Positions 1-64,000 of a stretch of 64,000 bases of DNA are shown in pieces. A program made the translations under genes and the position numbers. Source of the stretch: Henriciella mobilis (GTDB lineage Bacteria > Pseudomonadota > Alphaproteobacteria > Caulobacterales > Hyphomonadaceae); the NCBI RefSeq assembly GCF_003576315.1, contig NZ_QWFZ01000036.1:62001-126000 (forward strand). The letters run 5' to 3'. The notes below the pieces were generated by a model, which saw nothing but the letters and a program-made list of their open reading frames with translations, was not told the origin of the DNA and ran no database searches. The first letter of the stretch is position 1. Every line of letters begins with the position of its first letter.

Positions 1-693
1 CGGCAGCCATGAGAGCGACGGCATGAGCACGGTTGTTGTCTCATCGACTGGATCAACCTGCGTACCTGTATCGCGATACAGGCCGACCATCCGGAAGAGC
101 AGCTTTCCGTCCGTCCCGGCGACGGGACCAGTCACGTCGCCGGCGACCTGGTAACGGTCAAAATTGCCGATCTCGGCCTGCAGCTCGCCGCCAAAGGTTT
201 CGCGCGGTGTTTTCGAGACATAGTTCACGATACCGCCAGGCGAGCCTTGCCCATAAAGCACAGAGGCGGGTCCCTTCAGCACTTCGACCTGTTCGATCGT
301 GTAGGTGTCGGCACGTGTTGAATTGTAGCTGCCGAACAGTTCCTGGATGGAATCGCGGTAGCGAGGCAGTTCAAGTCCGCGGGATTGCGGAAAGTCGCCG
401 CGCGTCGAGAAGCCGTACGGCTCGGCTGTCACGCCCGACACGTAGGTCAGCACCTGCGAAAGGCTCAGCGCGCCCTTGTCGATAAACATCTCCGCGGTCT
501 CGACCGATAGGGAGCGCGCTGTCTCGACAATGGGCGTGTCGCTCTTTGTCGCGCCGAAGGACGTGATGCCGGTGACGACGACCGTTTCCTGCCGGCTTTC
601 CGTCTCAGGCGAGGCGCCAGAGTCCTGCGCTGCTGCGATTGTCGTTGCGCTTGCGGAAATCATGAGTGTTGCGATCAGCCGGCTGACGGTCAT
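1..693 (-). CDS. TonB-dependent siderophore receptor, N-terminal part (truncated by window edge)
   Basis: Outer-membrane receptor for active uptake of a ferric-siderophore-type ligand. Only the first 231 residues are inside the window; the reading frame runs off the left edge. A signal peptide (about residues 1-23, ending in AAAQ) is followed by a TonB-box-like stretch (ETVVVTG) and a plug domain with the siderophore-receptor pattern: 'SLSQVLTYVSGV', 'RGDFPQSRGLELPRYRD', 'VEVLKGPASVLYGQGSPGG' and 'NYVSKTPRE'. The 'GPASVLYGQGSPGGIVN' motif is typical of the FhuA/FoxA/FpvA class rather than of sugar receptors. The gene diverges from an ABC exporter and two Fur-like sites lie just upstream, consistent with iron regulation. 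The class is well supported; the ligand is unknown. Confidence 0.9.
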   Translation of the reverse strand, partial: MTVSRLIATLMISASATTIAAAQDSGASPETESRQETVVVTGITSFGATKSDTPIVETARSLSVETAEMFIDKGALSLSQVLTYVSGVTAEPYGFSTRGDFPQSRGLELPRYRDSIQELFGSYNSTRADTYTIEQVEVLKGPASVLYGQGSPGGIVNYVSKTPRETFGGELQAEIGNFDRYQVAGDVTGPVAGTDGKLLFRMVGLYRDTGTQVDPVDETTTVLMPSLSWLP

Positions 694-719
694 GGAGGCC
701 CCGTATTCCTAAATGTACA

Positions 720-734
720 TGAGAATGAATTGCA
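720..734. promoter_or_regulatory. Candidate Fur box upstream of the siderophore receptor
   Basis: TGAGAATGAATTGCA has the 7-1-7 inverted layout of Fur sites and matches TGATAATNATTATCA at 10 of 14 non-central positions. It lies 27 bp upstream of the receptor start on the minus strand. Site identity is an inference from pattern and context. Confidence 0.5.
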
Positions 735-762
735 GATGAGCCGCGCCTAAGGGCTTTGAACT

Positions 763-777
763 TGCGAGTCAATCGCA
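763..777. promoter_or_regulatory. Second Fur-like 7-1-7 inverted repeat
   Basis: TGCGAGTCAATCGCA pairs at 6 of 7 arm positions around a central C. It sits inside a wider inverted repeat, TTGCGA (762-767) and TCGCAA (779-784). It lies between the two divergent genes, nearer the ABC operon, and could give the exporter iron control too. Confidence 0.4.
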
Positions 778-967
778 TTCGCAAAATTTATCACGGCCGG
801 TGCGTCTCTTTCCTTGGAGCTTGCTGGCATGGCCCAATGCGCTGCATCTGCTTCACATCCGGCATTCTCCCTATTGTGGTGTTGTCATGAAGGCGTGCTT
901 TGTTGACGCTTGCGGCTGCATGTTTCTTGCAGCCTCATGTCGATTGAATTCCGGCCGGGACGGAGGA

Positions 968-1699
968 ATGAAAACAAGCGACGATCCCAAGACGAGCGGT
1001 ACGACGTTCGACGTGAAGCAGCTGACCCGCGTCTATGGCGAGGGTCCGGCAGCCGTGCACGCGTTGCGCGGCGTCGATCTGCAAATTCCAAAGGGTGATC
1101 TGGTCGTCTTGCTCGGGGCGTCCGGTTCGGGCAAGTCCACCTTGCTCAACATCCTTGGCGGGCTCGACCGCGCGACTGATGGCCAGGCCCACTTCTTCGA
1201 CAAGGATCTGACGGCGATGTCGGATGCGCAGCTGACGCGCTACCGGCGACACCATGTCGGCTTCGTCTTCCAGTTCTATAATCTGATGCCGAGCCTCACA
1301 GCTCACGAGAATGTCGACCTCGTCACCGAGATTTCCGACAATCCCATGCCCGCCGATGAGGCGCTTGATCTGGTTGGCCTGTCTCACCGCCAGGACCATT
1401 TCCCCGCCGAGATGTCAGGCGGCGAACAGCAGCGTGTCGCGATTGCGCGGGCGATCGCCAAGCGCCCCACCGTCCTTTTCTGCGACGAGCCCACCGGCGC
1501 GCTGGATTCAACAACAGGCCGCCAGGTTCTGAGGGTGATCCAGGATGTGAATGCCAATCTCGGGACCACGGTCATGATCGTAACCCATGCCGCGGCCACG
1601 GCAGCGATGGCGCACCGGGTCATCCACATGGCTGACGGCGCTGTCCGGGAAGTCATCGAGAACGAGACGCGCTTGTCGGCCGAGGAGATCGAGTGGTGA
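968..1699 (+). CDS. ABC transporter ATP-binding protein, LolD/MacB type
   Basis: Nucleotide-binding subunit that would power a membrane exporter made with the next two genes. The 243-residue protein has Walker A GASGSGKST, a Q-loop (FVFQFYNLMPSLT), the signature MSGGEQQRVAIARA, Walker B VLFCDEPTGALD and an H-loop histidine (IVTHAA). 'EPTGALD' and 'FQFYNLMP' are typical of the LolD/MacB/SalX group that works with FtsX-type permeases. I place the start at the ATG after GGACGGAGGA; the frame stays open upstream to 800, but that extension (Cys/His/Leu rich) does not look like family sequence. The stop overlaps the permease start by four bases, implying translational coupling. Confidence 0.93.
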   Translation: MKTSDDPKTSGTTFDVKQLTRVYGEGPAAVHALRGVDLQIPKGDLVVLLGASGSGKSTLLNILGGLDRATDGQAHFFDKDLTAMSDAQLTRYRRHHVGFVFQFYNLMPSLTAHENVDLVTEISDNPMPADEALDLVGLSHRQDHFPAEMSGGEQQRVAIARAIAKRPTVLFCDEPTGALDSTTGRQVLRVIQDVNANLGTTVMIVTHAAATAAMAHRVIHMADGAVREVIENETRLSAEEIEW

Positions 1700-4059
1700 G
1701 CCCGCTCGACCGCAAGCTGCTCCGCGACCTTTGGCGGATGAAACTGCAATCCTTCGCGATCGCGCTTGTGATTGCCGTCGGGGTGCTGCTGCTTGTTATG
1801 ATGGATGGCCTGGTCAATTCGCTCGCCCAGACGCGCGATGCCTATTATGACCGCTACCGGCTGGCAGAGGTGTTCGCCCCGGTGAAGCGGGCACCCGATC
1901 ATCTGCTCGACCGCATTGCCGCCATTCCCGGCGTCTCGGCTGTAGAGGGCAGGGTGGTTGGCGGGGCCCTGGTCGATGTCGAGGGCCAGACCGTGCAGGT
2001 GCGGGCAAGGGCCGTGTCCCTGCCGGAATTTCGTGAGCCCCGCCTCAATGCAGTCTATCTCGCAGAAGGCCGCCGGCTCGACCCTCGGCGGCTGGACGAG
2101 ATCCTCCTGCTGCAGGGATTTGCTGATGCACACGGACTGGAGCCCGGCGACAGCCTGACGGCGACAATGAATGGTGCGCGACACACCTTTCGTATCGCCG
2201 GTCTCGCGCAGGCCCCCGAGTTCCTGTATTCGACTGCGCCTGGTGAACTCGCGCCGGATGACTCCCGCTTCGCCGTTCTATGGATGAATGAGGAAGCGCT
2301 CGCCGCCGCCTTTGACCTTGATGGCGCGTTCAACGAAGCGCTCGTCTCGCTGGACAGGGGCGCAAGCGAGCCGGCGGTCATTGATGCACTGGACCGGCTC
2401 CTCGACCCTTATGGCGTTACCGGGGCCTACGGTCTGGAAGACCAGATCTCGAACCGGTTCATCCATGAGGAAATCAGCGGCCTGCGCGCCTCTTCGCGCT
2501 CCGTGCCCCCCGTTTTCATGGGGGTGGCGGCCTTCCTGCTTTACATCGTCATCTCCCGGATGATCGAGTCCGAGCGTACCCAGATCGGCTTGCTCAAGGC
2601 GTTCGGCTATACGAGCGCTGAGATCGGCGCGCACTATCTGAAATTCATCCTGGTGATCTCTGTGGGCGGCGTGCTGCTTGGCTGCGGCCTCGGGGTGATG
2701 TCTGGACATGCGCTGTCTGGGCTTTACCAGCAGTATTACAAGTTTCCTTTCCTGATCTTCCGGGTCGATCCATCGGCTTTCATCACGGCGATCGTCGTTA
2801 GCGTTGCCTCGGCTTCGGCCGGCGGCTTCATTGTGCTTCGGCGGATATTTGCGCTCGCCCCGGCAGCCGCGATGCGTCCGCCAGCCCCGGCGGACTTCTC
2901 AAGTTCCGCCCGACTCGTCGCGGCGTTGCGCCGTTTCCTCGACCAGCCAAGCCGGATGATCGTCCGGCGGATTGCGCGCCAGCCCATGCGGTCCTTTGCG
3001 GCCTCCATCGGCATAGCCGTGGGCATGGGCCTGTCGGTTGCGATGCTCGGTGTACTGGGCGGGTTCGACAAGGCCGTCGAGCTGAACTTCAACGTCATCG
3101 ACCGCAGCGATGCAAATGTATCCTTCGTGGAGCCGCTGGGCGAAAAGACCATCTACGAGCTGAAGCGCCTTGATGGAATTATCGAGGTCGAACCGTTTCG
3201 AAGCGTACCTGTCGTCCTGCGCAACGGCGTCAAATCACATCGTGGCGCACTCGACGGCTTGACTGAGGACGCCGAGCTCAACCGGGCGATGCGCGACGAG
3301 ACCCATCAGGTCTATGCCCGCAAGGATGGGATCGTCCTGTCGAAACCGCTGGCGGCAAAACTTGATATCGGGCCGGGTGAGCTTGTCACGGTCGATGTGC
3401 GCGAAGGGCGCCGGCCGGTTCTCACCCTTCCTGTCGTGGCGGTCTCGCAGAGCCTGCTGGGTGCGCCTGCCTATTTTGAGCTGTCCGCCCTGAATGAAAG
3501 CCTCGAAGAGCCGGGGCGCGTGTCCGGTGCCTGGCTGAGGATCGACCCGGCAAAGCAGCAGGATGTGTATGAAGCGCTCAAGAACATGCCGGCCGTCGCA
3601 GGCGTCTCCTTGAAGGATGAAGCACGCGACGCCTTGCAGCGCATGATGGATGAGGGCGCCGGCGCGACGCGCTATTACATGGCGATCATCGCGGCCATCA
3701 TCACCTTCGGCATTGTCTACAATTCCGCCCGTATCGCCTTTGCCGAGCGTGCGCATGACCTGGCCAGCTTGCGGGTCCTTGGATTCACAAAATCCGAAGC
3801 GTCCTATGTCCTGCTTGGTGAGCTGGGGCTGATTACGCTGGCCGCTTTGCCCATGGGTGCGTTTATCGGCACGGGGCTTGCTGGTGCGATTGCCGCGGGA
3901 TTTTCAACCGATCTTTACACGATCCCGGCACAAGTAGGGTTCAGCAATGTCGGGAGCGGAGCCCTTGCAGTGCTGATTGCGGCGCTGATCGCTGGCTGGC
4001 TGGTGAAGCGCGATGTTGACCGGCTTGAACTTGTTTCCGCGTTGAAGTCGAGAGAGTAG
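1696..4059 (+). CDS. ABC transporter permease, two FtsX-like domains
   Basis: Membrane subunit of about 787 residues. An N-terminal membrane helix (about 16-38, FAIALVIAVGVLLLVMMDGL) leads into a large periplasmic domain, then three membrane helices (about 270-400), a second N-terminal-like helix near 430-455, another extracytoplasmic domain, and three C-terminal helices (about 660-780). This is the duplicated FtsX layout. Such proteins act in lipoprotein release, antimicrobial peptide resistance or MacB-like export. The GTG start overlaps the ATPase stop (GTGA); a second in-frame GTG is three bases upstream, and GAGGAG at 1682-1687 fits 1696 slightly better. The partner HlyD-like adaptor follows after three bases. 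Confidence 0.9.
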   Translation: MSPLDRKLLRDLWRMKLQSFAIALVIAVGVLLLVMMDGLVNSLAQTRDAYYDRYRLAEVFAPVKRAPDHLLDRIAAIPGVSAVEGRVVGGALVDVEGQTVQVRARAVSLPEFREPRLNAVYLAEGRRLDPRRLDEILLLQGFADAHGLEPGDSLTATMNGARHTFRIAGLAQAPEFLYSTAPGELAPDDSRFAVLWMNEEALAAAFDLDGAFNEALVSLDRGASEPAVIDALDRLLDPYGVTGAYGLEDQISNRFIHEEISGLRASSRSVPPVFMGVAAFLLYIVISRMIESERTQIGLLKAFGYTSAEIGAHYLKFILVISVGGVLLGCGLGVMSGHALSGLYQQYYKFPFLIFRVDPSAFITAIVVSVASASAGGFIVLRRIFALAPAAAMRPPAPADFSSSARLVAALRRFLDQPSRMIVRRIARQPMRSFAASIGIAVGMGLSVAMLGVLGGFDKAVELNFNVIDRSDANVSFVEPLGEKTIYELKRLDGIIEVEPFRSVPVVLRNGVKSHRGALDGLTEDAELNRAMRDETHQVYARKDGIVLSKPLAAKLDIGPGELVTVDVREGRRPVLTLPVVAVSQSLLGAPAYFELSALNESLEEPGRVSGAWLRIDPAKQQDVYEALKNMPAVAGVSLKDEARDALQRMMDEGAGATRYYMAIIAAIITFGIVYNSARIAFAERAHDLASLRVLGFTKSEASYVLLGELGLITLAALPMGAFIGTGLAGAIAAGFSTDLYTIPAQVGFSNVGSGALAVLIAALIAGWLVKRDVDRLELVSALKSRE

Positions 4060-4062
4060 GAA

Positions 4063-5313
4063 ATGGCTGCCCGGAATTTGCGATCCCGCCCGATCATTCT
4101 TGCCAGCATTGTGCTGTTGCTGCTGGTCCTGTTCGCTTGGGCCTTCTGGCCGCGCCCGGTGGCGGTCGACCTTGGCGTCGTCGAGCGCATGCCGATGCAG
4201 GTGACGATCGATGAGGAAGCGCGTACCCGCGTTCGCGATGCCTATGTCGTGTCCGCGCCTGTCGGCGGGCAGTTGCTGCGTGTCGATGTTGAGCCCGGTG
4301 ATGCCGTTGCAGGTGGCGATAGCGTGATTGCGCGGATGCTGGCCGCCGCACCACCAGCTCTGGATGTTCGCACGCGAGAACAGGCCCGTGCCGGTGTTAG
4401 CGCCGCCGAAGCGGCCCTGCGAGTTGCACGTTCCAGCCTGAGCAGCGCCATCGCCGATCAGGATCTTGCCGAAACCGAATTTGCGCGAGTATCTAATCTC
4501 AGTGAAAGCGGCGCGGAATCGCAGGCGCGTCTCGATCAGGCCCGCCGTGTGAAACGCGCCGCCGATGCTGCCGTCGACACGGCAAGGGCTGTCATTGCGA
4601 TGCGTGAGGCGGAACTGGCCAATGCGCGTGCCCAACTGATTGAATTCCAGTCTGAGAAAGGTGCCGGTGCAGGTGACGACGCGTCTTCTTCTCGCGACGG
4701 TGTGACCATCCCGATCACGGCGCCGATCAGCGGGCGGGTGCTCAGGGTCATGCAGGAAAGCGAGACCACGCTCGCTGCCGGCCAGCCCATCCTCGAAATC
4801 GGTGATGTCTCGAATGATCTCGAAGTACTTGCCGAGCTTCTGTCGTCCGATGCCGTCCAGGTCGAGCCGGGTGACGAGGTCATCATCGACAATTGGGGCG
4901 GTGGTGAGCCGCTCAGCGGTGTCGTCGACCGCGTCGAGCCATGGGGGTTCACCAAGTTCTCGGCGCTCGGTGTCGAAGAGCAGCGGGTCAACACCATCAT
5001 CCGGTTCTCCGATCCTCTGTCCGACCGAAGCGCCCTCGGGCATGGCTATCGCGTCGAGGTTCGTATTGTCACCTGGGAAGATGATGATGCGCTGACCGTT
5101 CCGTCAGCAGCGCTGTTCCGGCAAGCCGGTGAGTGGTCTGTCTTTATCGTGGAGGAGGGGCGCGCCCGGATCGTGCCGGTCGACGTGGCCCGCAACAACG
5201 GCCAGCTAGCAGCATTGGCCAATGGTCCGGGCGAAGGGACCGAGGTGATCCTTTATCCCAGCGATACTCTGGTGGAGGGCGTGCGCGTCGAAAGGCGCGC
5301 CCAAGGTGAGTAA
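4063..5313 (+). CDS. HlyD/MacA-family periplasmic adaptor subunit
   Basis: Membrane-anchored adaptor that links an inner-membrane transporter to an outer-membrane channel. It has one N-terminal membrane helix (about residues 11-28), a split biotinyl-lipoyl-like half (YVVSAPVGGQLLRVDVEPGDAV), an Ala-rich coiled-coil hairpin (about 105-200), the second lipoyl half (ITAPISGRVLRVMQESETTLAAGQ is its core), then beta-barrel and membrane-proximal domains. It begins three bases after the permease, with TAGGAA before the ATG. Together the three genes make a tripartite ABC exporter; no outer-membrane channel gene is present. The Fur-like sites and the divergent siderophore receptor suggest a cargo tied to iron, which is inference only. 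Confidence 0.9.
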   Translation: MAARNLRSRPIILASIVLLLLVLFAWAFWPRPVAVDLGVVERMPMQVTIDEEARTRVRDAYVVSAPVGGQLLRVDVEPGDAVAGGDSVIARMLAAAPPALDVRTREQARAGVSAAEAALRVARSSLSSAIADQDLAETEFARVSNLSESGAESQARLDQARRVKRAADAAVDTARAVIAMREAELANARAQLIEFQSEKGAGAGDDASSSRDGVTIPITAPISGRVLRVMQESETTLAAGQPILEIGDVSNDLEVLAELLSSDAVQVEPGDEVIIDNWGGGEPLSGVVDRVEPWGFTKFSALGVEEQRVNTIIRFSDPLSDRSALGHGYRVEVRIVTWEDDDALTVPSAALFRQAGEWSVFIVEEGRARIVPVDVARNNGQLAALANGPGEGTEVILYPSDTLVEGVRVERRAQGE

Positions 5314-5361
5314 GGTCCGGCGCTAGCGGTCAAGCCAGCGCTGATACGTACGCTCAATCGT

Positions 5362-7251
5362 TCAGTCCTCTGCCTCGTCCGCAACGATCTGCATCAGCAG
5401 GACGCCTTCCGCGACAGATTTGTCAGCTTCCGCGTTGAGCCCTTCAACGGTGCCGTCAAAGGGTGCGGTCAGCGTGTGCTCCATCTTCATGGCTTCCAGC
5501 GTGACGAGCGTCTGACCTTTTTCGACCTTTTCACCTTCCGAAACGCTGACCGAAACGACCCGGCCCGGCATTGGAGATGTAATCGCACCGGTGGCGAGGG
5601 CGGCGTCGCCCAGCACGTCGTGCCGCCTCGGCTGAACGTGGAATGGCCAGCCCTGCTGGACGAGAATTGCGCCGTTGCCGAGCGGGTAGACATAGGTGCC
5701 GTCGGATACTTTCTGCTTCGTGAGGCTGGTGGAAACGATCTCGCCGTCGAGAAGCAGTTGCGTATCCAGATCGGGCGCACTGCCAGCCCGGAAACCTGTC
5801 AGCTCTGTCCAGGGGGAAATACTGGCCGGCTTGGCCAACTCAACCAATTCGAGTGCGGCATAGGACAGCGTGGCTTTGCACGCCTCTGGCGGCGTGACCA
5901 GCGCGTCGAGATTGGCATCTATGAAGCCGGTTGTGACGTTGAAATCAGCAAAGTTTTCATGGCGCAGGAGCCGCGACAGGAAGCCCGCATTGTTATGCAC
6001 GGGCCAGGTCGCAACGCCGTCGCACGCTTGAGCAAGCGAAATACGAGCCGCATCGCGATTGGCCCCAAAGGCGACAAGCTTCGCAATCATCGGGTCGTAG
6101 AAGGGCGTGACGCTGTCGCCCGTCGAAACGCCGGTTTCGAGCCGGATCGTATCTGGAAGGGCCAGCACATCCAGTTTGCCGGTGGAGGGCAGGAAGCCGG
6201 TAGCGGGGTTTTCAGCATAGAGCCGGGCTTCCATCGCCCAGCCATTGATCGACAGCTCGTCTTGCTCTTTTGGGAGCGGCTCGCCCGAGGCGACTCTCAG
6301 CTGCCATTCAACGAGGTCCTGCCCGGTGATCATCTCGGTAACAGGGTGCTCCACCTGCAGGCGGGTGTTCATTTCCATGAACCAGATCCTGTCGGCGCGC
6401 AGGCCTTCTGAGCCGTCAGCGATAAACTCCACTGTGCCGGCACCGACATAGTCGACAGCCTCGGCCGCGCGAACAGCAGCGGCGCAAACGGCCTCGCGTG
6501 TCTCCTCATCCATGCCGGGAGCGGGGGCCTCCTCGATCACTTTCTGGTGGCGGCGCTGCAGCGTGCAGTCGCGCTCGAAGAGGTGGACAGTATTGCCATG
6601 GCTGTCGCCGAAGATCTGAACCTCGATATGGCGCGGATCGGTGATCCACTTTTCCAGCAACACCCGGTTGTCGCCGAAGGAGGCTTTCGCTTCGCGTTGG
6701 CAGGAGGCGAGCGCGTCGGCAAAATCCTTCGCCGTCTCGACTTTGCGCATGCCCTTGCCGCCACCGCCGGCGACCGCCTTGATGAGGACAGGGTAGCCGA
6801 TCTTGTCCGCCTCTTCCTTGAGGCGCTTTGGCGACTGATCCTCACCCAGATAGCCGGGCGTGGTCGGAACGCCGGCTTCCTGCATGAGGGATTTGGCGGC
6901 GTCCTTCAGGCCCATCGCGCGAATGCTGTCCGCGTTCGGGCCGACCCAGATGAGGCCGGCTTTCTTTACGGCATCGGCGAAGCCGGCATTCTCTGACAGG
7001 AAGCCATAACCGGGGTGGATCGCTTCGGCGCCGGAGGCCTTGGCGGCCTCGATGATCTTCTTGCCAACGAGATAGCTCTCGGCGGCCTGCGCCGGGCCGA
7101 TATGCACGGCCTCGTCAGCAAGGCGCACATGAAGCGCGCTCGCATCGGCATCGGAATAGACAGCGACGGTGCGCACACCGAGGCGCCGCGCGGTGCGGAT
7201 GACGCGGCAGGCAATCTCGCCGCGATTGGCAATGAGGAGGGACTTAATCAT
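5362..7251 (-). CDS. mccA: Methylcrotonyl-CoA carboxylase biotin-carboxylase/BCCP (alpha) subunit
   Basis: Carboxylates biotin with bicarbonate and ATP for 3-methylcrotonyl-CoA carboxylation in leucine breakdown. The 629-residue protein has an N-terminal biotin carboxylase domain (SLLIANRGEIACRVIRTA; glycine-rich ATP loop VAGGGGKGMR; EMNTRLQVEHPVTE) and a C-terminal carrier domain with the biotinylation motif EAMKMEHT (Lys near residue 589). By sequence alone it could serve propionyl- or geranyl-CoA carboxylase; the linked isovaleryl-CoA dehydrogenase and the carboxyltransferase gene make the leucine role most likely (LiuD-like). It is the last gene of the operon and its ATG overlaps the stop of the DUF2695 gene. 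Confidence 0.9.
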   Translation of the reverse strand: MIKSLLIANRGEIACRVIRTARRLGVRTVAVYSDADASALHVRLADEAVHIGPAQAAESYLVGKKIIEAAKASGAEAIHPGYGFLSENAGFADAVKKAGLIWVGPNADSIRAMGLKDAAKSLMQEAGVPTTPGYLGEDQSPKRLKEEADKIGYPVLIKAVAGGGGKGMRKVETAKDFADALASCQREAKASFGDNRVLLEKWITDPRHIEVQIFGDSHGNTVHLFERDCTLQRRHQKVIEEAPAPGMDEETREAVCAAAVRAAEAVDYVGAGTVEFIADGSEGLRADRIWFMEMNTRLQVEHPVTEMITGQDLVEWQLRVASGEPLPKEQDELSINGWAMEARLYAENPATGFLPSTGKLDVLALPDTIRLETGVSTGDSVTPFYDPMIAKLVAFGANRDAARISLAQACDGVATWPVHNNAGFLSRLLRHENFADFNVTTGFIDANLDALVTPPEACKATLSYAALELVELAKPASISPWTELTGFRAGSAPDLDTQLLLDGEIVSTSLTKQKVSDGTYVYPLGNGAILVQQGWPFHVQPRRHDVLGDAALATGAITSPMPGRVVSVSVSEGEKVEKGQTLVTLEAMKMEHTLTAPFDGTVEGLNAEADKSVAEGVLLMQIVADEAED

Positions 7252-7550
7252 TCGATCAGCTTCTTTGCGTCTTCAAGCGGGTCGTCGATATTGGCCAGAA
7301 CTTCGCAGTCACAGTAGCCACCATTCTCTCTCAGCCAGGGAGTCACTGCTTCAGATGAAATTCCGAGATCAGTCAGAACACGCTTCGTTTGTTCCAAAGA
7401 CTGATCGCAGGCTCTTTCCGACATCCGGGCGTCAAGTTCGTTGAGAAGATCGTCTAATTGATGAGGCGCAAGTGGAGCCGAATCCAGGAACCGTTGTCGT
7501 TCCTGATTTCGAACCGCTTGTTTTAGTTGGCGTTTTCTCTCGCGATCCAT
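7248..7550 (-). CDS. DUF2695-like small protein inside the leucine operon
   Basis: A 100-residue, Lys/Arg/Glu/Gln-rich cytosolic protein with no signal peptide or membrane helix. The C-terminal part carries 'WLRENGGYCDCEVLANID', which matches my memory of the DUF2695 family; its biochemical role is not known to me. I start at the ATG giving MDRERKRQ, four bases after the mccB stop, because the longer frame would run back into mccB. Its stop overlaps the mccA start, so it is sandwiched and coupled between the two carboxylase genes. The CDC pair and a third Cys could bind metal, but that is speculation. Confidence 0.8.
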   Translation of the reverse strand: MDRERKRQLKQAVRNQERQRFLDSAPLAPHQLDDLLNELDARMSERACDQSLEQTKRVLTDLGISSEAVTPWLRENGGYCDCEVLANIDDPLEDAKKLIE

Positions 7551-7554
7551 GACA

Positions 7555-9156
7555 TCACATCCGGAAGATGCCGAACTGGGCACGTTCGGGGATCGGGGCA
7601 TTCAGCGTAGCGGCAAAGGCAAGGCCGAGCACGTCGCGGGTCTGGGCCGGATCGATGATGCCATCGTCCCAGAGTCGGGCGGTGGCATACCAGGGATTAC
7701 CCTCGCGCTCATATTTTTCGCGGATCGGGGCCTTGAAGGCTTCGGATTCTTCGTTCGACCACTTGTCGGCGTCGCGGTGGACGGTGGCCAGGACGCTCGC
7801 AGCCTGTTCGCCGCCCATGACGGAGATGCGGCTGTTCGGCCAGGTGAACAGGAAGCGCGGCTGGTAGGCGCGTCCGCACATGCCGTAATTGCCAGCGCCG
7901 AAGCTGCCGCCGATCAGCACGGTGATCTTCGGCACCTGCGCAGTGGCGACCGCTGTCACCAGTTTCGCGCCATGCTTGGCGATACCTTCGGCCTCATACT
8001 TTCCGCCGACCATGAAGCCCGAAATGTTCTGCAGGAAGAGCAGCGGGATGCGCCGCTGGCAGGCCAGCTCGATGAAGTGTGCGCCTTTCTGGGCGCTCTC
8101 GGAATAGAGCACGCCATTATTGGCGAGGATTGCGACAGGCATGCCCCAGATATGCGCGAAGCCGCAGACCAGCGTGGTGCCATAGAGCGCCTTGAACTCA
8201 TGGAACTCCGATCCATCAACCAGCCTCGCAATGATCTCCTTGACGTCGAAAGGCGTGCGCAGGTCCGGCGGCAGGATGCCGTAAATGTCTTCGGACGGGT
8301 ATAGAGGGGCTTTGACGTCCTGGTAGTTCAGCTCGCGGCTGCGGCTTGGCTGCAGCGTGGAGACGATGTCACGGACGATGGTGAGGGCATGCTCATCATT
8401 TTCGGCGAGGTGGTCGGTGACGCCGGACTGGCGGCTGTGCACGTCCCCGCCGCCAAGGTCTTCGGCGGAGATGACTTCCCCGGTTGCAGCTTTGACAAGC
8501 GGCGGGCCGGCGAGGAAGATCGTTCCCTGCTCGCGAACGATGATCGTCTCGTCCGACATGGCCGGCACATAGGCTCCGCCCGCGGTACAGCTGCCCATGA
8601 CGCAGGCAATCTGCGGGATACCCTTCGCCGACAGGTTAGCCTGATTGTAGAAGATGCGGCCGAAATGTTCCCTGTCCGGGAAGACTTCATCCTGGTGGGG
8701 CAGGTTGGCGCCGCCGGAATCGACCAGGTAGATGCAAGGCAGGTGGTTCTCCAGCGCGATTTCCTGAGCGCGAAGGTGCTTCTTCACCGTCATTGGGTAG
8801 TAGGTGCCGCCTTTAACGGTCGCGTCATTGGCGACGATCATGACCTGCCGGCCCGAAACCTGTCCGATGCCCGCAATCATGCCGGCGCCGGGGATATCCT
8901 CGCCATACATGCCATTCGCGGCGAGCTGGGCGATTTCCAGGAAGGGTGAGCCCGGATCAAGCAGGTGACGCACGCGGTCGCGAGGAAGCAGCTTGCCGCG
9001 TGAGAGGTGGCGTTCGCGCGACTTTTCGCCACCGCCGAGCGCGGCGGTCTGGATATGCTCGCGCAGCGAGCCGCAGAGCTTCCGGTTGTGCTCAAGATTG
9101 GCCTCGAAGGCCGGATCGCCAGCGTTCACATGGCTTGTCAGGACTGGCCCGCTCAT
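7555..9156 (-). CDS. mccB: Methylcrotonyl-CoA carboxylase carboxyltransferase (beta) subunit
   Basis: Transfers CO2 from carboxybiotin to 3-methylcrotonyl-CoA, giving 3-methylglutaconyl-CoA. The 533-residue length fits MCC beta. The protein shows the acyl-CoA carboxyltransferase fold motifs: [51 protein letters not shown], and in the C-terminal half [20 protein letters not shown] and [15 protein letters not shown]. These phrases are close to LiuB/MCCB rather than PccB. The start overlaps the ivd stop by four bases, so the two genes are co-translated. It forms the carboxylase with the alpha subunit encoded downstream. Confidence 0.94.
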
Positions 9157-10304
9157 CCCTTCATCAACTCCCGTCCGATCAGGAAACGCCGGATTTCATT
9201 CGTCCCTGCGCCGATATCATAGAGCTTGGCATCACGCACGAAGCGTTCGACCGGCCATTCCTTGGTATAGCCCGCGCCGCCGAGCGCCTGGACAGCTTCC
9301 ATCGATATCTTTACGGCGTTTTCGCTCGACATCAGGATCGCTCCCGCCGCGTCGAACCGGGTCGTGCGGTCGTCATCACATGCACGGGCAACGGCGTAGA
9401 CATACGCCCGCGACGAATTCAGCGCGACATACATGTCGGCGAGCTTGGCCTGCATCAGCTGGAAGTCGCCGATCGGGCGGCCGAACTGCTTGCGCTCGCG
9501 GACATAGGGCAGGACCGTGTCGAGGCAGGCCTGCATGATGCCGAGCGGCCCGCCGGAGAGGACCGTGCGCTCATAGTCGAGGCCGCTCATCAGGATCGCT
9601 GCCCCCTGGCCTTCCACGCCCATGACATTCTCGTCCGGGACGAAGCAGTCCTGGAAGACCAGCTCACCGGTGTAGGAGCCTCGCATGCCCATCTTGTCGA
9701 GTTTGCGCGAGCAGGAGAAACCCTTGAAGCCCTTTTCAACCAGGAAGGTCGTCACGCTTTTCGAGCCCGCCTCTGGGTCGGTCTTGGCATAGATGACCAG
9801 CGTGTCCGCAATCGGGCCGTTGGTGATCCAGAACTTGGTACCATTCAGCTCGTATCCGCCGTCGACTTTCCTCGCGCGCAGCGACATGCTCATCACGTCA
9901 GACCCGGAACCGGCTTCAGACATGGCCAGCGCGCCGACGTGTTCGCCGGAGATCAGCTTGGGCAGGTAGCGCGCCTTCTGGTCAGGCGTTCCCCAGCGGC
10001 GGATCTGGTTGACGCAGAGATTTGAGTGTGCGCCATACGATAGGCCGATCGAGGCCGAGGCGCGGGAGATTTCCTCCATCGCGACCACATGGTGGAGGTA
10101 GCCAAGGCCGAGCCCGCCATCCTCTTCACCGACCGTGATACCGTGCAGGCCGAGTTCGCCCATCTCCGTCCAGACCCAGCGCGGGCACTCATCGGTCTCG
10201 TCGATTTCCGCAGCGATGGGGGCGAGGCGGTCACGGGCGAACCGCGCCGTCGTCTCGCGGATCATGTCGGCTGTTTCGCCCAGAGAAAACTCAAGTCCAC
10301 TCAT
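9153..10304 (-). CDS. ivd: Isovaleryl-CoA dehydrogenase
   Basis: FAD enzyme oxidising isovaleryl-CoA to 3-methylcrotonyl-CoA, the substrate of the downstream carboxylase. The 383 residues show acyl-CoA dehydrogenase signatures ([66 protein letters not shown]). '[15 protein letters not shown]' is a good marker for the isovaleryl-CoA branch, and '[15 protein letters not shown]' holds the Glu that is the catalytic base in this branch. It is the first gene of the minus-strand operon ivd-mccB-DUF2695-mccA and diverges from a LysR regulator. The later leucine genes (HMG-CoA lyase, methylglutaconyl-CoA hydratase) are not in the window. Confidence 0.93.
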
Positions 10305-10384
10305 CTTGTCCGGCTCCCTTGCGTGTCTGCGCTCCTTTTACCAGACACCGTTGAATAGATGAAATTGAAAGAATATGAACGTTG

Positions 10385-10399
10385 TTATAGATAGCATAA
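10385..10399. promoter_or_regulatory. LysR-type palindrome in the ivd/lysR divergent region
   Basis: TTAT-N7-ATAA in an AT-rich patch of an otherwise GC-rich intergenic region. The related words TATAG and ATAGC also occur in the stronger palindrome upstream of the aldehyde dehydrogenase. It may be the autoregulatory site of the LysR protein. Confidence 0.35.
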
Positions 10400-10447
10400 A
10401 TAAATCAACCGCCACCTGTAAGGCGCGAAAAGTCTGCGGGCTTAAAG

Positions 10448-11329
10448 ATGATAGACCGGTACCTCGTTCGCTATTTCCTCGCTGTTGTTGACCAGGGCAC
10501 GTTCTCCCGCGCCGCGCGTGAGACCAATGTCGCCCAGCCGACGCTGTCTGTCGGGATTGCCAAGCTTGAGTCCCTGCTCGGTGAAACCCTGTTTGAAAGA
10601 TCAACCCGCCGGATCAGCCTGACCAGCGCCGGGGCCCGTTTCCTGCCGCATGCCCGCCGCATCGAAAGCGAGTTCAACCAGGCCGCTGTTTCTGTTCGCT
10701 CGGAGGGGACACCTGAAGTCTTCCGGCTTGGTATCCTGTCGACCATTCCGGCGGGCCTCGTTGGTCAGGCCTTTGGCGAGGTTCTCTCGGCGCACCCTGA
10801 AATGCGTGTCGAGATCGTGGAGGGCTCTGAGAAGGAGCTGACCAATGCGCTCGCCCGCCGAAGGGTGGATACGGCGCTAACCATTGTCGGGCGCGGCGGC
10901 GAGAGGAACGTCGAGGAGCGGCTTTACACCGAACCCTACCATGTCGCGATGATGGCCGATCACCCTTGCGCGTCGCAAATTGCCGTGACGGTGGAGGACC
11001 TCGCGGGCAGTATCATGATGGTCAGGCGCCATTGTGAGGCCCTTTCCGAAACCAGCCGTTTCTTTACCGAGCAGGGTGTGCGTCCGTTCTTCTCATTCCG
11101 CTCGTCCAATGATGAGCGTGTGCTGGCCATGGTGGCATCCGGGCTGGGGATTACCGTCATGCCGGCCAGTTACGACGCGCCTGGTGTTGCGCTACGGCCC
11201 CTGGAAGGCTTCACGCTCGAACGCAGTATCGGACTCATTTTCCGGAATGAAGAGGGAGCGAAATCCCTGCCGGAGCCGATCGAGGCGGGCTTTCGGTCAC
11301 TGGTCGATCTTTCTCCCGTCCGCGCCTGA
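10448..11329 (+). CDS. LysR-family transcriptional regulator
   Basis: DNA-binding regulator of 293 residues. The N-terminal winged helix-turn-helix is clear (LVRYFLAVVDQGTFSRAARE, QPTLSVGIAKLESLLGETLF), followed by a linker helix and a periplasmic-binding-protein-like effector domain (about 90-290; 'VASGLGITVMPASYDAPGV' is a standard LysR phrase). It diverges from the leucine operon and stands directly upstream of the hydroxycinnamate operon. The 22-bp palindrome at 11414-11435 in front of that operon makes it the likelier target, with a phenylpropenoid or its CoA ester as possible inducer. Regulation of ivd cannot be excluded. Confidence 0.9.
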   Translation: MIDRYLVRYFLAVVDQGTFSRAARETNVAQPTLSVGIAKLESLLGETLFERSTRRISLTSAGARFLPHARRIESEFNQAAVSVRSEGTPEVFRLGILSTIPAGLVGQAFGEVLSAHPEMRVEIVEGSEKELTNALARRRVDTALTIVGRGGERNVEERLYTEPYHVAMMADHPCASQIAVTVEDLAGSIMMVRRHCEALSETSRFFTEQGVRPFFSFRSSNDERVLAMVASGLGITVMPASYDAPGVALRPLEGFTLERSIGLIFRNEEGAKSLPEPIEAGFRSLVDLSPVRA

Positions 11330-11413
11330 GCACAGGTCCCGGTGTCTCCTCATTGATGACCAACCGTATGCCGGTGGAAGGTGCGACCTTCAGAACTCAA
11401 CAAGGCTATTGGA

Positions 11414-11435
11414 TATAGCGGTCTGTAATGCTATA
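11414..11435. promoter_or_regulatory. Palindromic LysR-type operator upstream of the hydroxycinnamate operon
   Basis: TATAGC and GCTATA are separated by 10 bases, giving a perfect 6-bp inverted repeat about 50 bp before the aldehyde dehydrogenase start. A second pair of similar words, GGCTATTGG (11404-11412) and GCCTATTGG (11458-11466), flanks it in direct orientation. The likely binder is the LysR protein encoded immediately upstream. Confidence 0.5.
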
Positions 11436-11485
11436 GGTCATAACAATAAACTGATAAGCCTATTGGCATGACAGGGAGTGTTTCC

Positions 11486-12883
11486 ATGCAATTCGAACGC
11501 GTTAACGCGATTACGGGGGACGTCGCCAGCAGAGCTGAGGCCATGACAGTTGATCAGGCATCGGCAATCGCCGAGACAGCGGCCCGCGGTCATGCGGACT
11601 GGGCGGCAATGGGCCCAAATGCGCGCCGGGCGGTCCTGATGAAAGCTGCTGACGCGCTTGAGGCGCGCAAAGATGACTTCGTCGCAGCCATGATGAATGA
11701 GGTTGGCGCGACCGCCGGATGGGCAATGTTCAACCTGATGCTGGCGGCGGGCATGGTTCGCGAAGCCGCGTCCATCACCACCCAGATCAATGGTGAGGTG
11801 ATTCCGTCCGACAAGCCTGGCTGCCTGTCCATGGCGCTGCGCGAGCCGGTTGGGGTCATTCTGGGTATCGCCCCGTGGAACGCTCCCATCATTCTCGGTG
11901 TGCGTGCGATTGCGGTGCCGCTGGCCTGTGGGAATTCGGTGATCCTGAAGGCGTCTGAAGTCTGTCCCCGCACTCATGCGCTAATCATTGAAGCCTTCGC
12001 GGAAGCAGGATTCCCGGAAGGGGTTGTCAATGTCGTGACCAATGCGCCCGAAGATGCCGCAGACGTGGTTGGCGCTCTCATCGATCATCCGGCCGTGAAG
12101 CGGATCAATTTCACCGGCTCGACGGCTGTTGGGCGGATCATCGCCAAGCGCGCTGCCGAACACCTCAAGCCTTGCCTGCTCGAGCTTGGCGGCAAGGCTC
12201 CGATGATCATTCTTGAAGACGCAGACCTCGATGAAGCGGTCAAGGCCGCTGCCTTCGGTGCGTTCATGAATCAGGGCCAGATCTGCATGTCGACGGAGCG
12301 GATCATCGTTGTCGAGGCGGTGGCCGAGGCATTCGCTGAAAAATTCGCGGCCAAGGCGAAGTCCATGCCTGCCGGCGATCCGCGCGAGGGGAATACACCG
12401 CTCGGCGCTGTCGTGGACCGGAAAGCGGTGGCTCACGTGAACAGCCTCATCGAAGATGCGGAGAACAAAGGCGCCGACATACTCTCGGGCGGTGTCGCGG
12501 ACTCCGTGATCATGGCTGCCACGGTCGTCGACAAGGTGACCGCCGACATGAATCTCTATCGCGTTGAAAGCTTCGGGCCGGTTGTCGCCATGATCCGTGC
12601 GAAAGACGAAGCCGAGGCGATCCGGCTTGCCAATGACAGCGAGTACGGCCTTTCGGCGTCGGTCTTCACACAAGATGCGGCCCGCGGCCTTTCGGTTGCG
12701 CGGCAAATCAAGTCCGGAATCTGCCACGTCAACGGACCGACCGTTCACGATGAGCCGCAAATGCCATTCGGCGGTGTCGGCGCGTCCGGCTATGGCCGGT
12801 TCGGCGGCAGAGCCGGCATCGATGCCTTTACCGAGTTGCGCTGGATCACCATGGAAACCCAGCCCGGCCACTATCCGATCTGA
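11486..12883 (+). CDS. Aldehyde dehydrogenase, vanillin/benzaldehyde dehydrogenase type
   Basis: NAD(P)-dependent oxidation of an aromatic aldehyde such as vanillin or 4-hydroxybenzaldehyde to the acid; this is the product released by the next enzyme. The 465-residue protein has 'GVILGIAPWNAPIILGVRAIAVPLACGNSVILKASE', the Glu motif LELGGKAPMIILEDADLD and the catalytic Cys in NQGQICMSTERI, all close to the vanillin/salicylaldehyde dehydrogenase branch. I choose the second ATG (11486), spaced seven bases from GGGAG, over the in-frame ATG at 11468. It is the first gene of the operon, behind the LysR-type palindrome. The substrate is inferred from its neighbours. Confidence 0.87.
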   Translation: MQFERVNAITGDVASRAEAMTVDQASAIAETAARGHADWAAMGPNARRAVLMKAADALEARKDDFVAAMMNEVGATAGWAMFNLMLAAGMVREAASITTQINGEVIPSDKPGCLSMALREPVGVILGIAPWNAPIILGVRAIAVPLACGNSVILKASEVCPRTHALIIEAFAEAGFPEGVVNVVTNAPEDAADVVGALIDHPAVKRINFTGSTAVGRIIAKRAAEHLKPCLLELGGKAPMIILEDADLDEAVKAAAFGAFMNQGQICMSTERIIVVEAVAEAFAEKFAAKAKSMPAGDPREGNTPLGAVVDRKAVAHVNSLIEDAENKGADILSGGVADSVIMAATVVDKVTADMNLYRVESFGPVVAMIRAKDEAEAIRLANDSEYGLSASVFTQDAARGLSVARQIKSGICHVNGPTVHDEPQMPFGGVGASGYGRFGGRAGIDAFTELRWITMETQPGHYPI

Positions 12884-12949
12884 TCGACCGATCAGCGCTT
12901 TTCAAAGAATCCGGGAGCCATCCCGGCACCAACTTACAAGGGTACCAGT

Positions 12950-13807
12950 ATGACCAAAGACCGCGCCGAGGCCGACACCGTCGCCTATGAAATCGAAAAC
13001 CGAATTGCATGGGTGAAATTTAACCGCCCTGAAAAACGCAACTGCATGAGCCCGAAGCTCAACCGCCAGATGATGCGTGTGCTCGATGAACTCGAATTTC
13101 GCGATGACGTGGGCGTCCTGGTCCTGACGGGCGAAGGAACGGCCTGGACCGCCGGCATGGACCTCAAGGAGTATTTCCGGGAGACCGAAGCCGAAGGCCT
13201 GGGTGCCGTGCGCCGCTCGCAACGTGAGTCCTATGGCTGGTGGCGGCGCTTGCGCTGGTATCAGAAGCCAACCATTGCCATGGTCAATGGCTGGTGTTTC
13301 GGTGGCGGGTACGGTCCGCTTTTCTCTTGCGATCTCGCTTTCTGCGCCGATGAGGCGCAGTTCGGCCTGTCGGAGATTAATTGGGGCATCCTGCCAGGCG
13401 GCGGTGCCACGAAGATCGCAGTTGAACTGCTGAATTTCCGCAATGCGATGTACCACGCCATGATGGGTGAGAATGTCGACGGCAAGACGGCCGCTCAATG
13501 GGGTCTGGTGAATGAGAGCCTGCCGGCGGACAAGCTGAAAGCACGTGTCACGGAAGTGGCGAGCGTGCTGCTTGAGAAGAACCCGGTCGCGTTGAAGGCG
13601 ACGAAGGATGCGATCCGCCGTGTCGGTGAGATGACCTATGACAATGCCGAGGATTACCTTGTGCGCGCTCAGGAAGCTGCCAACTCCTTCGACAATGATG
13701 GCCGCAAGGAAGGCATCAAGCAGTTTATCGACGAGAAATCCTACAAGCCGGGCCTCGGCGCCTATGATAAGTCGAAGCAGAAAACGACGAAGAAGGCCAA
13801 GGCCTGA
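12950..13807 (+). CDS. ech: p-Hydroxycinnamoyl-CoA hydratase/lyase (feruloyl-CoA hydratase/aldolase)
   Basis: Crotonase-fold enzyme that hydrates feruloyl- or coumaroyl-CoA and cleaves it to the aromatic aldehyde and acetyl-CoA. The 285 residues include 'WYQKPTIAMVNGWCFGGGYGPL', 'CDLAFCADEAQFGLSEINWGILPGG' and 'AEGLGAVRRSQRESYGWWRRLRWY', which set this branch apart from ordinary enoyl-CoA hydratases. The Glu at about 142 in FGLSEINWG corresponds to the catalytic Glu described for the Pseudomonas enzyme. The C-terminus is Lys-rich. A small hairpin, CCGGGA-GCCA-TCCCGG (12911-12926), lies in the spacer before it. The stop overlaps the next start by one base (TGATG). Confidence 0.92.
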   Translation: MTKDRAEADTVAYEIENRIAWVKFNRPEKRNCMSPKLNRQMMRVLDELEFRDDVGVLVLTGEGTAWTAGMDLKEYFRETEAEGLGAVRRSQRESYGWWRRLRWYQKPTIAMVNGWCFGGGYGPLFSCDLAFCADEAQFGLSEINWGILPGGGATKIAVELLNFRNAMYHAMMGENVDGKTAAQWGLVNESLPADKLKARVTEVASVLLEKNPVALKATKDAIRRVGEMTYDNAEDYLVRAQEAANSFDNDGRKEGIKQFIDEKSYKPGLGAYDKSKQKTTKKAKA

Positions 13808-15948
13808 TGCCTGCGCCGTTGGATAGCCTTGGCGCTGAAGCAGCGACGATCGATCTCGAACGCCTTCTCAATCCGCGCTCGGTTGTCATTGTCGGCGCCT
13901 CGCCAACGCCTGGCGCTCTTGGCGCTTCGGTGCTTGGCAACCTGGAACGCGGCGGCTTCAAGGGCGAGATCCATCTCGTCAATCCGCAGCGTGACATCAT
14001 ATCGGGGCGGCCCTGCGTCCATTCCATCGACCAGCTTCCGGACGGCATTGACGCTGCCGTTCTGGCTATTCCGCGCGCCGGTGTTATTGGCGCGCTCCGC
14101 GAGCTGGCGAAGAAAAAGACCGGCGGGGCCGTGATCTTCTCGGCCGGGTTTGCCGAAGGCGGCGAAGAGGGCATGGCCGAGCAGGAAACGATTGGCCGGA
14201 TTGCCCGCGAAGGCGGCATGGCGGTCGAAGGGCCGAACTGCCTTGGCTTTGTAAACAACAAGGACGGTGTTGCCCTGACCTTCGTCGAAACACCGGCCGC
14301 CAATCTCGGCGACGGAGACGGTGTCGCCATCGTCTCGCAAAGCGGCGCGATGGCGGCTGTCCTGCAGGTCACCCTCGCCAGCAAGGATCTCGGCGTAACG
14401 CTTTCTGTTTCGACGGGCAATGAAGCGGCCACCGGTGTCCAGGACTATGTCGAGTATCTCATCGACGATCCGCGTACGCGCGTGATCTCCATGATCGTCG
14501 AACAGTTTCGTGATCCGGCTCGCTTTCTCGACCTGGCTGACAAGGCCCGCGAGAAGGGCAAACCGATCATCCTTTTGCACCCGGGCAAGAGCGAGGCGGC
14601 GCGGCAGTCCGCGGCGACCCATACAGGTGCGATGGCGGGCGACTATGCGCTGATGCGCAGCCTGGTCGAGCATCATGGTGTCCTCATGGCCGAGACACTG
14701 GAGCATCTGGGTGACCTCACCGAGCTTGCCATGCGATCTAACCGGTTCTCCGGGGAAAGCGGCGCAGCCATCCTCACAGAGTCAGGGGCTTTCAAGGCGC
14801 TGTCGCTGGACCTTGCGGAGGAGGTCGGCCTCGACCTGCCGGAGATGCATGACGCGGATTCGCCTGCCATGCGCGCGGCGCTGCCCGATTTCGTGCCTGT
14901 TTCGAACCCTGTCGACCTGACCGCGCAGGCCCTCGTCGATCTGGAACTGTATCAGCGCGCCATCGCTGCGCTCGTCGGTGATGACCGGGTCGGGTCGATC
15001 CTGCTTGGCATCATCCAGACCGACCCTGCCACAGCAGAAAAGAAGCTGCCCTCCATCATCGCTGCGATCGAGACGCTGAAGCCGGAAAAGCCAGTCATCT
15101 ATGCCGGTCTTGATGAGGGGGCCGAGGTGCCGCCCGAGTTAATAAGCAAGCTTCGCACCCTCGGCGTAGCCTGCTACCCGACCGCCGAGCGTGCCATTCG
15201 CGCCATCGCAACGCTAAGCCGGGCCCCAGGGGGCAAGGCGCCTGTGCGGCCATCCTCCCGAAAAATTGACGTAACTCTGCCCAGTGGTGCGGGTGTTGTG
15301 CCGGAATATCTCAGCAAGACCATCCTGCGTGAGGCTGGTCTGGCCTTCCCGGACGGCAAATTCGCTGAGAGCGAAGACGCGGCTGCTGCGGCTGCCGATG
15401 CCATCGGCTATCCCGTCGTGCTCAAGGCCCAGTCCGCTCAACTGTCACACAAGAGCGATGCGGGCGGTGTGGCGTTGGGCCTTGAGTCTGAAGCGGACCT
15501 GCGCCGGGCCTTCAACAAGATGTACGCCGATGTCGGCAATTACTCACCCGGCCTGACGCTCGATGGCGTGCTCGTCGAAAAGATGAGCGCCAAGGGGGGC
15601 GAAATGATTGTCGGGGCAAGGCGCGATGCTGCCTGGGGCCCGGTGACCCTTGTCGGCTTCGGTGGTGTTCAGGCCGAAGTGCTGAAGGATTTTCGGCTCC
15701 TGCCTCCGGATCTTTCGCCCGCTGAAATTCATGATGAATTGCTGACGCTGAAATCTGCCAAGCTGCTAACGGGGTTTCGCGGCAGTGCGCCAGTCGATCT
15801 TGATGCGCTATGCGAGATGGTCAGTGAGCTTGGAGCGTTGATGATGTCGCAGCCGAGAATCCTTGAAGTCGATCTTAATCCAGTGGTGGTGCGCGGTGCC
15901 GGGAAAGGCCTCGATATACTCGATGCACTTATCCTGCTGGGTGCATGA
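13807..15948 (+). CDS. NDP-forming acyl-CoA synthetase, likely hydroxycinnamoyl(feruloyl)-CoA synthetase
   Basis: Single-chain 713-residue ligase of the acetate-CoA ligase (ADP-forming) superfamily. The N-terminal CoA-binding domain (about 20-140; SVVIVGASPTPGALGASVLGNL) is followed by succinyl-CoA-ligase-like domains (about 155-460; VAIVSQSGAMAAVLQ; phosphohistidine candidate in ATHTGAMAGDY, His near 272) and a C-terminal ATP-grasp domain (about 485-710; GYPVVLKAQSAQLSHKSDAGGVALGL). In this operon it should activate ferulate or coumarate to the CoA ester, the substrate of the lyase. As I recall, the sphingomonad FerA feruloyl-CoA synthetase is of this type, unlike the AMP-forming enzyme of Pseudomonas. 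Substrate is inferred from context. Confidence 0.85.
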   Translation: MPAPLDSLGAEAATIDLERLLNPRSVVIVGASPTPGALGASVLGNLERGGFKGEIHLVNPQRDIISGRPCVHSIDQLPDGIDAAVLAIPRAGVIGALRELAKKKTGGAVIFSAGFAEGGEEGMAEQETIGRIAREGGMAVEGPNCLGFVNNKDGVALTFVETPAANLGDGDGVAIVSQSGAMAAVLQVTLASKDLGVTLSVSTGNEAATGVQDYVEYLIDDPRTRVISMIVEQFRDPARFLDLADKAREKGKPIILLHPGKSEAARQSAATHTGAMAGDYALMRSLVEHHGVLMAETLEHLGDLTELAMRSNRFSGESGAAILTESGAFKALSLDLAEEVGLDLPEMHDADSPAMRAALPDFVPVSNPVDLTAQALVDLELYQRAIAALVGDDRVGSILLGIIQTDPATAEKKLPSIIAAIETLKPEKPVIYAGLDEGAEVPPELISKLRTLGVACYPTAERAIRAIATLSRAPGGKAPVRPSSRKIDVTLPSGAGVVPEYLSKTILREAGLAFPDGKFAESEDAAAAAADAIGYPVVLKAQSAQLSHKSDAGGVALGLESEADLRRAFNKMYADVGNYSPGLTLDGVLVEKMSAKGGEMIVGARRDAAWGPVTLVGFGGVQAEVLKDFRLLPPDLSPAEIHDELLTLKSAKLLTGFRGSAPVDLDALCEMVSELGALMMSQPRILEVDLNPVVVRGAGKGLDILDALILLGA

Positions 15949-16054
15949 AGAGGGAACACTTCAACCCGGATATTCGGAGACCAGAAGTCACGTCAAAAAA
16001 GTCCATCCACGAGCTGCGAGCTTGTGAAAGAAACAGAATGGACAGGGAGGAAAA

Positions 16055-17377
16055 ATGTCGGATCAGCCCGTGGAAATACTCGCACGCGAACGGATGGGGC
16101 GTGCCCAGATTGTCGTCATCGTTCTGTGTGTACTGCTCAATGGCCTCGACGGGTTCGATGTCCTTTCCATCAGCTTTGCTGCGCCTGGTATAGCGGAAGA
16201 GTGGGGGATCAGCCGTGGCGCGCTCGGCCTCGTCCTGTCCATGGAGCTGATCGGCATGTCGGTCGGCTCAATCATTCTCGGCCAGGCGGCTGACAGGATC
16301 GGCAGGCGTCCAATCATCATTACGAGCCTGTGTGTCATGACTTTGGGGATGTTCCTCGCAGCGACGGCGAATAGCGTTCCAGTCATGTCAGGCTATCGCC
16401 TTTTCACGGGTCTCGGAATTGGAGGCATGCTTGCCTGTACGAACGCGATGGTCGCCGAATATTCCAACGATCGCTATCGCAGCCTCAACGTGACGATCAT
16501 GGCCACCGGCTATCCACTGGGTGCAATCATTGGCGGGGTGATCGCCTCGCAATTGCTGGCCCATTTCGACTGGCGTGCCGTCTTTATCTTCGGCGGTGTC
16601 ATGACTGCTCTCATGCTGCCGGCGGTGCTGGTTGCCATGCCGGAATCGGTGTCGTCGCTGGCGGCGCGGCGCCCGGCAGGGGCGCTCGAGAAGATCAACA
16701 GGACGCTGAAACGCCTCGGCCATTCTGCGCTGGAGCGGTTGCCGGACCTGAAGGAAAGTGCTGCGGCGAGCGGTGGTGGAGGCCTTCGTCGCCTGCTGGG
16801 GCCTGCGCTGATTGCGGTCACGCTCCTGCTGACGCTGGCCTACTTCGCCCACATCATGACCTTCTACTACATCCTGAAATGGATTCCGAAGCTAGTGGTC
16901 GACATGGGCTATGTCCCCTCCGAGGCAGGCAACGTGCTTGTCTGGGCCAATGTCGGTGGCGCGACTGGCGGCATTGTGCTCGGCCTGCTTTCCCGAAAGC
17001 TGGATATTCGCTGGCTGACAATCAGTGTCCTCGCGCTGGCGTTCGTTTTCGTCACCTATTTTGGCGCAGGGCATGACACGCTGCGGGCATTGTCGGTTGT
17101 GTCGGCGATGGTGGGTTTCTTCACCAATGCCGGCGTGGTGGGGCTGTATGCGCTGATCGCCAAATACTTCCCGGCCGATGTCAGGGCGGGCGGAACTGGA
17201 TTCGTGATTGGAATAGGCCGGGGCGGTGCAGCCCTCGGGCCGATCATTGCAGGCTATCTGTTCGAATCCGGACAGGGGCTGCAAACGGTCTCGATTTACA
17301 TGGCCAGCGGCGCCGTCATTGCCATGATAGCCTTGATCCTTCTTGGACGCCGCAGCAAGGCGCTTGCGGCCGCCTGA
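16055..17377 (+). CDS. MFS transporter, aromatic acid:H+ symporter (AAHS) family
   Basis: Inner-membrane proton symporter of 440 residues and about 12 membrane helices, probably taking up hydroxycinnamates or related aromatic acids. AAHS hallmarks: 'LNGLDGFDVLSISFAAPGIAEEWG' in helix 1 (acidic residues in the membrane), 'GQAADRIGRRPIIITS' in loop 2-3, 'RLFTGLGIGGMLACTNAMVAEYS', and 'GRGGAALGPIIAGYLFESG' near the end. AGGGAGGAAAA precedes the ATG. It lies 106 bp after the CoA ligase gene and is followed by a strong terminator, making it the last gene of the hydroxycinnamate operon. Confidence 0.9.
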   Translation: MSDQPVEILARERMGRAQIVVIVLCVLLNGLDGFDVLSISFAAPGIAEEWGISRGALGLVLSMELIGMSVGSIILGQAADRIGRRPIIITSLCVMTLGMFLAATANSVPVMSGYRLFTGLGIGGMLACTNAMVAEYSNDRYRSLNVTIMATGYPLGAIIGGVIASQLLAHFDWRAVFIFGGVMTALMLPAVLVAMPESVSSLAARRPAGALEKINRTLKRLGHSALERLPDLKESAAASGGGGLRRLLGPALIAVTLLLTLAYFAHIMTFYYILKWIPKLVVDMGYVPSEAGNVLVWANVGGATGGIVLGLLSRKLDIRWLTISVLALAFVFVTYFGAGHDTLRALSVVSAMVGFFTNAGVVGLYALIAKYFPADVRAGGTGFVIGIGRGGAALGPIIAGYLFESGQGLQTVSIYMASGAVIAMIALILLGRRSKALAAA

Positions 17378-17401
17378 TCCCATCTCAATCGACAAAACGG
17401 C

Positions 17402-17430
17402 AAAGGCGAACCGGTGGGTTCGCCTTTCTT
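17402..17430 (+). terminator. Rho-independent terminator of the hydroxycinnamate operon
   Basis: An 11-bp perfect stem, AAAGGCGAACC (17402-17412) with GGTTCGCCTTT (17417-17427) around a GGTG loop, leads into a T-rich tail. It lies 25 bp after the MFS stop. Confidence 0.85.
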
Positions 17431-17494
17431 GCTGCCGTCCGGCCTTTATCAATGAGGTCTGGCGTCCCCCCAATTCCGTCTTGCGCAAAAAATC

Positions 17495-17506
17495 AGAACA
17501 TGTTCT
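17495..17506. promoter_or_regulatory. 12-bp perfect palindrome, candidate TetR operator
   Basis: AGAACATGTTCT stands in an A-rich promoter-like region 29 bp before the first gene of the LysM-like/amidohydrolase operon. The operon ends with a TetR regulator that has no other evident target. The half-site spacing (GAAC-N2-GTTC) does not fit the alphaproteobacterial SOS box. Confidence 0.45.
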
Positions 17507-17535
17507 AAAAACAAAAACGAGCGCAGGGGAGAAAC

Positions 17536-17778
17536 ATGACGGCGACAACACTTTCAACAGTCAGGAAGTCCGTGCTGCCGCAAGCCGGTGACACCTGGGC
17601 AAGCATTGCCGCCCGTGAGCTGCCGGACATGGCGGAGGCTGATGCGGTATCCGGGCTTCAGAGCTGGAACCTGCACGTCTTCATGCGCGCGCCTGCGCCT
17701 GAGGGAAGCCCGCGTGCCGGCAACCCGATCCTGCCGAGCGATGTGATCTTTATCGAACCGCCACTCGCCGCTGCATGA
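17536..17778 (+). CDS. LysM-like small protein of unknown function
   Basis: An 80-residue protein with no signal peptide or membrane helix. Residues 14-75 read like a single LysM-type module: 'LPQAGDTWASIAARELPD', then a helix and 'SWNLHVF', and a closing 'ILPSDVIFIEPP'. LysM folds usually bind glycans, but this one appears cytosolic, so a scaffold or subunit role is equally possible. A GGGGAGAAAC ribosome site precedes the ATG. Its stop overlaps the next start (ATGA). It heads a run of five genes linked by overlaps with an amidohydrolase, an epoxide-hydrolase-like protein and a flavoprotein, so it probably assists that pathway. Confidence 0.75.
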   Translation: MTATTLSTVRKSVLPQAGDTWASIAARELPDMAEADAVSGLQSWNLHVFMRAPAPEGSPRAGNPILPSDVIFIEPPLAAA

Positions 17779-18047
17779 GCGGCGCTGTCATCCAGCATGT
17801 CAGGGTGGCGGCCGCCCATGACGGGGTCGCCGAGCTGATTGTGACGCTCGCCTTCGAGAATGGGGGGCGTTCGCTCGTCACGCTTGATGAATTCGCCACA
17901 CGCAAACTGATGGAACTGACCGGCGCCGACCAGCCGGAAGACCTGGCCGGTGCGGGCTGGGAGCATGTGCGCGATGCGCTGGCTGTTTCCTCCGCCCGCT
18001 ACCTCAACGACCAGACACAAGACCAAAGGGAAACCCCTCATGTATGA
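17775..18047 (+). CDS. Conserved-looking small protein, function unknown
   Basis: A 90-residue acidic protein that I do not recognise. It has no signal peptide, no membrane helix and no Cys. The pattern is a beta-rich N-terminal half ('VAELIVTLAFENGGRSLVTL') and a helical C-terminal half ('FATRKLMELTGAD', 'WEHVRDALAVSSARYL'). The start overlaps the stop of the LysM-like gene by four bases and the stop overlaps the amidohydrolase start by eight bases. Such tight packing suggests the two small proteins and the amidohydrolase are made together, perhaps as subunits. The codon use resembles that of its neighbours, so it looks like a real gene. Confidence 0.7.
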   Translation: MSGAVIQHVRVAAAHDGVAELIVTLAFENGGRSLVTLDEFATRKLMELTGADQPEDLAGAGWEHVRDALAVSSARYLNDQTQDQRETPHV

Positions 18048-19737
18048 TCTCATCATCCGCAACGGCACCGTCGTCGACGGATCCGGCCTGCCTGGCTATC
18101 AGGCTGATGTCGCCGTCAAAGGCAATCGCATCGCCAGGATCGGCAAGATCGCCGAAACCGCCGGAAAAGAAGTCGACGCTTCGGGTAAAGTCGTCGCGCC
18201 CGGCTTCATTGATCCGCATACGCACTTCGATGCCCAGCTACTCTGGGATGGAGCGGCGAAGCCTGCCCTTTCGCATGGCGTAACCACGATCGTTCCGGGC
18301 AATTGCTCGCTGTCTCTCGCCCCGCTCAAGGCTGATCACCGCATGCGCCTCGTCGGCATGTTCAATCAGATCGAGGAGATGCCCTACAAGGCGTTCCGGG
18401 AGGGTGTCGTCTGGGACTGGGAAACCTTCTCCGAATACATCACCCGCATTCGTAAAGGTCTCGCGATCAACGTTGCGCCGCTTGTGGGCCACAGCGTCAT
18501 CCGCCTCTGGGTCATGAACGACGCCGCCACAGAGCGCACCGCTACGGATGAGGAAATCGCGGAAATGCAGGATGTGCTGCGCGAGTGCCTCGATGCCGGA
18601 GCGGCGGGCCTGTCGACCAGCTATGTCGACATGGACGAGACGCTTCAGCCGGTCCCCAGCCGCTATGCCGACGCTCGCGAAGTGGATGCGCTGGCCTCGG
18701 TCCTCGGCGAATACGGCCGCATGCTGCAGATCGTGCCGGAATTCTACGATCCGGACCTGACAATTGCCCGGCTCGATCAGCTCGCCGAGCTGTCCATCAA
18801 GTACCAGATACCGACGACCTTTTCGCCGCTGTTCGTGAATTCGGACAATGTCGACGCCGTCGACAAGGTGATGAAGCGGGTCGATGAGCAATTTGCGCGC
18901 GGCGCCCGTGTCTGGCCTCAAGTGCAGACGCGCCCGATCGACATTTCCTTCTCCTTTGCAGTACCGAGCCTGCTCTTCATTCGCTTCCCCGGCTGGTACC
19001 GCGTGATGCGCTTCGGCAGCCCGGAAGAGATCAGGGCGCACTTTGCCGATCCTGAGAACCGCAAGGCGCGGGCTGAAGAGGTTGCTGAATACAAGGACCT
19101 CTGGCCAAAGCTGGTGCTGCGCCAGGTGAAGACCGACGCGAACCAGAAATATGTCGGCAAGACGCTGGCCGAGATCGCCAAGGAGCGGGGCGTCACGCCG
19201 GTCGAGGCGATGATCGATCTTTCCGTTGAAGAAGACCTCGACGCGCATTTCCTGGCTGCTGACATGGGGCACAACAACGACGACAAGGTTGTCAGCCTGC
19301 TCAAGCATCCGCGTGTCCACATCGGCGCGAGTGATGGCGGCGCGCACATTCTCTCCTTCTCGACCTATGGCGACACCGGCTATCTGTTCGGCCACTTCGT
19401 GCGCGACCTGAAGACGATGCGGCTTGAGGATGCGGTGAAGAAGATCACCTCCGACACGGCCTCTATCTGGGGTATTCCTGAACGTGGGCTGCTGCAGCCG
19501 GGCTATATCGCGGACATTGCCATTTTCGATCCCGAAACCGTTGATCGCGGTGTCGAGAGATTCGTCCAGGACGTCCCGGGCGATGGCAGCCGCTATATTC
19601 GCGACTCCCACGGCGTTGATACTGTCATCGTCGGTGGCGGCGTCGCCTGGTCGGCCAGCGATGGCTATCAGGAAGCGCGCGGCGCAATTCTGCCCGGGGC
19701 TCGCGATGACCAGCCTGAACTGGTAGCCGCCGAATGA
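18040..19737 (+). CDS. Amidohydrolase-superfamily protein, N-acyl-D-amino-acid deacylase-like
   Basis: Cytosolic metal-dependent hydrolase of 565 residues. It opens with 'YDLIIRNGTVVDGSGLPGYQADVAVKG', then the metal-binding 'APGFIDPHTHFDAQLLWD', a Cys in 'VPGNCSLSLAP' (the position used as metal ligand in D-aminoacylases) and the C-terminal catalytic Asp region 'GASDGGAHILSFSTYG'. The last part, 'GLLQPGYIADIAIFDPETV', is a standard amidohydrolase end. Family members cleave N-acyl-D-amino acids, hydantoins or related amides; the actual substrate is unknown. The chosen ATG is supported by homology-like sequence starting at MYDLIIRNG; the longer frame overlaps the preceding gene. The next ATG overlaps its stop. 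Confidence 0.85.
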   Translation: MYDLIIRNGTVVDGSGLPGYQADVAVKGNRIARIGKIAETAGKEVDASGKVVAPGFIDPHTHFDAQLLWDGAAKPALSHGVTTIVPGNCSLSLAPLKADHRMRLVGMFNQIEEMPYKAFREGVVWDWETFSEYITRIRKGLAINVAPLVGHSVIRLWVMNDAATERTATDEEIAEMQDVLRECLDAGAAGLSTSYVDMDETLQPVPSRYADAREVDALASVLGEYGRMLQIVPEFYDPDLTIARLDQLAELSIKYQIPTTFSPLFVNSDNVDAVDKVMKRVDEQFARGARVWPQVQTRPIDISFSFAVPSLLFIRFPGWYRVMRFGSPEEIRAHFADPENRKARAEEVAEYKDLWPKLVLRQVKTDANQKYVGKTLAEIAKERGVTPVEAMIDLSVEEDLDAHFLAADMGHNNDDKVVSLLKHPRVHIGASDGGAHILSFSTYGDTGYLFGHFVRDLKTMRLEDAVKKITSDTASIWGIPERGLLQPGYIADIAIFDPETVDRGVERFVQDVPGDGSRYIRDSHGVDTVIVGGGVAWSASDGYQEARGAILPGARDDQPELVAAE

Positions 19738-20696
19738 GCTGGCCGGGTGTAAGCGAGCGCCGCGTCGCGACAAACGGGATCGAGCTCAACATTGCAGAAG
19801 CCGGACAAGGACCACTTGTCCTGCTTCTGCATGGCTTTCCTGAATCCTGGTATTCGTGGCGGCATCAGTTCAAACCGCTCGCAGACGCTGGCTATCACGT
19901 CGTCGCGCCGGACATGCGCGGCTATGGCAAGAGTGACAAGCCGCACGAGATCGAAGCTTACAACCAGGTCGAAGTCCGCAAGGATATCATCGGTCTCATC
20001 GATACGCTCGGTTATGACGAAGCTGTTGTGATCGGCCATGACTGGGGCGCGCCGACGGCCTGGGCTTGTGCGTTGCACCATCCGGACAAGGTGCGCGCGG
20101 TTGGGGCCCTGTCGGTGCCCTTCATGCCGCGCTCGCCCGTTCAGCCGATGCCTGCCATGCGTGAGATGTTCAAGGGGCAATTCTTCTATCAGCTCTACTT
20201 CTTCGAGCCGGGCGTCGCCGAGGCTGAATTCGAGGCCGATATCCGAACCGCCCTGAAGAAATTTCTGGTGATGGCCGGTGGTGAAACCGATCTTACCAGT
20301 CTTCCGGCGAAGGGTCCCGATGACGACATGTTTTCCGGACTTCCTGAGCCCAAGACGCTGCCGCCCTGGCTCAGCGAGGACGATCTCGATTTCTACACTG
20401 CGGAGTTTGAGCGATCCGGCATGCGTGGCCCGCTCAACTACTATCGCAATCACGATCTTGCCTGGAAGCTCACAGAGGGCGCGCCGGAGCATATCGACCA
20501 GCCAGCCTTCTTTCTTGCTGGCCTCAAGGATGGCGTCATCATGATGGCGGCCGAAGCCTATCAGGCCATGCCGACCTATGTTCGCGACCTGCGCATCAAT
20601 GAGCTGATCCCGGGGATCGGCCACTGGACACAGCAGGAAGCACCGGAAGAGACGAACAAGGTCATCCTCCGCTTCCTCAAGGAGATTGATGGATGA
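19734..20696 (+). CDS. Alpha/beta hydrolase, epoxide hydrolase type
   Basis: A 320-residue hydrolase. The oxyanion motif HGFPESWYSWRHQ, the nucleophile elbow 'VVIGHDWGAPTAW' (Asp nucleophile) and the catalytic-His region 'GIGHWTQQEAPEETN' match soluble epoxide hydrolases well; Asp as nucleophile argues against an esterase. It probably opens an epoxide to a diol or performs a related hydrolysis on a product of the neighbouring flavoprotein. No signal peptide is seen. It overlaps the amidohydrolase stop and the flavoprotein start by four bases each. Confidence 0.88.
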   Translation: MSWPGVSERRVATNGIELNIAEAGQGPLVLLLHGFPESWYSWRHQFKPLADAGYHVVAPDMRGYGKSDKPHEIEAYNQVEVRKDIIGLIDTLGYDEAVVIGHDWGAPTAWACALHHPDKVRAVGALSVPFMPRSPVQPMPAMREMFKGQFFYQLYFFEPGVAEAEFEADIRTALKKFLVMAGGETDLTSLPAKGPDDDMFSGLPEPKTLPPWLSEDDLDFYTAEFERSGMRGPLNYYRNHDLAWKLTEGAPEHIDQPAFFLAGLKDGVIMMAAEAYQAMPTYVRDLRINELIPGIGHWTQQEAPEETNKVILRFLKEIDG

Positions 20697-22213
20697 GAGA
20701 AGACGTCCTGGTCATCGGTGCGGGGATTGGCGGTCTGTGCGCAGCGCTTTCACTCGCGCCGACCGGCCGGCAGATCACATTGCTGGAGCGGGACCAGCCG
20801 CCGCCTAGCGACGATCCAGATGTAACTTTTCTGGATTGGCACCGCCAGGGCGCCGGGCATGTCCGCCAGAGCCACGCCTTCCTCGCGCGTCTCAGGAGTA
20901 TCATCAAGCAATCGCATCCGCGTCTGCTGGACGAGTTGTTGTCCATGGGCGCGCGCGAACTGACGTTCGACATGATGCTGACCGAACTGCAGCAGGAGAC
21001 TTACGAGCCAGCGCCCGAAGATGCGGAACTGACCATTATTACCAGCCGGCGGACGACACTCGAACTGACCATGCGGCGGTATGTCGAAAGCCTTGAGAAC
21101 GTGACCATCAGGCCGGGCTTCTTTGTGCGTGATCTGATGATCCGAAAGGCCGAAGACGGCGTTGTTGAAGTTCTGGGAGTGCGCGGCGAAGAGGGCGGTG
21201 TGATGTGCGAACTCGCAGCCGAGATCGTTGTCGATGCGAGCGGCAAGTCGGGGTTTACCATCCAGCAGCTGATGGATGAAGGCGCCCCGATTACCGAAGA
21301 GAGCGAGACGGCCGGTATTCTTTATTTCACCCGCCACTATCGCCTGCTTCCCGGTATGGAGGAGCCGTCGCGGACCGAAAACCCGCCTGGCAGCGGTGAT
21401 CTTGGTTACCTGAAGTTCGGCGTGTTCCCTGGGGACAATGGCTGTTTTTCGATCACCATCGCTGTGCCGGAAGTCGAGATCGAGCTTCGCAAGGCGATCC
21501 TCAATCCGGACACGTTCCATGCAATCACGCTAGAACTTCCGGGGCTTGAGCCATGGACCAATGACCGCCGGTCCAAGCCGAGAGGCAAGGTCTATGGCAT
21601 GGGGGACCTCCACAGCCGCTGGCGCTACATGGTCAACGATAGCAAGCCAGCGACGCGAAACTACTTCCCGCTGGGCGACACGCTGGTCCGGACAAATCCG
21701 CTATACGGGCGTGGCTGCTCTTTTGCCGCGGTTAGCGCCGAAGCACTGAGAGCGTCGCTGGCTGGGTCTACAGATCCGGACGAACAGCAGATCGCTTACC
21801 ATGCGGCCCTGCAGGAAGAATTGCGGCCCTACTACACCAATCAGCGCCGCCAGGACCGGTCGGCCATAAAGCGCGCCAGGAATGCGCTGACACCCGGTTA
21901 CCGGGCCGGCTGGAAAGCCCGGATGATGGAGAGTTTCTTTGAGGATGGCGTGCGGATTGCGATACGTTCCGATGTGGGGCTTCTCCGTCAGGCGATGCGC
22001 GGGTTTCACATGCTGGAGCATCCGGACAAATGGCTCGGAAAGCCGGGCAATCTCATGAAAGTGCTCTACTACTGGTCACGCGGGAAGAAGCGGAACGCCG
22101 CGGCCTATCCGCCCAATCCCGGCCCGGCCCGCGATGAAATGCTGCGGAGTCTTGCAATCGACGAGCAGGCAGATATCTCGCGTCTAGCAGATCACGCGGC
22201 GGTAGCCGCGTAG
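20693..22213 (+). CDS. FAD-dependent oxidoreductase/monooxygenase-like protein
   Basis: A 506-residue flavoprotein. The N-terminal Rossmann motif 'DVLVIGAGIGGLCAALSLAPTGRQITLLERD' binds FAD; 'FLDWHRQGAGHVRQSHAFLARLR' resembles the substrate/FAD region of the geranylgeranyl-reductase/aromatic-hydroxylase superfamily, and 'PLGDTLVRTNPLYGRGCSFAAVSAEAL' is the second FAD-binding (GD) motif. It could hydroxylate or epoxidise a substrate later opened by the adjacent epoxide-hydrolase-like enzyme; that order is an inference. No halogenase WxWxIP motif is present. The start overlaps the hydrolase stop (ATGA). Confidence 0.85.
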   Translation: MREDVLVIGAGIGGLCAALSLAPTGRQITLLERDQPPPSDDPDVTFLDWHRQGAGHVRQSHAFLARLRSIIKQSHPRLLDELLSMGARELTFDMMLTELQQETYEPAPEDAELTIITSRRTTLELTMRRYVESLENVTIRPGFFVRDLMIRKAEDGVVEVLGVRGEEGGVMCELAAEIVVDASGKSGFTIQQLMDEGAPITEESETAGILYFTRHYRLLPGMEEPSRTENPPGSGDLGYLKFGVFPGDNGCFSITIAVPEVEIELRKAILNPDTFHAITLELPGLEPWTNDRRSKPRGKVYGMGDLHSRWRYMVNDSKPATRNYFPLGDTLVRTNPLYGRGCSFAAVSAEALRASLAGSTDPDEQQIAYHAALQEELRPYYTNQRRQDRSAIKRARNALTPGYRAGWKARMMESFFEDGVRIAIRSDVGLLRQAMRGFHMLEHPDKWLGKPGNLMKVLYYWSRGKKRNAAAYPPNPGPARDEMLRSLAIDEQADISRLADHAAVAA

Positions 22214-22232
22214 CACGATCACGGGAGAGGGT

Positions 22233-22940
22233 GTGGCTGACGATCTTGGCAAGCGTGAAAAGGCAAAGGCGGAGCGCCGCTTGCGCATCGTCCGCGCGGC
22301 ACGCGACCTGATCCGGGAGACAGGCGACACAGAGCTCTCCATGCGCACGCTCGCCCAGCGGGCTGAAGTCAGCCTGTCGACGCCATACAATCTGTTCGGG
22401 TCGAAGCGCGCGGTTGTGCTGGCTGTGCTTGAGGATGTACGTGATTTTGCCAAACGCTTCCCGCGTCTTGCCGTGTCCAACAGCATCGACCGGATCTTCG
22501 CCGCCCACGACCTGGCCTTCGGCTATTATACCAGCGACCCGGACTTCTACCGCACGCTTTGGCGCGCGCTCCTTAATACGACAGGGCCAGACGAGACGGG
22601 CCTCTCCTCTCCGGAAAGGATCGACCAGACACGCGCCATCTGGCTGGGCATGGTCCGTGCCGCCTGCGATGACGGCTTTCTGGGACGGGATATCCCATCG
22701 CACATTGTCTTGCAGGCCATGGCGCACACGACTGGCGGAGCACTTTTGTCCTGGGCGATGGGCAGCCTGCCGACAAAGGAGCTGACGCCGTCGGTCGGCA
22801 TCGGTTATGCGCTGATCCTGAAGGGCGCGGCCACGCCGGCCGGGGCGCCGCTCATCGATGCCCATCTCTCGGCTTATCGGGCGCAGCGCGCCACGGTGAA
22901 TCCTGCAAGTCTGCCCAACCACGTTTCCGAAACGCTCTAG
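22233..22940 (+). CDS. TetR-family transcriptional regulator
   Basis: A 235-residue repressor-type protein. The helix-turn-helix is clear in residues 10-60: 'RLRIVRAARDLIRETGDTELSMRTLAQRAEVSLSTPYNLFGSKRAV' spans the three DNA-binding helices. The C-terminal ligand domain is not specific to a known group. It starts at GTG behind GGGAGAGG, 19 bp after the flavoprotein gene in the same direction, so it is probably co-transcribed. The palindrome AGAACATGTTCT in front of the first gene is a likely binding site, which would make the operon autoregulated. Confidence 0.88.
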   Translation: MADDLGKREKAKAERRLRIVRAARDLIRETGDTELSMRTLAQRAEVSLSTPYNLFGSKRAVVLAVLEDVRDFAKRFPRLAVSNSIDRIFAAHDLAFGYYTSDPDFYRTLWRALLNTTGPDETGLSSPERIDQTRAIWLGMVRAACDDGFLGRDIPSHIVLQAMAHTTGGALLSWAMGSLPTKELTPSVGIGYALILKGAATPAGAPLIDAHLSAYRAQRATVNPASLPNHVSETL

Positions 22941-22986
22941 ACTTCCAACCTTTTCCCAGGTCTGTACACTGGCTGATTTCGACGCC

Positions 22987-23006
22987 GGAACATTAAACTT
23001 TGTTCC
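22987..23006. promoter_or_regulatory. Inverted repeat in the opgG upstream region
   Basis: GGAACA and TGTTCC form a 6-bp inverted repeat separated by eight bases, about 120 bp before opgG. It could be an operator; the general-stress promoter reading was not supported. Confidence 0.25.
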
Positions 23007-23124
23007 TGAAGCAGCCCAATTCGCAACCAATTCAGCGACAATTCATTCGATCCTTCTCAAAGGTGGTTGCAGTGCAGCATTTCCGGGCCGAGCCTGCCGG
23101 GTGCTGACAGGATCGAGGTGAGCT

Positions 23125-24885
23125 GTGAAGCCGATTGGGGTAACAGGGACAGGAAAGCTGTTCACTGCAATCGCAGTCTTCGGTCTCGTTGGCTGTGGAG
23201 GCGAAGACCGCCCGGCCAAGGGCGACATGGGTCCGGAAAATGCGGTTGTCGAGCCGGAGTCCAGCGACCAGCCCGTGCCGCCGCCATTCGGCCACGATGA
23301 GACCGCGGGCATCGTCTTTCCCGGCATCGTTACGGATCACGAGCCCGATATCGGAAACGGGCCACCCCTCACAGAGAGCCCCCCACAGGACAGCGAGGCG
23401 GATGCCGTCGACCCGACCGATGCTGCGCGCGATATGTCATTGCCACAGGACGACGAAAGCTCGCTGACGGGAATGGCGCGCGTCGAAGCTGCCGCAAGAT
23501 CGCTCGCCAGCAAACCCTATGAGCCGCCACCCGCAACACCCAAAGCCGCCTCCCAGCTCGACTATGACCAGTTCCGCCGCATTCAGAACCTCGACGGTTC
23601 GATCCTCTGGGAGGGTGACCTGGCCGGCTATCGCGTTCATCTTGATCCCAGCGGTTATCTCTTCAGCCACCGCATCAAGCTGAACATAGTTGAAAACGGT
23701 GAGGTCACCGAAAAATCCTACGCGCCGGGCCAGTTCGACTTTTTCGACCTTCCGCTCGATGAGGAGGCGAAACAGGCGCTCGGTTACTCCGGGTTTCGCG
23801 TCCTTAGCGCGTTCAACCGCGCGGGCAAATTCGACGAAGTCATCAGCTTTCGGGGCGCCAGCTTTTTCCGCGCTCTCGGCGCCGGCACGCTTTATGGCGC
23901 CTCAGCCCGTGGTATTTCCATCGGAACCGCCTCATCGGAGGGCGAGGAGTTTCCGGTGTTCCGGGAGTTCTGGCTCGAGAAACCTCAGGCGGGAGACGAT
24001 GGTATCACGCTCTATGCGCTTCTCGATGGCAAGAGCGTCACCGGGGCTTTCGCGTTTCGCGTGGAGCCGGGGCCGGATACACAGGTTCATGTCCAGGCGA
24101 GCATCATTCCGCGTCGCCAACTAGAAAATTTCGGCATCGTTCCGCTGACCAGCATGTACTATTTTTCGCCGCATGATGCGGTGAAGCAGCGGGATGATTT
24201 TCGACCGGCTGTCCATGACTCGCAGGGGCTGTCCTTCCGCCTACGCAATGGTGAGTGGGTATGGCGCCCACTGAGCAATCCCCAGCAATTGCAGATGTCG
24301 ATCCTGGCGAATGATGTTCCGCTGGGGTTCGGCCTGATGCAGCGCCAGCGGGATTTCGATGCCTATTCGGATATCGAAGCCGGATACCATCTGCGCCCCA
24401 GCGTCTGGGTTGAGCCAGGTCAGGGTTGGGAGAAGGGCGAGCTGACCCTGGTCGAAATCCCAACATCAAACGAATACAACGATAATATCGTTGTGTTCTG
24501 GAAGCCGGGTAAGGCGTGGGAAAAGGGTGCGGAGCACCACTTCTCCTATACACTGCACTGGGCACTGAACCCGCCGGCAATCCCGTCTGTTGCCGCCGTC
24601 TCCCAAACGCGCTCCGGTCAGGTGCCCAACAGCGGCAATCGCCTTTTTGTCATCGACTTTGAACCGACAAATGCCGAGCTTCTTGAGGCTGCTGAGGCAA
24701 ACGTGTCGGCGTCAGCGGGCGAGGTGTCCAATGTCACGATCAAGCATCAGCATGAGACCGGCCTGACCCGGCTCAGCTTCGAGCTCGACCCCGGAAGTGC
24801 GCAAGTTGTGGAGCTGCGAGCCCTGCTGACGCGCGGCGGGAAGGCTGTCACCGAGACATGGGTCTATCGCTGGAGGGCGTCGTGA
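23125..24885 (+). CDS. opgG: Periplasmic glucan biosynthesis protein OpgG/MdoG, lipoprotein form
   Basis: Needed with OpgH for osmoregulated periplasmic glucan synthesis. The 586-residue product starts at GTG (GAGGTGAGCT before it) and carries a lipoprotein signal with lipobox LVGC (Cys24). A disordered acidic, Pro-rich segment (about 25-135) then precedes the OpgG domain, which begins near 'QLDYDQFRRIQNLDGSILW' and runs to the end ('SFRGASFFRALGAGTLYGASARGISI' and 'EFPVFREFWLEKPQ' are typical). Classical OpgG is a soluble Sec-exported protein without such a linker, so this is a membrane-tethered variant. The stop overlaps the opgH GTG by four bases. Confidence 0.92.
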   Translation: MKPIGVTGTGKLFTAIAVFGLVGCGGEDRPAKGDMGPENAVVEPESSDQPVPPPFGHDETAGIVFPGIVTDHEPDIGNGPPLTESPPQDSEADAVDPTDAARDMSLPQDDESSLTGMARVEAAARSLASKPYEPPPATPKAASQLDYDQFRRIQNLDGSILWEGDLAGYRVHLDPSGYLFSHRIKLNIVENGEVTEKSYAPGQFDFFDLPLDEEAKQALGYSGFRVLSAFNRAGKFDEVISFRGASFFRALGAGTLYGASARGISIGTASSEGEEFPVFREFWLEKPQAGDDGITLYALLDGKSVTGAFAFRVEPGPDTQVHVQASIIPRRQLENFGIVPLTSMYYFSPHDAVKQRDDFRPAVHDSQGLSFRLRNGEWVWRPLSNPQQLQMSILANDVPLGFGLMQRQRDFDAYSDIEAGYHLRPSVWVEPGQGWEKGELTLVEIPTSNEYNDNIVVFWKPGKAWEKGAEHHFSYTLHWALNPPAIPSVAAVSQTRSGQVPNSGNRLFVIDFEPTNAELLEAAEANVSASAGEVSNVTIKHQHETGLTRLSFELDPGSAQVVELRALLTRGGKAVTETWVYRWRAS

Positions 24886-27074
24886 CGGTTTATCGTTCGC
24901 GGCCGACCGAGTTCCCGGTAGATATGCCGGACCAGGCGTTCCGGTCACGCCGGGCGGAGTTCCGCCATCGGCCACGCTCCCGCCTTTGGCGCAAGCTTTT
25001 CGTCCTGGCCGCGTCGCTCGCGCTGACGGGCTGGGCGACCCATGAAATGTATCAGGTGCTCGCTGTCTCCAGTCTCACCATCCTCGAATGGATGCTGCTG
25101 GCCGTATTTGCACTGAACATCAGCTGGATCTGCTTTGCCTTCGTGAATGCAACGATCGGCTTCATTTGTGCGGTTCGGGCCGAGCGGTCTGCGGTCACGT
25201 CATCGGCCGTGCCAGTCAGTATTTCGACAGCGCGCACCGTCATCGCTTTCCCGGTTTACAATGAGCCTGTTGATCAGGTCTTTCCGGCCGTGCTGGCAAC
25301 CGCCAGACAGATGGCTGGCGCACCGGGCCGATATGAGTGTTTCATTCTTAGTGACACAACCGATCCTGACATTGCGCTGCTCGAAGAAGCCGGCGTCAGA
25401 CAGTTGCAGAAGAAGGCACCCGCTGATGTCGCCATCCGGTACAGGCGCCGGACGATCAATCATCACCGCAAGGCGGGCAACATCAGGGATTTCGTGACCC
25501 GCTGGGGTGGGCGCTACGATTTCATGATTGTCTATGACGCTGACAGCCACATGTCGCGAGAGACGATCCTGGCCCTGGTGGAAGCCATTCACGCCCAACC
25601 CCGTACCGGCCTGGTGCAGACCATCCCTCAACTCGTTGGTGCGCGCACCCTGTTTGCCCGCGCCCAGCAATTCGCATCTGCACTCTACGGGCCCGTGCTC
25701 GGCCATGGCATCGCCTGGTGGGCGCAGAAGGAAGGTAATTTCTGGGGGCACAATGCGATCATTCGCGTTAGCGCGCTGGCCGAGAGTGCAGGGCTCCCCT
25801 CAATACCAGGCAAGGCGCCGCTTGGCGGGTCGATCCTCAGTCATGACTTCGTCGAGGCCGCGCTGCTCAGGCGAGCCGGATGGAATGTCGAGATACGGCC
25901 AGACCTTGGCGGTTCCTATGAGGAAGGCCCGCCGACAATCATTGATCATGTCGTTCGCGACCGGCGCTGGTGCCAGGGCAACATGCAGCACATGGCCGTT
26001 CTGGCAAGGGCGCGTCAGCTCACCTGGACCAGCCGGTTCCATCTCGTGAACGGTATCTTCTCCTATCTCGCATCGCCCTTATGGCTGATCTTCATTACGC
26101 TTGGCATGCTGCTCTCGCTGCAGAACAGCTTCATGGTGCCGGACTATTTCGGCGATGGGGCGTCGCTTTTCCCGACCTGGCCAGTCATCGACTCAGAACG
26201 TGCGCTGAGCCTCTTCGTCGTGACCATGGCGATCCTGTTTGCACCGAAGATATACGGCCTTCTTTATGGCTGGATCAGCCGGACATGGCGCAGGAAAGTC
26301 GGCGCGGCGCGGACCGCCGTGGGCGTGGCGAGCGAGCTTGTCGTTTCCGTGCTGATGGCGCCAATCCTGATGGCGACCCAGACGGGCGCGGTGATCAGTG
26401 TGTTCAGCGGGCGAGATTCCGGATGGTCGCCGCAGGCCCGCAGTGATGGGCGGTATTCCTTCGCCACAACCTTCACCCAATGTATTTTCCCGACCTTTCT
26501 CGGTGTCTTCCTGACCGGGGCAGCCATCGCGATTTCACCCGTGTATGCCGCCTGGCTTGCGCCGGCCACGGTCGGTCTGATCTTCAGTGCACCCATCATT
26601 TATTTCACCTCGAAGCCGGAAGCTGGCGACTTCGCTGGCCGTCATGGCGGTCTCGTGACGCCAGCGAGCCTGGATGAGCCGGACTGTTACTTAGATGCTC
26701 GGTCACTCAAGCCCGTTTTCGCCAGCCTGGAGCCGGATCGCTTGCAGACGCTGTTGCTCGATCGCGACCGGCAGAGGGAGCGCGCATCCCTGATCGACCC
26801 GTTCTGGCCTCTCGATCCCAACGATGTTCATCCCCCGCTTGCCATGGCGCGCGCCCGGGGGGAGCGGGCAAGCTCCGTCTATGAACTCTCGGCTTTGCTG
26901 AGCCCCGCCGAGCGTATGGCGCTTCTGAATTCGAATGGCGACATGCAGGCCATGAGTTTCAGGTTTTCCTCAGTCGTTGCGCGGCGCCGGCAGCTCGAGG
27001 GGAACGCGACGGCGCCGGCCCAGGCCAAGTGGACTGCAGCGAGCGCTCAAAGCATGCGTGACGGCAAGGCCTGA
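24882..27074 (+). CDS. opgH: Glucans biosynthesis glucosyltransferase OpgH/MdoH
   Basis: Inner-membrane GT2 glucosyltransferase that builds the beta-glucan backbone from UDP-glucose and passes it to the periplasm. About 730 residues. Two N-terminal membrane helices (about 40-100) precede the catalytic domain with 'FPVYNEPVDQVFPAVL', the DXD-type 'DFMIVYDADSHMS', 'GSILSHDFVEAALLRRAGW' and the QxxRW-like 'RDRRWCQGNMQH'. Further helices follow (about 380-580). The GTG at 24882 has CTGGAGGG upstream and overlaps the opgG stop (GTGA); an upstream in-frame ATG (24858) would give a 28-base overlap. Confidence 0.93.
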   Translation: MTVYRSRPTEFPVDMPDQAFRSRRAEFRHRPRSRLWRKLFVLAASLALTGWATHEMYQVLAVSSLTILEWMLLAVFALNISWICFAFVNATIGFICAVRAERSAVTSSAVPVSISTARTVIAFPVYNEPVDQVFPAVLATARQMAGAPGRYECFILSDTTDPDIALLEEAGVRQLQKKAPADVAIRYRRRTINHHRKAGNIRDFVTRWGGRYDFMIVYDADSHMSRETILALVEAIHAQPRTGLVQTIPQLVGARTLFARAQQFASALYGPVLGHGIAWWAQKEGNFWGHNAIIRVSALAESAGLPSIPGKAPLGGSILSHDFVEAALLRRAGWNVEIRPDLGGSYEEGPPTIIDHVVRDRRWCQGNMQHMAVLARARQLTWTSRFHLVNGIFSYLASPLWLIFITLGMLLSLQNSFMVPDYFGDGASLFPTWPVIDSERALSLFVVTMAILFAPKIYGLLYGWISRTWRRKVGAARTAVGVASELVVSVLMAPILMATQTGAVISVFSGRDSGWSPQARSDGRYSFATTFTQCIFPTFLGVFLTGAAIAISPVYAAWLAPATVGLIFSAPIIYFTSKPEAGDFAGRHGGLVTPASLDEPDCYLDARSLKPVFASLEPDRLQTLLLDRDRQRERASLIDPFWPLDPNDVHPPLAMARARGERASSVYELSALLSPAERMALLNSNGDMQAMSFRFSSVVARRRQLEGNATAPAQAKWTAASAQSMRDGKA

Positions 27075-27137
27075 TTCTGCTATCCATCCTTCCCTTGCGT
27101 AAGGTGCTGAGTCACTTGCCCTCAGGAGGACGGAATC

Positions 27138-27263
27138 GTGCGACATTCGAAATCGATGCTGTTCCAGCAGACCACCAGACCTACACACGAAGTGGCGCCA
27201 CATCAGCTGAAGTGTTTCCGTCATTGTAGTTTTAAGAATTTGGACCTAGACCCCGCGACATGA
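27138..27263 (+). CDS. Putative small ORF coupled to the following hydrolase gene
   Basis: A 41-residue reading frame starting at GTG with a near-perfect ribosome site (AGGAGG, eight bases before). Its TGA overlaps the ATG of the next gene in an ATGA arrangement. The next gene has no recognisable ribosome site of its own, which supports a coupling or leader-peptide role. The peptide is basic with three His, two Cys ('LKCFRHCSF') and no membrane segment. I do not recognise it. The evidence is the start context and overlap only. Confidence 0.45.
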   Translation: MRHSKSMLFQQTTRPTHEVAPHQLKCFRHCSFKNLDLDPAT

Positions 27264-28366
27264 GTTCGTCCGATCTGCCATCGTCGAAATACCGTCACGC
27301 TCCGTCATCGGAACGGTCCTCGCGTCCGGATGGAGATGTGGTGCGGACCATCCGCGGTCATGCAGGCGTCTTGTCGTTCACCCGACCGGAAACGGCCAAC
27401 GCCATCGACGAGCATGTCGTTGTTGCCATGACAGAAGCGCTGCGTGAATGGCGCGAGGCCAGAGAGGTCGACCACGTCATTCTGGATTTCGCGCATCCCG
27501 GCGGTCTGACTTACTCGGGAACCGACCTGCGCTTCCTGGCCAAGTGTGCGAGCTGGGATTTCCGTCAGGCGGTATCCTTCTTTGCGGCGCAGTACCGCCT
27601 CATCGACATGATCCGGCGCTATGACAAGCCGGTAGTAGCGTTCCTTGATGGACGCCTGCTCGGCGGCGCCATCGGGCTTGCCATGGCGGCCGGCCACAGG
27701 GTGGTGACCCCGCAGACAGGCTTCCAGTTTCCGGAAACCCGCGTGGGGCTCGCCCCGGATTCCGGCAGCGCCTGGTATCTCTCGCGCTTGCGTCACCGGA
27801 TTGGCGTTTGGCTGGTGCTTACGGGTACGGAGCTGACGGGCAGCGATCTTGTCTGGTCCGGCCTTGCCACGCACATCGCCGATGCCGAGCAGCTGGAGAC
27901 GCTGAAGGAGAACGTCTGCAATGACGGACCCGGGAGCCTCGGGCCCCCGCACGAGGTCAAGTCCGGATTCCTGGAATCGGCGAGTGAGGAAATCGAGCAC
28001 TGCTTTAGCCATGAAACGGTCGACGGGATCATTGCGGCCCTGTCGGCTGGATCGGACTGGGCGAAAGAGCAGGGCAAGCGGATTGCGAAGACCTGCCCGC
28101 TCTCTGCCGGTGTTGCGCTTCGCCAGCTTCAGACTGGCGCGATCCTGTCAGATCACCGAGAAGCCCTGCGGCTGGAGTATCGTGTTCTCTCGCGGCTGGT
28201 CTGCACGCGCAACTTTCGGGAAGGAATGCGGTCTGTGCTGCTCGATCCGAACACGGCGCCCGAATGGGACCCACCGAGCTTTTCGAGGGTCACCTCGAAC
28301 AGGCTGGCACCCCTCTTCTCGCCACCGCGCGAAGGCGAACTCCAGTTCGCCGACCAGCCCGCCTGA
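27260..28366 (+). CDS. 3-Hydroxyisobutyryl-CoA hydrolase-like crotonase
   Basis: Crotonase-fold protein of 368 residues. The hydrolase branch is suggested by 'YDKPVVAFLDGRLLGGAIGLAMAAGHRVVTPQTGFQFPETRVGLAPDSGSAWYLSRL' (family form PExxIGLFPDxG) and by the long C-terminal helical part with 'SGLATHIADAEQLETL'. Real HIBCH acts in valine breakdown. The usual F/P in 'GLFPD' is A/P here and the GGxxG pattern is present (LLGGAIG), so activity is plausible but the substrate is unsure. A disordered Ser-rich N-terminal tail of about 30 residues is unusual. It converges with the sulP gene four bases away. Confidence 0.8.
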   Translation: MSSSDLPSSKYRHAPSSERSSRPDGDVVRTIRGHAGVLSFTRPETANAIDEHVVVAMTEALREWREAREVDHVILDFAHPGGLTYSGTDLRFLAKCASWDFRQAVSFFAAQYRLIDMIRRYDKPVVAFLDGRLLGGAIGLAMAAGHRVVTPQTGFQFPETRVGLAPDSGSAWYLSRLRHRIGVWLVLTGTELTGSDLVWSGLATHIADAEQLETLKENVCNDGPGSLGPPHEVKSGFLESASEEIEHCFSHETVDGIIAALSAGSDWAKEQGKRIAKTCPLSAGVALRQLQTGAILSDHREALRLEYRVLSRLVCTRNFREGMRSVLLDPNTAPEWDPPSFSRVTSNRLAPLFSPPREGELQFADQPA

Positions 28367-28370
28367 TATC

Positions 28371-30179
28371 TCAGATGCGTTCCAGACCTGCCAGTGCGAG
28401 CGAAGGGCAGGGAATGGCATCGGGCGTCGTCGTCTTCACATCCTTGCTGAAGGCTGACTGCACGCAGTCGAGATCGAGGTCGACCATCGCGTCATAAGTG
28501 TCGAGGTAGACCTTGCCGGTCAGCTCCTCGAGGAAGTGGGACCGCTTCAGCCGGTCCATGACCGGACCTTTGACTTCGGTCAGGTGCAGCGTGACGCCGG
28601 CATCTTTCAGGCGATGATTGATCGCTTCAAGGCTCTCCAAACCGCTGGCGTCGATATGATTGACCGCCGGGCACATCAGGACGAGGTGTTTGAGGTCCGG
28701 CCGGTTGCTGACCACGCAATAGACGGTGTCTTCCAGGAAGCGCGCGTTGGCGAAGTAGAGGCTCTCATCGATGCGGATGATCAGCGCCTTGTCAGAAATC
28801 ACCACGGCATGGCGGTTCACATTCCGGAAATGGTGCGTGCCCGGTACCTGGCCGACTAGGGCAAAGTGCGGCCGGCTTGTGTTGTAGAGGTGCAGGAAGA
28901 GCGACAAGGCAACGCCCGTCGTCACACCGAGCTCTACCCCGGAAAGCAGGGTGATAAGGATCGTGGCCGCCATGGCTGCAAAGTCGGCCTTGGAATAGGA
29001 CCAGACCCGCCAGATCGTCTTCAGGTCGACAAGCGATAGCACCGCAACGATGATGGTTGCGGCCAGCACGGCTTGGGGCAGGTAAAAGAGGTAAGGCGTC
29101 AGGTAGAGCGTCGCGAGCGCGATGCCGATGGCCGTGAAGGCGCCGGCCGCTGGCGTCTCGGCGCCCGCGTCGAAGTTCACCGCAGACCGGGCAAGCCCGC
29201 CTGTCACAGGATAGCCGCTGGACACACCGGCCGCCATGCTGGCGGCGCCGAGGCCGATCAGCTCCTGGTTCGGGCTGACCCGCTGGCGCCGCTTCGCCGC
29301 CAGGGTCTGGGCAACGGAAACCGATTCGACAAAGCCGATCAGGCTGATCAGGGCGGCAGAGCCGGCCAGCTGCATCCAGGTGTCCCTGTCAAAGGCGGGC
29401 AGGCCGATGTCCGGCAGGTTGCGAGGCACGTCACCAAGGATGCGTACGCCATCCTCATCGAGCCTCAGGAGTGCGACGGCGAGAATACTGACAATCACAG
29501 CAAAGACCGGACCGGTGCGAGTGGCGATGGTCGCCGCTTTCTCCGACAGGCCGGCCTTCAGCAACAATGGCTTGAGAAACTTCCGCGATCCGAACAGGAA
29601 AACCAGCGAAGCGCCGCCAATGATCAGCGTTGGCAGGCTCGTTTCAGGCAGGCTGCGGGCGAGCGCGAGGACGATCTCGAACAGGTTGTGGCCGCCTGCC
29701 TCGACGCCGAGTATATGCTTCAGCTGCGAGGCGGCGATAATGATGCCCGAGGCTGTGATGAAGCCCGAAACGACTGGATGGCTCAGGAAGTTGGCGAGAA
29801 ACCCCATTCGCAGCAGGCCGAGCGCGAAAAGGATTGCGCCCGACATGAATGCCAGGATCAGCGCGGCCTGCACATAGGCATCAGAGCCAGGCGCTGCGAT
29901 CTTTCCGGCGGCCGCGGCCGTCATCAACGACAGAATGGCGACAGGGCCGACCGCAAGCGTCCGACTGGTGCCGAAGATGGCGTAGGCAATCAGCGGCAGG
30001 ATCGACGCGTATAGCCCGATCTGCGGCGGCAGGCCTGCCAGCATCGCATAGGCGAGTGACTGCGGGATCAGCATGATGGTCACGATGACCGCCGCGATCA
30101 GGTCGTTGACCAGCGTTTCTCGGCGGTACTCGCGCCCCCATTCCAGGATGGGGAAGTATCTCGACAGCCGGAATGGCAT
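28371..30179 (-). CDS. SulP-family anion transporter with STAS domain
   Basis: Inner-membrane SLC26/SulP protein of 602 residues moving sulfate, bicarbonate or a related anion. It has about 12 membrane helices with 'DLIAAVIVTIMLIPQSLAYAMLAGLPPQIGLYASILP' and 'YPVTGGLARSAVNFDAGAETPAAGAFTAI' as family signatures, and a C-terminal STAS domain (about 440-560; 'VLMCPAVNHIDASGLESLEAIN'). It is the last gene of a minus-strand operon with a persulfide-dioxygenase-like gene and an ArsR regulator, which suggests export or uptake of sulfite, sulfate or thiosulfate. The start is 18 bases after the metallohydrolase stop. Confidence 0.92.
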   Translation of the reverse strand: MPFRLSRYFPILEWGREYRRETLVNDLIAAVIVTIMLIPQSLAYAMLAGLPPQIGLYASILPLIAYAIFGTSRTLAVGPVAILSLMTAAAAGKIAAPGSDAYVQAALILAFMSGAILFALGLLRMGFLANFLSHPVVSGFITASGIIIAASQLKHILGVEAGGHNLFEIVLALARSLPETSLPTLIIGGASLVFLFGSRKFLKPLLLKAGLSEKAATIATRTGPVFAVIVSILAVALLRLDEDGVRILGDVPRNLPDIGLPAFDRDTWMQLAGSAALISLIGFVESVSVAQTLAAKRRQRVSPNQELIGLGAASMAAGVSSGYPVTGGLARSAVNFDAGAETPAAGAFTAIGIALATLYLTPYLFYLPQAVLAATIIVAVLSLVDLKTIWRVWSYSKADFAAMAATILITLLSGVELGVTTGVALSLFLHLYNTSRPHFALVGQVPGTHHFRNVNRHAVVISDKALIIRIDESLYFANARFLEDTVYCVVSNRPDLKHLVLMCPAVNHIDASGLESLEAINHRLKDAGVTLHLTEVKGPVMDRLKRSHFLEELTGKVYLDTYDAMVDLDLDCVQSAFSKDVKTTTPDAIPCPSLALAGLERI

Positions 30180-30197
30180 GCTGGTTTGCCCCCTCGT

Positions 30198-31064
30198 TTA
30201 CAGCGCGTTGATCGGCAGTTTCATGTAGCGCTGTCCATTGTCCTCAGGCTCGGGCAGGTTGCCCGCGCGCATGTTGATCTGGACTGAAGGCAGGATCAAC
30301 TTCGGCATGGCCAGTGTCGCATCGCGTTCGGTGCGCATCTTGATGAATGCCTCGCGTGTCGTGCCGGTCTTCACATGGATATTGTGCGCCTTCTCTTCGC
30401 CGATCGTGGTTTCCCATACGAATTCGTCGCGGCCCGGCGCCTTGTAGTCGTGGCACAGGAAGACGCGCGTCTCATCGGGCAGTGAAAACAGCTTCTGGAT
30501 GGAGTCGAAGAGCGTGCCGGCATCGCCGCCGGGAAAGTCGCAGCGCGCGGTTCCGAAATCCGGCATGAAGATTGTGTCGCCGACGAAGAGCGCATCGCCG
30601 ATCAGGTGGCTCATGCAGGCAGGCGTGTGGCCGGGCGTATGGATCGCCTTGGCCTCTATCGTGCCGATCCGGTAGGTTTCGCCATCCTTGAAGAGGTGAT
30701 CGAACTGGCTGCCATCGGTGTGGAAGCTCTGACCTTCGTTGAAGATCCTGGCGAAGACTTTTTGAACCGTCGAAATGTGTTCGCCGATGCCTGTGCGTCC
30801 GCCGAGCTGGCTCTTGATGTAAGGCGCAGCAGTGAGATGGTCGGCGTGGACGTGCGTATCGATGATCCACTCGACCGTCAGGCCCTTGTCTCGCACGAAG
30901 GCGATCAGCTGATCGGCCGATTGCGTGCTGGTGCGCCCCGAGGCCTGATCGAAATCGAGGAGCGAGTCGACGATCGCAGCCTTGTCGGTGGACGGGTCCC
31001 AGACGACGTAGCTGATCGTATTGGTGGCGTCGTCGAAGAACCCTTGAACCATTGGTTTGGTCAT
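30198..31064 (-). CDS. MBL-fold metallohydrolase, persulfide dioxygenase/Blh type
   Basis: A 288-residue metallo-beta-lactamase-fold enzyme. It has the HxHxDH motif (DTHVHADHLTAA), a His in HTPGHTPACM, the metal-bridging Asp region 'LFVGDTIFMPDFGTARCDFPGGDAGTLF' and 'LCHDY' near the end. 'GTARCDFPGGDA' is characteristic of the ETHE1/persulfide dioxygenase and Blh group, which oxidises glutathione persulfide to sulfite with mononuclear iron. It lacks a rhodanese domain. It lies downstream of an ArsR regulator, the same partnership as bigR-blh in Agrobacterium/Xylella. Confidence 0.88.
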   Translation of the reverse strand: MTKPMVQGFFDDATNTISYVVWDPSTDKAAIVDSLLDFDQASGRTSTQSADQLIAFVRDKGLTVEWIIDTHVHADHLTAAPYIKSQLGGRTGIGEHISTVQKVFARIFNEGQSFHTDGSQFDHLFKDGETYRIGTIEAKAIHTPGHTPACMSHLIGDALFVGDTIFMPDFGTARCDFPGGDAGTLFDSIQKLFSLPDETRVFLCHDYKAPGRDEFVWETTIGEEKAHNIHVKTGTTREAFIKMRTERDATLAMPKLILPSVQINMRAGNLPEPEDNGQRYMKLPINAL

Positions 31065-31083
31065 GGGTCTGTTTCCTTTTTCG

Positions 31084-31476
31084 TTAGCTGACGATCCGGG
31101 CGAAATGCCCTGAACCGCTGGATTGAGGTGAGCTGGACCCGGGGGGCGCAGGTGGCTTGGAAGCAGGTGCTGGCTTGTCGAGCATCACCGCGCAAAGCGC
31201 ATCGACCATGGCACCGGCGCGGGAGCTGTCCGACAAGCGATAGAAAATCGACTTGGCATCCCGCCGGGTCTCGACAAGGCCTTCGTCGCGAAGCTTGGCG
31301 AGCTCACGTGAGAGGCGCGGCTGCTGGATGCCAAGGGTCTGCTCGATCTCGCTGACGGAGAGTTCTTTGTCGCGCAGTTGGCAGCAGATCATCAAACGGG
31401 CCGGATGGGCGAGCGCCTTGAGCAAGGCGGTGGCTTCTCCGGCCAGCGGTTGCATCTTGTCCATGTCGAGGCTCAT
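31084..31476 (-). CDS. ArsR-family repressor, BigR/SqrR-like
   Basis: A 130-residue winged-helix regulator. The DNA-binding part is 'ELSVSEIEQTLGIQQPRLSRELAKLRDEGLVETRRDAKSIFYRL'. Cys31/Cys32 in 'RLMICCQLRD' and Cys95 in 'DALCAVM' are placed about like the two sensing Cys residues of persulfide sensors BigR and SqrR (their spacing is about 66; here 63-64). No metal-site ELCVCDL motif is seen, so persulfide rather than arsenic or zinc sensing is likely. The ATG at 31476 overlaps the peroxiredoxin stop; the longer frame is only upstream coding overlap. The C-terminal tail is Pro/Ser-rich. Confidence 0.87.
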   Translation of the reverse strand: MSLDMDKMQPLAGEATALLKALAHPARLMICCQLRDKELSVSEIEQTLGIQQPRLSRELAKLRDEGLVETRRDAKSIFYRLSDSSRAGAMVDALCAVMLDKPAPASKPPAPPGSSSPQSSGSGHFARIVS

Positions 31477-32141
31477 TGTCCGGCCTCCTTGTGGGTATAG
31501 TACCAGGCGCCGCCATTCATCGCGGCGCGGGCGTCGGCTTCGCGAATATCGGCCGGTGCAGGCAGGACGGCGGCCTCGCCGGGTGTCCAACCCTCAGGGG
31601 TTGAAACGCCTTCCCGGTCAGAGGTCTGCAATGCGGCCAGTACGCGCAGGATTTCCTCCACCGAGCGGCCAATCGCAAGGGGGTAATGAATCATTGCCCG
31701 GATGATGCCGTTCGGATCGATGAAGAAGACGGAGCGGACCGCGGCGGTGGAATCCGAGGAGTCGTGGACCATGCCATAAGCACGGGCGACAGACATGGAG
31801 ATGTCTTCGACAATCGGGAAGGTGATCCGCACGCCGAAACGCGCCTCGATATCCTGCACCCAGGCCAGATGCGCATACAGGCTGTCCACTGACAGGCCGA
31901 GCAGTTCGCAATCCATCGCCCTGAAACGGTCGATCTGGTTCTGGAAAGTGATGAACTCCGAGGTGCAGACAGGCGTGAAATCTGCTGGATGCGAGAAAAA
32001 GACGAGCCAGCGGCCATGAAAATCCGACAGGCGGACGAGGCCTTCCGTTGTGCGCGCCTCGAAGTCCGGCGCACGCGATCCGATCTTTGCGCTGGGCAGT
32101 TGCGAGGGCGCGTCAGTGGCAATGTCGTTTGCGTCGGGCAT
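31473..32141 (-). CDS. 1-Cys peroxiredoxin (Prx6 family)
   Basis: Thiol peroxidase of 222 residues that reduces peroxides and possibly persulfide-related oxidants. The active-site motif 'FFSHPADFTPVCTSEF' holds the peroxidatic Cys; 'DCELLGLSVDSLYAHLAW' and the C-terminal arm 'YPLAIGRSVEEILRVLAALQTSD' fit the Prx6 subgroup. No resolving Cys in the usual 2-Cys position is seen. It is the first gene of the operon peroxiredoxin-arsR-metallohydrolase-sulP and stands behind an AT-rich candidate operator. Its stop overlaps the regulator start by four bases (ATGA). Confidence 0.92.
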   Translation of the reverse strand: MPDANDIATDAPSQLPSAKIGSRAPDFEARTTEGLVRLSDFHGRWLVFFSHPADFTPVCTSEFITFQNQIDRFRAMDCELLGLSVDSLYAHLAWVQDIEARFGVRITFPIVEDISMSVARAYGMVHDSSDSTAAVRSVFFIDPNGIIRAMIHYPLAIGRSVEEILRVLAALQTSDREGVSTPEGWTPGEAAVLPAPADIREADARAAMNGGAWYYTHKEAGQ

Positions 32142-32168
32142 GCTGAATCCTCATTCCCAGTTCAAATG

Positions 32169-32182
32169 TTTACAATTTACAA
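32169..32182. promoter_or_regulatory. AT-rich tandem TTTACAA repeat, candidate ArsR operator/promoter
   Basis: Two adjacent copies of TTTACAA, followed by TAATGTCAA, lie 28 bp upstream of the peroxiredoxin start. On the minus strand TTGACA (32186-32191) could serve as a -35 element. This is a short AT-rich island in GC-rich DNA, as expected for BigR-type operators. Confidence 0.4.
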
Positions 32183-32277
32183 TAATGTCAAGTGTTGTGA
32201 GCCTGCGCCTGCTTTGATGGCGTGTCCAAGGCCGGATAAGAAGGTGCGGACACCGGCTCAGTACGCAGATTCCAAAC

Positions 32278-32307
32278 AAAAAAAGGCGCCGGTTTGAAAC
32301 CGGCGCC
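32278..32307 (-). terminator. Rho-independent terminator after the TonB receptor gene
   Basis: A stem of about 11 bp (GGCGCCGGTTT with AAACCGGCGCC, 32285-32307) is followed on the minus strand by a run of seven T (32278-32284). It lies 31 bp after the receptor stop and separates it from the downstream peroxiredoxin operon. Confidence 0.88.
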
Positions 32308-32337
32308 AGCTATGTCGGGAGGAATTTTTGTACGCTG

Positions 32338-34983
32338 CTAGAAGCGGTAGGTCAGTGAAGCGCCGTAAGTACGTGGCTTTCCGGCGAACCGCATGATCAC
32401 GTTCGCGTTGGAAGTGATCTGCTGCCAATAGTACTCATCGGTCAGGTTGCGGCCCCAGAGTGAGACTTCCCAGCCGCTTTCGAGCGAATAGAGCCCGATC
32501 GAACCGTTGAGAATGCCGTAGGAGTCGATGTCATAGAGCGGGTTGTCTGGGTCGCCGGCCGTCGAGTCGCTCTGCCAGCGGCCGTTCAGCGTGGCCTGCA
32601 GGCCGAGCGTCGGCGAAATCGGCTTGTCATAGAGCAGCGTCAGGCTGGCAGCCGTTTCCGGGCTGTAGAGGAACGGATCGCCTTCGACATTGGTCGGCTG
32701 GCCGGCAAAGTCGAACGTATCGAAGCTGCCATACTCCATATTGAGGAGCGTGAGACCGCCAATCGCCGTCAGCTCGTCCGTCAGCAGCCAGGTAACTTCC
32801 GCGTCAAGGCCGTAGGCTTTGGCCTCCGGTGCGTTCTGCAACTGTGACAGTGCCGTATAGATCGGGTCCGGGAAGAATTGCGCGCCTTGCTTGTCTTCAT
32901 AATCATAGTAGAACAGCGAAGCGTTGGCCTGCATCCGGCCATCCAGCAGGCCGGCCTTCATGCCAAGCTCATAGGCGAGCAGGCTTTCCTGCGTTGCCGG
33001 GAAGTTCTGCTCTGCCTTGGAGGCGGCATTGACCGGCGTCGCAGCGGATTTGTAACCTTTCGACACCGAGCCAAAGAGCAGCAGGTTCTCCATGTTGGTC
33101 GGCGTGTAGTTTGCCACGACCCGCCAGGAGAGATTGTCTTCATCGACATTCGATTCGACAGGGCCGAAGCTGTTTTTGACGTTGCTGTAGGTGTTGCAGC
33201 TATTCTCCAGGAGCGGGGCCGGCGGCGCCGTCACATCAGGATAGAAACCGACGAAGAAGAAGCGGTTGAAAATGTTCACGTTCGGCTGCATTGAGCCGTC
33301 AATGTCGCCGGAGCACCCGATATAGTCCTGTTCATCCTGCGTGTAGCGCACGCCGGTGATCAGCTCCCACTCCGGCGTCAGGCGCCAGTTGGCATTGGCG
33401 AAGATGCTGGCGCTTGTAGACTCGAATTCGCCGATGTCCCGGTACTTCTGGAACGATCCGAGGATTTCAGCCGGTGAATAGGGCAGGCCGGACTCCGGAT
33501 CGACATTCAGCGAGTTGATGAAGGCCGTCTGCTGCGCAATCGCCGCCGCATAGGCTGCCGGGTTCGCCTGCTCGAGCTGCACCAGCGCCGGGTTCAGCAG
33601 TCTCAGCGTGTTCTCGGTATCGTAAGCCAGACCTGTTGCGATCGTGCTGATGAAATTGCTGTTGGCATTGTCACGCAGAAGCGTCTGGTTCGAGTCCGTG
33701 ATCTCGTCCTTGGAATAATAGACGCCGACCATCCAGTCCGCGATGCCGGTTGAGCCTTCAAGGCGGAATTCCTGGCTGAAGGATTCGATTTCGGCATCAA
33801 TGTCCTGAAGCAGGATAGCCGCCGGGGCTCCCGACCAGTCGAGCAGGGCTTCACGCTGCAGGTCGTTGTAGCCGGTCAGCGAGGACAGCTGCATGCCATT
33901 GTCGAACCGCCAGTCGACGCCAAGCTTGTAGGCGTTGAAGCTGGAGTCTTCCTCAAGCGGACCATCAAAGCCCGAAATGCCGAACTGCGTGCTGGCGCGG
34001 GCCGAGGTCGGCGCCCATTCAGCGGTTTCAGCATCTGTCGGATTGTTGTTCAGCACATAGTCCACAACGCCTGGCGCGTTGAAGGCGGCGGCGCCGCCAG
34101 CAAACGGGCTGAGCGGGTTGGTGGCCGGGGTAAGGCCAATGGCCTGACCGCCGATCGTGTCAGAGTTATTGGTCCAGCCATTCCAGGAAAGGTCGACGTC
34201 GATGTTGCTGGTTGGCTGCCAGGCGAAGGCGGCGCGGAAACCGGTCTTGTCGATCGTGCCGCGGTCTTGGCCGGTGAGGTCGGAAACCTGCCAGCCTTCT
34301 TCGCTGCTCTCGTGACGGGCGGCAAAGCGGGCCTGGACATTGTCGGCCAGCGGCACGTTGATCATGCCTTCATAATTGATGGTGTCGTAATTGCCGACAT
34401 CGAGGCCGAGACTGCCTTCGAATTCATCGCCAGGCTTGTTGGTGACGACGTTGATCAGGCCGGCCGTGGTATTGCGGCCGAAGAGGGTGCCCTGCGGACC
34501 TTTCAGGACTTCGACACGGTTCACGTCGAAAACCGGGCCGGAGTTCATGAACGGGAATGGATAGGCGACCTCGTCAACATAGGTGCCGACGGTCGATGTC
34601 GCGGAAACGTTGATCGTATTGAAGCCGATACCGCGCAGCGTGTAGGTCGGCACGCCCTGATAGGACTGCGACACGGTGAAGGACGGGATGACTGATTGGA
34701 GGTCATCGACGCTGTTGACGCGCAGGTCATCAAGCTGGTCTTCGCCAAACGCCTGGATAGACATCGGAACGTCGAGCACCGATTCTTCCTTGCGCTGGGC
34801 GGTCACCTGGATCGAGGTCAGACGGCGATCGCTGTCGACTTCGGCTTCTGCTGCGGCCTCTTCGGATGCGGCTGCCGCGCCGGTGTCATTATCCTGCGCG
34901 ACAGCGGCCGGACCGAAGCCCGCCAGAAGCGCCAGCGACGTGGTCGTGACAAGACTGTGGCGTAGTGAAACTCTGAGAACCAT
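32338..34983 (-). CDS. TonB-dependent receptor
   Basis: Outer-membrane receptor of 881 residues. The signal peptide (MVLRVSLRHSLVTTTSLALLA..., cut near AVAQ) is followed by an acidic linker, the TonB-box-like 'RRLTSIQVTAQRKEES' and a plug ('VDDLQSVIPSFTVSQ', 'VEVLKGPQGTLFGRNTTAGLINVVTNKP'). The beta-barrel ends in 'TYGASLTYRF', with the usual terminal Phe. This class in sphingomonads and Caulobacter takes up many organic substrates. GGGAGGAAAAT precedes the ATG at 34983; the longer frame adds no family sequence. It follows an acyl-CoA dehydrogenase gene on the same strand, so a lipid- or terpenoid-like substrate is possible. Confidence 0.93.
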   Translation of the reverse strand: MVLRVSLRHSLVTTTSLALLAGFGPAAVAQDNDTGAAAASEEAAAEAEVDSDRRLTSIQVTAQRKEESVLDVPMSIQAFGEDQLDDLRVNSVDDLQSVIPSFTVSQSYQGVPTYTLRGIGFNTINVSATSTVGTYVDEVAYPFPFMNSGPVFDVNRVEVLKGPQGTLFGRNTTAGLINVVTNKPGDEFEGSLGLDVGNYDTINYEGMINVPLADNVQARFAARHESSEEGWQVSDLTGQDRGTIDKTGFRAAFAWQPTSNIDVDLSWNGWTNNSDTIGGQAIGLTPATNPLSPFAGGAAAFNAPGVVDYVLNNNPTDAETAEWAPTSARASTQFGISGFDGPLEEDSSFNAYKLGVDWRFDNGMQLSSLTGYNDLQREALLDWSGAPAAILLQDIDAEIESFSQEFRLEGSTGIADWMVGVYYSKDEITDSNQTLLRDNANSNFISTIATGLAYDTENTLRLLNPALVQLEQANPAAYAAAIAQQTAFINSLNVDPESGLPYSPAEILGSFQKYRDIGEFESTSASIFANANWRLTPEWELITGVRYTQDEQDYIGCSGDIDGSMQPNVNIFNRFFFVGFYPDVTAPPAPLLENSCNTYSNVKNSFGPVESNVDEDNLSWRVVANYTPTNMENLLLFGSVSKGYKSAATPVNAASKAEQNFPATQESLLAYELGMKAGLLDGRMQANASLFYYDYEDKQGAQFFPDPIYTALSQLQNAPEAKAYGLDAEVTWLLTDELTAIGGLTLLNMEYGSFDTFDFAGQPTNVEGDPFLYSPETAASLTLLYDKPISPTLGLQATLNGRWQSDSTAGDPDNPLYDIDSYGILNGSIGLYSLESGWEVSLWGRNLTDEYYWQQITSNANVIMRFAGKPRTYGASLTYRF

Positions 34984-35098
34984 ATTTTCCTCCCTGTCCG
35001 GGTTTTCCCGGTTGTCGGTTATCAAGGCGCGATGGTTCACGCAGACGGGGAGTCTTACAAGCTATCGGAAATGACAGGGGCCGATATTTATTACAGGT

Positions 35099-36301
35099 TC
35101 AGAGTTTGAGGAGCAGCTTCGCCATCACATTTCGCTGCACCTCGTTCGACCCGCCATAAATCGACCCTGCGCGGTTATTGAGATAGCGCGGCATGGCCGT
35201 GAGGCTGTGCTGGGGGCCGATTGGTTCGATATTTGAGCCGGGCTGACGCGCGGCCATCTGATCGACATTGCCGTAGAGGCCCGCCGCTTCGATGGCCAGT
35301 TCGTCAATCCGCTGCATGGTTTCGGTCCGGGCGGTCTTCAGCATCGATGAGGCCGGCCCCGGATTGCCGCCCCCGGCAAGTGCCGCCGTGACGCGTTTTT
35401 CCGTTATGACGATCCCTTCCAGGGCTATCTTCGTGTCGGTAAAACGCCGCTGGAAAGCCGGATCGCTGGCAAGTGGCCGGCCACCGCCGGCCGGTTCTGC
35501 GTGGGCCATGATCCGGATGCGCTCAAGAGCCGCTTCGAGACCAGCGGAGTTGCCGCCACCGCGTTCGAATTCGAGTAGATACTTCGCGACCGTCCAGCCA
35601 TCATTTTCCTCACCGAGGCGACCGGATTTCGGCACGCGGACATCGTCGAAGAAGACCTGGTTGACCTCGTGTTCGCCAGCCAGCGTGATGATGGGTTCCA
35701 CGCGAATACCAGGAAGGTTCATGTCCAGAAGGAGGAATGTGATACCCTGCTGTGGCTTGCCCTCGGTGGAGGTGCGCACCAGACAGAACATCTTGTTGGC
35801 ATGATGGGCCTGTGTCGTCCAGATCTTTGAGCCGTTGAGGATATAGTCGTCACCATCAGAGACGGCGCGCATTTGAAGACTTGCAAGGTCGGAGCCGGCC
35901 CCCGGCTCTGAGTAGCCCTGGCACCAATAGTCCTCGCCTGAAAGGATGCGGGGCAGGTAATAGGCTTTCTGCTCTTCTGTACCGTATCCCATGATGCATG
36001 GGCCAACCATGTGCAGGCCCATGGGAGAGAGAGAAGGCGTCCCCGCGCGCGCGCATTCCGAGGCGAAAATGTACTTTTCCATCTCGTCCCAGCCGGGACC
36101 GCCATACTTTTCCGGCCAGTGTGGTGCGGCCCATCCCTTTTCGTTCAGGATTTTCAGCCAGGGCTTGCTGTGCTGCGGCTCGCTGAAAACGCTCGTGGAC
36201 AGTCGGCCGGCCTGCGCCAGCTCCGGCGTCAGGTTTTCCTCAAGAAACATTCTGACTTCACGGCGAAAATCTTCGTGCTTCTGATCAAGCGTGAGTTTCA
36301 T
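35099..36301 (-). CDS. Acyl-CoA dehydrogenase family protein
   Basis: FAD-dependent dehydrogenase of 400 residues. Motifs: 'WCQGYSEPGAGSDLASLQMRA' (FAD/substrate binding), 'YILNGSKIWTTQAHHANKMFCLVRT', 'FFDDVRVPKSGRLGEENDGWTVAKYLLEFERGG' and the C-terminal 'NNRAGSIYGGSNEVQRNVMAKLLL'. The last motif and the 'LEFERGGG' stretch are typical of the FadE17-type large group used in steroid, terpenoid and branched acid breakdown. The exact substrate is unknown. The start at 36301 follows GGGAGGGCGGGTC; upstream frame codons overlap the divergent regulator region. It diverges from a LuxR-type regulator. Confidence 0.9.
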   Translation of the reverse strand: MKLTLDQKHEDFRREVRMFLEENLTPELAQAGRLSTSVFSEPQHSKPWLKILNEKGWAAPHWPEKYGGPGWDEMEKYIFASECARAGTPSLSPMGLHMVGPCIMGYGTEEQKAYYLPRILSGEDYWCQGYSEPGAGSDLASLQMRAVSDGDDYILNGSKIWTTQAHHANKMFCLVRTSTEGKPQQGITFLLLDMNLPGIRVEPIITLAGEHEVNQVFFDDVRVPKSGRLGEENDGWTVAKYLLEFERGGGNSAGLEAALERIRIMAHAEPAGGGRPLASDPAFQRRFTDTKIALEGIVITEKRVTAALAGGGNPGPASSMLKTARTETMQRIDELAIEAAGLYGNVDQMAARQPGSNIEPIGPQHSLTAMPRYLNNRAGSIYGGSNEVQRNVMAKLLLKL

Positions 36302-36441
36302 GACCCGCCCTCCCTGCTTATCTTTTTTTGGGCTCAGCTGCCCTTGAGTTAAACTTGCAGTGACGGGTGGCAATCGACAAGCTGCTAGTTGTAATAGGGT
36401 TCTGAAGTTGGACGTCCACGACACACTCGGCACCTTTGAAC

Positions 36442-37164
36442 ATGCTTGAAAAACAGGTTGTTGCACTTGCGCATGAGGTCAGCCGGACGGGCCAGGACCT
36501 CGGTTTACCCTATAATGCCGTGAGCGCCGACATCGGCAGTCCTGAGCCGATGGTCGATGCGGATGGCCGCCCCTTTGCGGAGACGCTGTTTCGCTGGATT
36601 GATCCAGAGCTCCAGTACTGGAAGGACCGCGCCTTTGCGCTTCGTTCAGCGATGGTTCACGCGACGCGTACCTGTGCGGAACCTTTCTATTTCGGCAAGG
36701 GTGAGCTTGGCAGCTGGCGTGCGAACGAGGCCCTGCAGGCCAGCCACGATCCCAAGCAGTACAAGGAAGGACACATTGCGTCCGCTATTGTCGCGCCGGT
36801 CTACCTTCCGGGCGGAACCATCGGTGCGGTGGTCTGGGCGAGCGACGAGGAGATCGACGTGCGCCCCCTGTTCGATGCGCATGCCGAGCACCTGCACGCC
36901 CTCGCGCTTAAGTTCATCGCGACTTATTACGACGCCCGGGCCATCGGTCCCAAAAGCCCGGCAGTCTATCTGACCCGCCGTGAGATCCAGTGCCTGAAAT
37001 GGGCGGCTGCGGGAAAGACAGACTCGGAGATTGCAACCATCATCGACATTTCGGTTCCAACGGTCCGCTTTCATATCACCAACAGTGCGAAGAAGCTGGG
37101 AGTGGCCGGCAAGGCGCGTGCGATCCAGCGGGCAACCGTTCTCGGTTACATCGGCAACGAGTAG
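36442..37164 (+). CDS. LuxR-type regulator with GerE-like C-terminal helix-turn-helix
   Basis: A 240-residue DNA-binding protein. The C-terminal domain is clear: 'YLTRREIQCLKWAAAGKTDSEIATIIDISVPTVRFHITNSAKKLGVAGKARAIQRATVLGYI' spans the LuxR/GerE fold. The N-terminal part ('FRWIDPELQYWKDRAFALRSAMVHATRTCAEPFYFGKG', 'AIVAPVYLPGGTIGAVVWASDEE') resembles the autoinducer-binding fold of LuxR-solo proteins. No luxI synthase is nearby. I prefer the ATG at 36442; a TTG lies six bases upstream. It diverges from the acyl-CoA dehydrogenase gene and may control it and the TonB receptor. Confidence 0.85.
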   Translation: MLEKQVVALAHEVSRTGQDLGLPYNAVSADIGSPEPMVDADGRPFAETLFRWIDPELQYWKDRAFALRSAMVHATRTCAEPFYFGKGELGSWRANEALQASHDPKQYKEGHIASAIVAPVYLPGGTIGAVVWASDEEIDVRPLFDAHAEHLHALALKFIATYYDARAIGPKSPAVYLTRREIQCLKWAAAGKTDSEIATIIDISVPTVRFHITNSAKKLGVAGKARAIQRATVLGYIGNE

Positions 37165-37295
37165 GCTCGACGCGTCACTCAAAAGATCTCGCGTCCGCCA
37201 CGAATAATAGTATTTGCAACAGTTTACGTGGATTTTACGAAGCTCCGCTAAAGACAGCATCGTCTCTTCATATTCCTTGAACAGGAGATGCTGGC

Positions 37296-40200
37296 TTGGC
37301 GAGTCTCATGAGCGTCTGTCGAATTGCCGCCTGCCTTCTCGGCCTGGCTGTCCTGCCATCGCCTTCTGAGGCCTCGGCTTCCGCCTCTCACGTCTCGCCG
37401 ATTGCCCATACTGCGCAGCTTCTGGATTACGTCTGGGTCCTCGTTGCGGCGGGACTCGTCATGTTGATGCAGATTGGCTTCCTGCTGCTGGAAGCGGGCA
37501 TGGTACGGTCCAAGAATTCCATCAATGTGACGATGAAGAACGTGATGGACTTCACGGCGTCTGCCATCGCCTTTGCTGCGGTCGGGTTCATGATCGCGTT
37601 CGGCGCCACATCCATCCTTCCGGCAGGCTTCCAGGTGTCATTTGTCGGGCTTGGTCAGCTCAGCGCATCCGAGCAGATTTTCTTTGTCTTCCAGGTCATG
37701 TTTTGCGGTACCGCCGCAACCATTGTGTCCGGCGCAGTTGCCGAGCGCATGCGCCTCTCAGCCTATGTCATCGGTTCGCTGGTCATCGGGGCGTTTATCT
37801 ATCCGGTCTTTGTTCACTGGACCTGGGGCGGCGCCTTGCAGGAGAACCCTGGCGCCTTCCTTGGCAATCTCGGCTATATCGACTTTGCGGGGTCGACCGT
37901 CGTTCATGCGCTCGGGGGCTGGCTGGCGCTCGCTGCCTGTATCGTGCTTGGCGCCAGAAGCGGTCGGTTCACGGCAGATGGCCGGCCGGTCCGGTTTTCC
38001 GGGCACAGCCCGGTGCTGGCCGGTGCCGGGACGCTGATGCTCTACATCGGCTGGATCGGCTTCAATGGCGGCTCCACCGGGGCGGCGACGGCCGAGATCG
38101 GTGCGATTGTTCTCAACACAATCCTGGCCGGCGCAGCCGGCTGCCTGGCAGGCTATTCTTGGACGATGGCGCGCGACCGGTCGGTGCTGCCGGAAAAGGT
38201 GATCAACGGGCTGATCGCGGGCCTGGTCGCTGTGACGGCCGGGTGCCATATCCTCAATCCCGGTACATCCATGCTGATCGGCGCCTGCGGTGCCGTCGCA
38301 GCCCTGTGGTTCAATGAATGGCTCGAGACGCGCTTTCGCATCGACGATGCGGTAGGGGCCGTGGGTGTTCACGGGTTCGCCGGTGCTGTCGGCGTGCTGC
38401 TGCTGCCAGTCCTGGCGCCGGTTGCCGTGCTGCCCGCCGGTGGCCGTTTCGAGCAGGCGCTTGTGCAGCTGCTCGGGTGCGCAATCAATTTCGGCTGGGC
38501 ATTCGGCGTCGGGCTCACCTTTTACATCACGCTCAGGGCCGTATCGGGGATCCGCGTTTCCCGCGAAGCAGAAGAGCGCGGCCTCAATGAAAATGAACAT
38601 TCGACCCGTATCGGTATCGGGCATATCGAAGATGCGATGGGCGACCTTGCACGTGGAACGGTCGATCTGAACCTGCGCCTGCCGATAGAGCAGGGCGACG
38701 ATGCCGAGCGCCTGACGCGCACGTTCAACGCCCTCATGGAGACCATGCAGTCGCGGGAGGAGGAGCGCGCCGAATTCGAAAGCGACCGGCGAAGCTTCGA
38801 GGAGGCTGAGCGCCTGTCTGCCTTGGCAAATGCGACGTTTGAAGCGCTTTGCCTGGTCGTCAATGGCGAAATCGTCGATGGCAATGCCGCGCTTAGCCAG
38901 CTTGTCGGCGCCAGCCTGAAAGACCTGCGCGGGCGGCCTCTGTACAACCTTCTGTCCAGCGCCGACATCGACAAACTCGACAAACTGTCACGCTCGCCGG
39001 ATGCGCCAATCGAGGAATTGTCAGTCATCGATTCCAAGGGTGAGGCGATCCCGGTCGAAGTCCGCAGCCGCGACGTGACGTTCAGGGGAACCGACATGCG
39101 TGTGCTCGCTATTGTCGACCTGCGAGAGCGCAAGAAGGCTGAGGCGCGTATCCGCCACATGGCCTTGCATGACCCGCTGACCCGGCTGCCAAACCGCGCG
39201 CTGTTCAATGATCGACTGTCTGCCATGATCGACGAGACAATGACCGAGCAGACCATGTCTGCGGTGGTGCTCATCGACCTCGACAAGTTCAAGGATGTCA
39301 ATGACCTGCATGGTCATGCCGCGGGCGACGAAGTGCTCAAGGCGACCGCCGAGCGGATCCGTGACCTCGTGCGCAGCCGCGATACGGTCGCCAGGCTGGG
39401 CGGTGACGAATTTGCCGTGCTGCAGCCAAGGATCGACTTCGTCAGCCAGACTGAAGAGCTCGCCATGCGCCTCGTGGAGACGCTCAGCCGGCCGATAGAG
39501 CTGTCTGATGGCCAGCGTGTGCGGATCGGGGCGTCTGTCGGCGTCGCCTTCTGTCCGCGTGACGGTATCCAGTCTGTCGGGCTGGTCACGCGGGCCGATA
39601 CGGCGCTTTATCATGCCAAGAATAATGGCCGGAACTGCTATGCGCTCTTCGAGACTGGCATGGACGAACATGTCCGGCTGCGTCAGCTGCTGGAGCTCGA
39701 CCTCGTCAATGCGCTGGAGGGCGAAGAGCTTGAGGTGCATTACCAGCCACGCATGAACCTCGAGACTGGTGAAATTGTGAGCTACGAAGCGCTGGTTCGC
39801 TGGAATCATCCGCGTCGTGGACAGGTCAGCCCGAGCGAGTTCATACCTGTTGCCGAAGGCTGTGGGCTGATCGTCAAGATCGGTGAATGGGTCCTGCGCC
39901 AGGCCTGTATGACGGCAGCGCGGCAGGACGGTAAGCGGCGTGTCAGCGTCAATGCCAGTCCGCTGCAATTCCGCGACCATACCTTTGTCGAGGCTGTACG
40001 CGCCGCGCTCGCCGAGTCCGGGCTTGATGCAAGCCGCCTGGAAATCGAGATCACAGAGAATGTTCTGATCTCAGACGACCAACGGGCGCTGCGCGTTTTC
40101 CGGGCGCTCAAGGCACTGGGTGTGCAAATTGCGCTCGACGATTTCGGAACCGGCTATTCCTCGCTCGGCTATCTCAGCCGGTTGCCATTCGACACAATCA

Positions 40201-40508
40201 AGATCGATCGCTCTTTCGTCCAGAACATCGCCACCGACGACAACAGCCTGTCCATTGTCGAGACGATTATCCGTCTCGGCCGCTCGCTCGACATGACGGT
40301 CGTTGCCGAAGGCGTGGAAACCGAAATCGAGCTGGCAGCGCTGGCCAAGACGGGGTGCGATGAAATCCAGGGCTTTGTCCTGGGCGCGGCGGAACCGGCG
40401 CAGAATGTACTGAAGGCGGCCCCGGAGGCCATTCGCGCCATTGTGGAAACGGAATCGCAGCTGCGGCAGCTGATTGAACTCTCCGAGACCATGAAGAAAG
40501 CCGGATAG
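37296..40508 (+). CDS. Ammonium transporter fused to HAMP-like, PAS, GGDEF and EAL domains
   Basis: A 1070-residue predicted ammonium sensor/transporter for cyclic-di-GMP signalling. A signal-like helix (1-28) precedes an Amt domain (about 40-420, 11 helices) with both pore histidines in place (His204 in VVHALGGW; His359 in VGVHGF) and 'VHWTWGGAL'. Then come a HAMP-like segment (about 437-490), a coil, a PAS domain (about 505-612), a GGDEF domain (about 620-785; intact GGDEF at 702-706 with an RxxD inhibitory site at 693-696) and an EAL domain (about 800-1050; EAL at 831-833, DDFGTGYSS, KIDRSFV, EGVETE). All catalytic motifs look intact. A TTG start has AGGAG eight bases upstream; ATG at 37308 is the alternative. 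No PII gene is adjacent. Confidence 0.9.
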   Translation: MASLMSVCRIAACLLGLAVLPSPSEASASASHVSPIAHTAQLLDYVWVLVAAGLVMLMQIGFLLLEAGMVRSKNSINVTMKNVMDFTASAIAFAAVGFMIAFGATSILPAGFQVSFVGLGQLSASEQIFFVFQVMFCGTAATIVSGAVAERMRLSAYVIGSLVIGAFIYPVFVHWTWGGALQENPGAFLGNLGYIDFAGSTVVHALGGWLALAACIVLGARSGRFTADGRPVRFSGHSPVLAGAGTLMLYIGWIGFNGGSTGAATAEIGAIVLNTILAGAAGCLAGYSWTMARDRSVLPEKVINGLIAGLVAVTAGCHILNPGTSMLIGACGAVAALWFNEWLETRFRIDDAVGAVGVHGFAGAVGVLLLPVLAPVAVLPAGGRFEQALVQLLGCAINFGWAFGVGLTFYITLRAVSGIRVSREAEERGLNENEHSTRIGIGHIEDAMGDLARGTVDLNLRLPIEQGDDAERLTRTFNALMETMQSREEERAEFESDRRSFEEAERLSALANATFEALCLVVNGEIVDGNAALSQLVGASLKDLRGRPLYNLLSSADIDKLDKLSRSPDAPIEELSVIDSKGEAIPVEVRSRDVTFRGTDMRVLAIVDLRERKKAEARIRHMALHDPLTRLPNRALFNDRLSAMIDETMTEQTMSAVVLIDLDKFKDVNDLHGHAAGDEVLKATAERIRDLVRSRDTVARLGGDEFAVLQPRIDFVSQTEELAMRLVETLSRPIELSDGQRVRIGASVGVAFCPRDGIQSVGLVTRADTALYHAKNNGRNCYALFETGMDEHVRLRQLLELDLVNALEGEELEVHYQPRMNLETGEIVSYEALVRWNHPRRGQVSPSEFIPVAEGCGLIVKIGEWVLRQACMTAARQDGKRRVSVNASPLQFRDHTFVEAVRAALAESGLDASRLEIEITENVLISDDQRALRVFRALKALGVQIALDDFGTGYSSLGYLSRLPFDTIKIDRSFVQNIATDDNSLSIVETIIRLGRSLDMTVVAEGVETEIELAALAKTGCDEIQGFVLGAAEPAQNVLKAAPEAIRAIVETESQLRQLIELSETMKKAG

Positions 40509-40587
40509 GGCGGCCGGTGGACTTCTGATCGGCTTAACCGGTCAGTTCGCGTTTCTGTCAGCAGGCCGAATTGACGGGCTGGGGAGC

Positions 40588-40603
40588 GCGCAGCATGCTG
40601 CGC
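40588..40603. promoter_or_regulatory. 16-bp perfect palindrome upstream of lacI
   Basis: GCGCAGCATGCTGCGC ends 31 bp before the LacI start. It may be an autoregulatory site or an RNA hairpin in the leader; it does not share the half-site of the operator found after the gene. Confidence 0.35.
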
Positions 40604-40634
40604 CGCGCAGGAATCAGCAGGTCTGGACGGGTGA

Positions 40635-41669
40635 ATGCCTCCATCGAGAAAATCACGATCTGTCACCTTGTCCGACGTGGCAAAGGATGCGGGCGTTTCG
40701 CCGATGACCGTTTCGCGGGTCATCAATGGCGAAACGAACGTCAGGAAGCAAACGCGCGAACGCGTACGCGCCTCGATTGAGCGTCTCAATTATTCGCCCA
40801 ATATCTCCGCCCGTAACCTGGCCGGTGCCAGGTCACTTCGCATCTGCCTGCTTTATGGGAACCCTTCATCGGCGTATCTCGGTGAACTGTTGATGGGGGT
40901 CCTGGAATCGGCTCGCGAAATTGGGGCGCATGTCGTCGTGGAGCGCACGCAGGCCGACGCTCTGAATTTGGACGACCTCGCTGCGCAGATGAACCGTGAC
41001 TGGGACGCGATGATTGTGCCTGCACCGATCAGCGACAATCCTGGCATCTGGCGGCTGGTCGAGGAGCACCGCTTTCCGGCCGTCTTCCTTTCGAGTGCCA
41101 TCAAACCGGGCCTCGCAACCGAGATCAATATCGATGAATATGCGGCGGCGCATGACCTGACAGCGACGCTGATCTCGCGAGGGCACCGGCGTATAGCTTT
41201 CATCAAGGGCCACCCCGACCACACAGCGGCGGCGGGACGGTTTGACGGTTACAAGGCCGCCTTGCGGGAAGCTGGGCTCAGCCTCGACGAAACGCTCGTG
41301 AAGCAGGGCTATTTCACCTATCGGTCCGGCCTTGACGCCGCCGATGAGCTGCTCGGCCTCGATGAGCCGCCAACCGCCATCTTCGCAGCCAATGACGATA
41401 TGGCGGCGGGTGTACTGGCTTCAGCTGCCCGCCATGGTCTGTCGGTGCCGCGGGACCTGTCTGTCGCCGGATTCGACGACTCGCCGATCGCATCGACGGT
41501 CTGGCCGAACCTGACCACGGTCCGCCAGCCCGTTGCAGACATGGCAGCGCTGGCCGTGAAGCTCGCGGCCAGTGCCGTTCGCGGACGTCCGGAAGACAGG
41601 GAGGCCGAGACGGTCCGGTTCGACTACGAGGTCATCGGGCGCGACAGTGTGGCACGCCCGCCTGAATAG
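40635..41669 (+). CDS. LacI-family transcriptional regulator
   Basis: A 344-residue repressor. The N-terminal helix-turn-helix and hinge are clear: 'VTLSDVAKDAGVSPMTVSRVINGETNVRKQTRERVRASIERLNYSPNISARNLAG'. The C-terminal part is a periplasmic-binding-protein-like sugar domain ('RICLLYGNPSSAYLGELLMGVLESAREIGAHVVVERT', 'AIFAANDDMAAGVLASAARHGLSVPRDLSVAGFDDSPIAS'). Family members usually sense sugars or nucleosides. The perfect 14-bp palindrome 24 bp after its stop is of LacI-operator form and suggests control of the downstream hydroxylase-sulfotransferase genes. The ribosome site is weak. Confidence 0.93.
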   Translation: MPPSRKSRSVTLSDVAKDAGVSPMTVSRVINGETNVRKQTRERVRASIERLNYSPNISARNLAGARSLRICLLYGNPSSAYLGELLMGVLESAREIGAHVVVERTQADALNLDDLAAQMNRDWDAMIVPAPISDNPGIWRLVEEHRFPAVFLSSAIKPGLATEINIDEYAAAHDLTATLISRGHRRIAFIKGHPDHTAAAGRFDGYKAALREAGLSLDETLVKQGYFTYRSGLDAADELLGLDEPPTAIFAANDDMAAGVLASAARHGLSVPRDLSVAGFDDSPIASTVWPNLTTVRQPVADMAALAVKLAASAVRGRPEDREAETVRFDYEVIGRDSVARPPE

Positions 41670-41692
41670 TCGTTGAGTTTCAGTCAACTTGG

Positions 41693-41706
41693 TGGTAGCG
41701 CTACCA
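41693..41706. promoter_or_regulatory. LacI-type operator, TGGTAGCGCTACCA
   Basis: A perfect 14-bp palindrome with a central CG, the form bound by LacI-family repressors. It lies between the lacI stop and a terminator-like hairpin, upstream of the hydroxylase. No second copy was found near the TonB receptor or the other promoters in the window. Confidence 0.65.
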
Positions 41707-41731
41707 ACGTCCTTCTAAGACTGACTTCGTA

Positions 41732-41768
41732 GTTGGGTGGCGGCTCAGGCTTGCCACCCAACCCTTTT
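41732..41768 (+). terminator. Rho-independent terminator or attenuator between lacI and the hydroxylase
   Basis: A perfect 10-bp stem, GTTGGGTGGC (41732-41741) with GCCACCCAAC (41753-41762), is followed by CCTTTTTC. It could end lacI transcription. If the promoter overlaps the operator at 41693, it would lie in the hydroxylase leader and act as an attenuator. Confidence 0.75.
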
Positions 41769-41862
41769 TCTGAAACCTGCGATCCCGTACGCCGCATGGT
41801 GCCGGTTGCCTTGGAAGGGCGGGCTGCCTACTCTGAACGTCGAATGTTCCGGGATGGGTGAC

Positions 41863-42564
41863 ATGAACTTCCAGGGTAATTTCAAGCGCGTCGGCAGCTT
41901 CGATACCAGCGAGTTGAAACGGCTCGTGCTCGGGCTGACGCAGGAGCACTGGCTGGCCGACGATACGCGCCAGAAGCGCTATGAGGTGCACAAGGATACG
42001 CAGTTTATCGGGCTCGCCTATGATGAAGACTTCCGGCATACGCATCCGACGCGTCGACCAGCGCTCGACCTGTTCGGACCGGCCATCCAGTCGCTGCTCG
42101 CGCAGATCGCAGAATTTTACGAAACCCACCCGGAAACCTTCGCGAAGTTCCAGAAGCCGGTTCGCGGCTATTTCATCCGGATCAGCCTCGCCAAGCTCGT
42201 GGCGGGTGGCAAGATCTCCATCCACCAGGACAAGAACTTCTCTCTGACCCATTCCCATCGGGTGCACTTGCCGATCGTGACCAATCCCGATTGCTGGTTC
42301 TATGTTGGCAAGGAACGGATGAACATGAAGGAGGGCGAGATCTGGGAGATCAATAATCGGCGGATGCACTATGTTGCCAATCACGGCGATGAGGACCGCG
42401 TGCACCTGATCCTCGACTGGGTCTTCCCATGGGAGCCGTGCTGCTGCGCGGACAAGGTGCATCCGGGCGAGCCCTGCACGCCCAAGGCCTGCGCGGACTC
42501 CGTCGTGTTGCGGATCCCTTGCGATTGCCATCCGGAAGAAGCCGACGTGCCGCTTCCGGTCTAG
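41863..42564 (+). CDS. Aspartyl/asparaginyl beta-hydroxylase-like Fe(II)/2-oxoglutarate dioxygenase with Cys-rich tail
   Basis: Predicted non-heme iron dioxygenase of 233 residues. The double-stranded beta-helix shows the metal site His121-x-Asp123 ('GKISIHQDKNFSLTHSHRVHLPI'), the distal His169 ('INNRRMHYVANHG') and the 2-oxoglutarate Arg179 ('DRVHLILDW'), as in bacterial AspH-like proteins. The last 40 residues hold seven Cys (193-195, 205, 210, 220, 222), which I do not know from this family and which could form a metal-binding or redox tail. The start at 41863 has GGGATGGG five bases upstream; ATG at 41854 is the alternative. Only three bases separate it from the sulfotransferase, so they are co-expressed. 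The target could be a peptide, an amino acid or another small molecule. Confidence 0.85.
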   Translation: MNFQGNFKRVGSFDTSELKRLVLGLTQEHWLADDTRQKRYEVHKDTQFIGLAYDEDFRHTHPTRRPALDLFGPAIQSLLAQIAEFYETHPETFAKFQKPVRGYFIRISLAKLVAGGKISIHQDKNFSLTHSHRVHLPIVTNPDCWFYVGKERMNMKEGEIWEINNRRMHYVANHGDEDRVHLILDWVFPWEPCCCADKVHPGEPCTPKACADSVVLRIPCDCHPEEADVPLPV

Positions 42565-42567
42565 AGC

Positions 42568-43512
42568 ATGCAGCGGGCGCCCGACCTCAAACCGATCGCC
42601 ACCCAGGAGACGGCGGGCCTGGGAGATGCGGCGATCGATGCGCTGATGCCAGACCCCGTCATCATCCTGTCCGCGCCACGTGCCGGCAGTACACTGATGT
42701 TCGAACAGATTTGCCGTATCCCGCCCTTCTGGAGTATCGGTGGTGAGAGCCATGCGGTCTTCCGGGAGTTTCCGCATTTAAGAGCCAGCGATGCGGCGTT
42801 GAGTTCGATGGCCCTGGACGAGCGCCACGCCGATCCTCAGACCGCTGACATGTTCCGTCGCCTATTTGTCCTGCTGATGCGAGACGAACGGGGCCGCCGA
42901 TACCTTGAGTATCCGCCGCAGGCCCGTCCAGGGCGTGTGACGCTTGTCGAAAAGACGCCGCGAAACGCACTCAACATTCCCTTCCTGCTGAAAGTATTTC
43001 CAAGGGCCCGCTTCGTTTTCCTGCATCGCGATCCGCGCCAGAATGTTGCCAGCCTGATTGAGGCCTGGGCAGTCGGTCTCAACAAGGGGCGGTTCATAAC
43101 CTTTCGGGACCTGCCGGACTGGCCGCTGCCGGGCTGGTGCTTTGTCTTGCCGCCAGGCTGGGAAAAGATGCGTGGCCGATCGCTTGCGGAAATTGCGGCC
43201 TTCCAGTGGCTGGCCTGCAATGAGGCGATCCTGTCCGGCCTGTCAGGCCTGCCGGCCGAACGGCTGACCGTGCTGAGTTATGCGGACTTCATGGCCGATC
43301 CGGGCAAGACGCTCCTTGGTGTCTGCAAAGCGTTGGGGATCGATGGTGCGCCAGCTGGCCTGAATATTGGGCCAATGCCGCTGTCGCGTTCGACGGTGTC
43401 GCAGCCAAGTCCGGACAAGTGGCGACGCTTCGAAGCGGAGATCGCGCCGCTACTGCCGCAGCTCACCTCAATGCAGGCGCGAATAGATGATTTCGCAGCA
43501 GGGCTTGGCTGA
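42568..43512 (+). CDS. Sulfotransferase-family protein (first copy)
   Basis: Predicted PAPS-dependent sulfotransferase of 314 residues. The 5'-phosphosulfate loop is 'IILSAPRAGSTLMFEQI' (about 33-48) and the 3'-phosphate site is 'RFVFLHRDPRQNVASLIEAW' (about 148-167, Arg154). 'LVEKTPRNALNIPFLLKVFP' is typical of the bacterial sulfotransferase_3 group. It probably transfers sulfate to a hydroxyl group, for which the adjacent hydroxylase could supply the acceptor. It starts three bases after the hydroxylase stop. Its stop abuts the stop of the halogenase on the opposite strand, with no terminator between. No PAPS-producing genes are in the window. Confidence 0.87.
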   Translation: MQRAPDLKPIATQETAGLGDAAIDALMPDPVIILSAPRAGSTLMFEQICRIPPFWSIGGESHAVFREFPHLRASDAALSSMALDERHADPQTADMFRRLFVLLMRDERGRRYLEYPPQARPGRVTLVEKTPRNALNIPFLLKVFPRARFVFLHRDPRQNVASLIEAWAVGLNKGRFITFRDLPDWPLPGWCFVLPPGWEKMRGRSLAEIAAFQWLACNEAILSGLSGLPAERLTVLSYADFMADPGKTLLGVCKALGIDGAPAGLNIGPMPLSRSTVSQPSPDKWRRFEAEIAPLLPQLTSMQARIDDFAAGLG

Positions 43513-45156
43513 TCAGTACGGCCGCGCCCGTCCTGGCGCCCAGCCCGGAGGTTCGTAGCCAGCACTGGTGAAGCTCGGCGCGCCGAGCGCGCGTTGCAAC
43601 CACATGTCATGCGGCGGGAGTTTTACCTGGGCGGCGCGAAGACGCTCGATGATCGCAGGCATGACCCGCGTCTTGGGGGCGTCCGGCGACGGGGGTGCCA
43701 GGGGCTCGCCACAGAAATGCATGCCGTACATGATCGCCTCATAGCTCTCATGGTTCCAGAGACCGGCCGTATCGACGGGCGATCGCGGGTCGCAGCCCGG
43801 AACGACCCGGTCAATCTGCCCAGCTCCGCCCGGGAAGGACTGGTCCTGGAAGTCCGAAGCGCTCGGCGGCTTGAGTTTCCAGTATTCGAACTTGGCTTTC
43901 AGCCGGTCGGTGATCCGCTCTGGTTTCTGCACCTCCTGCCAGAAAGCCGTGTCGGTCCGGCGCGACAGGCAGTAGTGCATGTTGATGAAATCGAGGATCT
44001 CGAAATACCGGTTGGAGATCACCCGGTTCACCCGGAAGGCCATCGCCTCCAGCATATCATCAGTATAAGGAAAATGCTCTGCCAGCATCACGGCACCGAG
44101 GTCCGACAGGTAGAGGCCGGTCGATTCCAGCGGTTCGATGAACCCGCCCGCCAGCCCGATTGCGAGGCAGTTGCCCTGCCAGGCCTTCTGCCTCTGGCCG
44201 ACATGGAACTTGATCAGCCGCGTTTCGATGTCCTTCGCGTGAGGCCCTTCATAGGCCCGCCATTCGCGTTCTGCCTCTTCTGCCGAAATGAAGTGACTGG
44301 AATGAACATAGCCGACGGAGCGCTGATCCTGCATCGGGATATCCCACGCCCAGCCCGACGAAAGCGCCGTGGCCGTTGTGTAAGGGCGGATGAGGCCCGG
44401 ATAGAACTCGTCATAGGGTATGCGGCCAACCACGGCCTGGTCACACATCAGCCACTGGGAATAGTCCTCATAGCCGACGCCAAGGGTCTCTCCGATGAGC
44501 CGCGCGCGAAAGCCCGTGCAATCGACGAAAATGTCCGCCTCGTGCACATTGCCGCGATCGGTCCTGACCGATTTGATCAGTCCGTTCTCGCGCATTTCAA
44601 CGTCGGTCACGTTCTCGAGGTAGTGGGAGACGCCGCGCGCGGTAGAGAAATCTCTTAGATAGTCGGCGAATTTCTGGGCGTTCATATGGTAGGCGTAAGC
44701 CAGCGGGGCGCCCATATCCCAGCGCCCAAGCATCTTCGGGGCGCGCGCCATGTCACAGATGACAGGCTGGGCCGAAACCGTCTCCATGAAGGGAACCGAA
44801 CGGTCGGAATTCAGCCAGGCCCGTCCGGTCCTGTCGATTGGCTGAATCCGGTAGCGGCTGAAGGGGTGATGGTAGAAGCTCTGGTCATTGTGGAGCCAGT
44901 TCTGATAGCGGATCGACTGCTTGAAGGTCGCATCCGCCGCCTTCATGAATTCCGTCTCATCGAGGCCGGCGACGGACAGGACATGCTGGATCGAGGGGAC
45001 GGTCGCCTCGCCAACAGAAATGCGCGGGATGTCTGGGGATTCGATCAGGCTGATTTTTACGGTGGGCGCATTGCCGCGATCGTTAAGGGCGCCATTGAGG
45101 TAGGCTGCTGTCATCCAGCCGGCCGACCCTCCGCCTACAATCAGCACACGTCTCAT
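43513..45156 (-). CDS. Flavin-dependent halogenase, tryptophan halogenase (PrnA) family
   Basis: A 547-residue FADH2-dependent halogenase-like enzyme. It has the FAD motif GGGSAGW (8-14), 'ISVGEATVPSIQHVL', Lys79 in 'ATFKQSIRYQNW' (the residue forming the chloramine in PrnA), the family marker WAWDIP (269-274) and Glu344 in 'EPLESTGLYL' (PrnA Glu346). The catalytic set is therefore complete. 'HYCLSRRTDTAFWQEV' also fits. A flavin reductase is not encoded nearby. In Caulobacter and Xanthomonas, relatives often sit beside TonB receptors of sugar loci, so the true substrate may not be tryptophan. It lies 31 bp after the second sulfotransferase on the same strand. Confidence 0.92.
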   Translation of the reverse strand: MRRVLIVGGGSAGWMTAAYLNGALNDRGNAPTVKISLIESPDIPRISVGEATVPSIQHVLSVAGLDETEFMKAADATFKQSIRYQNWLHNDQSFYHHPFSRYRIQPIDRTGRAWLNSDRSVPFMETVSAQPVICDMARAPKMLGRWDMGAPLAYAYHMNAQKFADYLRDFSTARGVSHYLENVTDVEMRENGLIKSVRTDRGNVHEADIFVDCTGFRARLIGETLGVGYEDYSQWLMCDQAVVGRIPYDEFYPGLIRPYTTATALSSGWAWDIPMQDQRSVGYVHSSHFISAEEAEREWRAYEGPHAKDIETRLIKFHVGQRQKAWQGNCLAIGLAGGFIEPLESTGLYLSDLGAVMLAEHFPYTDDMLEAMAFRVNRVISNRYFEILDFINMHYCLSRRTDTAFWQEVQKPERITDRLKAKFEYWKLKPPSASDFQDQSFPGGAGQIDRVVPGCDPRSPVDTAGLWNHESYEAIMYGMHFCGEPLAPPSPDAPKTRVMPAIIERLRAAQVKLPPHDMWLQRALGAPSFTSAGYEPPGWAPGRARPY

Positions 45157-45187
45157 TCTGCGGTTACCTGCCTATAATTAATGATGC

Positions 45188-45970
45188 TCATGCGTAGCCC
45201 AGAAGGGCGCGTAGTCCGGGCACGTAGTAATCGACGAGCTGTTTCTGTGTCTCCGGCAACTGGTCCGGCACCTCATCGCGAGTTGTCAGGTTTTCGCGGG
45301 CCGTACTGCTCATCTTGCGGTCCGAGCCGATCCGTACGCGCTCGCGCCAGTCGGCGGGCATGGCCATACCGCACTTGGCAAACAGCTTGGAAAAGAAGGC
45401 TTCCGCTTCGGGGGTGTCGAGCGCTTTCACATGGGTGACGAGGTCTTCGTAGCGCACCAGATGGGCGCTGGAGCCAAGCCAGCTTGCGGCATTGTGCGTG
45501 TAGATCTCGCGCATCGAGGGCACCTTGTTGTGAATGCCGAAAATCATCATGTTCAGGACATCGAGCGTATCAGCATTGCCGCCCTTCAGGTGCTCCAGAT
45601 TGGCCTCGAAATTGTCCGACAGGAAGAAGCGCGCCCGCGCCAGGACCCAGTCATACGGATCTCGCACCAGCAGGACATGGTTGACCTTGCGCAACACGAT
45701 GGCCGCATCGTCAGAGAACAGAAGATGTCCCCAGCTCAAGCGTGGTGCGTGCGGATAGAAGGCCTCAAGATGCTGACGCAGCACGGGAATCTGGATGAAG
45801 GTGTCGTGATATTGCTGTTCGACTGGCACGAACATGCGCATGATGTTGCGCATCAAATGCGTGCCGCTCTTCGGGACTGAGTTGAGGAAGACCGGCGTTT
45901 TCAACGGCGTCTGAGTGAACTCACGATTACGCTCATTCAGATTGTCTGGCTTGACCTTGATGTGCGGCAT
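45188..45970 (-). CDS. Sulfotransferase-family protein (second copy)
   Basis: A 260-residue predicted PAPS-dependent sulfotransferase. The 5'-phosphosulfate loop 'PVFLNSVPKSGTHLMRNIM' (about 26-44) is of the cytosolic PKSGT type, and 'VNHVLLVRDPYDWVLARARFFLS' gives the 3'-phosphate site. It differs clearly from the first copy (PRAGS, RDPRQN), so they are not a recent duplication and probably act on different groups or substrates. It is the first gene of a minus-strand pair with the halogenase. The leader carries two mutually exclusive hairpins. The TonB receptor terminator lies upstream, so the pair has its own promoter or depends on read-through. Confidence 0.88.
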   Translation of the reverse strand: MPHIKVKPDNLNERNREFTQTPLKTPVFLNSVPKSGTHLMRNIMRMFVPVEQQYHDTFIQIPVLRQHLEAFYPHAPRLSWGHLLFSDDAAIVLRKVNHVLLVRDPYDWVLARARFFLSDNFEANLEHLKGGNADTLDVLNMMIFGIHNKVPSMREIYTHNAASWLGSSAHLVRYEDLVTHVKALDTPEAEAFFSKLFAKCGMAMPADWRERVRIGSDRKMSSTARENLTTRDEVPDQLPETQKQLVDYYVPGLRALLGYA

Positions 45971-45992
45971 TCGCCCCGGCTCCCTGTGATCT

Positions 45993-46024
45993 CCCGCAGG
46001 ACACCCATCCTGCCTGCGGGTGTC
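45993..46024 (-). promoter_or_regulatory. Leader with two mutually exclusive hairpins before the second sulfotransferase
   Basis: CCCGCAGG (45993-46000) pairs with CCTGCGGG (46013-46020), and GACACCC (46000-46006) pairs with GGGTGTC (46018-46024). The GGG at 46018-46020 is used in both, so only one can form. It lies 24-54 bases upstream of the start codon on the minus strand and could act as a translation or transcription switch. Confidence 0.4.
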
Positions 46025-46056
46025 AACACGGCAGATTAGCCGCGATGCGCCCCGTC

Positions 46057-46089
46057 AAAAAGAAAGGCGGCGGACATATGCCCGCCGCC
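46057..46089 (-). terminator. Rho-independent terminator of the large TonB receptor gene
   Basis: GGCGGCGG (46066-46073) pairs with CCGCCGCC (46082-46089) around an 8-base loop containing CATATG. On the minus strand the stem is followed by a T-rich run (46057-46065). It lies 23 bp after the receptor stop. Confidence 0.82.
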
Positions 46090-46111
46090 CCTGATTGGTA
46101 CTATTGGCGAC

Positions 46112-49100
46112 CTAGAAGCGCTTCGTGATGTTAACGAAGGCCCGGCGGCCGAGATAGTCGTACTGCGACACGATGAGCGAGTTGCCCGCATCGGCGTCGG
46201 AGACAGCCGGCGGATGCTCGTCGAAGACGTTCGCGACACCAACGCGGAAGGTCCACGTATCGGCCTCATATTGAGTCGAGAAGGTGTGGTAGATCGTCTC
46301 TTCCGTGTAGTACTTATAGCGGACCGGGGTTCCGTACAGCGTTGTGCCGACTTCCCGCTGGCTGCGCTCTGTCTGGTCAGTCTCACCGATGTAATCCACG
46401 CCCCAGAAGAAGCTCCACGGTGTTTCAGTGTCGAGATTGAAGTTCAGGTAACCCGTGGTTTGGGGCTCCCCATACTCGCCATTGAGGTCTTCAATGTCGT
46501 CTTCAGCAAGCAGCTTGGTGAAGGATTCCAGCTGGTGGGTCACTTGTCCCTCGACGGTCAGGCGGCCCCATCTTGTGTCGTGGCCATAACGAGCCGTGAA
46601 GTCGATGCCTTCATTCTTCTGTGAGTTCACATTGATGAACTGCGCCCGGACGTCCGTGATGCGGTTGGCATCCGTTGCATCCGGAGCGTTTCGGTCAAAT
46701 CGGCTACACAGCGGATCATTCGGGAAGCTCTGCGACTCATAGCAGCCGAACACGATGGCCTGGGCTGTGAGAGTCGTGATCTCGTCGTTGATCTCGATAT
46801 CGAAGTAATCGACGGCGAGCGACAGATCGGCCCATTGTGGCGTGTAGACGAAACCAGCGCTGAAGTTGTCGGAGGTTTCCGGCTCCAGAAGACCGAGACC
46901 GCCCCCGCGGAACAGGTCGGCCGTGATCGCCCCGCCGACATAGTCGTCGGGAATGCCGGCTGCCGCACAGTTGGTCTGGATAATCGCTGCAGTATCAGGG
47001 TCGCCCCAGTTGATACATGGGTCGATCACGCCTTGGCGGACGAAACTTGTTTCATCAGCCAGGTACAGTTCGAAGAGACCAGGTGCCCGGAATGACGTGC
47101 CTTGAGTTGCCCTGAGTCGTATCTCTGGAGTGACCGTCCAGTTCAGGGCGAGCCTGTAATTGTCGCCGGTTTCATCAACCGTACTGATATCGGTAATCCG
47201 GCCCGAAGCCGTGAAAAGAAGGCTTTCCACGAACGGAAGATCGGCTAGCAGCGGCACTTCGATTTCACCGTAATAGGCCGTCTGTTCCTGAGAGCCGGTG
47301 GTGATGCCGGCCGATGAGGAGCCCCAAGCGTTGCCAGCAAGGACGATATCGGATGGCGTATCTGTGATCTCGTCTTCCTGATAGAGGAAGCCGATAGCCG
47401 CGTTGACCGTGCCAGCGGGGAGCTCAAAGATGGGACCGGTTATGTAGCCCTCGATCGAGGACTGGATGTACTCGGTATTGCCGGTTTCCTTGGTGAACAG
47501 GAAGTCTTCGACCTCCTGGCTGTAATTACCGCGAAGCAGTTCCGGATCGAACCACGGGACATCCACACAAGGACGGTTTGTGATGGAGGTTACGCCGCCA
47601 TTGTAGTCGCTACAAAGCGAGGTCTGGAAGTTATAGTCGTAGATCGAGTCGCCGTAGATGAAGTCCTCGGTGTAATCGCCCTGAGAGTCTGAATACTGGT
47701 AGGCCAGATCCCAGCTGAAGCCATCGAGAAAACCTGTGAAATCACCGCGCAGGCCAGCGACATAGCGCTGGTATTCGACGACCACTTCTTCGTCGTTACG
47801 ATCGGAGATTGCTGTTGGTGAGAACCACTGCAGGCCGGTCCAGCCCTGTGCTGATGGTTCCGGGTTCATGCCCGTACCACCGAAAAGGCCGAGGCTGTCC
47901 TCACCATAGTGATAGGACCAGAATTGCGAGTAGCTGTCGTTGAAGGTTTCACGCCGGTTGTACAGCGCCTCACCATAAGCAGTGATATTGGGTGTCAGCT
48001 CGAAGTCACCGGACAACAGGAATGTGAACCGTTCGACTTTCGGCTGCAGCGTCTCGGCATTTTGGAACGGGTGATCATAGTCGACCAGGCCGCGCGCTTC
48101 GTCACCAACAGTTATGCCATTCCAGGCAGGCAAGCCGTCGATGTCATTCTGGTCATAGTAGATTGGGAAAAAGCCCTGCGGAACCGAAAGTTGCTCCGGA
48201 TCGCCCGTGTTGGGATACCCTGGAAGGCCGTTTGCCGCCAGAAACCCGTCGTAATCATACTGGGCCAGGAAGGGGAAAGTCGTCGGCACATTGGTGTCGC
48301 CTGCATAATCGTAGATCCAGACTTGACCCCAGAGAAGGTCGCGGCACTGGAACTCGCCGGTGCGCGGATCGATGACGTCGGCCCGACCGCCGCCGGTCTC
48401 GTTGAAGGCATACGCTTCGCCGCAATCCAGATAATCGCGGTCACCACGCGACAGTTCGCGGCGCTCGTAATAGTCCACGGTGGCTCGGACAGAACCTCGT
48501 TCGAACGACTTGCCGTAGCTTCCGCTCAAACGAAACTCTTCGCCGCCGCCTTTTTCGGGGGCGGAGATGTAGCCATCGATGACACCACCATCATCCTTGC
48601 GCGTGATGATGTTCACGACGCCAGCGATGGCGTCAGACCCGTAAACGGCCGATGCGCCGTCCTTGAGGATTTCAACACGCTCAACAGCGGCCAGAGGAAT
48701 GGAGTTGAGGTCGAAGGCGGAAACCGAGCCGCGCGTCCCCGAAGGACCGGCGCGGCGGCCATCGAGCAGGAAGAGCGTCCGGTTGGCGCCAAGACCGCGC
48801 AAAGACAGGGTTTCTGCGCCGGTACCGCCATTGCTGACGAATGCACTCGAAACGGCACCGTTGATCTGGGCCGAGCCGGATGCAGCGGTCGAAGACTGAA
48901 GCAGTTGGGCGACGTCGGCGATGCCTTCAATCTTTGCTTCGTCGGCTGTGAGGACGTCGATCGGTGCAGCGCTGGAGAATTCGTCGCGCGCAATGCGGGA
49001 ACCGGTGACGACAACTTTATCCTGGCGCGCTTCGTCTGCCGCTGGTTCTTCGTCTGCGGGAACCACGACGACGCTCTCGTCAGCTTCCTGCGCACTTGCA

Positions 49101-49171
49101 TATCCGGCCACCAAGGCCAGGCACAGTGCGGACGAGTGCATCAGACGCACTCCAAACTTCTTGGTGAACAT
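46112..49171 (-). CDS. Large TonB-dependent receptor of the 1000-residue group
   Basis: Outer-membrane receptor of 1019 residues. Signal peptide (about 1-27, LALVAGYASAQ) leads into an acidic linker, the TonB-box-like 'DKVVVTGSRIAR' and a plug with 'LSLRGLGANRTLFLLDGRRAGPSG', 'FDLNSIPLAAVERVEILKDGASAVYGSDAIAGVVNIIT'. The barrel ends in 'RRAFVNITKRF'. This group is common next to tryptophan-halogenase-like genes in Caulobacterales, Alteromonadales and Xanthomonas and is linked to glycan or peptide uptake. It is followed by its own terminator, then the sulfotransferase-halogenase pair. AGAGGGGTAAAAC precedes the ATG. Confidence 0.93.
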   Translation of the reverse strand: MFTKKFGVRLMHSSALCLALVAGYASAQEADESVVVVPADEEPAADEARQDKVVVTGSRIARDEFSSAAPIDVLTADEAKIEGIADVAQLLQSSTAASGSAQINGAVSSAFVSNGGTGAETLSLRGLGANRTLFLLDGRRAGPSGTRGSVSAFDLNSIPLAAVERVEILKDGASAVYGSDAIAGVVNIITRKDDGGVIDGYISAPEKGGGEEFRLSGSYGKSFERGSVRATVDYYERRELSRGDRDYLDCGEAYAFNETGGGRADVIDPRTGEFQCRDLLWGQVWIYDYAGDTNVPTTFPFLAQYDYDGFLAANGLPGYPNTGDPEQLSVPQGFFPIYYDQNDIDGLPAWNGITVGDEARGLVDYDHPFQNAETLQPKVERFTFLLSGDFELTPNITAYGEALYNRRETFNDSYSQFWSYHYGEDSLGLFGGTGMNPEPSAQGWTGLQWFSPTAISDRNDEEVVVEYQRYVAGLRGDFTGFLDGFSWDLAYQYSDSQGDYTEDFIYGDSIYDYNFQTSLCSDYNGGVTSITNRPCVDVPWFDPELLRGNYSQEVEDFLFTKETGNTEYIQSSIEGYITGPIFELPAGTVNAAIGFLYQEDEITDTPSDIVLAGNAWGSSSAGITTGSQEQTAYYGEIEVPLLADLPFVESLLFTASGRITDISTVDETGDNYRLALNWTVTPEIRLRATQGTSFRAPGLFELYLADETSFVRQGVIDPCINWGDPDTAAIIQTNCAAAGIPDDYVGGAITADLFRGGGLGLLEPETSDNFSAGFVYTPQWADLSLAVDYFDIEINDEITTLTAQAIVFGCYESQSFPNDPLCSRFDRNAPDATDANRITDVRAQFINVNSQKNEGIDFTARYGHDTRWGRLTVEGQVTHQLESFTKLLAEDDIEDLNGEYGEPQTTGYLNFNLDTETPWSFFWGVDYIGETDQTERSQREVGTTLYGTPVRYKYYTEETIYHTFSTQYEADTWTFRVGVANVFDEHPPAVSDADAGNSLIVSQYDYLGRRAFVNITKRF

Positions 49172-49505
49172 GTTTTACCCCTCTAACTATCGCCGTCGGA
49201 TACGGAATCCGGACGGCTGCCCGAGTTTTATTGAGTTGAATTAACCCTGATTGACGCCTGTCACGCACCGTTCAGCGTCCAAAACTGCGCGTCAACATAA
49301 ATTTGTACTTTTTGTGGCCATTCGAATTACAGGTGTCGTATTTCTGACACGATCTGACTGTTTCCGGCGCATAACGCCCCGCATTTCCTGTCCGTTCGAC
49401 GTGTGGCGATCCTCATACCAGCACAATAGACTCCGGGATTGTCCGCGGCGCGGTGAAGTGCGGCGGGGCTACCGCGCGGCCTGTATTGGAGAGCCCGGTC
49501 TCAGC
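49172..49505. other. Intergenic region between TonB receptor start and MFS stop; no gene seen
   Basis: The 334 bases hold no convincing coding sequence on either strand. The part near 49172-49300 should contain the promoter of the large TonB receptor; it is AT-richer than the surroundings around 49225-49245. A weak repeat, GTGTC and GACAC, lies near 49335-49355. No copy of the LacI operator was found. Confidence 0.6.
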
Positions 49506-50843
49506 TCAGCCAACTGCCTCGGTTTCGTGCACCGCGACATGCTCCGGCCGCGGGGAAGGCGTTCCGGCGGCCCGCTCGACATCCTTGCGATAAGTGCGGC
49601 CGGCGAGCAGGAGGCAAACTATGCTCGCGGCGTTGAAGGCAAGAATTACCTTCAGCGCCGAGGCCAGCGGGGCTGCGTTTCCGGCATCAAGGAACATGTC
49701 GCTGATCCGCCCGGCAATCCATGGCCCGCCGCCAATCCCGATCAGGGTCAAGCTGAACAGGGTGAAGGCCGCCGCCACCGAGCGCATGCGGACTTTCACG
49801 AGTTCCTGCGTCGCTGTGTAAGCGATCGAGGCGTAGATCAGGCCGACAAAGCTCGGGATGATATTCCAGACATAGGCCATTTCGACGCTGTGCGCGCTGA
49901 GCATCATCCAGGCAAAGGGCAGGGCAGCGGCGCTGCACACCGCGATCATCCACGGCCGCCAGCGCAGGTCCTTCGCCGAGAGCCGGTCGCAGACCGCGCC
50001 GAGGATCATGGCGCCCGCGCCGCCCACGCCGCCAATCAGCAGGCCAAGCGGCAGCGAGACCTGCGAGACGGTGACGTCGAACGTTCGCTGCAGATAGCTC
50101 GACGTGAACGCCACGAAGGCGTTGGCAGAAATACAGATCATCAGGCAGCCGGCCAGGATCAGCATATAGGATTGCTGGGACAGCATGAATTTCAGCGTCT
50201 CGAGGAAACCCGGCGCGTCTTCGGTCGACTGGTAGGCATCGGAAGACCCGCGCACCGGCTCGGTGACCGTGAACCGGACGAGAAGCGCCAGCAACAGGCC
50301 GGGTATGCCAGCCGCGAAGAAGGCGGCGCGCCAGCCGAACTGGGCGTAGACGAAGGCGCCGAGAATGTAGCCGACCATGATCCCGAAGCCGATGCCGGTC
50401 GTGTAAACGCCAAGGGCAAAGGCGCGCTGCTGCGGCGGATAGAGATCGGCGATCATGCTGGTGGCTGGCGGCGTGCCACCGGACTCGCCGATGCCGACAC
50501 CCATCCGCGCGAGGAAGAGGTGCCAGAAATTGTTTGCCAGCCCTGTCAGCGCCGTCATACCCGACCAGATCGTCAGGGCCAGCGTGATGATGTTGCGCCG
50601 GTTGCCGCGGTCGGCCCACATTGCGACCGGAATGCCGAGCGTTGCGTAGAGCGCTGCGAAGGCGAGACCTGTCAGCAAGCCGATCTGCTCGTCAGACAGC
50701 CCGAACTCGGCCTTGATCGGTTCGATCACCGTGATCAGGATTTGCCGGTCAACATGGTTGAAGGTGTACACCAGTGTCAGGACGATCAGCACCCAGGTCC
50801 GGCCGGCCAAGACGCCCTGATCCTTCGTCGATGTTGTATTCAT
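49506..50843 (-). CDS. MFS transporter, spinster-like
   Basis: Inner-membrane transporter of 445 residues and 12 predicted helices. 'TFNHVDRQILITVIEPIKAEFGLSDEQIGLLTGLAFAALYATLGIPVAMWADRGNRRNII' is the typical opening of the spinster-like bacterial MFS group (VDR in helix 1, ADRxxRR in loop 2-3); 'LARMGVGIGESGGTPPATSMIADLYPP' follows. The true start is the ATG at 50843, which overlaps the hydrolase stop (ATGA); the longer frame is hydrolase antiframe sequence. It is the last gene of the TonB receptor-hydrolase-MFS unit and probably moves the hydrolysed product across the inner membrane. Confidence 0.9.
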   Translation of the reverse strand: MNTTSTKDQGVLAGRTWVLIVLTLVYTFNHVDRQILITVIEPIKAEFGLSDEQIGLLTGLAFAALYATLGIPVAMWADRGNRRNIITLALTIWSGMTALTGLANNFWHLFLARMGVGIGESGGTPPATSMIADLYPPQQRAFALGVYTTGIGFGIMVGYILGAFVYAQFGWRAAFFAAGIPGLLLALLVRFTVTEPVRGSSDAYQSTEDAPGFLETLKFMLSQQSYMLILAGCLMICISANAFVAFTSSYLQRTFDVTVSQVSLPLGLLIGGVGGAGAMILGAVCDRLSAKDLRWRPWMIAVCSAAALPFAWMMLSAHSVEMAYVWNIIPSFVGLIYASIAYTATQELVKVRMRSVAAAFTLFSLTLIGIGGGPWIAGRISDMFLDAGNAAPLASALKVILAFNAASIVCLLLAGRTYRKDVERAAGTPSPRPEHVAVHETEAVG

Positions 50844-51703
50844 GACTGGGTCTCTATCCGTTTGAGGAAGGCGCTGATGGCGCTGACGGCTGCCGGTTCG
50901 TCCAGCATCGGAGCGTGTCCCCGCCCAGGAACGACGGCCAGCTCCGCATCCTTGTGGCGCCTTATCATGCGCGCGGCGATCTTTTGGGAAAGGATGTCGG
51001 ACTCGCCGCCGCGCACGACGAGTAGCGGTATCTTCTTCAGGGATGAGAAGACCCGCCACATGACGACACGCGTCAGCAGGCCGGGCTTCGACTCCGCGAG
51101 CGAATTTGTGATCTCCGGATCGTAGTCGAGCTCGAGCCTGCCATCCGGCTGCTTTTTCCAGGTCCGCTTTGCGAAGGCCGACCAGTCTTCATCGCCATAG
51201 TCAGGGAAGGCGGCGCCCTGCGACGCTTTTGTCTTTGAAATCGCATCGCACCAGCTTTCGACCGGCTTGGGATCGCTTGCATAGGCCGCGATCCGTTCAA
51301 GGCCCGCGCGCTCGACAACCGGACCGACATCGTTGAGGACGATACCGCTGAACCGGTCCGGCGCGGACTTGGCCATCAGCATCGCCATCAGCCCGCCCAT
51401 GGACGTGCCGATGAGCGCCACGCGCGACAGCTTGAGATGGTCGAGAAGGGTCAGCATGTCCCTCGCATAGACCATGGGCGTGTAGGTCTCTGCGTCCATG
51501 GTGCGATCTGACTGTCCGCGCCCGCGCACATCGACTGCGATGAAGCGGTAAGTCCCGCCCAGCGCCGCGATCATCGGCTCGAAATCCTTGTGGTTCCGGG
51601 TCAGCCCATGCATGCACAAGGCTGTCAGCGGCGCGTCCTCTGGGCCGTAGGACCTGGCATACAGATCCAGTCCATCAGTCGATTTGTAGAAGATGTCGCT
51701 CAT
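50840..51703 (-). CDS. Alpha/beta hydrolase
   Basis: A 287-residue serine hydrolase. The oxyanion region is 'TALCMHGLTRNHKDFEPMI', the nucleophile elbow 'VALIGTSMGGLMAMLMA' (Ser), and the C-terminal catalytic His lies in 'VVPGRGHAPMLDEPAA'. It acts on an ester, lactone or C-C bond; the substrate is unknown. I choose the ATG at 51703 (GCAGGACA before it) over the in-frame ATG at 51715. No signal peptide, so it should act in the cytosol. It lies 78 bp after the TonB receptor stop and overlaps the MFS start. Confidence 0.87.
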   Translation of the reverse strand: MSDIFYKSTDGLDLYARSYGPEDAPLTALCMHGLTRNHKDFEPMIAALGGTYRFIAVDVRGRGQSDRTMDAETYTPMVYARDMLTLLDHLKLSRVALIGTSMGGLMAMLMAKSAPDRFSGIVLNDVGPVVERAGLERIAAYASDPKPVESWCDAISKTKASQGAAFPDYGDEDWSAFAKRTWKKQPDGRLELDYDPEITNSLAESKPGLLTRVVMWRVFSSLKKIPLLVVRGGESDILSQKIAARMIRRHKDAELAVVPGRGHAPMLDEPAAVSAISAFLKRIETQS

Positions 51704-51728
51704 TGTCCTGCCCATTCGTCACAGGTTT

Positions 51729-51764
51729 GGACATGCACGGCACCTTTCGATGCCGCACATGTCC
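51729..51764 (-). other. Strong hairpin between TonB receptor and hydrolase genes
   Basis: GGACATG (51729-51735) pairs with CATGTCC (51758-51764); after a 2x2 internal loop, CGGCA (51738-51742) pairs with TGCCG (51751-51755). No T-run follows on the minus strand, so RNA processing or stability control fits better than Rho-independent termination. Confidence 0.5.
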
Positions 51765-51781
51765 TTGGGAGGAAAGGCAGC

Positions 51782-54109
51782 CTAGAACTTGTAATCGACG
51801 CCTGCCGTCACTGTACGCGGATCGCCGTAGAAGGCCGTCAGCGTGCCCTCAAGGCCAAGCGGTGAGCCGATGGTCACGAAGTCGTAGCCCGCCACGATGT
51901 ATTCCTCGTCGGTCAGGTTCTTGCCAGTCAGGTTGAAGCCCCAGCGGCCATCACCGGTTTCCCAGCGGATGCTGGCATCCCACAGCGTGAAGGCTTCCTG
52001 GTCGAGCGGTCCGGGCACTTCGAACTGACTGGAGTCGCCGCGATAGGAGAGCTGCGTGTTGAGCAGCAAGTTGCCGCCAGCAAATGGTGTGTCGTAGGAG
52101 ATGCGGCCGTTGGCGGTCCAGTCCGGCGTGTTCTGAATGACGCGCTGATCGGCGACGTTGTTGCCGAAAGCATCGATGAACTCGTCATACTGGGCGTCTA
52201 GATAGCCGACCGACCAGCCAAGGTTCAGCAGGTCGCCCGACCTTGCCATGTCTTCGGCAACCGTGGCGGTGCCTTCGAACTCGACACCCCAGATGGTTGC
52301 GGCGCCGGCATTGGTCGTCACGCCGCTGAAGGAGTCGTTGATACCGTCGTCATCGGTATCCACACCGATCGAGCCGGGAACCTGAACGTCCTTATAGTCC
52401 GAATAGAAGGCTGCCAGGCTGTAGTTCACGCGTCCGTCAAGCTGGCTGGCCTTGTAGCCGACCTCGTATGAGTCGACCTCTTCCGGGTCGAACTGCATGA
52501 AGGTGAATATTTCCTGTTCGGAAACGGTGCCGTCCTGGTCGAGGTCAGGGGCAGCCGAGGTCTGACCGCGCGGGTCGAAGGAGCCGCCTTTGAAACCCTG
52601 CGAGTAAGTCGCATAAAGGTTCATGTCAGGCGTGGGGTGATAGCTCACGGAAATGCGCGGGCTGAAATCGTCGAAATCGGCTTCGCCATTAAAGTCGGAC
52701 GTCGTCGCGATGAGGATCGGATCGCCACCGAAGAATTCCGAGAAACCACCGATATAGGTGCGCCGCAGGACCTGAGACTTACGGGTGTCTTCAGTGTAGC
52801 GGCCCCCGAGAGACAGGGAAACCTTGTCCGTCAGATCGTATGTGAAGTCGCCGAAGATCGACCATGTTTCGGTCCCAACATCACCGAATGTCTGGGCGTT
52901 GAGGCCGGGCAGGTTCAGCAGGTCGCCCGTCGTGGCTAGCAGCACGTCGAACACGGTCGATGCATTGGCGTCGAGATAGTAAAAGCCAATGAGGCCTTCG
53001 AGCCGGTCGCCGGAATAGAGGAATTGAAGTTCTTCCGAGAACTGATCATTCTCGTAAATCGCCGGAACGTCCAAATCGGCTTCGGGAAGCGAGTCGAAAT
53101 CGATCGGCGAGGTGCTCTCGTCTTCGCGGTAGGCGAGGATATTCTTGATTGTCCACTGATCATTCACGTCGAATTCGGCGACCAGCGAACCGCCATAGGC
53201 TTCCACGCGCTGTTCGATCACGTCCAGCCCGGCGCGCGTGTCGAAGACATCGCCGAGAACGGGGTAGGTGAAGGGCGGAAACTGGTCGTCGAGCAGCCGG
53301 TGCCCCTGGCGGGCATTTGACTTGTCGAGTGAATAGTCGGCTGCGGCGCGCAGCTGGAAGCTGTCGCTGACATCAACTTCTGCCGAGAGGCGGGCTCCGA
53401 ACAGCTTCTTGTTGTAGTTCTCCTCGCCGGTGATGATGTTTTCGCCGAAGCCATCGCGGTTGAAGCTCGCGACAGCGGCGCCCACGCGGAAACTGTCTGT
53501 GACGGGCAGCGAGGTGGTGATCACGCCATCCAGCTGATTGTAGCTGCCGGCCTTGAGATTGACTTCATAGGTAGGCTCATCGGTCAGGCCGCGCGTGACA
53601 TATTTGACGGCGCCGCCAATCGTGTTTCGGCCGTATAGCGTGCCTTGCGGCCCGCGAAGGACTTCCACCCGTTCCACGTCATAGACATCGAGAACCGCGC
53701 CCTGCGGCCGGTTGAGGTACACATCGTCGACATAGATGCCGACGCCCGCTTCGAAGCCGGCGACCGGATCCTGCTGGCCGACGCCGCGAATGAAGGCGCT
53801 GAGCGTGGTATTGGTGCCGCGCGAGACTTCCAGCGTGACGTTTGGCGTGATCTTGGCGATCTCGGTGAGGTCGGCCACGCCGAGATCGGCCAGCAGATCC
53901 CCGTCAAAGGCCGAAACCGACAGCGGAACATCGACGAGGTTTTCCTCGCGGCGCTGGGCGGTGACCTTCACGGCTGTAAAACGGCGCTGGGTTTCTGCGC
54001 CGGCATCGTCTTCGGCGGTGGCGTCCTGCGCGCTGGCGCCAAAGCCAGCCGTCAGGGCGATGGCCGATACCAGGCCAAGACGAAACGGATTCAGGGTGTA
54101 AGCTTTCAT
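51782..54109 (-). CDS. TonB-dependent receptor
   Basis: Outer-membrane receptor of 775 residues. The signal peptide ends near GFGASAQ; then come 'RFTAVKVTAQRREENLVDVPLSVSAFDGDLL', the plug ('LTEIAKITPNVTLEVSRGTNTTLSAFIRGVGQQDPV', 'VERVEVLRGPQGTLYGRNTIGGAVKYVTR') and a barrel closing with 'RTVTAGVDYKF'. GGGAGGAACTAC precedes the ATG. It is followed by a hairpin and the hydrolase and MFS genes on the same strand, and preceded by an AraC-type regulator, so it forms the uptake step of a self-contained utilisation module. Ligand unknown. Confidence 0.93.
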   Translation of the reverse strand: MKAYTLNPFRLGLVSAIALTAGFGASAQDATAEDDAGAETQRRFTAVKVTAQRREENLVDVPLSVSAFDGDLLADLGVADLTEIAKITPNVTLEVSRGTNTTLSAFIRGVGQQDPVAGFEAGVGIYVDDVYLNRPQGAVLDVYDVERVEVLRGPQGTLYGRNTIGGAVKYVTRGLTDEPTYEVNLKAGSYNQLDGVITTSLPVTDSFRVGAAVASFNRDGFGENIITGEENYNKKLFGARLSAEVDVSDSFQLRAAADYSLDKSNARQGHRLLDDQFPPFTYPVLGDVFDTRAGLDVIEQRVEAYGGSLVAEFDVNDQWTIKNILAYREDESTSPIDFDSLPEADLDVPAIYENDQFSEELQFLYSGDRLEGLIGFYYLDANASTVFDVLLATTGDLLNLPGLNAQTFGDVGTETWSIFGDFTYDLTDKVSLSLGGRYTEDTRKSQVLRRTYIGGFSEFFGGDPILIATTSDFNGEADFDDFSPRISVSYHPTPDMNLYATYSQGFKGGSFDPRGQTSAAPDLDQDGTVSEQEIFTFMQFDPEEVDSYEVGYKASQLDGRVNYSLAAFYSDYKDVQVPGSIGVDTDDDGINDSFSGVTTNAGAATIWGVEFEGTATVAEDMARSGDLLNLGWSVGYLDAQYDEFIDAFGNNVADQRVIQNTPDWTANGRISYDTPFAGGNLLLNTQLSYRGDSSQFEVPGPLDQEAFTLWDASIRWETGDGRWGFNLTGKNLTDEEYIVAGYDFVTIGSPLGLEGTLTAFYGDPRTVTAGVDYKF

Positions 54110-54224
54110 GTAGTTCCTCCCATCGGCGTCTGAGGCGCCGTCTCATGAATGACGCGAACTGCGCCCTATGCGGGAGAAACTCACTTGATGATGGCCATCT
54201 GCCAACGACATCAGCCGTCAAGCG

Positions 54225-54242
54225 GAGTGAACACTTTCGCTC
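54225..54242. promoter_or_regulatory. Inverted repeat between the AraC gene and the TonB receptor
   Basis: GAGTGAA (54225-54231) and TTCGCTC (54236-54242) form a 7-bp repeat with one G-T pair around CACT. It could be a binding site for the AraC regulator or a hairpin after its gene; no T-run is present. Confidence 0.3.
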
Positions 54243-54254
54243 ACGCGGATGTGA

Positions 54255-55256
54255 TCAGGATTGGCAAGCCTGCGCGAAAGCGGCCGGTGTCTGGCCTTTC
54301 CAGCGCTTGAAGGCGCGGTTGAAGGCGCGGATGTCTGAGTATTCGAGTTCTTCGGTTGTCCGCGCGACAGAACAGCCACGCCTCAGCATCGCTTCGGCCC
54401 GCCTTAAACGGGCGGTCAGGAGCAGCTGGCGGAAGTGGCTGCCCTCTTCGGAGAGGCGGCGGCGGAGGGTCGCCACGCTCATGTCGAGCCGGCGGGCGAC
54501 GTCGGCCTGGCGGGTGATACCGTCATCGATGAGGTCCATGGTGCGGGTCGTGACGCTGCGCATGGCGCTATTGGTTTCACGGGCTTCCAGATAGCTGATC
54601 ACGCGCGAGAATATGCCGTCGGCGCTGAGATCTACCTGGCCACGAATCTGGATGGGACGGCACGCCATGTCATAGTCGAACGAAAGCTCATAGGCATGGC
54701 TGCCATAGTCGATCGGAACCGACCAGAAACGGTTCTGGGGACGCATCGCGTCCCCGCGCTTGCGTTTCAGCCGGACACGCCGGAGCGCGGCTTCGGCAAC
54801 GCCATTCGTGAGGCTGTCGAGAAGGCTGTGAATCTTGATCAGCAGGCAATCGCCGATCAGCTGCACGAAATCCGGATCGTCGTCGGACAGGTATGGAAAG
54901 CTTTCATCGTCGATGACGAGGCAGACCCGGTCGTCGCTAAAACGCAGCGAGTTGTAATTGTCGCCATGCATCATGTTGATGTGTTCGATCAACACTTCGA
55001 CGGCCGAAAGCAGGGAGGTGGCCTGCTGCATCTGGGCGACCAGGAAGTGACCGGTCTTGAAGGTCAGCTTGCGTTTGGACAGCACGGCTGTCAGGTCGTC
55101 GGAGGCGACGGCGATGTCGCGCTGGATGCGGAAATAGTCAGCAATCGGAATGCGCCCGTCCACCCCGTCTGACAGGCCCCGTAGGTCGATTCCCTTCTCC
55201 GACGCGGCGTCAAGCAGCGGCTTCAATTCTGACAGCAGGATCGATGCATTCGACAT
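54255..55256 (-). CDS. AraC-family transcriptional regulator (OruR/arabinose-binding type)
   Basis: A 333-residue regulator. The C-terminal double helix-turn-helix is clear: 'ITRQADVARRLDMSVATLRRRLSEEGSHFRQLLLTARLRRAEAML', then 'LEYSDIRAFNRAFKRWKGQTPAAFAQ'. The N-terminal ligand domain (about 1-210) fits the 'Arabinose_bd' group found in OruR and ArgR-like regulators. It lies 145 bp upstream of the TonB receptor in the same direction and probably controls that receptor, the hydrolase and the MFS gene. Such regulators often respond to a small acid or amino acid, but the inducer is unknown here. Confidence 0.9.
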   Translation of the reverse strand: MSNASILLSELKPLLDAASEKGIDLRGLSDGVDGRIPIADYFRIQRDIAVASDDLTAVLSKRKLTFKTGHFLVAQMQQATSLLSAVEVLIEHINMMHGDNYNSLRFSDDRVCLVIDDESFPYLSDDDPDFVQLIGDCLLIKIHSLLDSLTNGVAEAALRRVRLKRKRGDAMRPQNRFWSVPIDYGSHAYELSFDYDMACRPIQIRGQVDLSADGIFSRVISYLEARETNSAMRSVTTRTMDLIDDGITRQADVARRLDMSVATLRRRLSEEGSHFRQLLLTARLRRAEAMLRRGCSVARTTEELEYSDIRAFNRAFKRWKGQTPAAFAQACQS

Positions 55257-55370
55257 GGCGATTCCCGGACAAGCTAGCTTTATATCGAAGGCAAGTGTGC
55301 CACAGCATCAGGTTTCTTGCCAATCTCGATGCGCCGTTGCTGCGGGTATCGCGCCGGGGCCGTGTCCGCG

Positions 55371-56402
55371 TCAGGCGCCGCAGGACTCGCGTACGATCAG
55401 CTCGGTCGGCGAGCGTTCGGAGCGGCGCGATCCGCCTTGTGAGTCGATCAGTTTCGAGACCAGCAAACGGCCGGATTTTACTGTGTCCTGAGAGATGGTC
55501 GTCAGCGCCGGGCGCGTGAGCCGGCTAAAAGGAACGTTGTCGTATCCCACCACCGATACGTCTTGCGGTACGCGCCGTCCCGAGGCCTCGATGGCGCGGA
55601 TGGCACCCAGCGCGATGAGGTCGCTGGCCGCGACGATCCCGTTAAAATCCATGCCCCGCTCGATCAGGCTGTGAACGGCCGCTTCTGCGGACTCGACCTC
55701 GAAATGGACCGGCAGGTACCAGTCGGGCCGCGCCTCGATACCGGCCTGGTCCAGCGCTTCGAGATAGCCCTTGTAACGTTGCATGGCTTCGGGCGCTTCG
55801 GTATCGCCAAGGAACAGGATCTTGTCCCGCCCGAGCCGGGTAAGATGCGCCGTCGCCCGCCACCCGCCGCGTGGATTGTCGCTGCCGATCGAGCAATAGG
55901 CCTGCTCGGGCAGTTCCGCGCCCCAGACGACAAAACGGCTGTCCTTCATCGCCAGCTTGTTGAATTCAAGATGCAGCGAACTCTGGCCGATGAAGATGAC
56001 GCCATCGGCGCGGCTGGTGCTCATCGCGAAGGCGAGGTCGTCATAGGTGGTCGGCGTGATGTGGCTCATCAGGACATCGCAATTCCGGTCGCGCGCAGCT
56101 TCAGCCACCCCTGCCAGCAGTTCGAAGAAGAAGGGATCGTAGATATGCCCGTCGCGCGCCTGCGGTTCGGGCACGACGACAGCGATCGTCGCCTCGGCCC
56201 CGATCGGGCCGGCCGGCATGCGCTGGCGAAAAGGATAGTCCAACTCGCGGGCGAGTTCCCAGATCTTCTGCTTGGTACGCCGATTGATCGCCGGGCTGTC
56301 GTTCAGCGCACGCGAGATGGTCGAGATCGAAACGCCGGCGCGCTCGGCCAGGTCCTCCAGGCGGGTCGTCCGCTTTTCTGGTTGGTTCGAATTCTTGGCC
56401 AT
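55371..56402 (-). CDS. LacI-family repressor of the maltodextrin locus
   Basis: A 343-residue repressor. Its helix-turn-helix 'TRLEDLAERAGVSISTISRALNDSPAINRRTKQKIWELARELDYPF' fits the LacI family; the sugar domain includes 'MKDSRFVVWGAELPEQAYCSIGSDNPRGGWRATAHLTRLGRDKILFLGD' and 'VVGYDNVPFSRLTRPALTTISQDT'. It is the third gene of a minus-strand operon with two GH13 enzymes, 14 bp after the alpha-glucosidase. Two copies of GCAAAAGTTTGC in the divergent promoter region are its likely sites, which would make it autoregulated and the repressor of both arms. Confidence 0.93.
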   Translation of the reverse strand: MAKNSNQPEKRTTRLEDLAERAGVSISTISRALNDSPAINRRTKQKIWELARELDYPFRQRMPAGPIGAEATIAVVVPEPQARDGHIYDPFFFELLAGVAEAARDRNCDVLMSHITPTTYDDLAFAMSTSRADGVIFIGQSSLHLEFNKLAMKDSRFVVWGAELPEQAYCSIGSDNPRGGWRATAHLTRLGRDKILFLGDTEAPEAMQRYKGYLEALDQAGIEARPDWYLPVHFEVESAEAAVHSLIERGMDFNGIVAASDLIALGAIRAIEASGRRVPQDVSVVGYDNVPFSRLTRPALTTISQDTVKSGRLLVSKLIDSQGGSRRSERSPTELIVRESCGA

Positions 56403-56416
56403 CGTGCCGGGTTTCC

Positions 56417-58102
56417 TCAGTTTTCGTGCGCTTGCCCGACGGCCCAGTAGCCGCTCCAGGGCTCGAGCTGTCCGGGCACGGACGGCTTATCTACGGCGCT
56501 GCCGCGTTCGTGTGCAACCACCGCAAGTGCGTTACCCTCCGGCGGCATATAGCGGCGGATGGTGTCACTGACGTTAAAGACGCAGAGAACAGTCTGACTC
56601 TGAAGCGTTCGCTCGAAGGCGATGACCCCTTCCGGCGCGTCGAGAAAGCGCAGGCTGCCGAGCCGCAGGGCCGGCCATTTGCGCCGCTCCGCAATCAGGG
56701 AGCGGGTCACGTTCAGGCTGGAGCCGGGGTCAGCCTCCTGGAGGTCGGCCGAAAGCGGCACATGGCCGGGATCAACCGGCAGCCATGGCTCACCCGCCGA
56801 GAAGCCGGCATGCGGCTTGTCCGCTTCCCATGGGATCGGTGTGCGCGCACCGTCCCGTCCGAGCGTGCGCGGCCAGTTGGCGATCGCTTCGGGATCCTTG
56901 AGGTGCTCGAAGGGTACGTTCGCCTGAGGCAAGCCGAGCTCCTCGCCCTGGTAGATGAAAGCATTGCCGCGCAGGGCGAGCAGGAGCAGAAGCAGGAGGT
57001 CAGCAGCCTGCTTGCGGTCGCCGGCGGCGGCCCAACGGCTGACGGCACGCGGGGCGTCATGGTTCGAGAAGGCCCAGCTCGGCCATCCCTCCGAACCGGT
57101 GCCTGTCCACTGGTTCAGCGAGCGTGCCACCCGGTCGGGCGAGAGGCTCTTGGCATAGAGAAAGTCAAAGCTGTAGGCGGAATTCAGCCGGCTGTCGCCC
57201 TCGGTGAACCGCTTCATTTCATCGATGGGGTCCGGGCCGCCGATTTCGGCCACGGTGAACTTGCCGTCATAGGTGTCGAGCAGAGCGCGGATACGCTCCA
57301 GGAAAGCCGGGACCTCGGGCTGCGACATCGAATAGATGTGGCGCTGCATGTCGAATGGCCGGGTCACAAGGTCCATCGGCAGGCCGGACGGCGGATTGTC
57401 CCGCAGTTGCCGGTCATGCATGGCAAAGTTGATCGCATCCAGCCGGAAGCCGTCGACGCCGCGATCCAGCCAGAACTTCGCCGCCGCGAGCAAGGCGTCC
57501 TGAACCTCCGGATTATGAACATTCAGGTCGGGTTGTGAGGGCAGGAAGTTATGGAAGTAGTATTGCTGTCGCCGCGCATCCCATTTCCATGACGTGCCGC
57601 CGAACACGGACTGCCAGTTGTTCGGCGGGGATCCGTCTTCTTTGGGGGCTGCCCAGACATACCAGTCGGCCTTGGGGTTTGTCCGGCTCTCCCGGCTTTC
57701 GGTGAACCAGGCATGCTCGTCCGATGTGTGGGAATAGACCTGGTCGATGATGACCTTCAGGCCGAGCGCATGTGCCCGTTCGACAAGCCGGTCGAAATCC
57801 TCCAGCGAACCGAACATCGGGTCGACATCGCAGTAGTCCGAGACGTCGTAGCCATAATCCTTCATCGGCGACTTGAAAAAGGGCGAGAGCCAGACCGCAT
57901 CCACACCCAATGAGGCAATGTGGTCCAGCCGCTTGATGATGCCTTTCAGGTCACCAATGCCGTCGCCGGTCGTATCCTGGAAGCTGCGTGGATAGACCTG
58001 ATAGATGATCGCCCCCGTCCACCAGGGGGCGTTCAACGTATCGCGTTCGGATGGACGGCGCGCGAGCGCATTGTCTGGACATTTACTCATTTCAATACTC
58101 AT
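56417..58102 (-). CDS. GH13 alpha-glucosidase (oligo-1,6-glucosidase/alpha-glucosidase type)
   Basis: Cytosolic glycoside hydrolase of 561 residues that cleaves maltose, isomaltose or short maltodextrins to glucose. GH13 regions: 'IIDQVYSHTSDEHAWF' (region I), 'GFRLDAINFAMHD' (nucleophile Asp), 'FTVAEIGG' (acid/base Glu) and 'FSNHDAPRAVSRW' (region IV). 'YQVYPRSFQDTTGDGIGDLKGIIKRLDHIASLGVDAVWLSPFF' fits the GH13_23/31 group. No signal peptide. It begins three bases after the amylase stop. ATG at 58090 is an alternative start. Confidence 0.92.
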   Translation of the reverse strand: MSIEMSKCPDNALARRPSERDTLNAPWWTGAIIYQVYPRSFQDTTGDGIGDLKGIIKRLDHIASLGVDAVWLSPFFKSPMKDYGYDVSDYCDVDPMFGSLEDFDRLVERAHALGLKVIIDQVYSHTSDEHAWFTESRESRTNPKADWYVWAAPKEDGSPPNNWQSVFGGTSWKWDARRQQYYFHNFLPSQPDLNVHNPEVQDALLAAAKFWLDRGVDGFRLDAINFAMHDRQLRDNPPSGLPMDLVTRPFDMQRHIYSMSQPEVPAFLERIRALLDTYDGKFTVAEIGGPDPIDEMKRFTEGDSRLNSAYSFDFLYAKSLSPDRVARSLNQWTGTGSEGWPSWAFSNHDAPRAVSRWAAAGDRKQAADLLLLLLLALRGNAFIYQGEELGLPQANVPFEHLKDPEAIANWPRTLGRDGARTPIPWEADKPHAGFSAGEPWLPVDPGHVPLSADLQEADPGSSLNVTRSLIAERRKWPALRLGSLRFLDAPEGVIAFERTLQSQTVLCVFNVSDTIRRYMPPEGNALAVVAHERGSAVDKPSVPGQLEPWSGYWAVGQAHEN

Positions 58103-58105
58103 GGA

Positions 58106-59980
58106 TTAGCCCTGCTCACTGTAGCAAACCAGGAAGTCGAGCGGGGCAACTGTTATCGGATAGCTGCCGGGCGAAGACGCGGCAGGGGCGCAATCTCCGT
58201 GCAGCGAGGCCCACTCAGCGGACAGGCCCGATACCGAAAGGTTCAGCTTGCGCGCCTCTTCGTCGGCGTTGAAGACGATAAGGTATTCTCGCGTGCGGTC
58301 TTCATTGAAGCGGGACATGGCAAACAGGCCGCCCTCTTCGTCAGAGTGGCGGATCACCTGCTTGCCGCGGCGCAGGGCAGGGTGCGCCATGCGGGTCGCG
58401 GCCATTTCAGCGATGGCGCTAAAAAGCGGATGCCGGGTGTCGAAGTTCACTTCAGCCGTCGTGGCCTGCGTGCCGACGAGATCATTGTCGTTGTAATCGG
58501 CAACCTGGCTCTCGAACATGTTCTCGCGCGCGGCGCGGTCATGGCCATCGGAAACGAAGCCCTGCTCGTCGCCATAGTAGATGGTCGGCACGCCGCGTGA
58601 GAAGATCAGCATGGCATGGGCAAGCTTCAGGCGGGCCAGCATCTCCTCATCCGTCATGTCCGGATCTGCCTCACGCAGGAAACCGGCAAAGCGGCCCATA
58701 TCGTGATTGCCGAGAAAGGTCGGCAGGATGGCAGCTGTCTCCAGGCCGTCGGCATAGGAATGATCGACTTCGAACAGCTCTTCCAGCCGCCGCGCCGGCG
58801 CGCCGTTGACGACAATGTCCTGCAGGACGCTCTGCAGGGCGAAGTCGAGCACGGAGGTTAGCCTGTCGCGCGTCGTATAGGCGGAGAGGCGCCCGGCATC
58901 GAACTCGTACACTTCGCCGAAGACGTGGAAGTGATGGATGCCAAGGCTCCTGGCATGCGCCTCCATGGCGGGCACGAAAGCCTGCCAGAATTCCGGGTTC
59001 ACATGTTTGGCGGTGTCGATGCGGAAACCATCGACGCGGTAGTCGGTGATCCACTGCTTGTAGATGTCGATGAAGCCTGCCACGACGCGGGGGTCCTCGG
59101 TCATCAGGTCGTCGAGGCCTGCGAAGTCCCCGAACCGCGAGCTCTCGCCCTCAAAGGCGGAATTGCCGCGATTGTGGTAGTAGATTGGATCGTTCAGCCA
59201 GGCAGGCGTCTTCGCTGACGCTTCATTCGCGGGCACAAAGGGATGGTAGGCCCAGTCCGGATTGTCGAGGGCTTTGAAGTTTTCCGCGGTTTGATACGCC
59301 GCATCGCTGCCCAGGAAACCTTCATTGATGACCGGGCCATCCGGACCGCCTTCGGTCGTCCATGGATAGGCGCCCTTGCTGCGGTAGACGCAGCCCTCTT
59401 CACCCACTTCATCGCCCGGCGCAGCGGTCTCGCTGCATTCGCGGTACTGGATTACATCGGCCGTGTGGTTGGTGATGATGTCCATGTACACCTTCATGCC
59501 GCGGTCATGGGCCGCCTCGACAAAAGCCTTGAAGTCCTCCCGTGTGCCGAGATGCGGATCGACATTGGTGAAGTCGGTAATCCAGTAGCCATGATAGGCA
59601 GCACTCTCGAGGCCGGGCGGGCCCTGCACGGGTTTGTTCTCGAAGATTGGCGTCAGCCAGATCGCGGTCGCGCCGAGCGCCTCGATATAGTCTAGCCGGC
59701 TGGTCAGGCCTTTCAGGTCGCCGCCGTGATAGAAGCCATTATCGGTCGGGTCGAAGCCATGGTCCAGCCGATCTCCGGAAATGCCGCCTCTGTCGTTTGA
59801 CGGATCGCCATTCTCGAACCGGTCCGGCATGACGAAATAGATGATCTCGTCCTGGGGCAGACGATCCTCCAATGGCGGCAAGGGCTTGGCATCCGGGGCC
59901 TGAGCCAGGCTGGTGCAGCCGGCTGCGGCGAGCAGCGTGGCGAGGACTCCGGCGCGCAGGTATGCGGATGTTCTGGTCAT
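58106..59980 (-). CDS. GH13 alpha-amylase-family lipoprotein
   Basis: Cell-envelope glycoside hydrolase of 624 residues acting on starch or maltodextrins. A lipoprotein signal with lipobox AAGC (Cys22) tethers it to a membrane. GH13 motifs: 'MDIITNHTADVIQY' (region I), 'VDGFRIDTAKHV' (nucleophile Asp), 'HVFGEVYEFD' (acid/base Glu) and 'FLGNHDMGRFA' (region IV). The C-terminal domain has a beta-sandwich look ('LIVFNADEEARKLNLSVSGL'). It is the first gene of the minus-strand operon, behind a LacI operator copy. GGGAGCG precedes the ATG. It should feed oligosaccharides to the GH97 enzyme and the transporter encoded on the other strand. Confidence 0.92.
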   Translation of the reverse strand: MTRTSAYLRAGVLATLLAAAGCTSLAQAPDAKPLPPLEDRLPQDEIIYFVMPDRFENGDPSNDRGGISGDRLDHGFDPTDNGFYHGGDLKGLTSRLDYIEALGATAIWLTPIFENKPVQGPPGLESAAYHGYWITDFTNVDPHLGTREDFKAFVEAAHDRGMKVYMDIITNHTADVIQYRECSETAAPGDEVGEEGCVYRSKGAYPWTTEGGPDGPVINEGFLGSDAAYQTAENFKALDNPDWAYHPFVPANEASAKTPAWLNDPIYYHNRGNSAFEGESSRFGDFAGLDDLMTEDPRVVAGFIDIYKQWITDYRVDGFRIDTAKHVNPEFWQAFVPAMEAHARSLGIHHFHVFGEVYEFDAGRLSAYTTRDRLTSVLDFALQSVLQDIVVNGAPARRLEELFEVDHSYADGLETAAILPTFLGNHDMGRFAGFLREADPDMTDEEMLARLKLAHAMLIFSRGVPTIYYGDEQGFVSDGHDRAARENMFESQVADYNDNDLVGTQATTAEVNFDTRHPLFSAIAEMAATRMAHPALRRGKQVIRHSDEEGGLFAMSRFNEDRTREYLIVFNADEEARKLNLSVSGLSAEWASLHGDCAPAASSPGSYPITVAPLDFLVCYSEQG

Positions 59981-60024
59981 GGGGGCGCTCCCTCTTTGCT
60001 ACGGATGTTCTTTTGTCTATTTCC

Positions 60025-60036
60025 GCAAACTTTTGC
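60025..60036. promoter_or_regulatory. LacI operator copy 1 (minus-strand arm)
   Basis: GCAAACTTTTGC, the reverse complement of the core of the second copy, lies 45 bp upstream of the amylase start. The outer bases differ (CC and AT), so it may bind less tightly than copy 2. Confidence 0.6.
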
Positions 60037-60177
60037 ATTGGTAGCATGCGAGCTAATTCACGCAAGATGCTATCCGCAAAATCTTTGAAAAACCTTTTAA
60101 GATTGGGGTTTTTGGGGATTGGAAAGCGTGCGTCCATTGGCGTCCCCGATTCGTATTTTTGAAAAATTTGAATTGAC

Positions 60178-60193
60178 TTGCAAAAGTTTGCAA
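60178..60193. promoter_or_regulatory. LacI operator copy 2 (plus-strand arm)
   Basis: TTGCAAAAGTTTGCAA is a perfect 7-bp inverted repeat around AG. It abuts TTGACT (60173-60178), a possible -35 element, so the repressor would block the promoter of the GH97-MFS arm. The two copies are centred 155 bp apart. Confidence 0.7.
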
Positions 60194-60239
60194 TACAGTC
60201 TGGGGTCTATAAAAGACGGCCAACCGGGAGGGTCACACC

Positions 60240-62336
60240 ATGAAAACAACGCGCATCGCATCCGCATTTTCCATGGCTCTGATGGCTGGTGCCGCGATCG
60301 CGTGCGCGGCTCCGCAAGCCTCCGTCGCCCAGGCGCAGGCGCCGGACGCGGTCGCTCCCTCTGAGGTTTTCACCGTCAGCTCTCCGGATGGGCGCACGCG
60401 CGTCGAGGTCACGGCCCGCGATGGCCAGCCTGTCTATTCGGTCGAGCGCGATGGGAAGACGATTGTCGGTGTCTCGAAATTGGGTCTGCGCTTTGCCGAA
60501 GGCGCCGATCTTGACCGGGGCTTTTCGGCTGTATCGGCCAACCGGGCGGTCGTCGATACGCAATGGTCCCAGCCTTGGGGTGAGCGGACCATCGTTCAGG
60601 ACCGGCACGAGGAGGTTTCCGTGCGGTTTGTCTCGACAAGCGGTCCGGAGCGGGCGTTTACCCTTCGGGTTCGCGTATTCGATGAGGGGGTCGCTTTCCG
60701 TTACGAAGTGCCGGACATGGGCGAGCGCGCTCTCGTGGATGAAATCACGGAATTCGCCGTCGATCCTAATGCGATGTCCTGGTGGACGCCGGCAGGCGAG
60801 TTCAACCGGTACGAATATATCTACAAGACCACGCCGGTGCGCGACATGTACCGGGTTTATACCCCTTTTACACTGAAAATGGACTCTGGTGAGACCGCCG
60901 GTCCATACGTCGCGATCCACGAAGCCGCCCTGATCGACTATGCCGGGATGTGGCTGGACCAGCGCCGGGCCGGTGTACTGGAAGCCGAACTCGCTCCGCG
61001 CCATGACGGTGTAAAGGTGCGGGTCAGCGGCGCTTTCAATACGCCCTGGCGGGTGATCCAGATCGGCGATACGGCCGCCGACCTGGTCAACGGCTCCGAC
61101 ATCTACCTCAACCTCAATGAGCCGAACACGCTTGGTGATGTCTCCTATTTCACGCCCGGCAAATATGTCGGGATTTGGTGGGGCATGCACATCAACAAGT
61201 ACACTTGGGGCTCAGGCCCCAAGCATGGCGCGACAACGGAAAACACCAAGCAGTATATAGACTTCGCTGCTGAGAATGGCTTCTCCGGCGTGCTGGTCGA
61301 GGGGTGGAACATTGGTTGGGACGGAGACTGGTTCAGCAATGGCGACCTATTCCGTTTTGCTGAGCCCTATCCGGATTTCGATATTGAAGCACTGTCGGAT
61401 TATGCCGCCTCGAGAGGCGTGGAGCTGATTGGCCACCACGAAACCTCAGCCAATATCGCAAACTATGAAGCCCAGCTCGAAGACGCGTTCGAGCTCTACC
61501 GGGACAATGGCTATTCCACCGTGAAGACAGGCTATGTCGCCGATGCGAGCGACCTCGTCGTTCATGATGATGAGGGCATTCGCCGCTATGGCTGGCATGA
61601 CGGGCAGGAGCGGGTCGTCCATGACCTCAAGGTTCTGAAAAAGGCGCATGAATATGGCCTCGCGATCAACGCTCATGAGCCAGTCAAGGATACCGGCCTT
61701 CGCCGCACCTATCCGAATGCGGTCAGCCGCGAGGGCGCCCGAGGCATGGAGTTCAACGCCTGGGGCACGCCGCCCAACCCGCCAGAGCACACGGCGATCC
61801 TTCCCTTTACCCGCCTGCTCGCCGGTCCGATGGATTTCACGCCAGGCATCTTCGACCTGATGCCGAATGGCGAGGATGACCAGAACCGCGTGCAGACGAC
61901 GCTTGCCAAGCAGCTCGCCCTCTATGTGGTCATCTACAGTCCGGTGCAGATGGCCGCTGACCTGCCGGAAAACTATGAGGCAAATCCCGAGCCGTTCCAG
62001 TTCATCAAGGATGTGCCCGCGGACTGGAAGCAATCCATTGCGCTGGATGGAGAGGTTGGCGATTTCATCGTCCAGGCCCGCAAGGATCGCAATTCCGACA
62101 ACTGGTATGTCGGTGCATTGACCGATGAGGATGCGCGCACGGTCAGCATTCCGCTCGGCTTTCTCGACAAGGGGCGTGCCTATACAGCTGAGATCTATCG
62201 TGACGGACCGGACGCCGACTGGAAGACGAATCCTTACGCGATCGCGCTCGAGACGCGCGATGTGACGGCGTCCGACATCATCGAAATTCCGCTCGCCACG
62301 TCGGGCGGAGCGGCTATCCGGCTGATTGCTGAATAG
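60240..62336 (+). CDS. GH97 alpha-glucosidase, SusB-like
   Basis: Periplasmic or membrane-tethered glycoside hydrolase of 698 residues. The signal peptide has a possible lipobox (IAC, Cys22). Family signatures: 'GFSGVLVEGWNIGWDGDWF', 'GYSTVKTGYVADA' and 'NAHEPVKDTGLRRTYPNAVSREGARGMEFNAW', which match SusB, the inverting alpha-glucosidase of the Bacteroides starch system; the Glu residues of 'HEPVK' and 'MEFNAW' correspond to its catalytic pair, and the retaining-type Asp motif is absent. It converts maltodextrins to glucose before or during uptake. GGGAGGGTCACACC precedes the ATG. It is the first gene of the plus-strand arm behind LacI operator copy 2. Confidence 0.92.
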   Translation: MKTTRIASAFSMALMAGAAIACAAPQASVAQAQAPDAVAPSEVFTVSSPDGRTRVEVTARDGQPVYSVERDGKTIVGVSKLGLRFAEGADLDRGFSAVSANRAVVDTQWSQPWGERTIVQDRHEEVSVRFVSTSGPERAFTLRVRVFDEGVAFRYEVPDMGERALVDEITEFAVDPNAMSWWTPAGEFNRYEYIYKTTPVRDMYRVYTPFTLKMDSGETAGPYVAIHEAALIDYAGMWLDQRRAGVLEAELAPRHDGVKVRVSGAFNTPWRVIQIGDTAADLVNGSDIYLNLNEPNTLGDVSYFTPGKYVGIWWGMHINKYTWGSGPKHGATTENTKQYIDFAAENGFSGVLVEGWNIGWDGDWFSNGDLFRFAEPYPDFDIEALSDYAASRGVELIGHHETSANIANYEAQLEDAFELYRDNGYSTVKTGYVADASDLVVHDDEGIRRYGWHDGQERVVHDLKVLKKAHEYGLAINAHEPVKDTGLRRTYPNAVSREGARGMEFNAWGTPPNPPEHTAILPFTRLLAGPMDFTPGIFDLMPNGEDDQNRVQTTLAKQLALYVVIYSPVQMAADLPENYEANPEPFQFIKDVPADWKQSIALDGEVGDFIVQARKDRNSDNWYVGALTDEDARTVSIPLGFLDKGRAYTAEIYRDGPDADWKTNPYAIALETRDVTASDIIEIPLATSGGAAIRLIAE

Positions 62337-62357
62337 GCTGCCAGAAAAAACTATTGT

Positions 62358-62390
62358 GCCCGCGCGCCCAAATAGAACAATGGCGCGGGC
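62358..62390 (+). other. Hairpin between GH97 and MFS genes
   Basis: GCCCGCGC (62358-62365) pairs with GCGCGGGC (62383-62390), just before the ribosome site GGGAGGAAGAGG of the transporter. There is no T-run after it; it may protect the RNA or tune translation. Confidence 0.45.
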
Positions 62391-62403
62391 TGGGAGGAAG
62401 AGG

Positions 62404-63987
62404 ATGCAGAAACCCAAGCTGAGCTTCGGCCAGATCTGGAACATGTGTTTCGGATTTCTCGGTATCCAGATTGGATTCGACCTGCAGAACGGCAATGTGA
62501 GCCGGATCTTCCAGACACTTGGGGCCAGCATCGACTCGCTTCCGATCCTCTGGATCGCCGCCCCCCTCACCGGCCTCATCGTCCAGCCCATCGTTGGTCA
62601 TTTTTCAGACAAGACCTGGGGGCGTTTCGGTCGGCGCAGGCCATACTTCCTTGTCGGGGCGATATTTGCGTCACTTGCCCTCTTCGTCATGCCGAACAGT
62701 CCGGCGCTCTGGATCGCGGCGGGCACGTTGTGGATCATGGACGCATCGCTGAACATTACCATGGAGCCGACCCGCGCCTTTGTCGGGGACATGCTCCCGG
62801 ATCGCCAGCGCACGACCGGCTATGCCATGCAGAGCTTCTTCATCGGTCTGGGGGCCGTGATTGCCGGCGCGCTGCCCTGGCTGATGACCGAGTTTGGCGT
62901 CTCGAATACCGCACCCGAGGGTGAAATCCCGATGACTGTGCATCTCGCTTTCTATATTGGTGGCGCCGCGCTGTTCCTGGCTGTCCTGCTGACGGTGCTC
63001 ACAACGCCGGAATACTCGCCGGAGCAGATGGAGCAGTTCGAGGCAGCGCGGCGTGAAGCGCTCGGGCTTGGTGAGGCCATTGATGACGACTCCCCGCCGC
63101 GTTCGGCGGGCGCTTTCTTCAGTGGTGGCCTGGCCTGGCTCGCGATTGGTCTTCTGCTGGGTGGTTTTTTCTGGGCGGGCATGATGGACCCTCGCCCATC
63201 CTGGCTCACCTGGCTCGGCTATGTCGAATTCAAGCAGGACCTCTACGTCTTCGCGGCCCTGATTGCAGGATTTGGCATCATTCAGATGGCGGCAGGCGCC
63301 ATGCGCGCCCAGGGGCGGGATCGCAACGGTTTCATGGAAGTCGTCGGCGACCTGTTCCGCATGCCGGTGACCATGCGCCAGCTCGCAACCGTCCAGTTCT
63401 TTTCCTGGTTCGGCCTTTTCGCCATGTGGATCTACGGCACGCCGGCGGTCGCTGACCATCATTATGGTGCAACGGATGCGGCGACGGCGCTCTACCAGGA
63501 TGCGGGCAACTGGTGGGCCCTTCTCGGCGCGGTCCGTAACGGCGTCGCTGCCGCGGCTGCGCTTGCTATTATCTGGCTCGCCGCACAGGTGGACCGGCGC
63601 CGCTTGCATGCGACCTGCCTGTTGCTCGGCGCAATCGGGTTTGCCGGAATGGTGCTGATTGATGATCCGGCACCGCTCGTCCTGCCCATGGTGGGTGTGG
63701 GGGTTGCCTGGGCGGCAATCGTGTCGGTGCCCTATGCGATTCTCGCCGGCTCCGTGCCCGCGCGGAAAATGGGCATCTATATGGGCATCTTCAACATTTT
63801 TATCGTGGTGCCCCAGCTTGTCGCTGCGACGTTGCTCGGTTTCCTGCTGCGTACCTTCTTCGGCAATGAGCCGATCTGGGCCTTCGCAATCGCCTCGGCC
63901 TCTTTCACCTGTGCCGCGATCGCTGTGCTCTTTGTTTCTGACATTCCCGAGGACGCTTCGCCTGAACCGCTGGGAGCCGACGCATGA
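62404..63987 (+). CDS. MFS sugar transporter (SLC45/GPH-like), probable maltose or glucose uptake
   Basis: Inner-membrane transporter of 527 residues and about 12 helices. 'FGQIWNMCFGFLGIQIGFDLQNGNVSRIFQTLGA', 'PLTGLIVQPIVGHFSDKTWGRFGRRRPYF' and 'NITMEPTRAFVGDMLPDRQRTTGYAMQSFFIGLGAVIAG' match the bacterial maltose/sucrose transporters of the SLC45-like group (MalY-type in Caulobacter). The RRRP loop and acidic residues in helix 1 are family features. The ATG at 62404 follows GGGAGGAAGAGG. It should move maltose or glucose produced by the amylase and GH97 enzyme. Its stop overlaps the start of the next gene (ATGA). Confidence 0.9.
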   Translation: MQKPKLSFGQIWNMCFGFLGIQIGFDLQNGNVSRIFQTLGASIDSLPILWIAAPLTGLIVQPIVGHFSDKTWGRFGRRRPYFLVGAIFASLALFVMPNSPALWIAAGTLWIMDASLNITMEPTRAFVGDMLPDRQRTTGYAMQSFFIGLGAVIAGALPWLMTEFGVSNTAPEGEIPMTVHLAFYIGGAALFLAVLLTVLTTPEYSPEQMEQFEAARREALGLGEAIDDDSPPRSAGAFFSGGLAWLAIGLLLGGFFWAGMMDPRPSWLTWLGYVEFKQDLYVFAALIAGFGIIQMAAGAMRAQGRDRNGFMEVVGDLFRMPVTMRQLATVQFFSWFGLFAMWIYGTPAVADHHYGATDAATALYQDAGNWWALLGAVRNGVAAAAALAIIWLAAQVDRRRLHATCLLLGAIGFAGMVLIDDPAPLVLPMVGVGVAWAAIVSVPYAILAGSVPARKMGIYMGIFNIFIVVPQLVAATLLGFLLRTFFGNEPIWAFAIASASFTCAAIAVLFVSDIPEDASPEPLGADA

Positions 63988-64000
63988 TCCGCCTCTTTGC
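63984..64000 (+). CDS. Start of a further gene, truncated by the window end
   Basis: An ATG overlaps the transporter stop (ATGA) and the frame (MIRLF...) runs off the right edge. The overlap suggests another gene of the same arm, but five residues give no basis for naming it. Confidence 0.5.

Follow-up and report, generated by a model that had tools for sequence, protein, structure and literature searches.

Why do genes for a hydroxylase, two sulfotransferases and a flavin-dependent halogenase lie next to a TonB-dependent receptor gene in Henriciella mobilis, and on what do the enzymes act? The genes are part of a stretch of 64,000 nucleotides that was analysed as a whole (the window). The initial annotation proposed that the four enzymes together modify one molecule handled by the receptor. 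Here, we tentatively favour modification of the receptor itself by the enzymes prior to its export, a reading that we regard as possible rather than probable and to which decoration of the cargo is a close rival.

Gene content of the locus

The initially annotated order, strands and gaps of the four enzyme genes and of both flanking genes were reproduced by ORF and Pfam scans. HYD and ST1 are separated by 3 bases, HAL and ST2 by 31 bases, and ST2 and the receptor gene by 141 bases, while the stop codons of ST1 and HAL abut. The features of the locus are as follows:

41693..41706, no strand: TGGTAGCGCTACCA, a perfect palindrome of the LacI operator type located between the LacI gene and HYD
41863..42564, plus strand: HYD, Asp/Asn beta-hydroxylase-type Fe(II)/2-oxoglutarate oxygenase, 233 aa (PF05118)
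42568..43512, plus strand: ST1, PAPS sulfotransferase, 314 aa (PF13469, E 1.3e-22)
43513..45156, minus strand: HAL, flavin-dependent tryptophan-halogenase family protein, 547 aa (PF04820, 425.6 bits)
45188..45970, minus strand: ST2, predicted PAPS sulfotransferase of a highly conserved family, 260 aa (homologue conservation and Foldseek fold)
46112..49171, minus strand: TonB-dependent receptor, 1019 aa (PF07715 plug and PF00593 barrel)
48311..48313, minus strand: Tyr287 codon of the receptor gene (best marker residue of ST2 linkage)

HYD was assigned to PF05118 (E 2.6e-17) in a profile scan that was run with a longer GTG start. Because the starts of relatives align with the ATG at 41863 (MNFPGNF in P0045 and MNFQGSF in L055) and not with the GTG at 41737, from which the longest ORF begins, the start given in the initial annotation was kept. 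The HYD translation contains HxD...H...R residues, which we take to be the motif of such oxygenases. P0045 (550 aa) is a HYD homologue fused to an ST1 homologue (PF05118 and PF13469). HAL scores lowest of the five PF04820 halogenases of the genome and has the family and the motif regions in common with the solved flavin tryptophan halogenases (PrnA, RebH, Thal; 6frl, 6y1w, 2pyx), the matches to which stop between residues 407 and 475 of 547. In this alignment, the GGGSAG, WAWDIP, Lys and EPLESTG regions are kept. Judged from its sequence, HAL thus appears to carry the marks of flavin halogenases, which are GGGxxG, WxWxIP and the regions of the catalytic Lys and Glu, residues that presumably have their usual roles.

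The Pfam matches of ST2 are weak (PF00685, E 0.0051, 16.7 bits, under the cut-off of 22), and no solved sulfotransferase was among the matches of an ST2 profile to PDB sequences. A comparison with 29 homologues (66-86% identity) revealed that the PKxGTH and RDP residues, which we assume to be the 5'-PSB and 3'-PB motifs, are invariant. Moreover, the matches listed by Foldseek for a structural model of ST2 (pLDDT 76.7) are PAPS sulfotransferases (best E 4.4e-5), with moderate agreement (TM about 0.4-0.5, large rmsd), and the predicted fold of ST2 is that of a PAPS sulfotransferase. The matched enzymes act on small phenols and alcohols, which speaks against the receptor as a substrate. No signal peptide was seen by eye in ST2. 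The model of the receptor (pLDDT 82.9) resembles PfeA, PirA and FepA in Foldseek (best E 1.7e-34), and its DSSP string suggests 22 barrel strands; the signal peptide of the receptor was read by eye only.

The initial annotation noted that a LacI regulator precedes the group. A role of this protein as regulator of the cassette was rejected: no LacI relative (E <= 1e-8) was found in the loci of 80 relatives, and the number of operators, allowing up to one mismatch, does not exceed the control (2 sites, with both strands counted for each, versus 5 control matches per strand). The only other genomic copy of the palindrome (<=1 mismatch) lies before a class-I aldolase gene adjoining pgk and gap, and the LacI gene therefore looks unrelated to the cassette. 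The palindrome may control HYD-ST1; it is probably not a member of the cassette.

Conservation of the receptor gene and ST2

A set of 80 ST2 loci from Alpha- and Gammaproteobacteria, the best 80 of 168, was compared. Cultured hosts of the cassette include Hyphomonas polymorpha (L037) and Pseudidiomarina (L053), neither of which is known as a pathogen. In 71 of the 80, the receptor gene is located directly upstream of ST2 in the same orientation, at a median alignment gap of 104 bases, and the co-occurrence with a TonB receptor in many genomes that the initial annotation had named as support for a system is thus observed. In the other nine loci, the receptor gene lies 2-5 kb off on the opposite strand (4), the locus is cut by a contig end (3) or the genes are unlinked (2). 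Among the genomes of the order, a receptor above 700 bits is accompanied by ST2 in 30/30 cases and a weaker receptor alone in 2/33 (p 1e-34, a value uncorrected for ancestry). Receptor and ST2 form the core of a co-inherited cassette in which HAL and HYD-ST1 are optional, a conclusion of which we are highly confident. While the position of the receptor gene had been given correctly, it does not merely follow the group, as was initially stated, but belongs to the core with ST2.

One of the two unlinked genomes (L043) has a close receptor elsewhere (952 bits) with the full loop motif described below, 213 bases before a halogenase gene. The other (L052) has only a partial receptor match of 41%, outside of which the motif lies, and this argues against receptor modification. 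The same applies to the four of 34 ST2 genomes that lack a receptor above 700 bits: G336 has a shorter receptor alignment that adjoins ST2 and contains the motif; in G424, the receptor adjoining ST2 is split over two frames and has the Tyr; in G421, where the contig is small, no receptor was found; and G428 has an ST2 of only 52% identity and a best receptor without the Tyr.

HAL is found in 48 of the 80 ST2 loci, HYD in 11, ST1 in 6 and all of them in 5; the HYD count depends on the threshold (12/80 at E 1e-8, 11/80 at 1e-12). Besides the window, HYD, ST1, HAL and ST2 occur together within the fetched stretch in L020, L025, L027, L047 and L055, of which L047 and L055 look near-identical. The set of four enzymes that had been suggested to act as a system does recur in these five other loci. 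However, it is no fixed pathway; the pieces are nested modules with receptor and ST2 as the core, HAL as a frequent and HYD-ST1 as a rare addition, the latter being mostly apart from ST2 in the order. The class-level survey was thin (ST2 in 1/240, ST1 in 3/240), and an initial contig search with ST1 alone gave no match. The search for halogenases in whole genomes covered 36 of those with the 80 loci and the 249 genomes of the order.

The enzymes and the receptor could also be neighbours that share only regulation or insertion sites. This would suit HYD-ST1, which is separable: ST2 is present in only 2/18 order genomes carrying ST1 (p = 1), L141-L156 have hydroxylase-ST genes without the close receptor, and TPR-sulfotransferase-like genes adjoin 9/17 of the fetched ST1 loci. 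For the cassette as a whole, we consider a lack of joint function very unlikely, given the 71 adjoining receptor genes in two classes with differing flanks and the presence of ST2 in 6/6 order genomes with a close halogenase (>700 bits). Likewise, a chance neighbourhood in a single strain, the outcome that would have spoken against a system, does not apply, as receptor and ST2, often together with HAL, adjoin across the two classes.

Neighbouring genes and possible substrates

Alternatively, the enzymes may build or complete a compound from the cell's own pool, either a small molecule or a peptide, which would be sulfated and sometimes halogenated or hydroxylated. Like siderophores and methanobactins, the product would be released or held at the surface, bind its target and be retrieved by the receptor. 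The HYD-ST1 fusions are in line with this explanation since they suggest that one acceptor is hydroxylated and then sulfated. However, the annotated neighbour clusters of the 80 loci contain no scaffold gene, precursor peptide or exporter that is conserved with the cassette; of the clusters present in 8 or fewer loci, a minority was annotated. No NRPS or PKS synthase was detected among the scanned window genes or the annotated clusters, no family of small ORFs (25-150 aa) is common to different lineages in the 80 loci, and the MbnB family PF05114 has 0 matches in the whole genome. The largest small-ORF family comprises 8 loci and reflects synteny in Idiomarina/Pseudidiomarina. These searches agree with the initial statement that a scaffold-forming gene is lacking. 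Furthermore, 32/80 loci have no halogenase within the fetched stretch, and the S9 peptidases encoded near the receptor point to digestion of the cargo. Taken together, we hold this explanation to be doubtful, although a serious competitor. Since no small-ORF family extends across lineages and only two kinds of neighbour cluster, described next, exceed 8/80 loci, the receptor is the sole conserved encoded candidate target in the smallest loci.

Beyond the cassette genes, only clusters of S9 peptidases and aldehyde dehydrogenases exceed 8/80 loci. S9 peptidase genes occur in 25/80 linked loci, and the wider receptor family often adjoins them as well. An aldehyde dehydrogenase cluster was observed in 10/80 loci at varied distances.

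The peptidase genes would also fit a receptor that imports an external aromatic compound or peptide, which the cytosolic enzymes then modify or detoxify, as would the resemblance of ST2 to phenol-acting SULT enzymes. However, no inner-membrane carrier is among the clusters common to more than 8 loci, none of the 80 loci contains a match to the MFS gene of the window, and sulfation and halogenation of a nutrient would cost PAPS and flavin without an obvious gain. Such a processing of imported cargo is therefore unlikely.

TPR-carrying hydroxylase or sulfotransferase proteins are encoded near some ST2 loci (L029, L090, L017). TPR domains often signal a protein substrate, which is in line with a modified receptor.

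Receptor residues that accompany ST2 and HAL

The 113 ST2 loci contain 102 full-length receptors, from which 93 non-identical ones and that of the window were retained (94). L182 and L043, whose loci have no linked receptor of the family, were set aside, leaving 92. As sisters, 31 receptors encoded in 30 order loci were used, without L182; they are part of the weaker receptors and include none from Gammaproteobacteria. For tandem receptor arrays, the best-matching copy was used; in L015/L159, where the motif is missing from the copy adjoining ST2, a different copy was chosen. Among 944 receptor columns, Tyr287 is the best separator of ST2-linked receptors (92/92) from sisters (0/31), and it is present in 92/94 when L182 and L043 are included. 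Tyr287 belongs to the consensus motif CxDLxWGHxWxYDY in the predicted extracellular loop 2, which is an island of conservation (mean 0.78 for residues 276-289 vs 0.48 in the remaining loop), and the Tyr is kept where Trp281, Trp285, Asp278 or Tyr289 vary.

Two observations temper the diagnostic value of this residue. ST2-linked receptors form one clade (support 1.0), and Tyr287 thus represents a single evolutionary event, which argues against receptor modification. Moreover, of the 25 columns that best separate the two groups, loops 2 and 3 contain 16 and the plug another 4, as would be expected of a ligand site for a decorated cargo. A ligand site that has changed would give this pattern whether or not it is modified.

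For HAL, the raw association with Trp449 ranked first: the Trp is present in 44/47 halogenase-positive receptors vs 1/39 alphaproteobacterial negatives. Using the genome-level halogenase status, it was found in 43/45 linked positives, 3/5 unlinked positives and 5/43 negatives. However, when a Pagel-type test was applied along the ST2 tree to the 40 columns of greatest raw difference only, Trp449 (likelihood ratio 10.3) ranked 13 of 40. Having lost its prominence after correction for ancestry, it was dropped as a special signal. L069 and L081 have a halogenase in the locus and a receptor without Trp449, and the halogenase copy number showed no trend with the number of loop Trp residues. None of the receptor columns contained convincing hydroxylase-specific residues.

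Proposed modification of the receptor

The preference for receptor modification is based on Tyr287 being the best separator of ST2-linked receptors from their sisters. ST2 would transfer sulfate from PAPS onto Tyr287 in the loop-2 motif, and HAL and HYD-ST1, where present, would act on further receptor residues. The modified loops would determine the choice of ligand. This is probably a peptide, because the wider receptor family often adjoins S9 peptidases. In animal chemokine receptors, sulfotyrosines help to set ligand binding, and the modified loops may play a comparable role. In its specific form, ST2 would be a bacterial protein-tyrosine sulfotransferase acting on Tyr287 of the neighbouring receptor, optionally joined by Trp halogenation and Asp/Asn hydroxylation-sulfation, to give a modified ligand-binding face in marine Proteobacteria; this version is speculative and more apt to be wrong than right. 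It would be unusual for a Sec-exported barrel to be modified in the cytosol, and PF04820-family halogenases are best known to act on free Trp and small indoles, both of which count against the receptor as a target.

Tyrosine sulfation of a polypeptide is carried out by RaxST on RaxX and by eukaryotic TPST, which ST2 would resemble if the receptor is its target. In contrast to the RaxST-RaxX system, no small peptide gene is conserved in the 80 loci. If true, receptor modification would represent a novel type of chemistry on outer-membrane receptors; otherwise, the receptor handles a sulfated compound that is undescribed in the literature searched. Both outcomes would account for orphan tailoring enzymes across two classes of Proteobacteria, and a receptor whose only constant companion is a sulfotransferase reduces the system to two genes, a size that permits testing.

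Related systems

The nearest precedents are the CciT-CciO pair and the methanobactin operons. The function of the Caulobacter receptor CciT requires the adjacent cytoplasmic 2OG dioxygenase CciO, and the models of the authors concern the substrate of the transporter (PMC11870441), which favours tailoring of a cargo. For the CciO homologues PiuC/YbiX, a role in converting the compound imported by the neighbouring transporter has been suggested (PMC11870441), as processing of external cargo would demand. As in CciT-CciO (and Fiu-YbiX, PiuA-PiuC), a TonB receptor gene of one family is co-conserved with an adjoining gene for a cytosolic tailoring-type enzyme (71/80 loci, 30/30 genomes). The likeness considered here is one of gene arrangement; whereas the partner of CciT is a 2OG dioxygenase, that of the cassette is constantly a sulfotransferase, with the PF05118 protein HYD in 11/80 loci.

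In some groups, methanobactin operons combine the TonB transporter MbnT with the PF00685 sulfotransferase MbnS and the FAD enzyme MbnF (PMC3621798), and thereby lend support to a tailored cargo. However, the host genome has no PF05114 (MbnB) match, no precursor peptide was found in the 80 loci, and MbnF belongs to PF01494 and HAL to PF04820.

Among the matches listed in the literature on halogenases, sulfotransferases, SapC and TonB, with subscription journals mostly outside, the cassette is undescribed, and no description of the targets of TonB-adjacent halogenases was found in the literature searched. The host genome contains two TonB receptor-(SapC)-Cupin_8-tryptophan halogenase loci, in which, as in the cassette, the TonB receptor is accompanied by a PF04820 halogenase and a cupin-like protein. 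They differ in that no sulfotransferase is among the scanned neighbours and that their PF04820 scores exceed 610 bits, compared to 425 for HAL. Halogenase-family genes thus lie beside TonB receptors in 3 of the 5 cases in the host genome and in 48/80 ST2 loci.

Organisation of the gene group

ORF and Pfam scans of the window, which covers positions 62001-126000 of contig C30 in a draft genome of 3.97 Mb, bore out the order, strands and gaps initially annotated for the hydroxylase (HYD), the halogenase (HAL) and the two sulfotransferases (ST1 and ST2):

41863-42564, plus strand: HYD, hydroxylase with Pfam domain PF05118
42568-43512, plus strand: ST1, PF13469 sulfotransferase, 3 bases after HYD
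49171-46112, minus strand: TonB receptor of 1019 aa, first of the minus-strand set
45970-45188, minus strand: ST2, second sulfotransferase, 141 bases after the receptor
45156-43513, minus strand: HAL, PF04820 halogenase, 31 bases after ST2; its stop codon abuts that of ST1

An alignment to solved halogenases revealed that the WAWDIP, GGGSAG, Lys and EPLESTG regions of HAL are intact. ST2 fell below the cut-offs of the Pfam scan, and a structure search with its predicted structure (pLDDT 76.7) matched PAPS sulfotransferases. Moreover, a SulP-type sulfate permease with a STAS domain is encoded at 28374-30179, about 12 kb from HYD-ST1.

A receptor-sulfotransferase core

The protein collection contained 3146 ST2 homologues (E <= 0.001), and the 120 listed all share at least 65% identity. 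A 30-sequence ST2 alignment led to 168 loci in named genomes, of which the best 80 were used with up to 10 kb per side. These loci belong to Alphaproteobacteria (Hyphomonas, Maricaulis and others) and Gammaproteobacteria (Woeseiaceae, Kangiellaceae, Porticoccaceae, Idiomarina, Pseudidiomarina and others), and the closest to the window was found in a Hyphomonadaceae bin (L013; receptor 75%, halogenase 77%). The initial annotation had suggested checking for co-conservation with the TonB receptor; indeed, ST2 is immediately preceded by a same-strand receptor gene in 71 of these best 80 of 168 loci, with alignment gaps of 73-205 bases (median 104). In four loci (L022, L029, L057 and L090), the receptor lies 2.1 to 5.1 kb from ST2 on the opposite strand, three (L036, L038 and L078) are truncated by a contig end, and in two (L043 and L052) ST2 has no linked receptor. 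The genome of L043 does encode a close receptor at another site (952 bits), followed by a halogenase after 213 bases.

A survey of the order detected ST2 in 34 of 249 genomes. All 30 genomes with a receptor match above 700 bits possess ST2, which was found in only two of the 33 genomes with solely weaker receptor matches (448-700 bits). In L182, a divergent ST2 (52% identity; L182:3504-4274) and a TonB receptor from a different subfamily (L182:3-3221) are separated by 283 bases, possibly an independent receptor-sulfotransferase pairing.

Halogenase and hydroxylase-sulfotransferase add-ons

A halogenase is present within the fetched stretch of 48 of the 80 ST2 loci (one, two, three or four copies in 37, 8, 2 and 1 loci, respectively), HYD in 11 and ST1 in 6; these counts are lower bounds because many stretches end early. 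The four enzyme families had been proposed to form one set. They do occur together in five of the 80 other loci (L020, L025, L027, L047 and L055), but HYD-ST1 turned out to be a separate module. A close halogenase (>700 bits) was found in six of the 249 order genomes, all with ST2 (p 4e-6, uncorrected), and weaker matches (up to 397 bits) in 13 further ones. Relatives of ST1 occur in 18 order genomes, two of them with ST2, and no ST1-ST2 association was detected across the 249 genomes. Among 17 fetched ST1 loci, the window's excluded, 16 have a HYD match beside ST1, often as one long open frame, and nine contain TPR-sulfotransferase-like genes. Since the close receptor is absent from those ST1 loci of the order and ST1 shows no association with ST2, HYD-ST1 is a module of its own that became a cassette member in some lineages. 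Six times, ST1 and ST2 homologues (120 listed for each, protein collection) had longest contigs of equal size (23843, 40525, 52489, 154393, 1277778 and 4041658 bases), which we read as the same contigs.

Further variants were observed. HYD-sulfotransferase pairs and fusions in order genomes (L141-L156) are possibly a sulfation module in their own right. Three or four tandem halogenases precede the receptor-ST2 pair in Woeseiaceae (L012, L019 and L030). Near the cassette, L029:10752-12830 encodes a large HYD that carries TPR repeats and weakly matches sulfotransferases (relative at L090:7559-9607), and L017:3342-4964 a large TPR-sulfotransferase.

Neighbouring genes and possible cargo

Apart from the cassette itself, just three clusters of neighbouring ORFs exceed 8 of the 80 loci, namely two of S9 peptidases (12 and 11 loci) and one of aldehyde dehydrogenases (10 loci, with variable spacing); one member of each was run against Pfam, that of the aldehyde dehydrogenase cluster being from L090. 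Clusters in 7 or 8 loci reflect Idiomarina/Pseudidiomarina synteny. In three loci of Hellea or Hyphomonadales type (L061:3407-4852, L065:12600-14045 and L082:3810-5258), a gene of the aldehyde dehydrogenase cluster soon follows the halogenase. None of the window's LacI, MFS and alpha/beta-hydrolase genes was matched in the 80 loci (E 1e-8), and LacI was thus dropped as a member of the group. No small ORF family spans the lineages in the 80 loci, and no conserved scaffold or precursor gene was found among their neighbours, in agreement with the initial annotation.

S9 peptidases are encoded in 25 of the 80 linked loci; for the sister loci, whose fetched stretches are smaller, the count is 13 of 19, or 14 of 20 including L182. 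The sisters are related receptors from order loci without ST2. The peptidases are weakly related to the dipeptidyl-peptidase Dpp5, and one of the two also to lasso-peptide isopeptidase, in both cases far under the curated cut-offs. From their presence in linked and sister loci, we infer a peptide cargo for the wider receptor family.

Tyr287 and the putative target of the sulfotransferase

A receptor model built from 45 ST2-linked receptors (pLDDT 82.9) comprises a plug and 22 strands (by strand parity), with extracellular loops 2 and 3 at residues 238-377 and 412-460, as read from the secondary-structure string and not from coordinates. A total of 92 linked receptors, forming one clade (support 1.0), was compared with 31 sisters over 944 comparable columns. 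Tyr287 was the top separator (92/92 versus 0/31), a signal that derives from one evolutionary split. Of the 123 columns kept to at least 97% among linked receptors, just four (Tyr287, Ser108, Ser451 and Trp418) were kept in at most 5% of the sisters. Tyr287 falls within the motif CxDLxWGHxWxYDY and is kept while other motif residues vary in L176-L179, L201-L206, L208 and L209; the unlinked receptor of the L043 genome carries the full motif. Four order genomes with ST2 lack a receptor match above 700 bits: in G336 a shorter receptor alignment with the motif adjoins ST2, and in G424 a receptor split over two frames, with the Tyr present; G421 has ST2 on a 4.4 kb contig and yielded no receptor, and G428 has a divergent ST2 (52%) and no Tyr287 receptor.

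Loops 2 and 3 hold 16 of the top 25 separating columns (p 7e-7, columns taken as independent) and the plug four, and this clustering marks a specialised ligand face. The pattern fits a modified Tyr287 as well as simple binding of a ligand. The mean number of loop Trp residues was 7.0-10.4 in linked receptors grouped by halogenase copy class (n=93) versus 3.58 in sisters (n=31), with no trend by copy number among the 93. An apparent link between the halogenase and Trp449 was no longer special once ancestry was allowed for, and the search for receptor residues tracking HYD yielded nothing convincing.

Receptor and enzymes are adjacent and co-inherited, with intact motifs and a clade-specific Tyr. 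Since the smallest loci consist of receptor and sulfotransferase and no conserved scaffold or precursor was found, the receptor would be the simplest target encoded there, with Tyr287 as the simplest site on it. ST2 would then act on the receptor itself, at Tyr287, and we tentatively propose that the enzymes modify the receptor. A nearly as likely alternative is that they dress cargo made elsewhere in the cell, for which real precedents exist: growth support by CciT requires CciO (PMC11870441), although another group reports copper and iron transport without a need for CciO (PMC12004943), and MbnS is encoded in some methanobactin operons (PMC3621798). Receptor-enzyme pairs are already known as a kind; the literature searched did not describe one built on a receptor and a sulfotransferase, to which a halogenase and a hydroxylase-sulfotransferase pair are added.

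Other halogenase loci and the LacI operator

The same genome has two parallel receptor-tailoring loci, with the orders receptor-SapC-Cupin_8-halogenase (L010:7661-14375, contig C13) and receptor-Cupin_8-halogenase (L011:8475-14246, contig C7); no sulfotransferase was found among the genes scanned in either. Two more halogenases lie beside GH97, alpha-amylase and MFS genes (window 56417-59980, and L009:2241-11146, which runs past the window's right end); these genes seem to form a locus for alpha-glucan utilisation that starts in the window. Adjoining the LacI gene, an exact LacI-type palindrome is present at window 41693-41706. Its sole second copy in the genome (L008:8259-8272) immediately precedes a gene for a class-I aldolase that neighbours pgk and gap, and the window's LacI protein may therefore regulate glycolysis.
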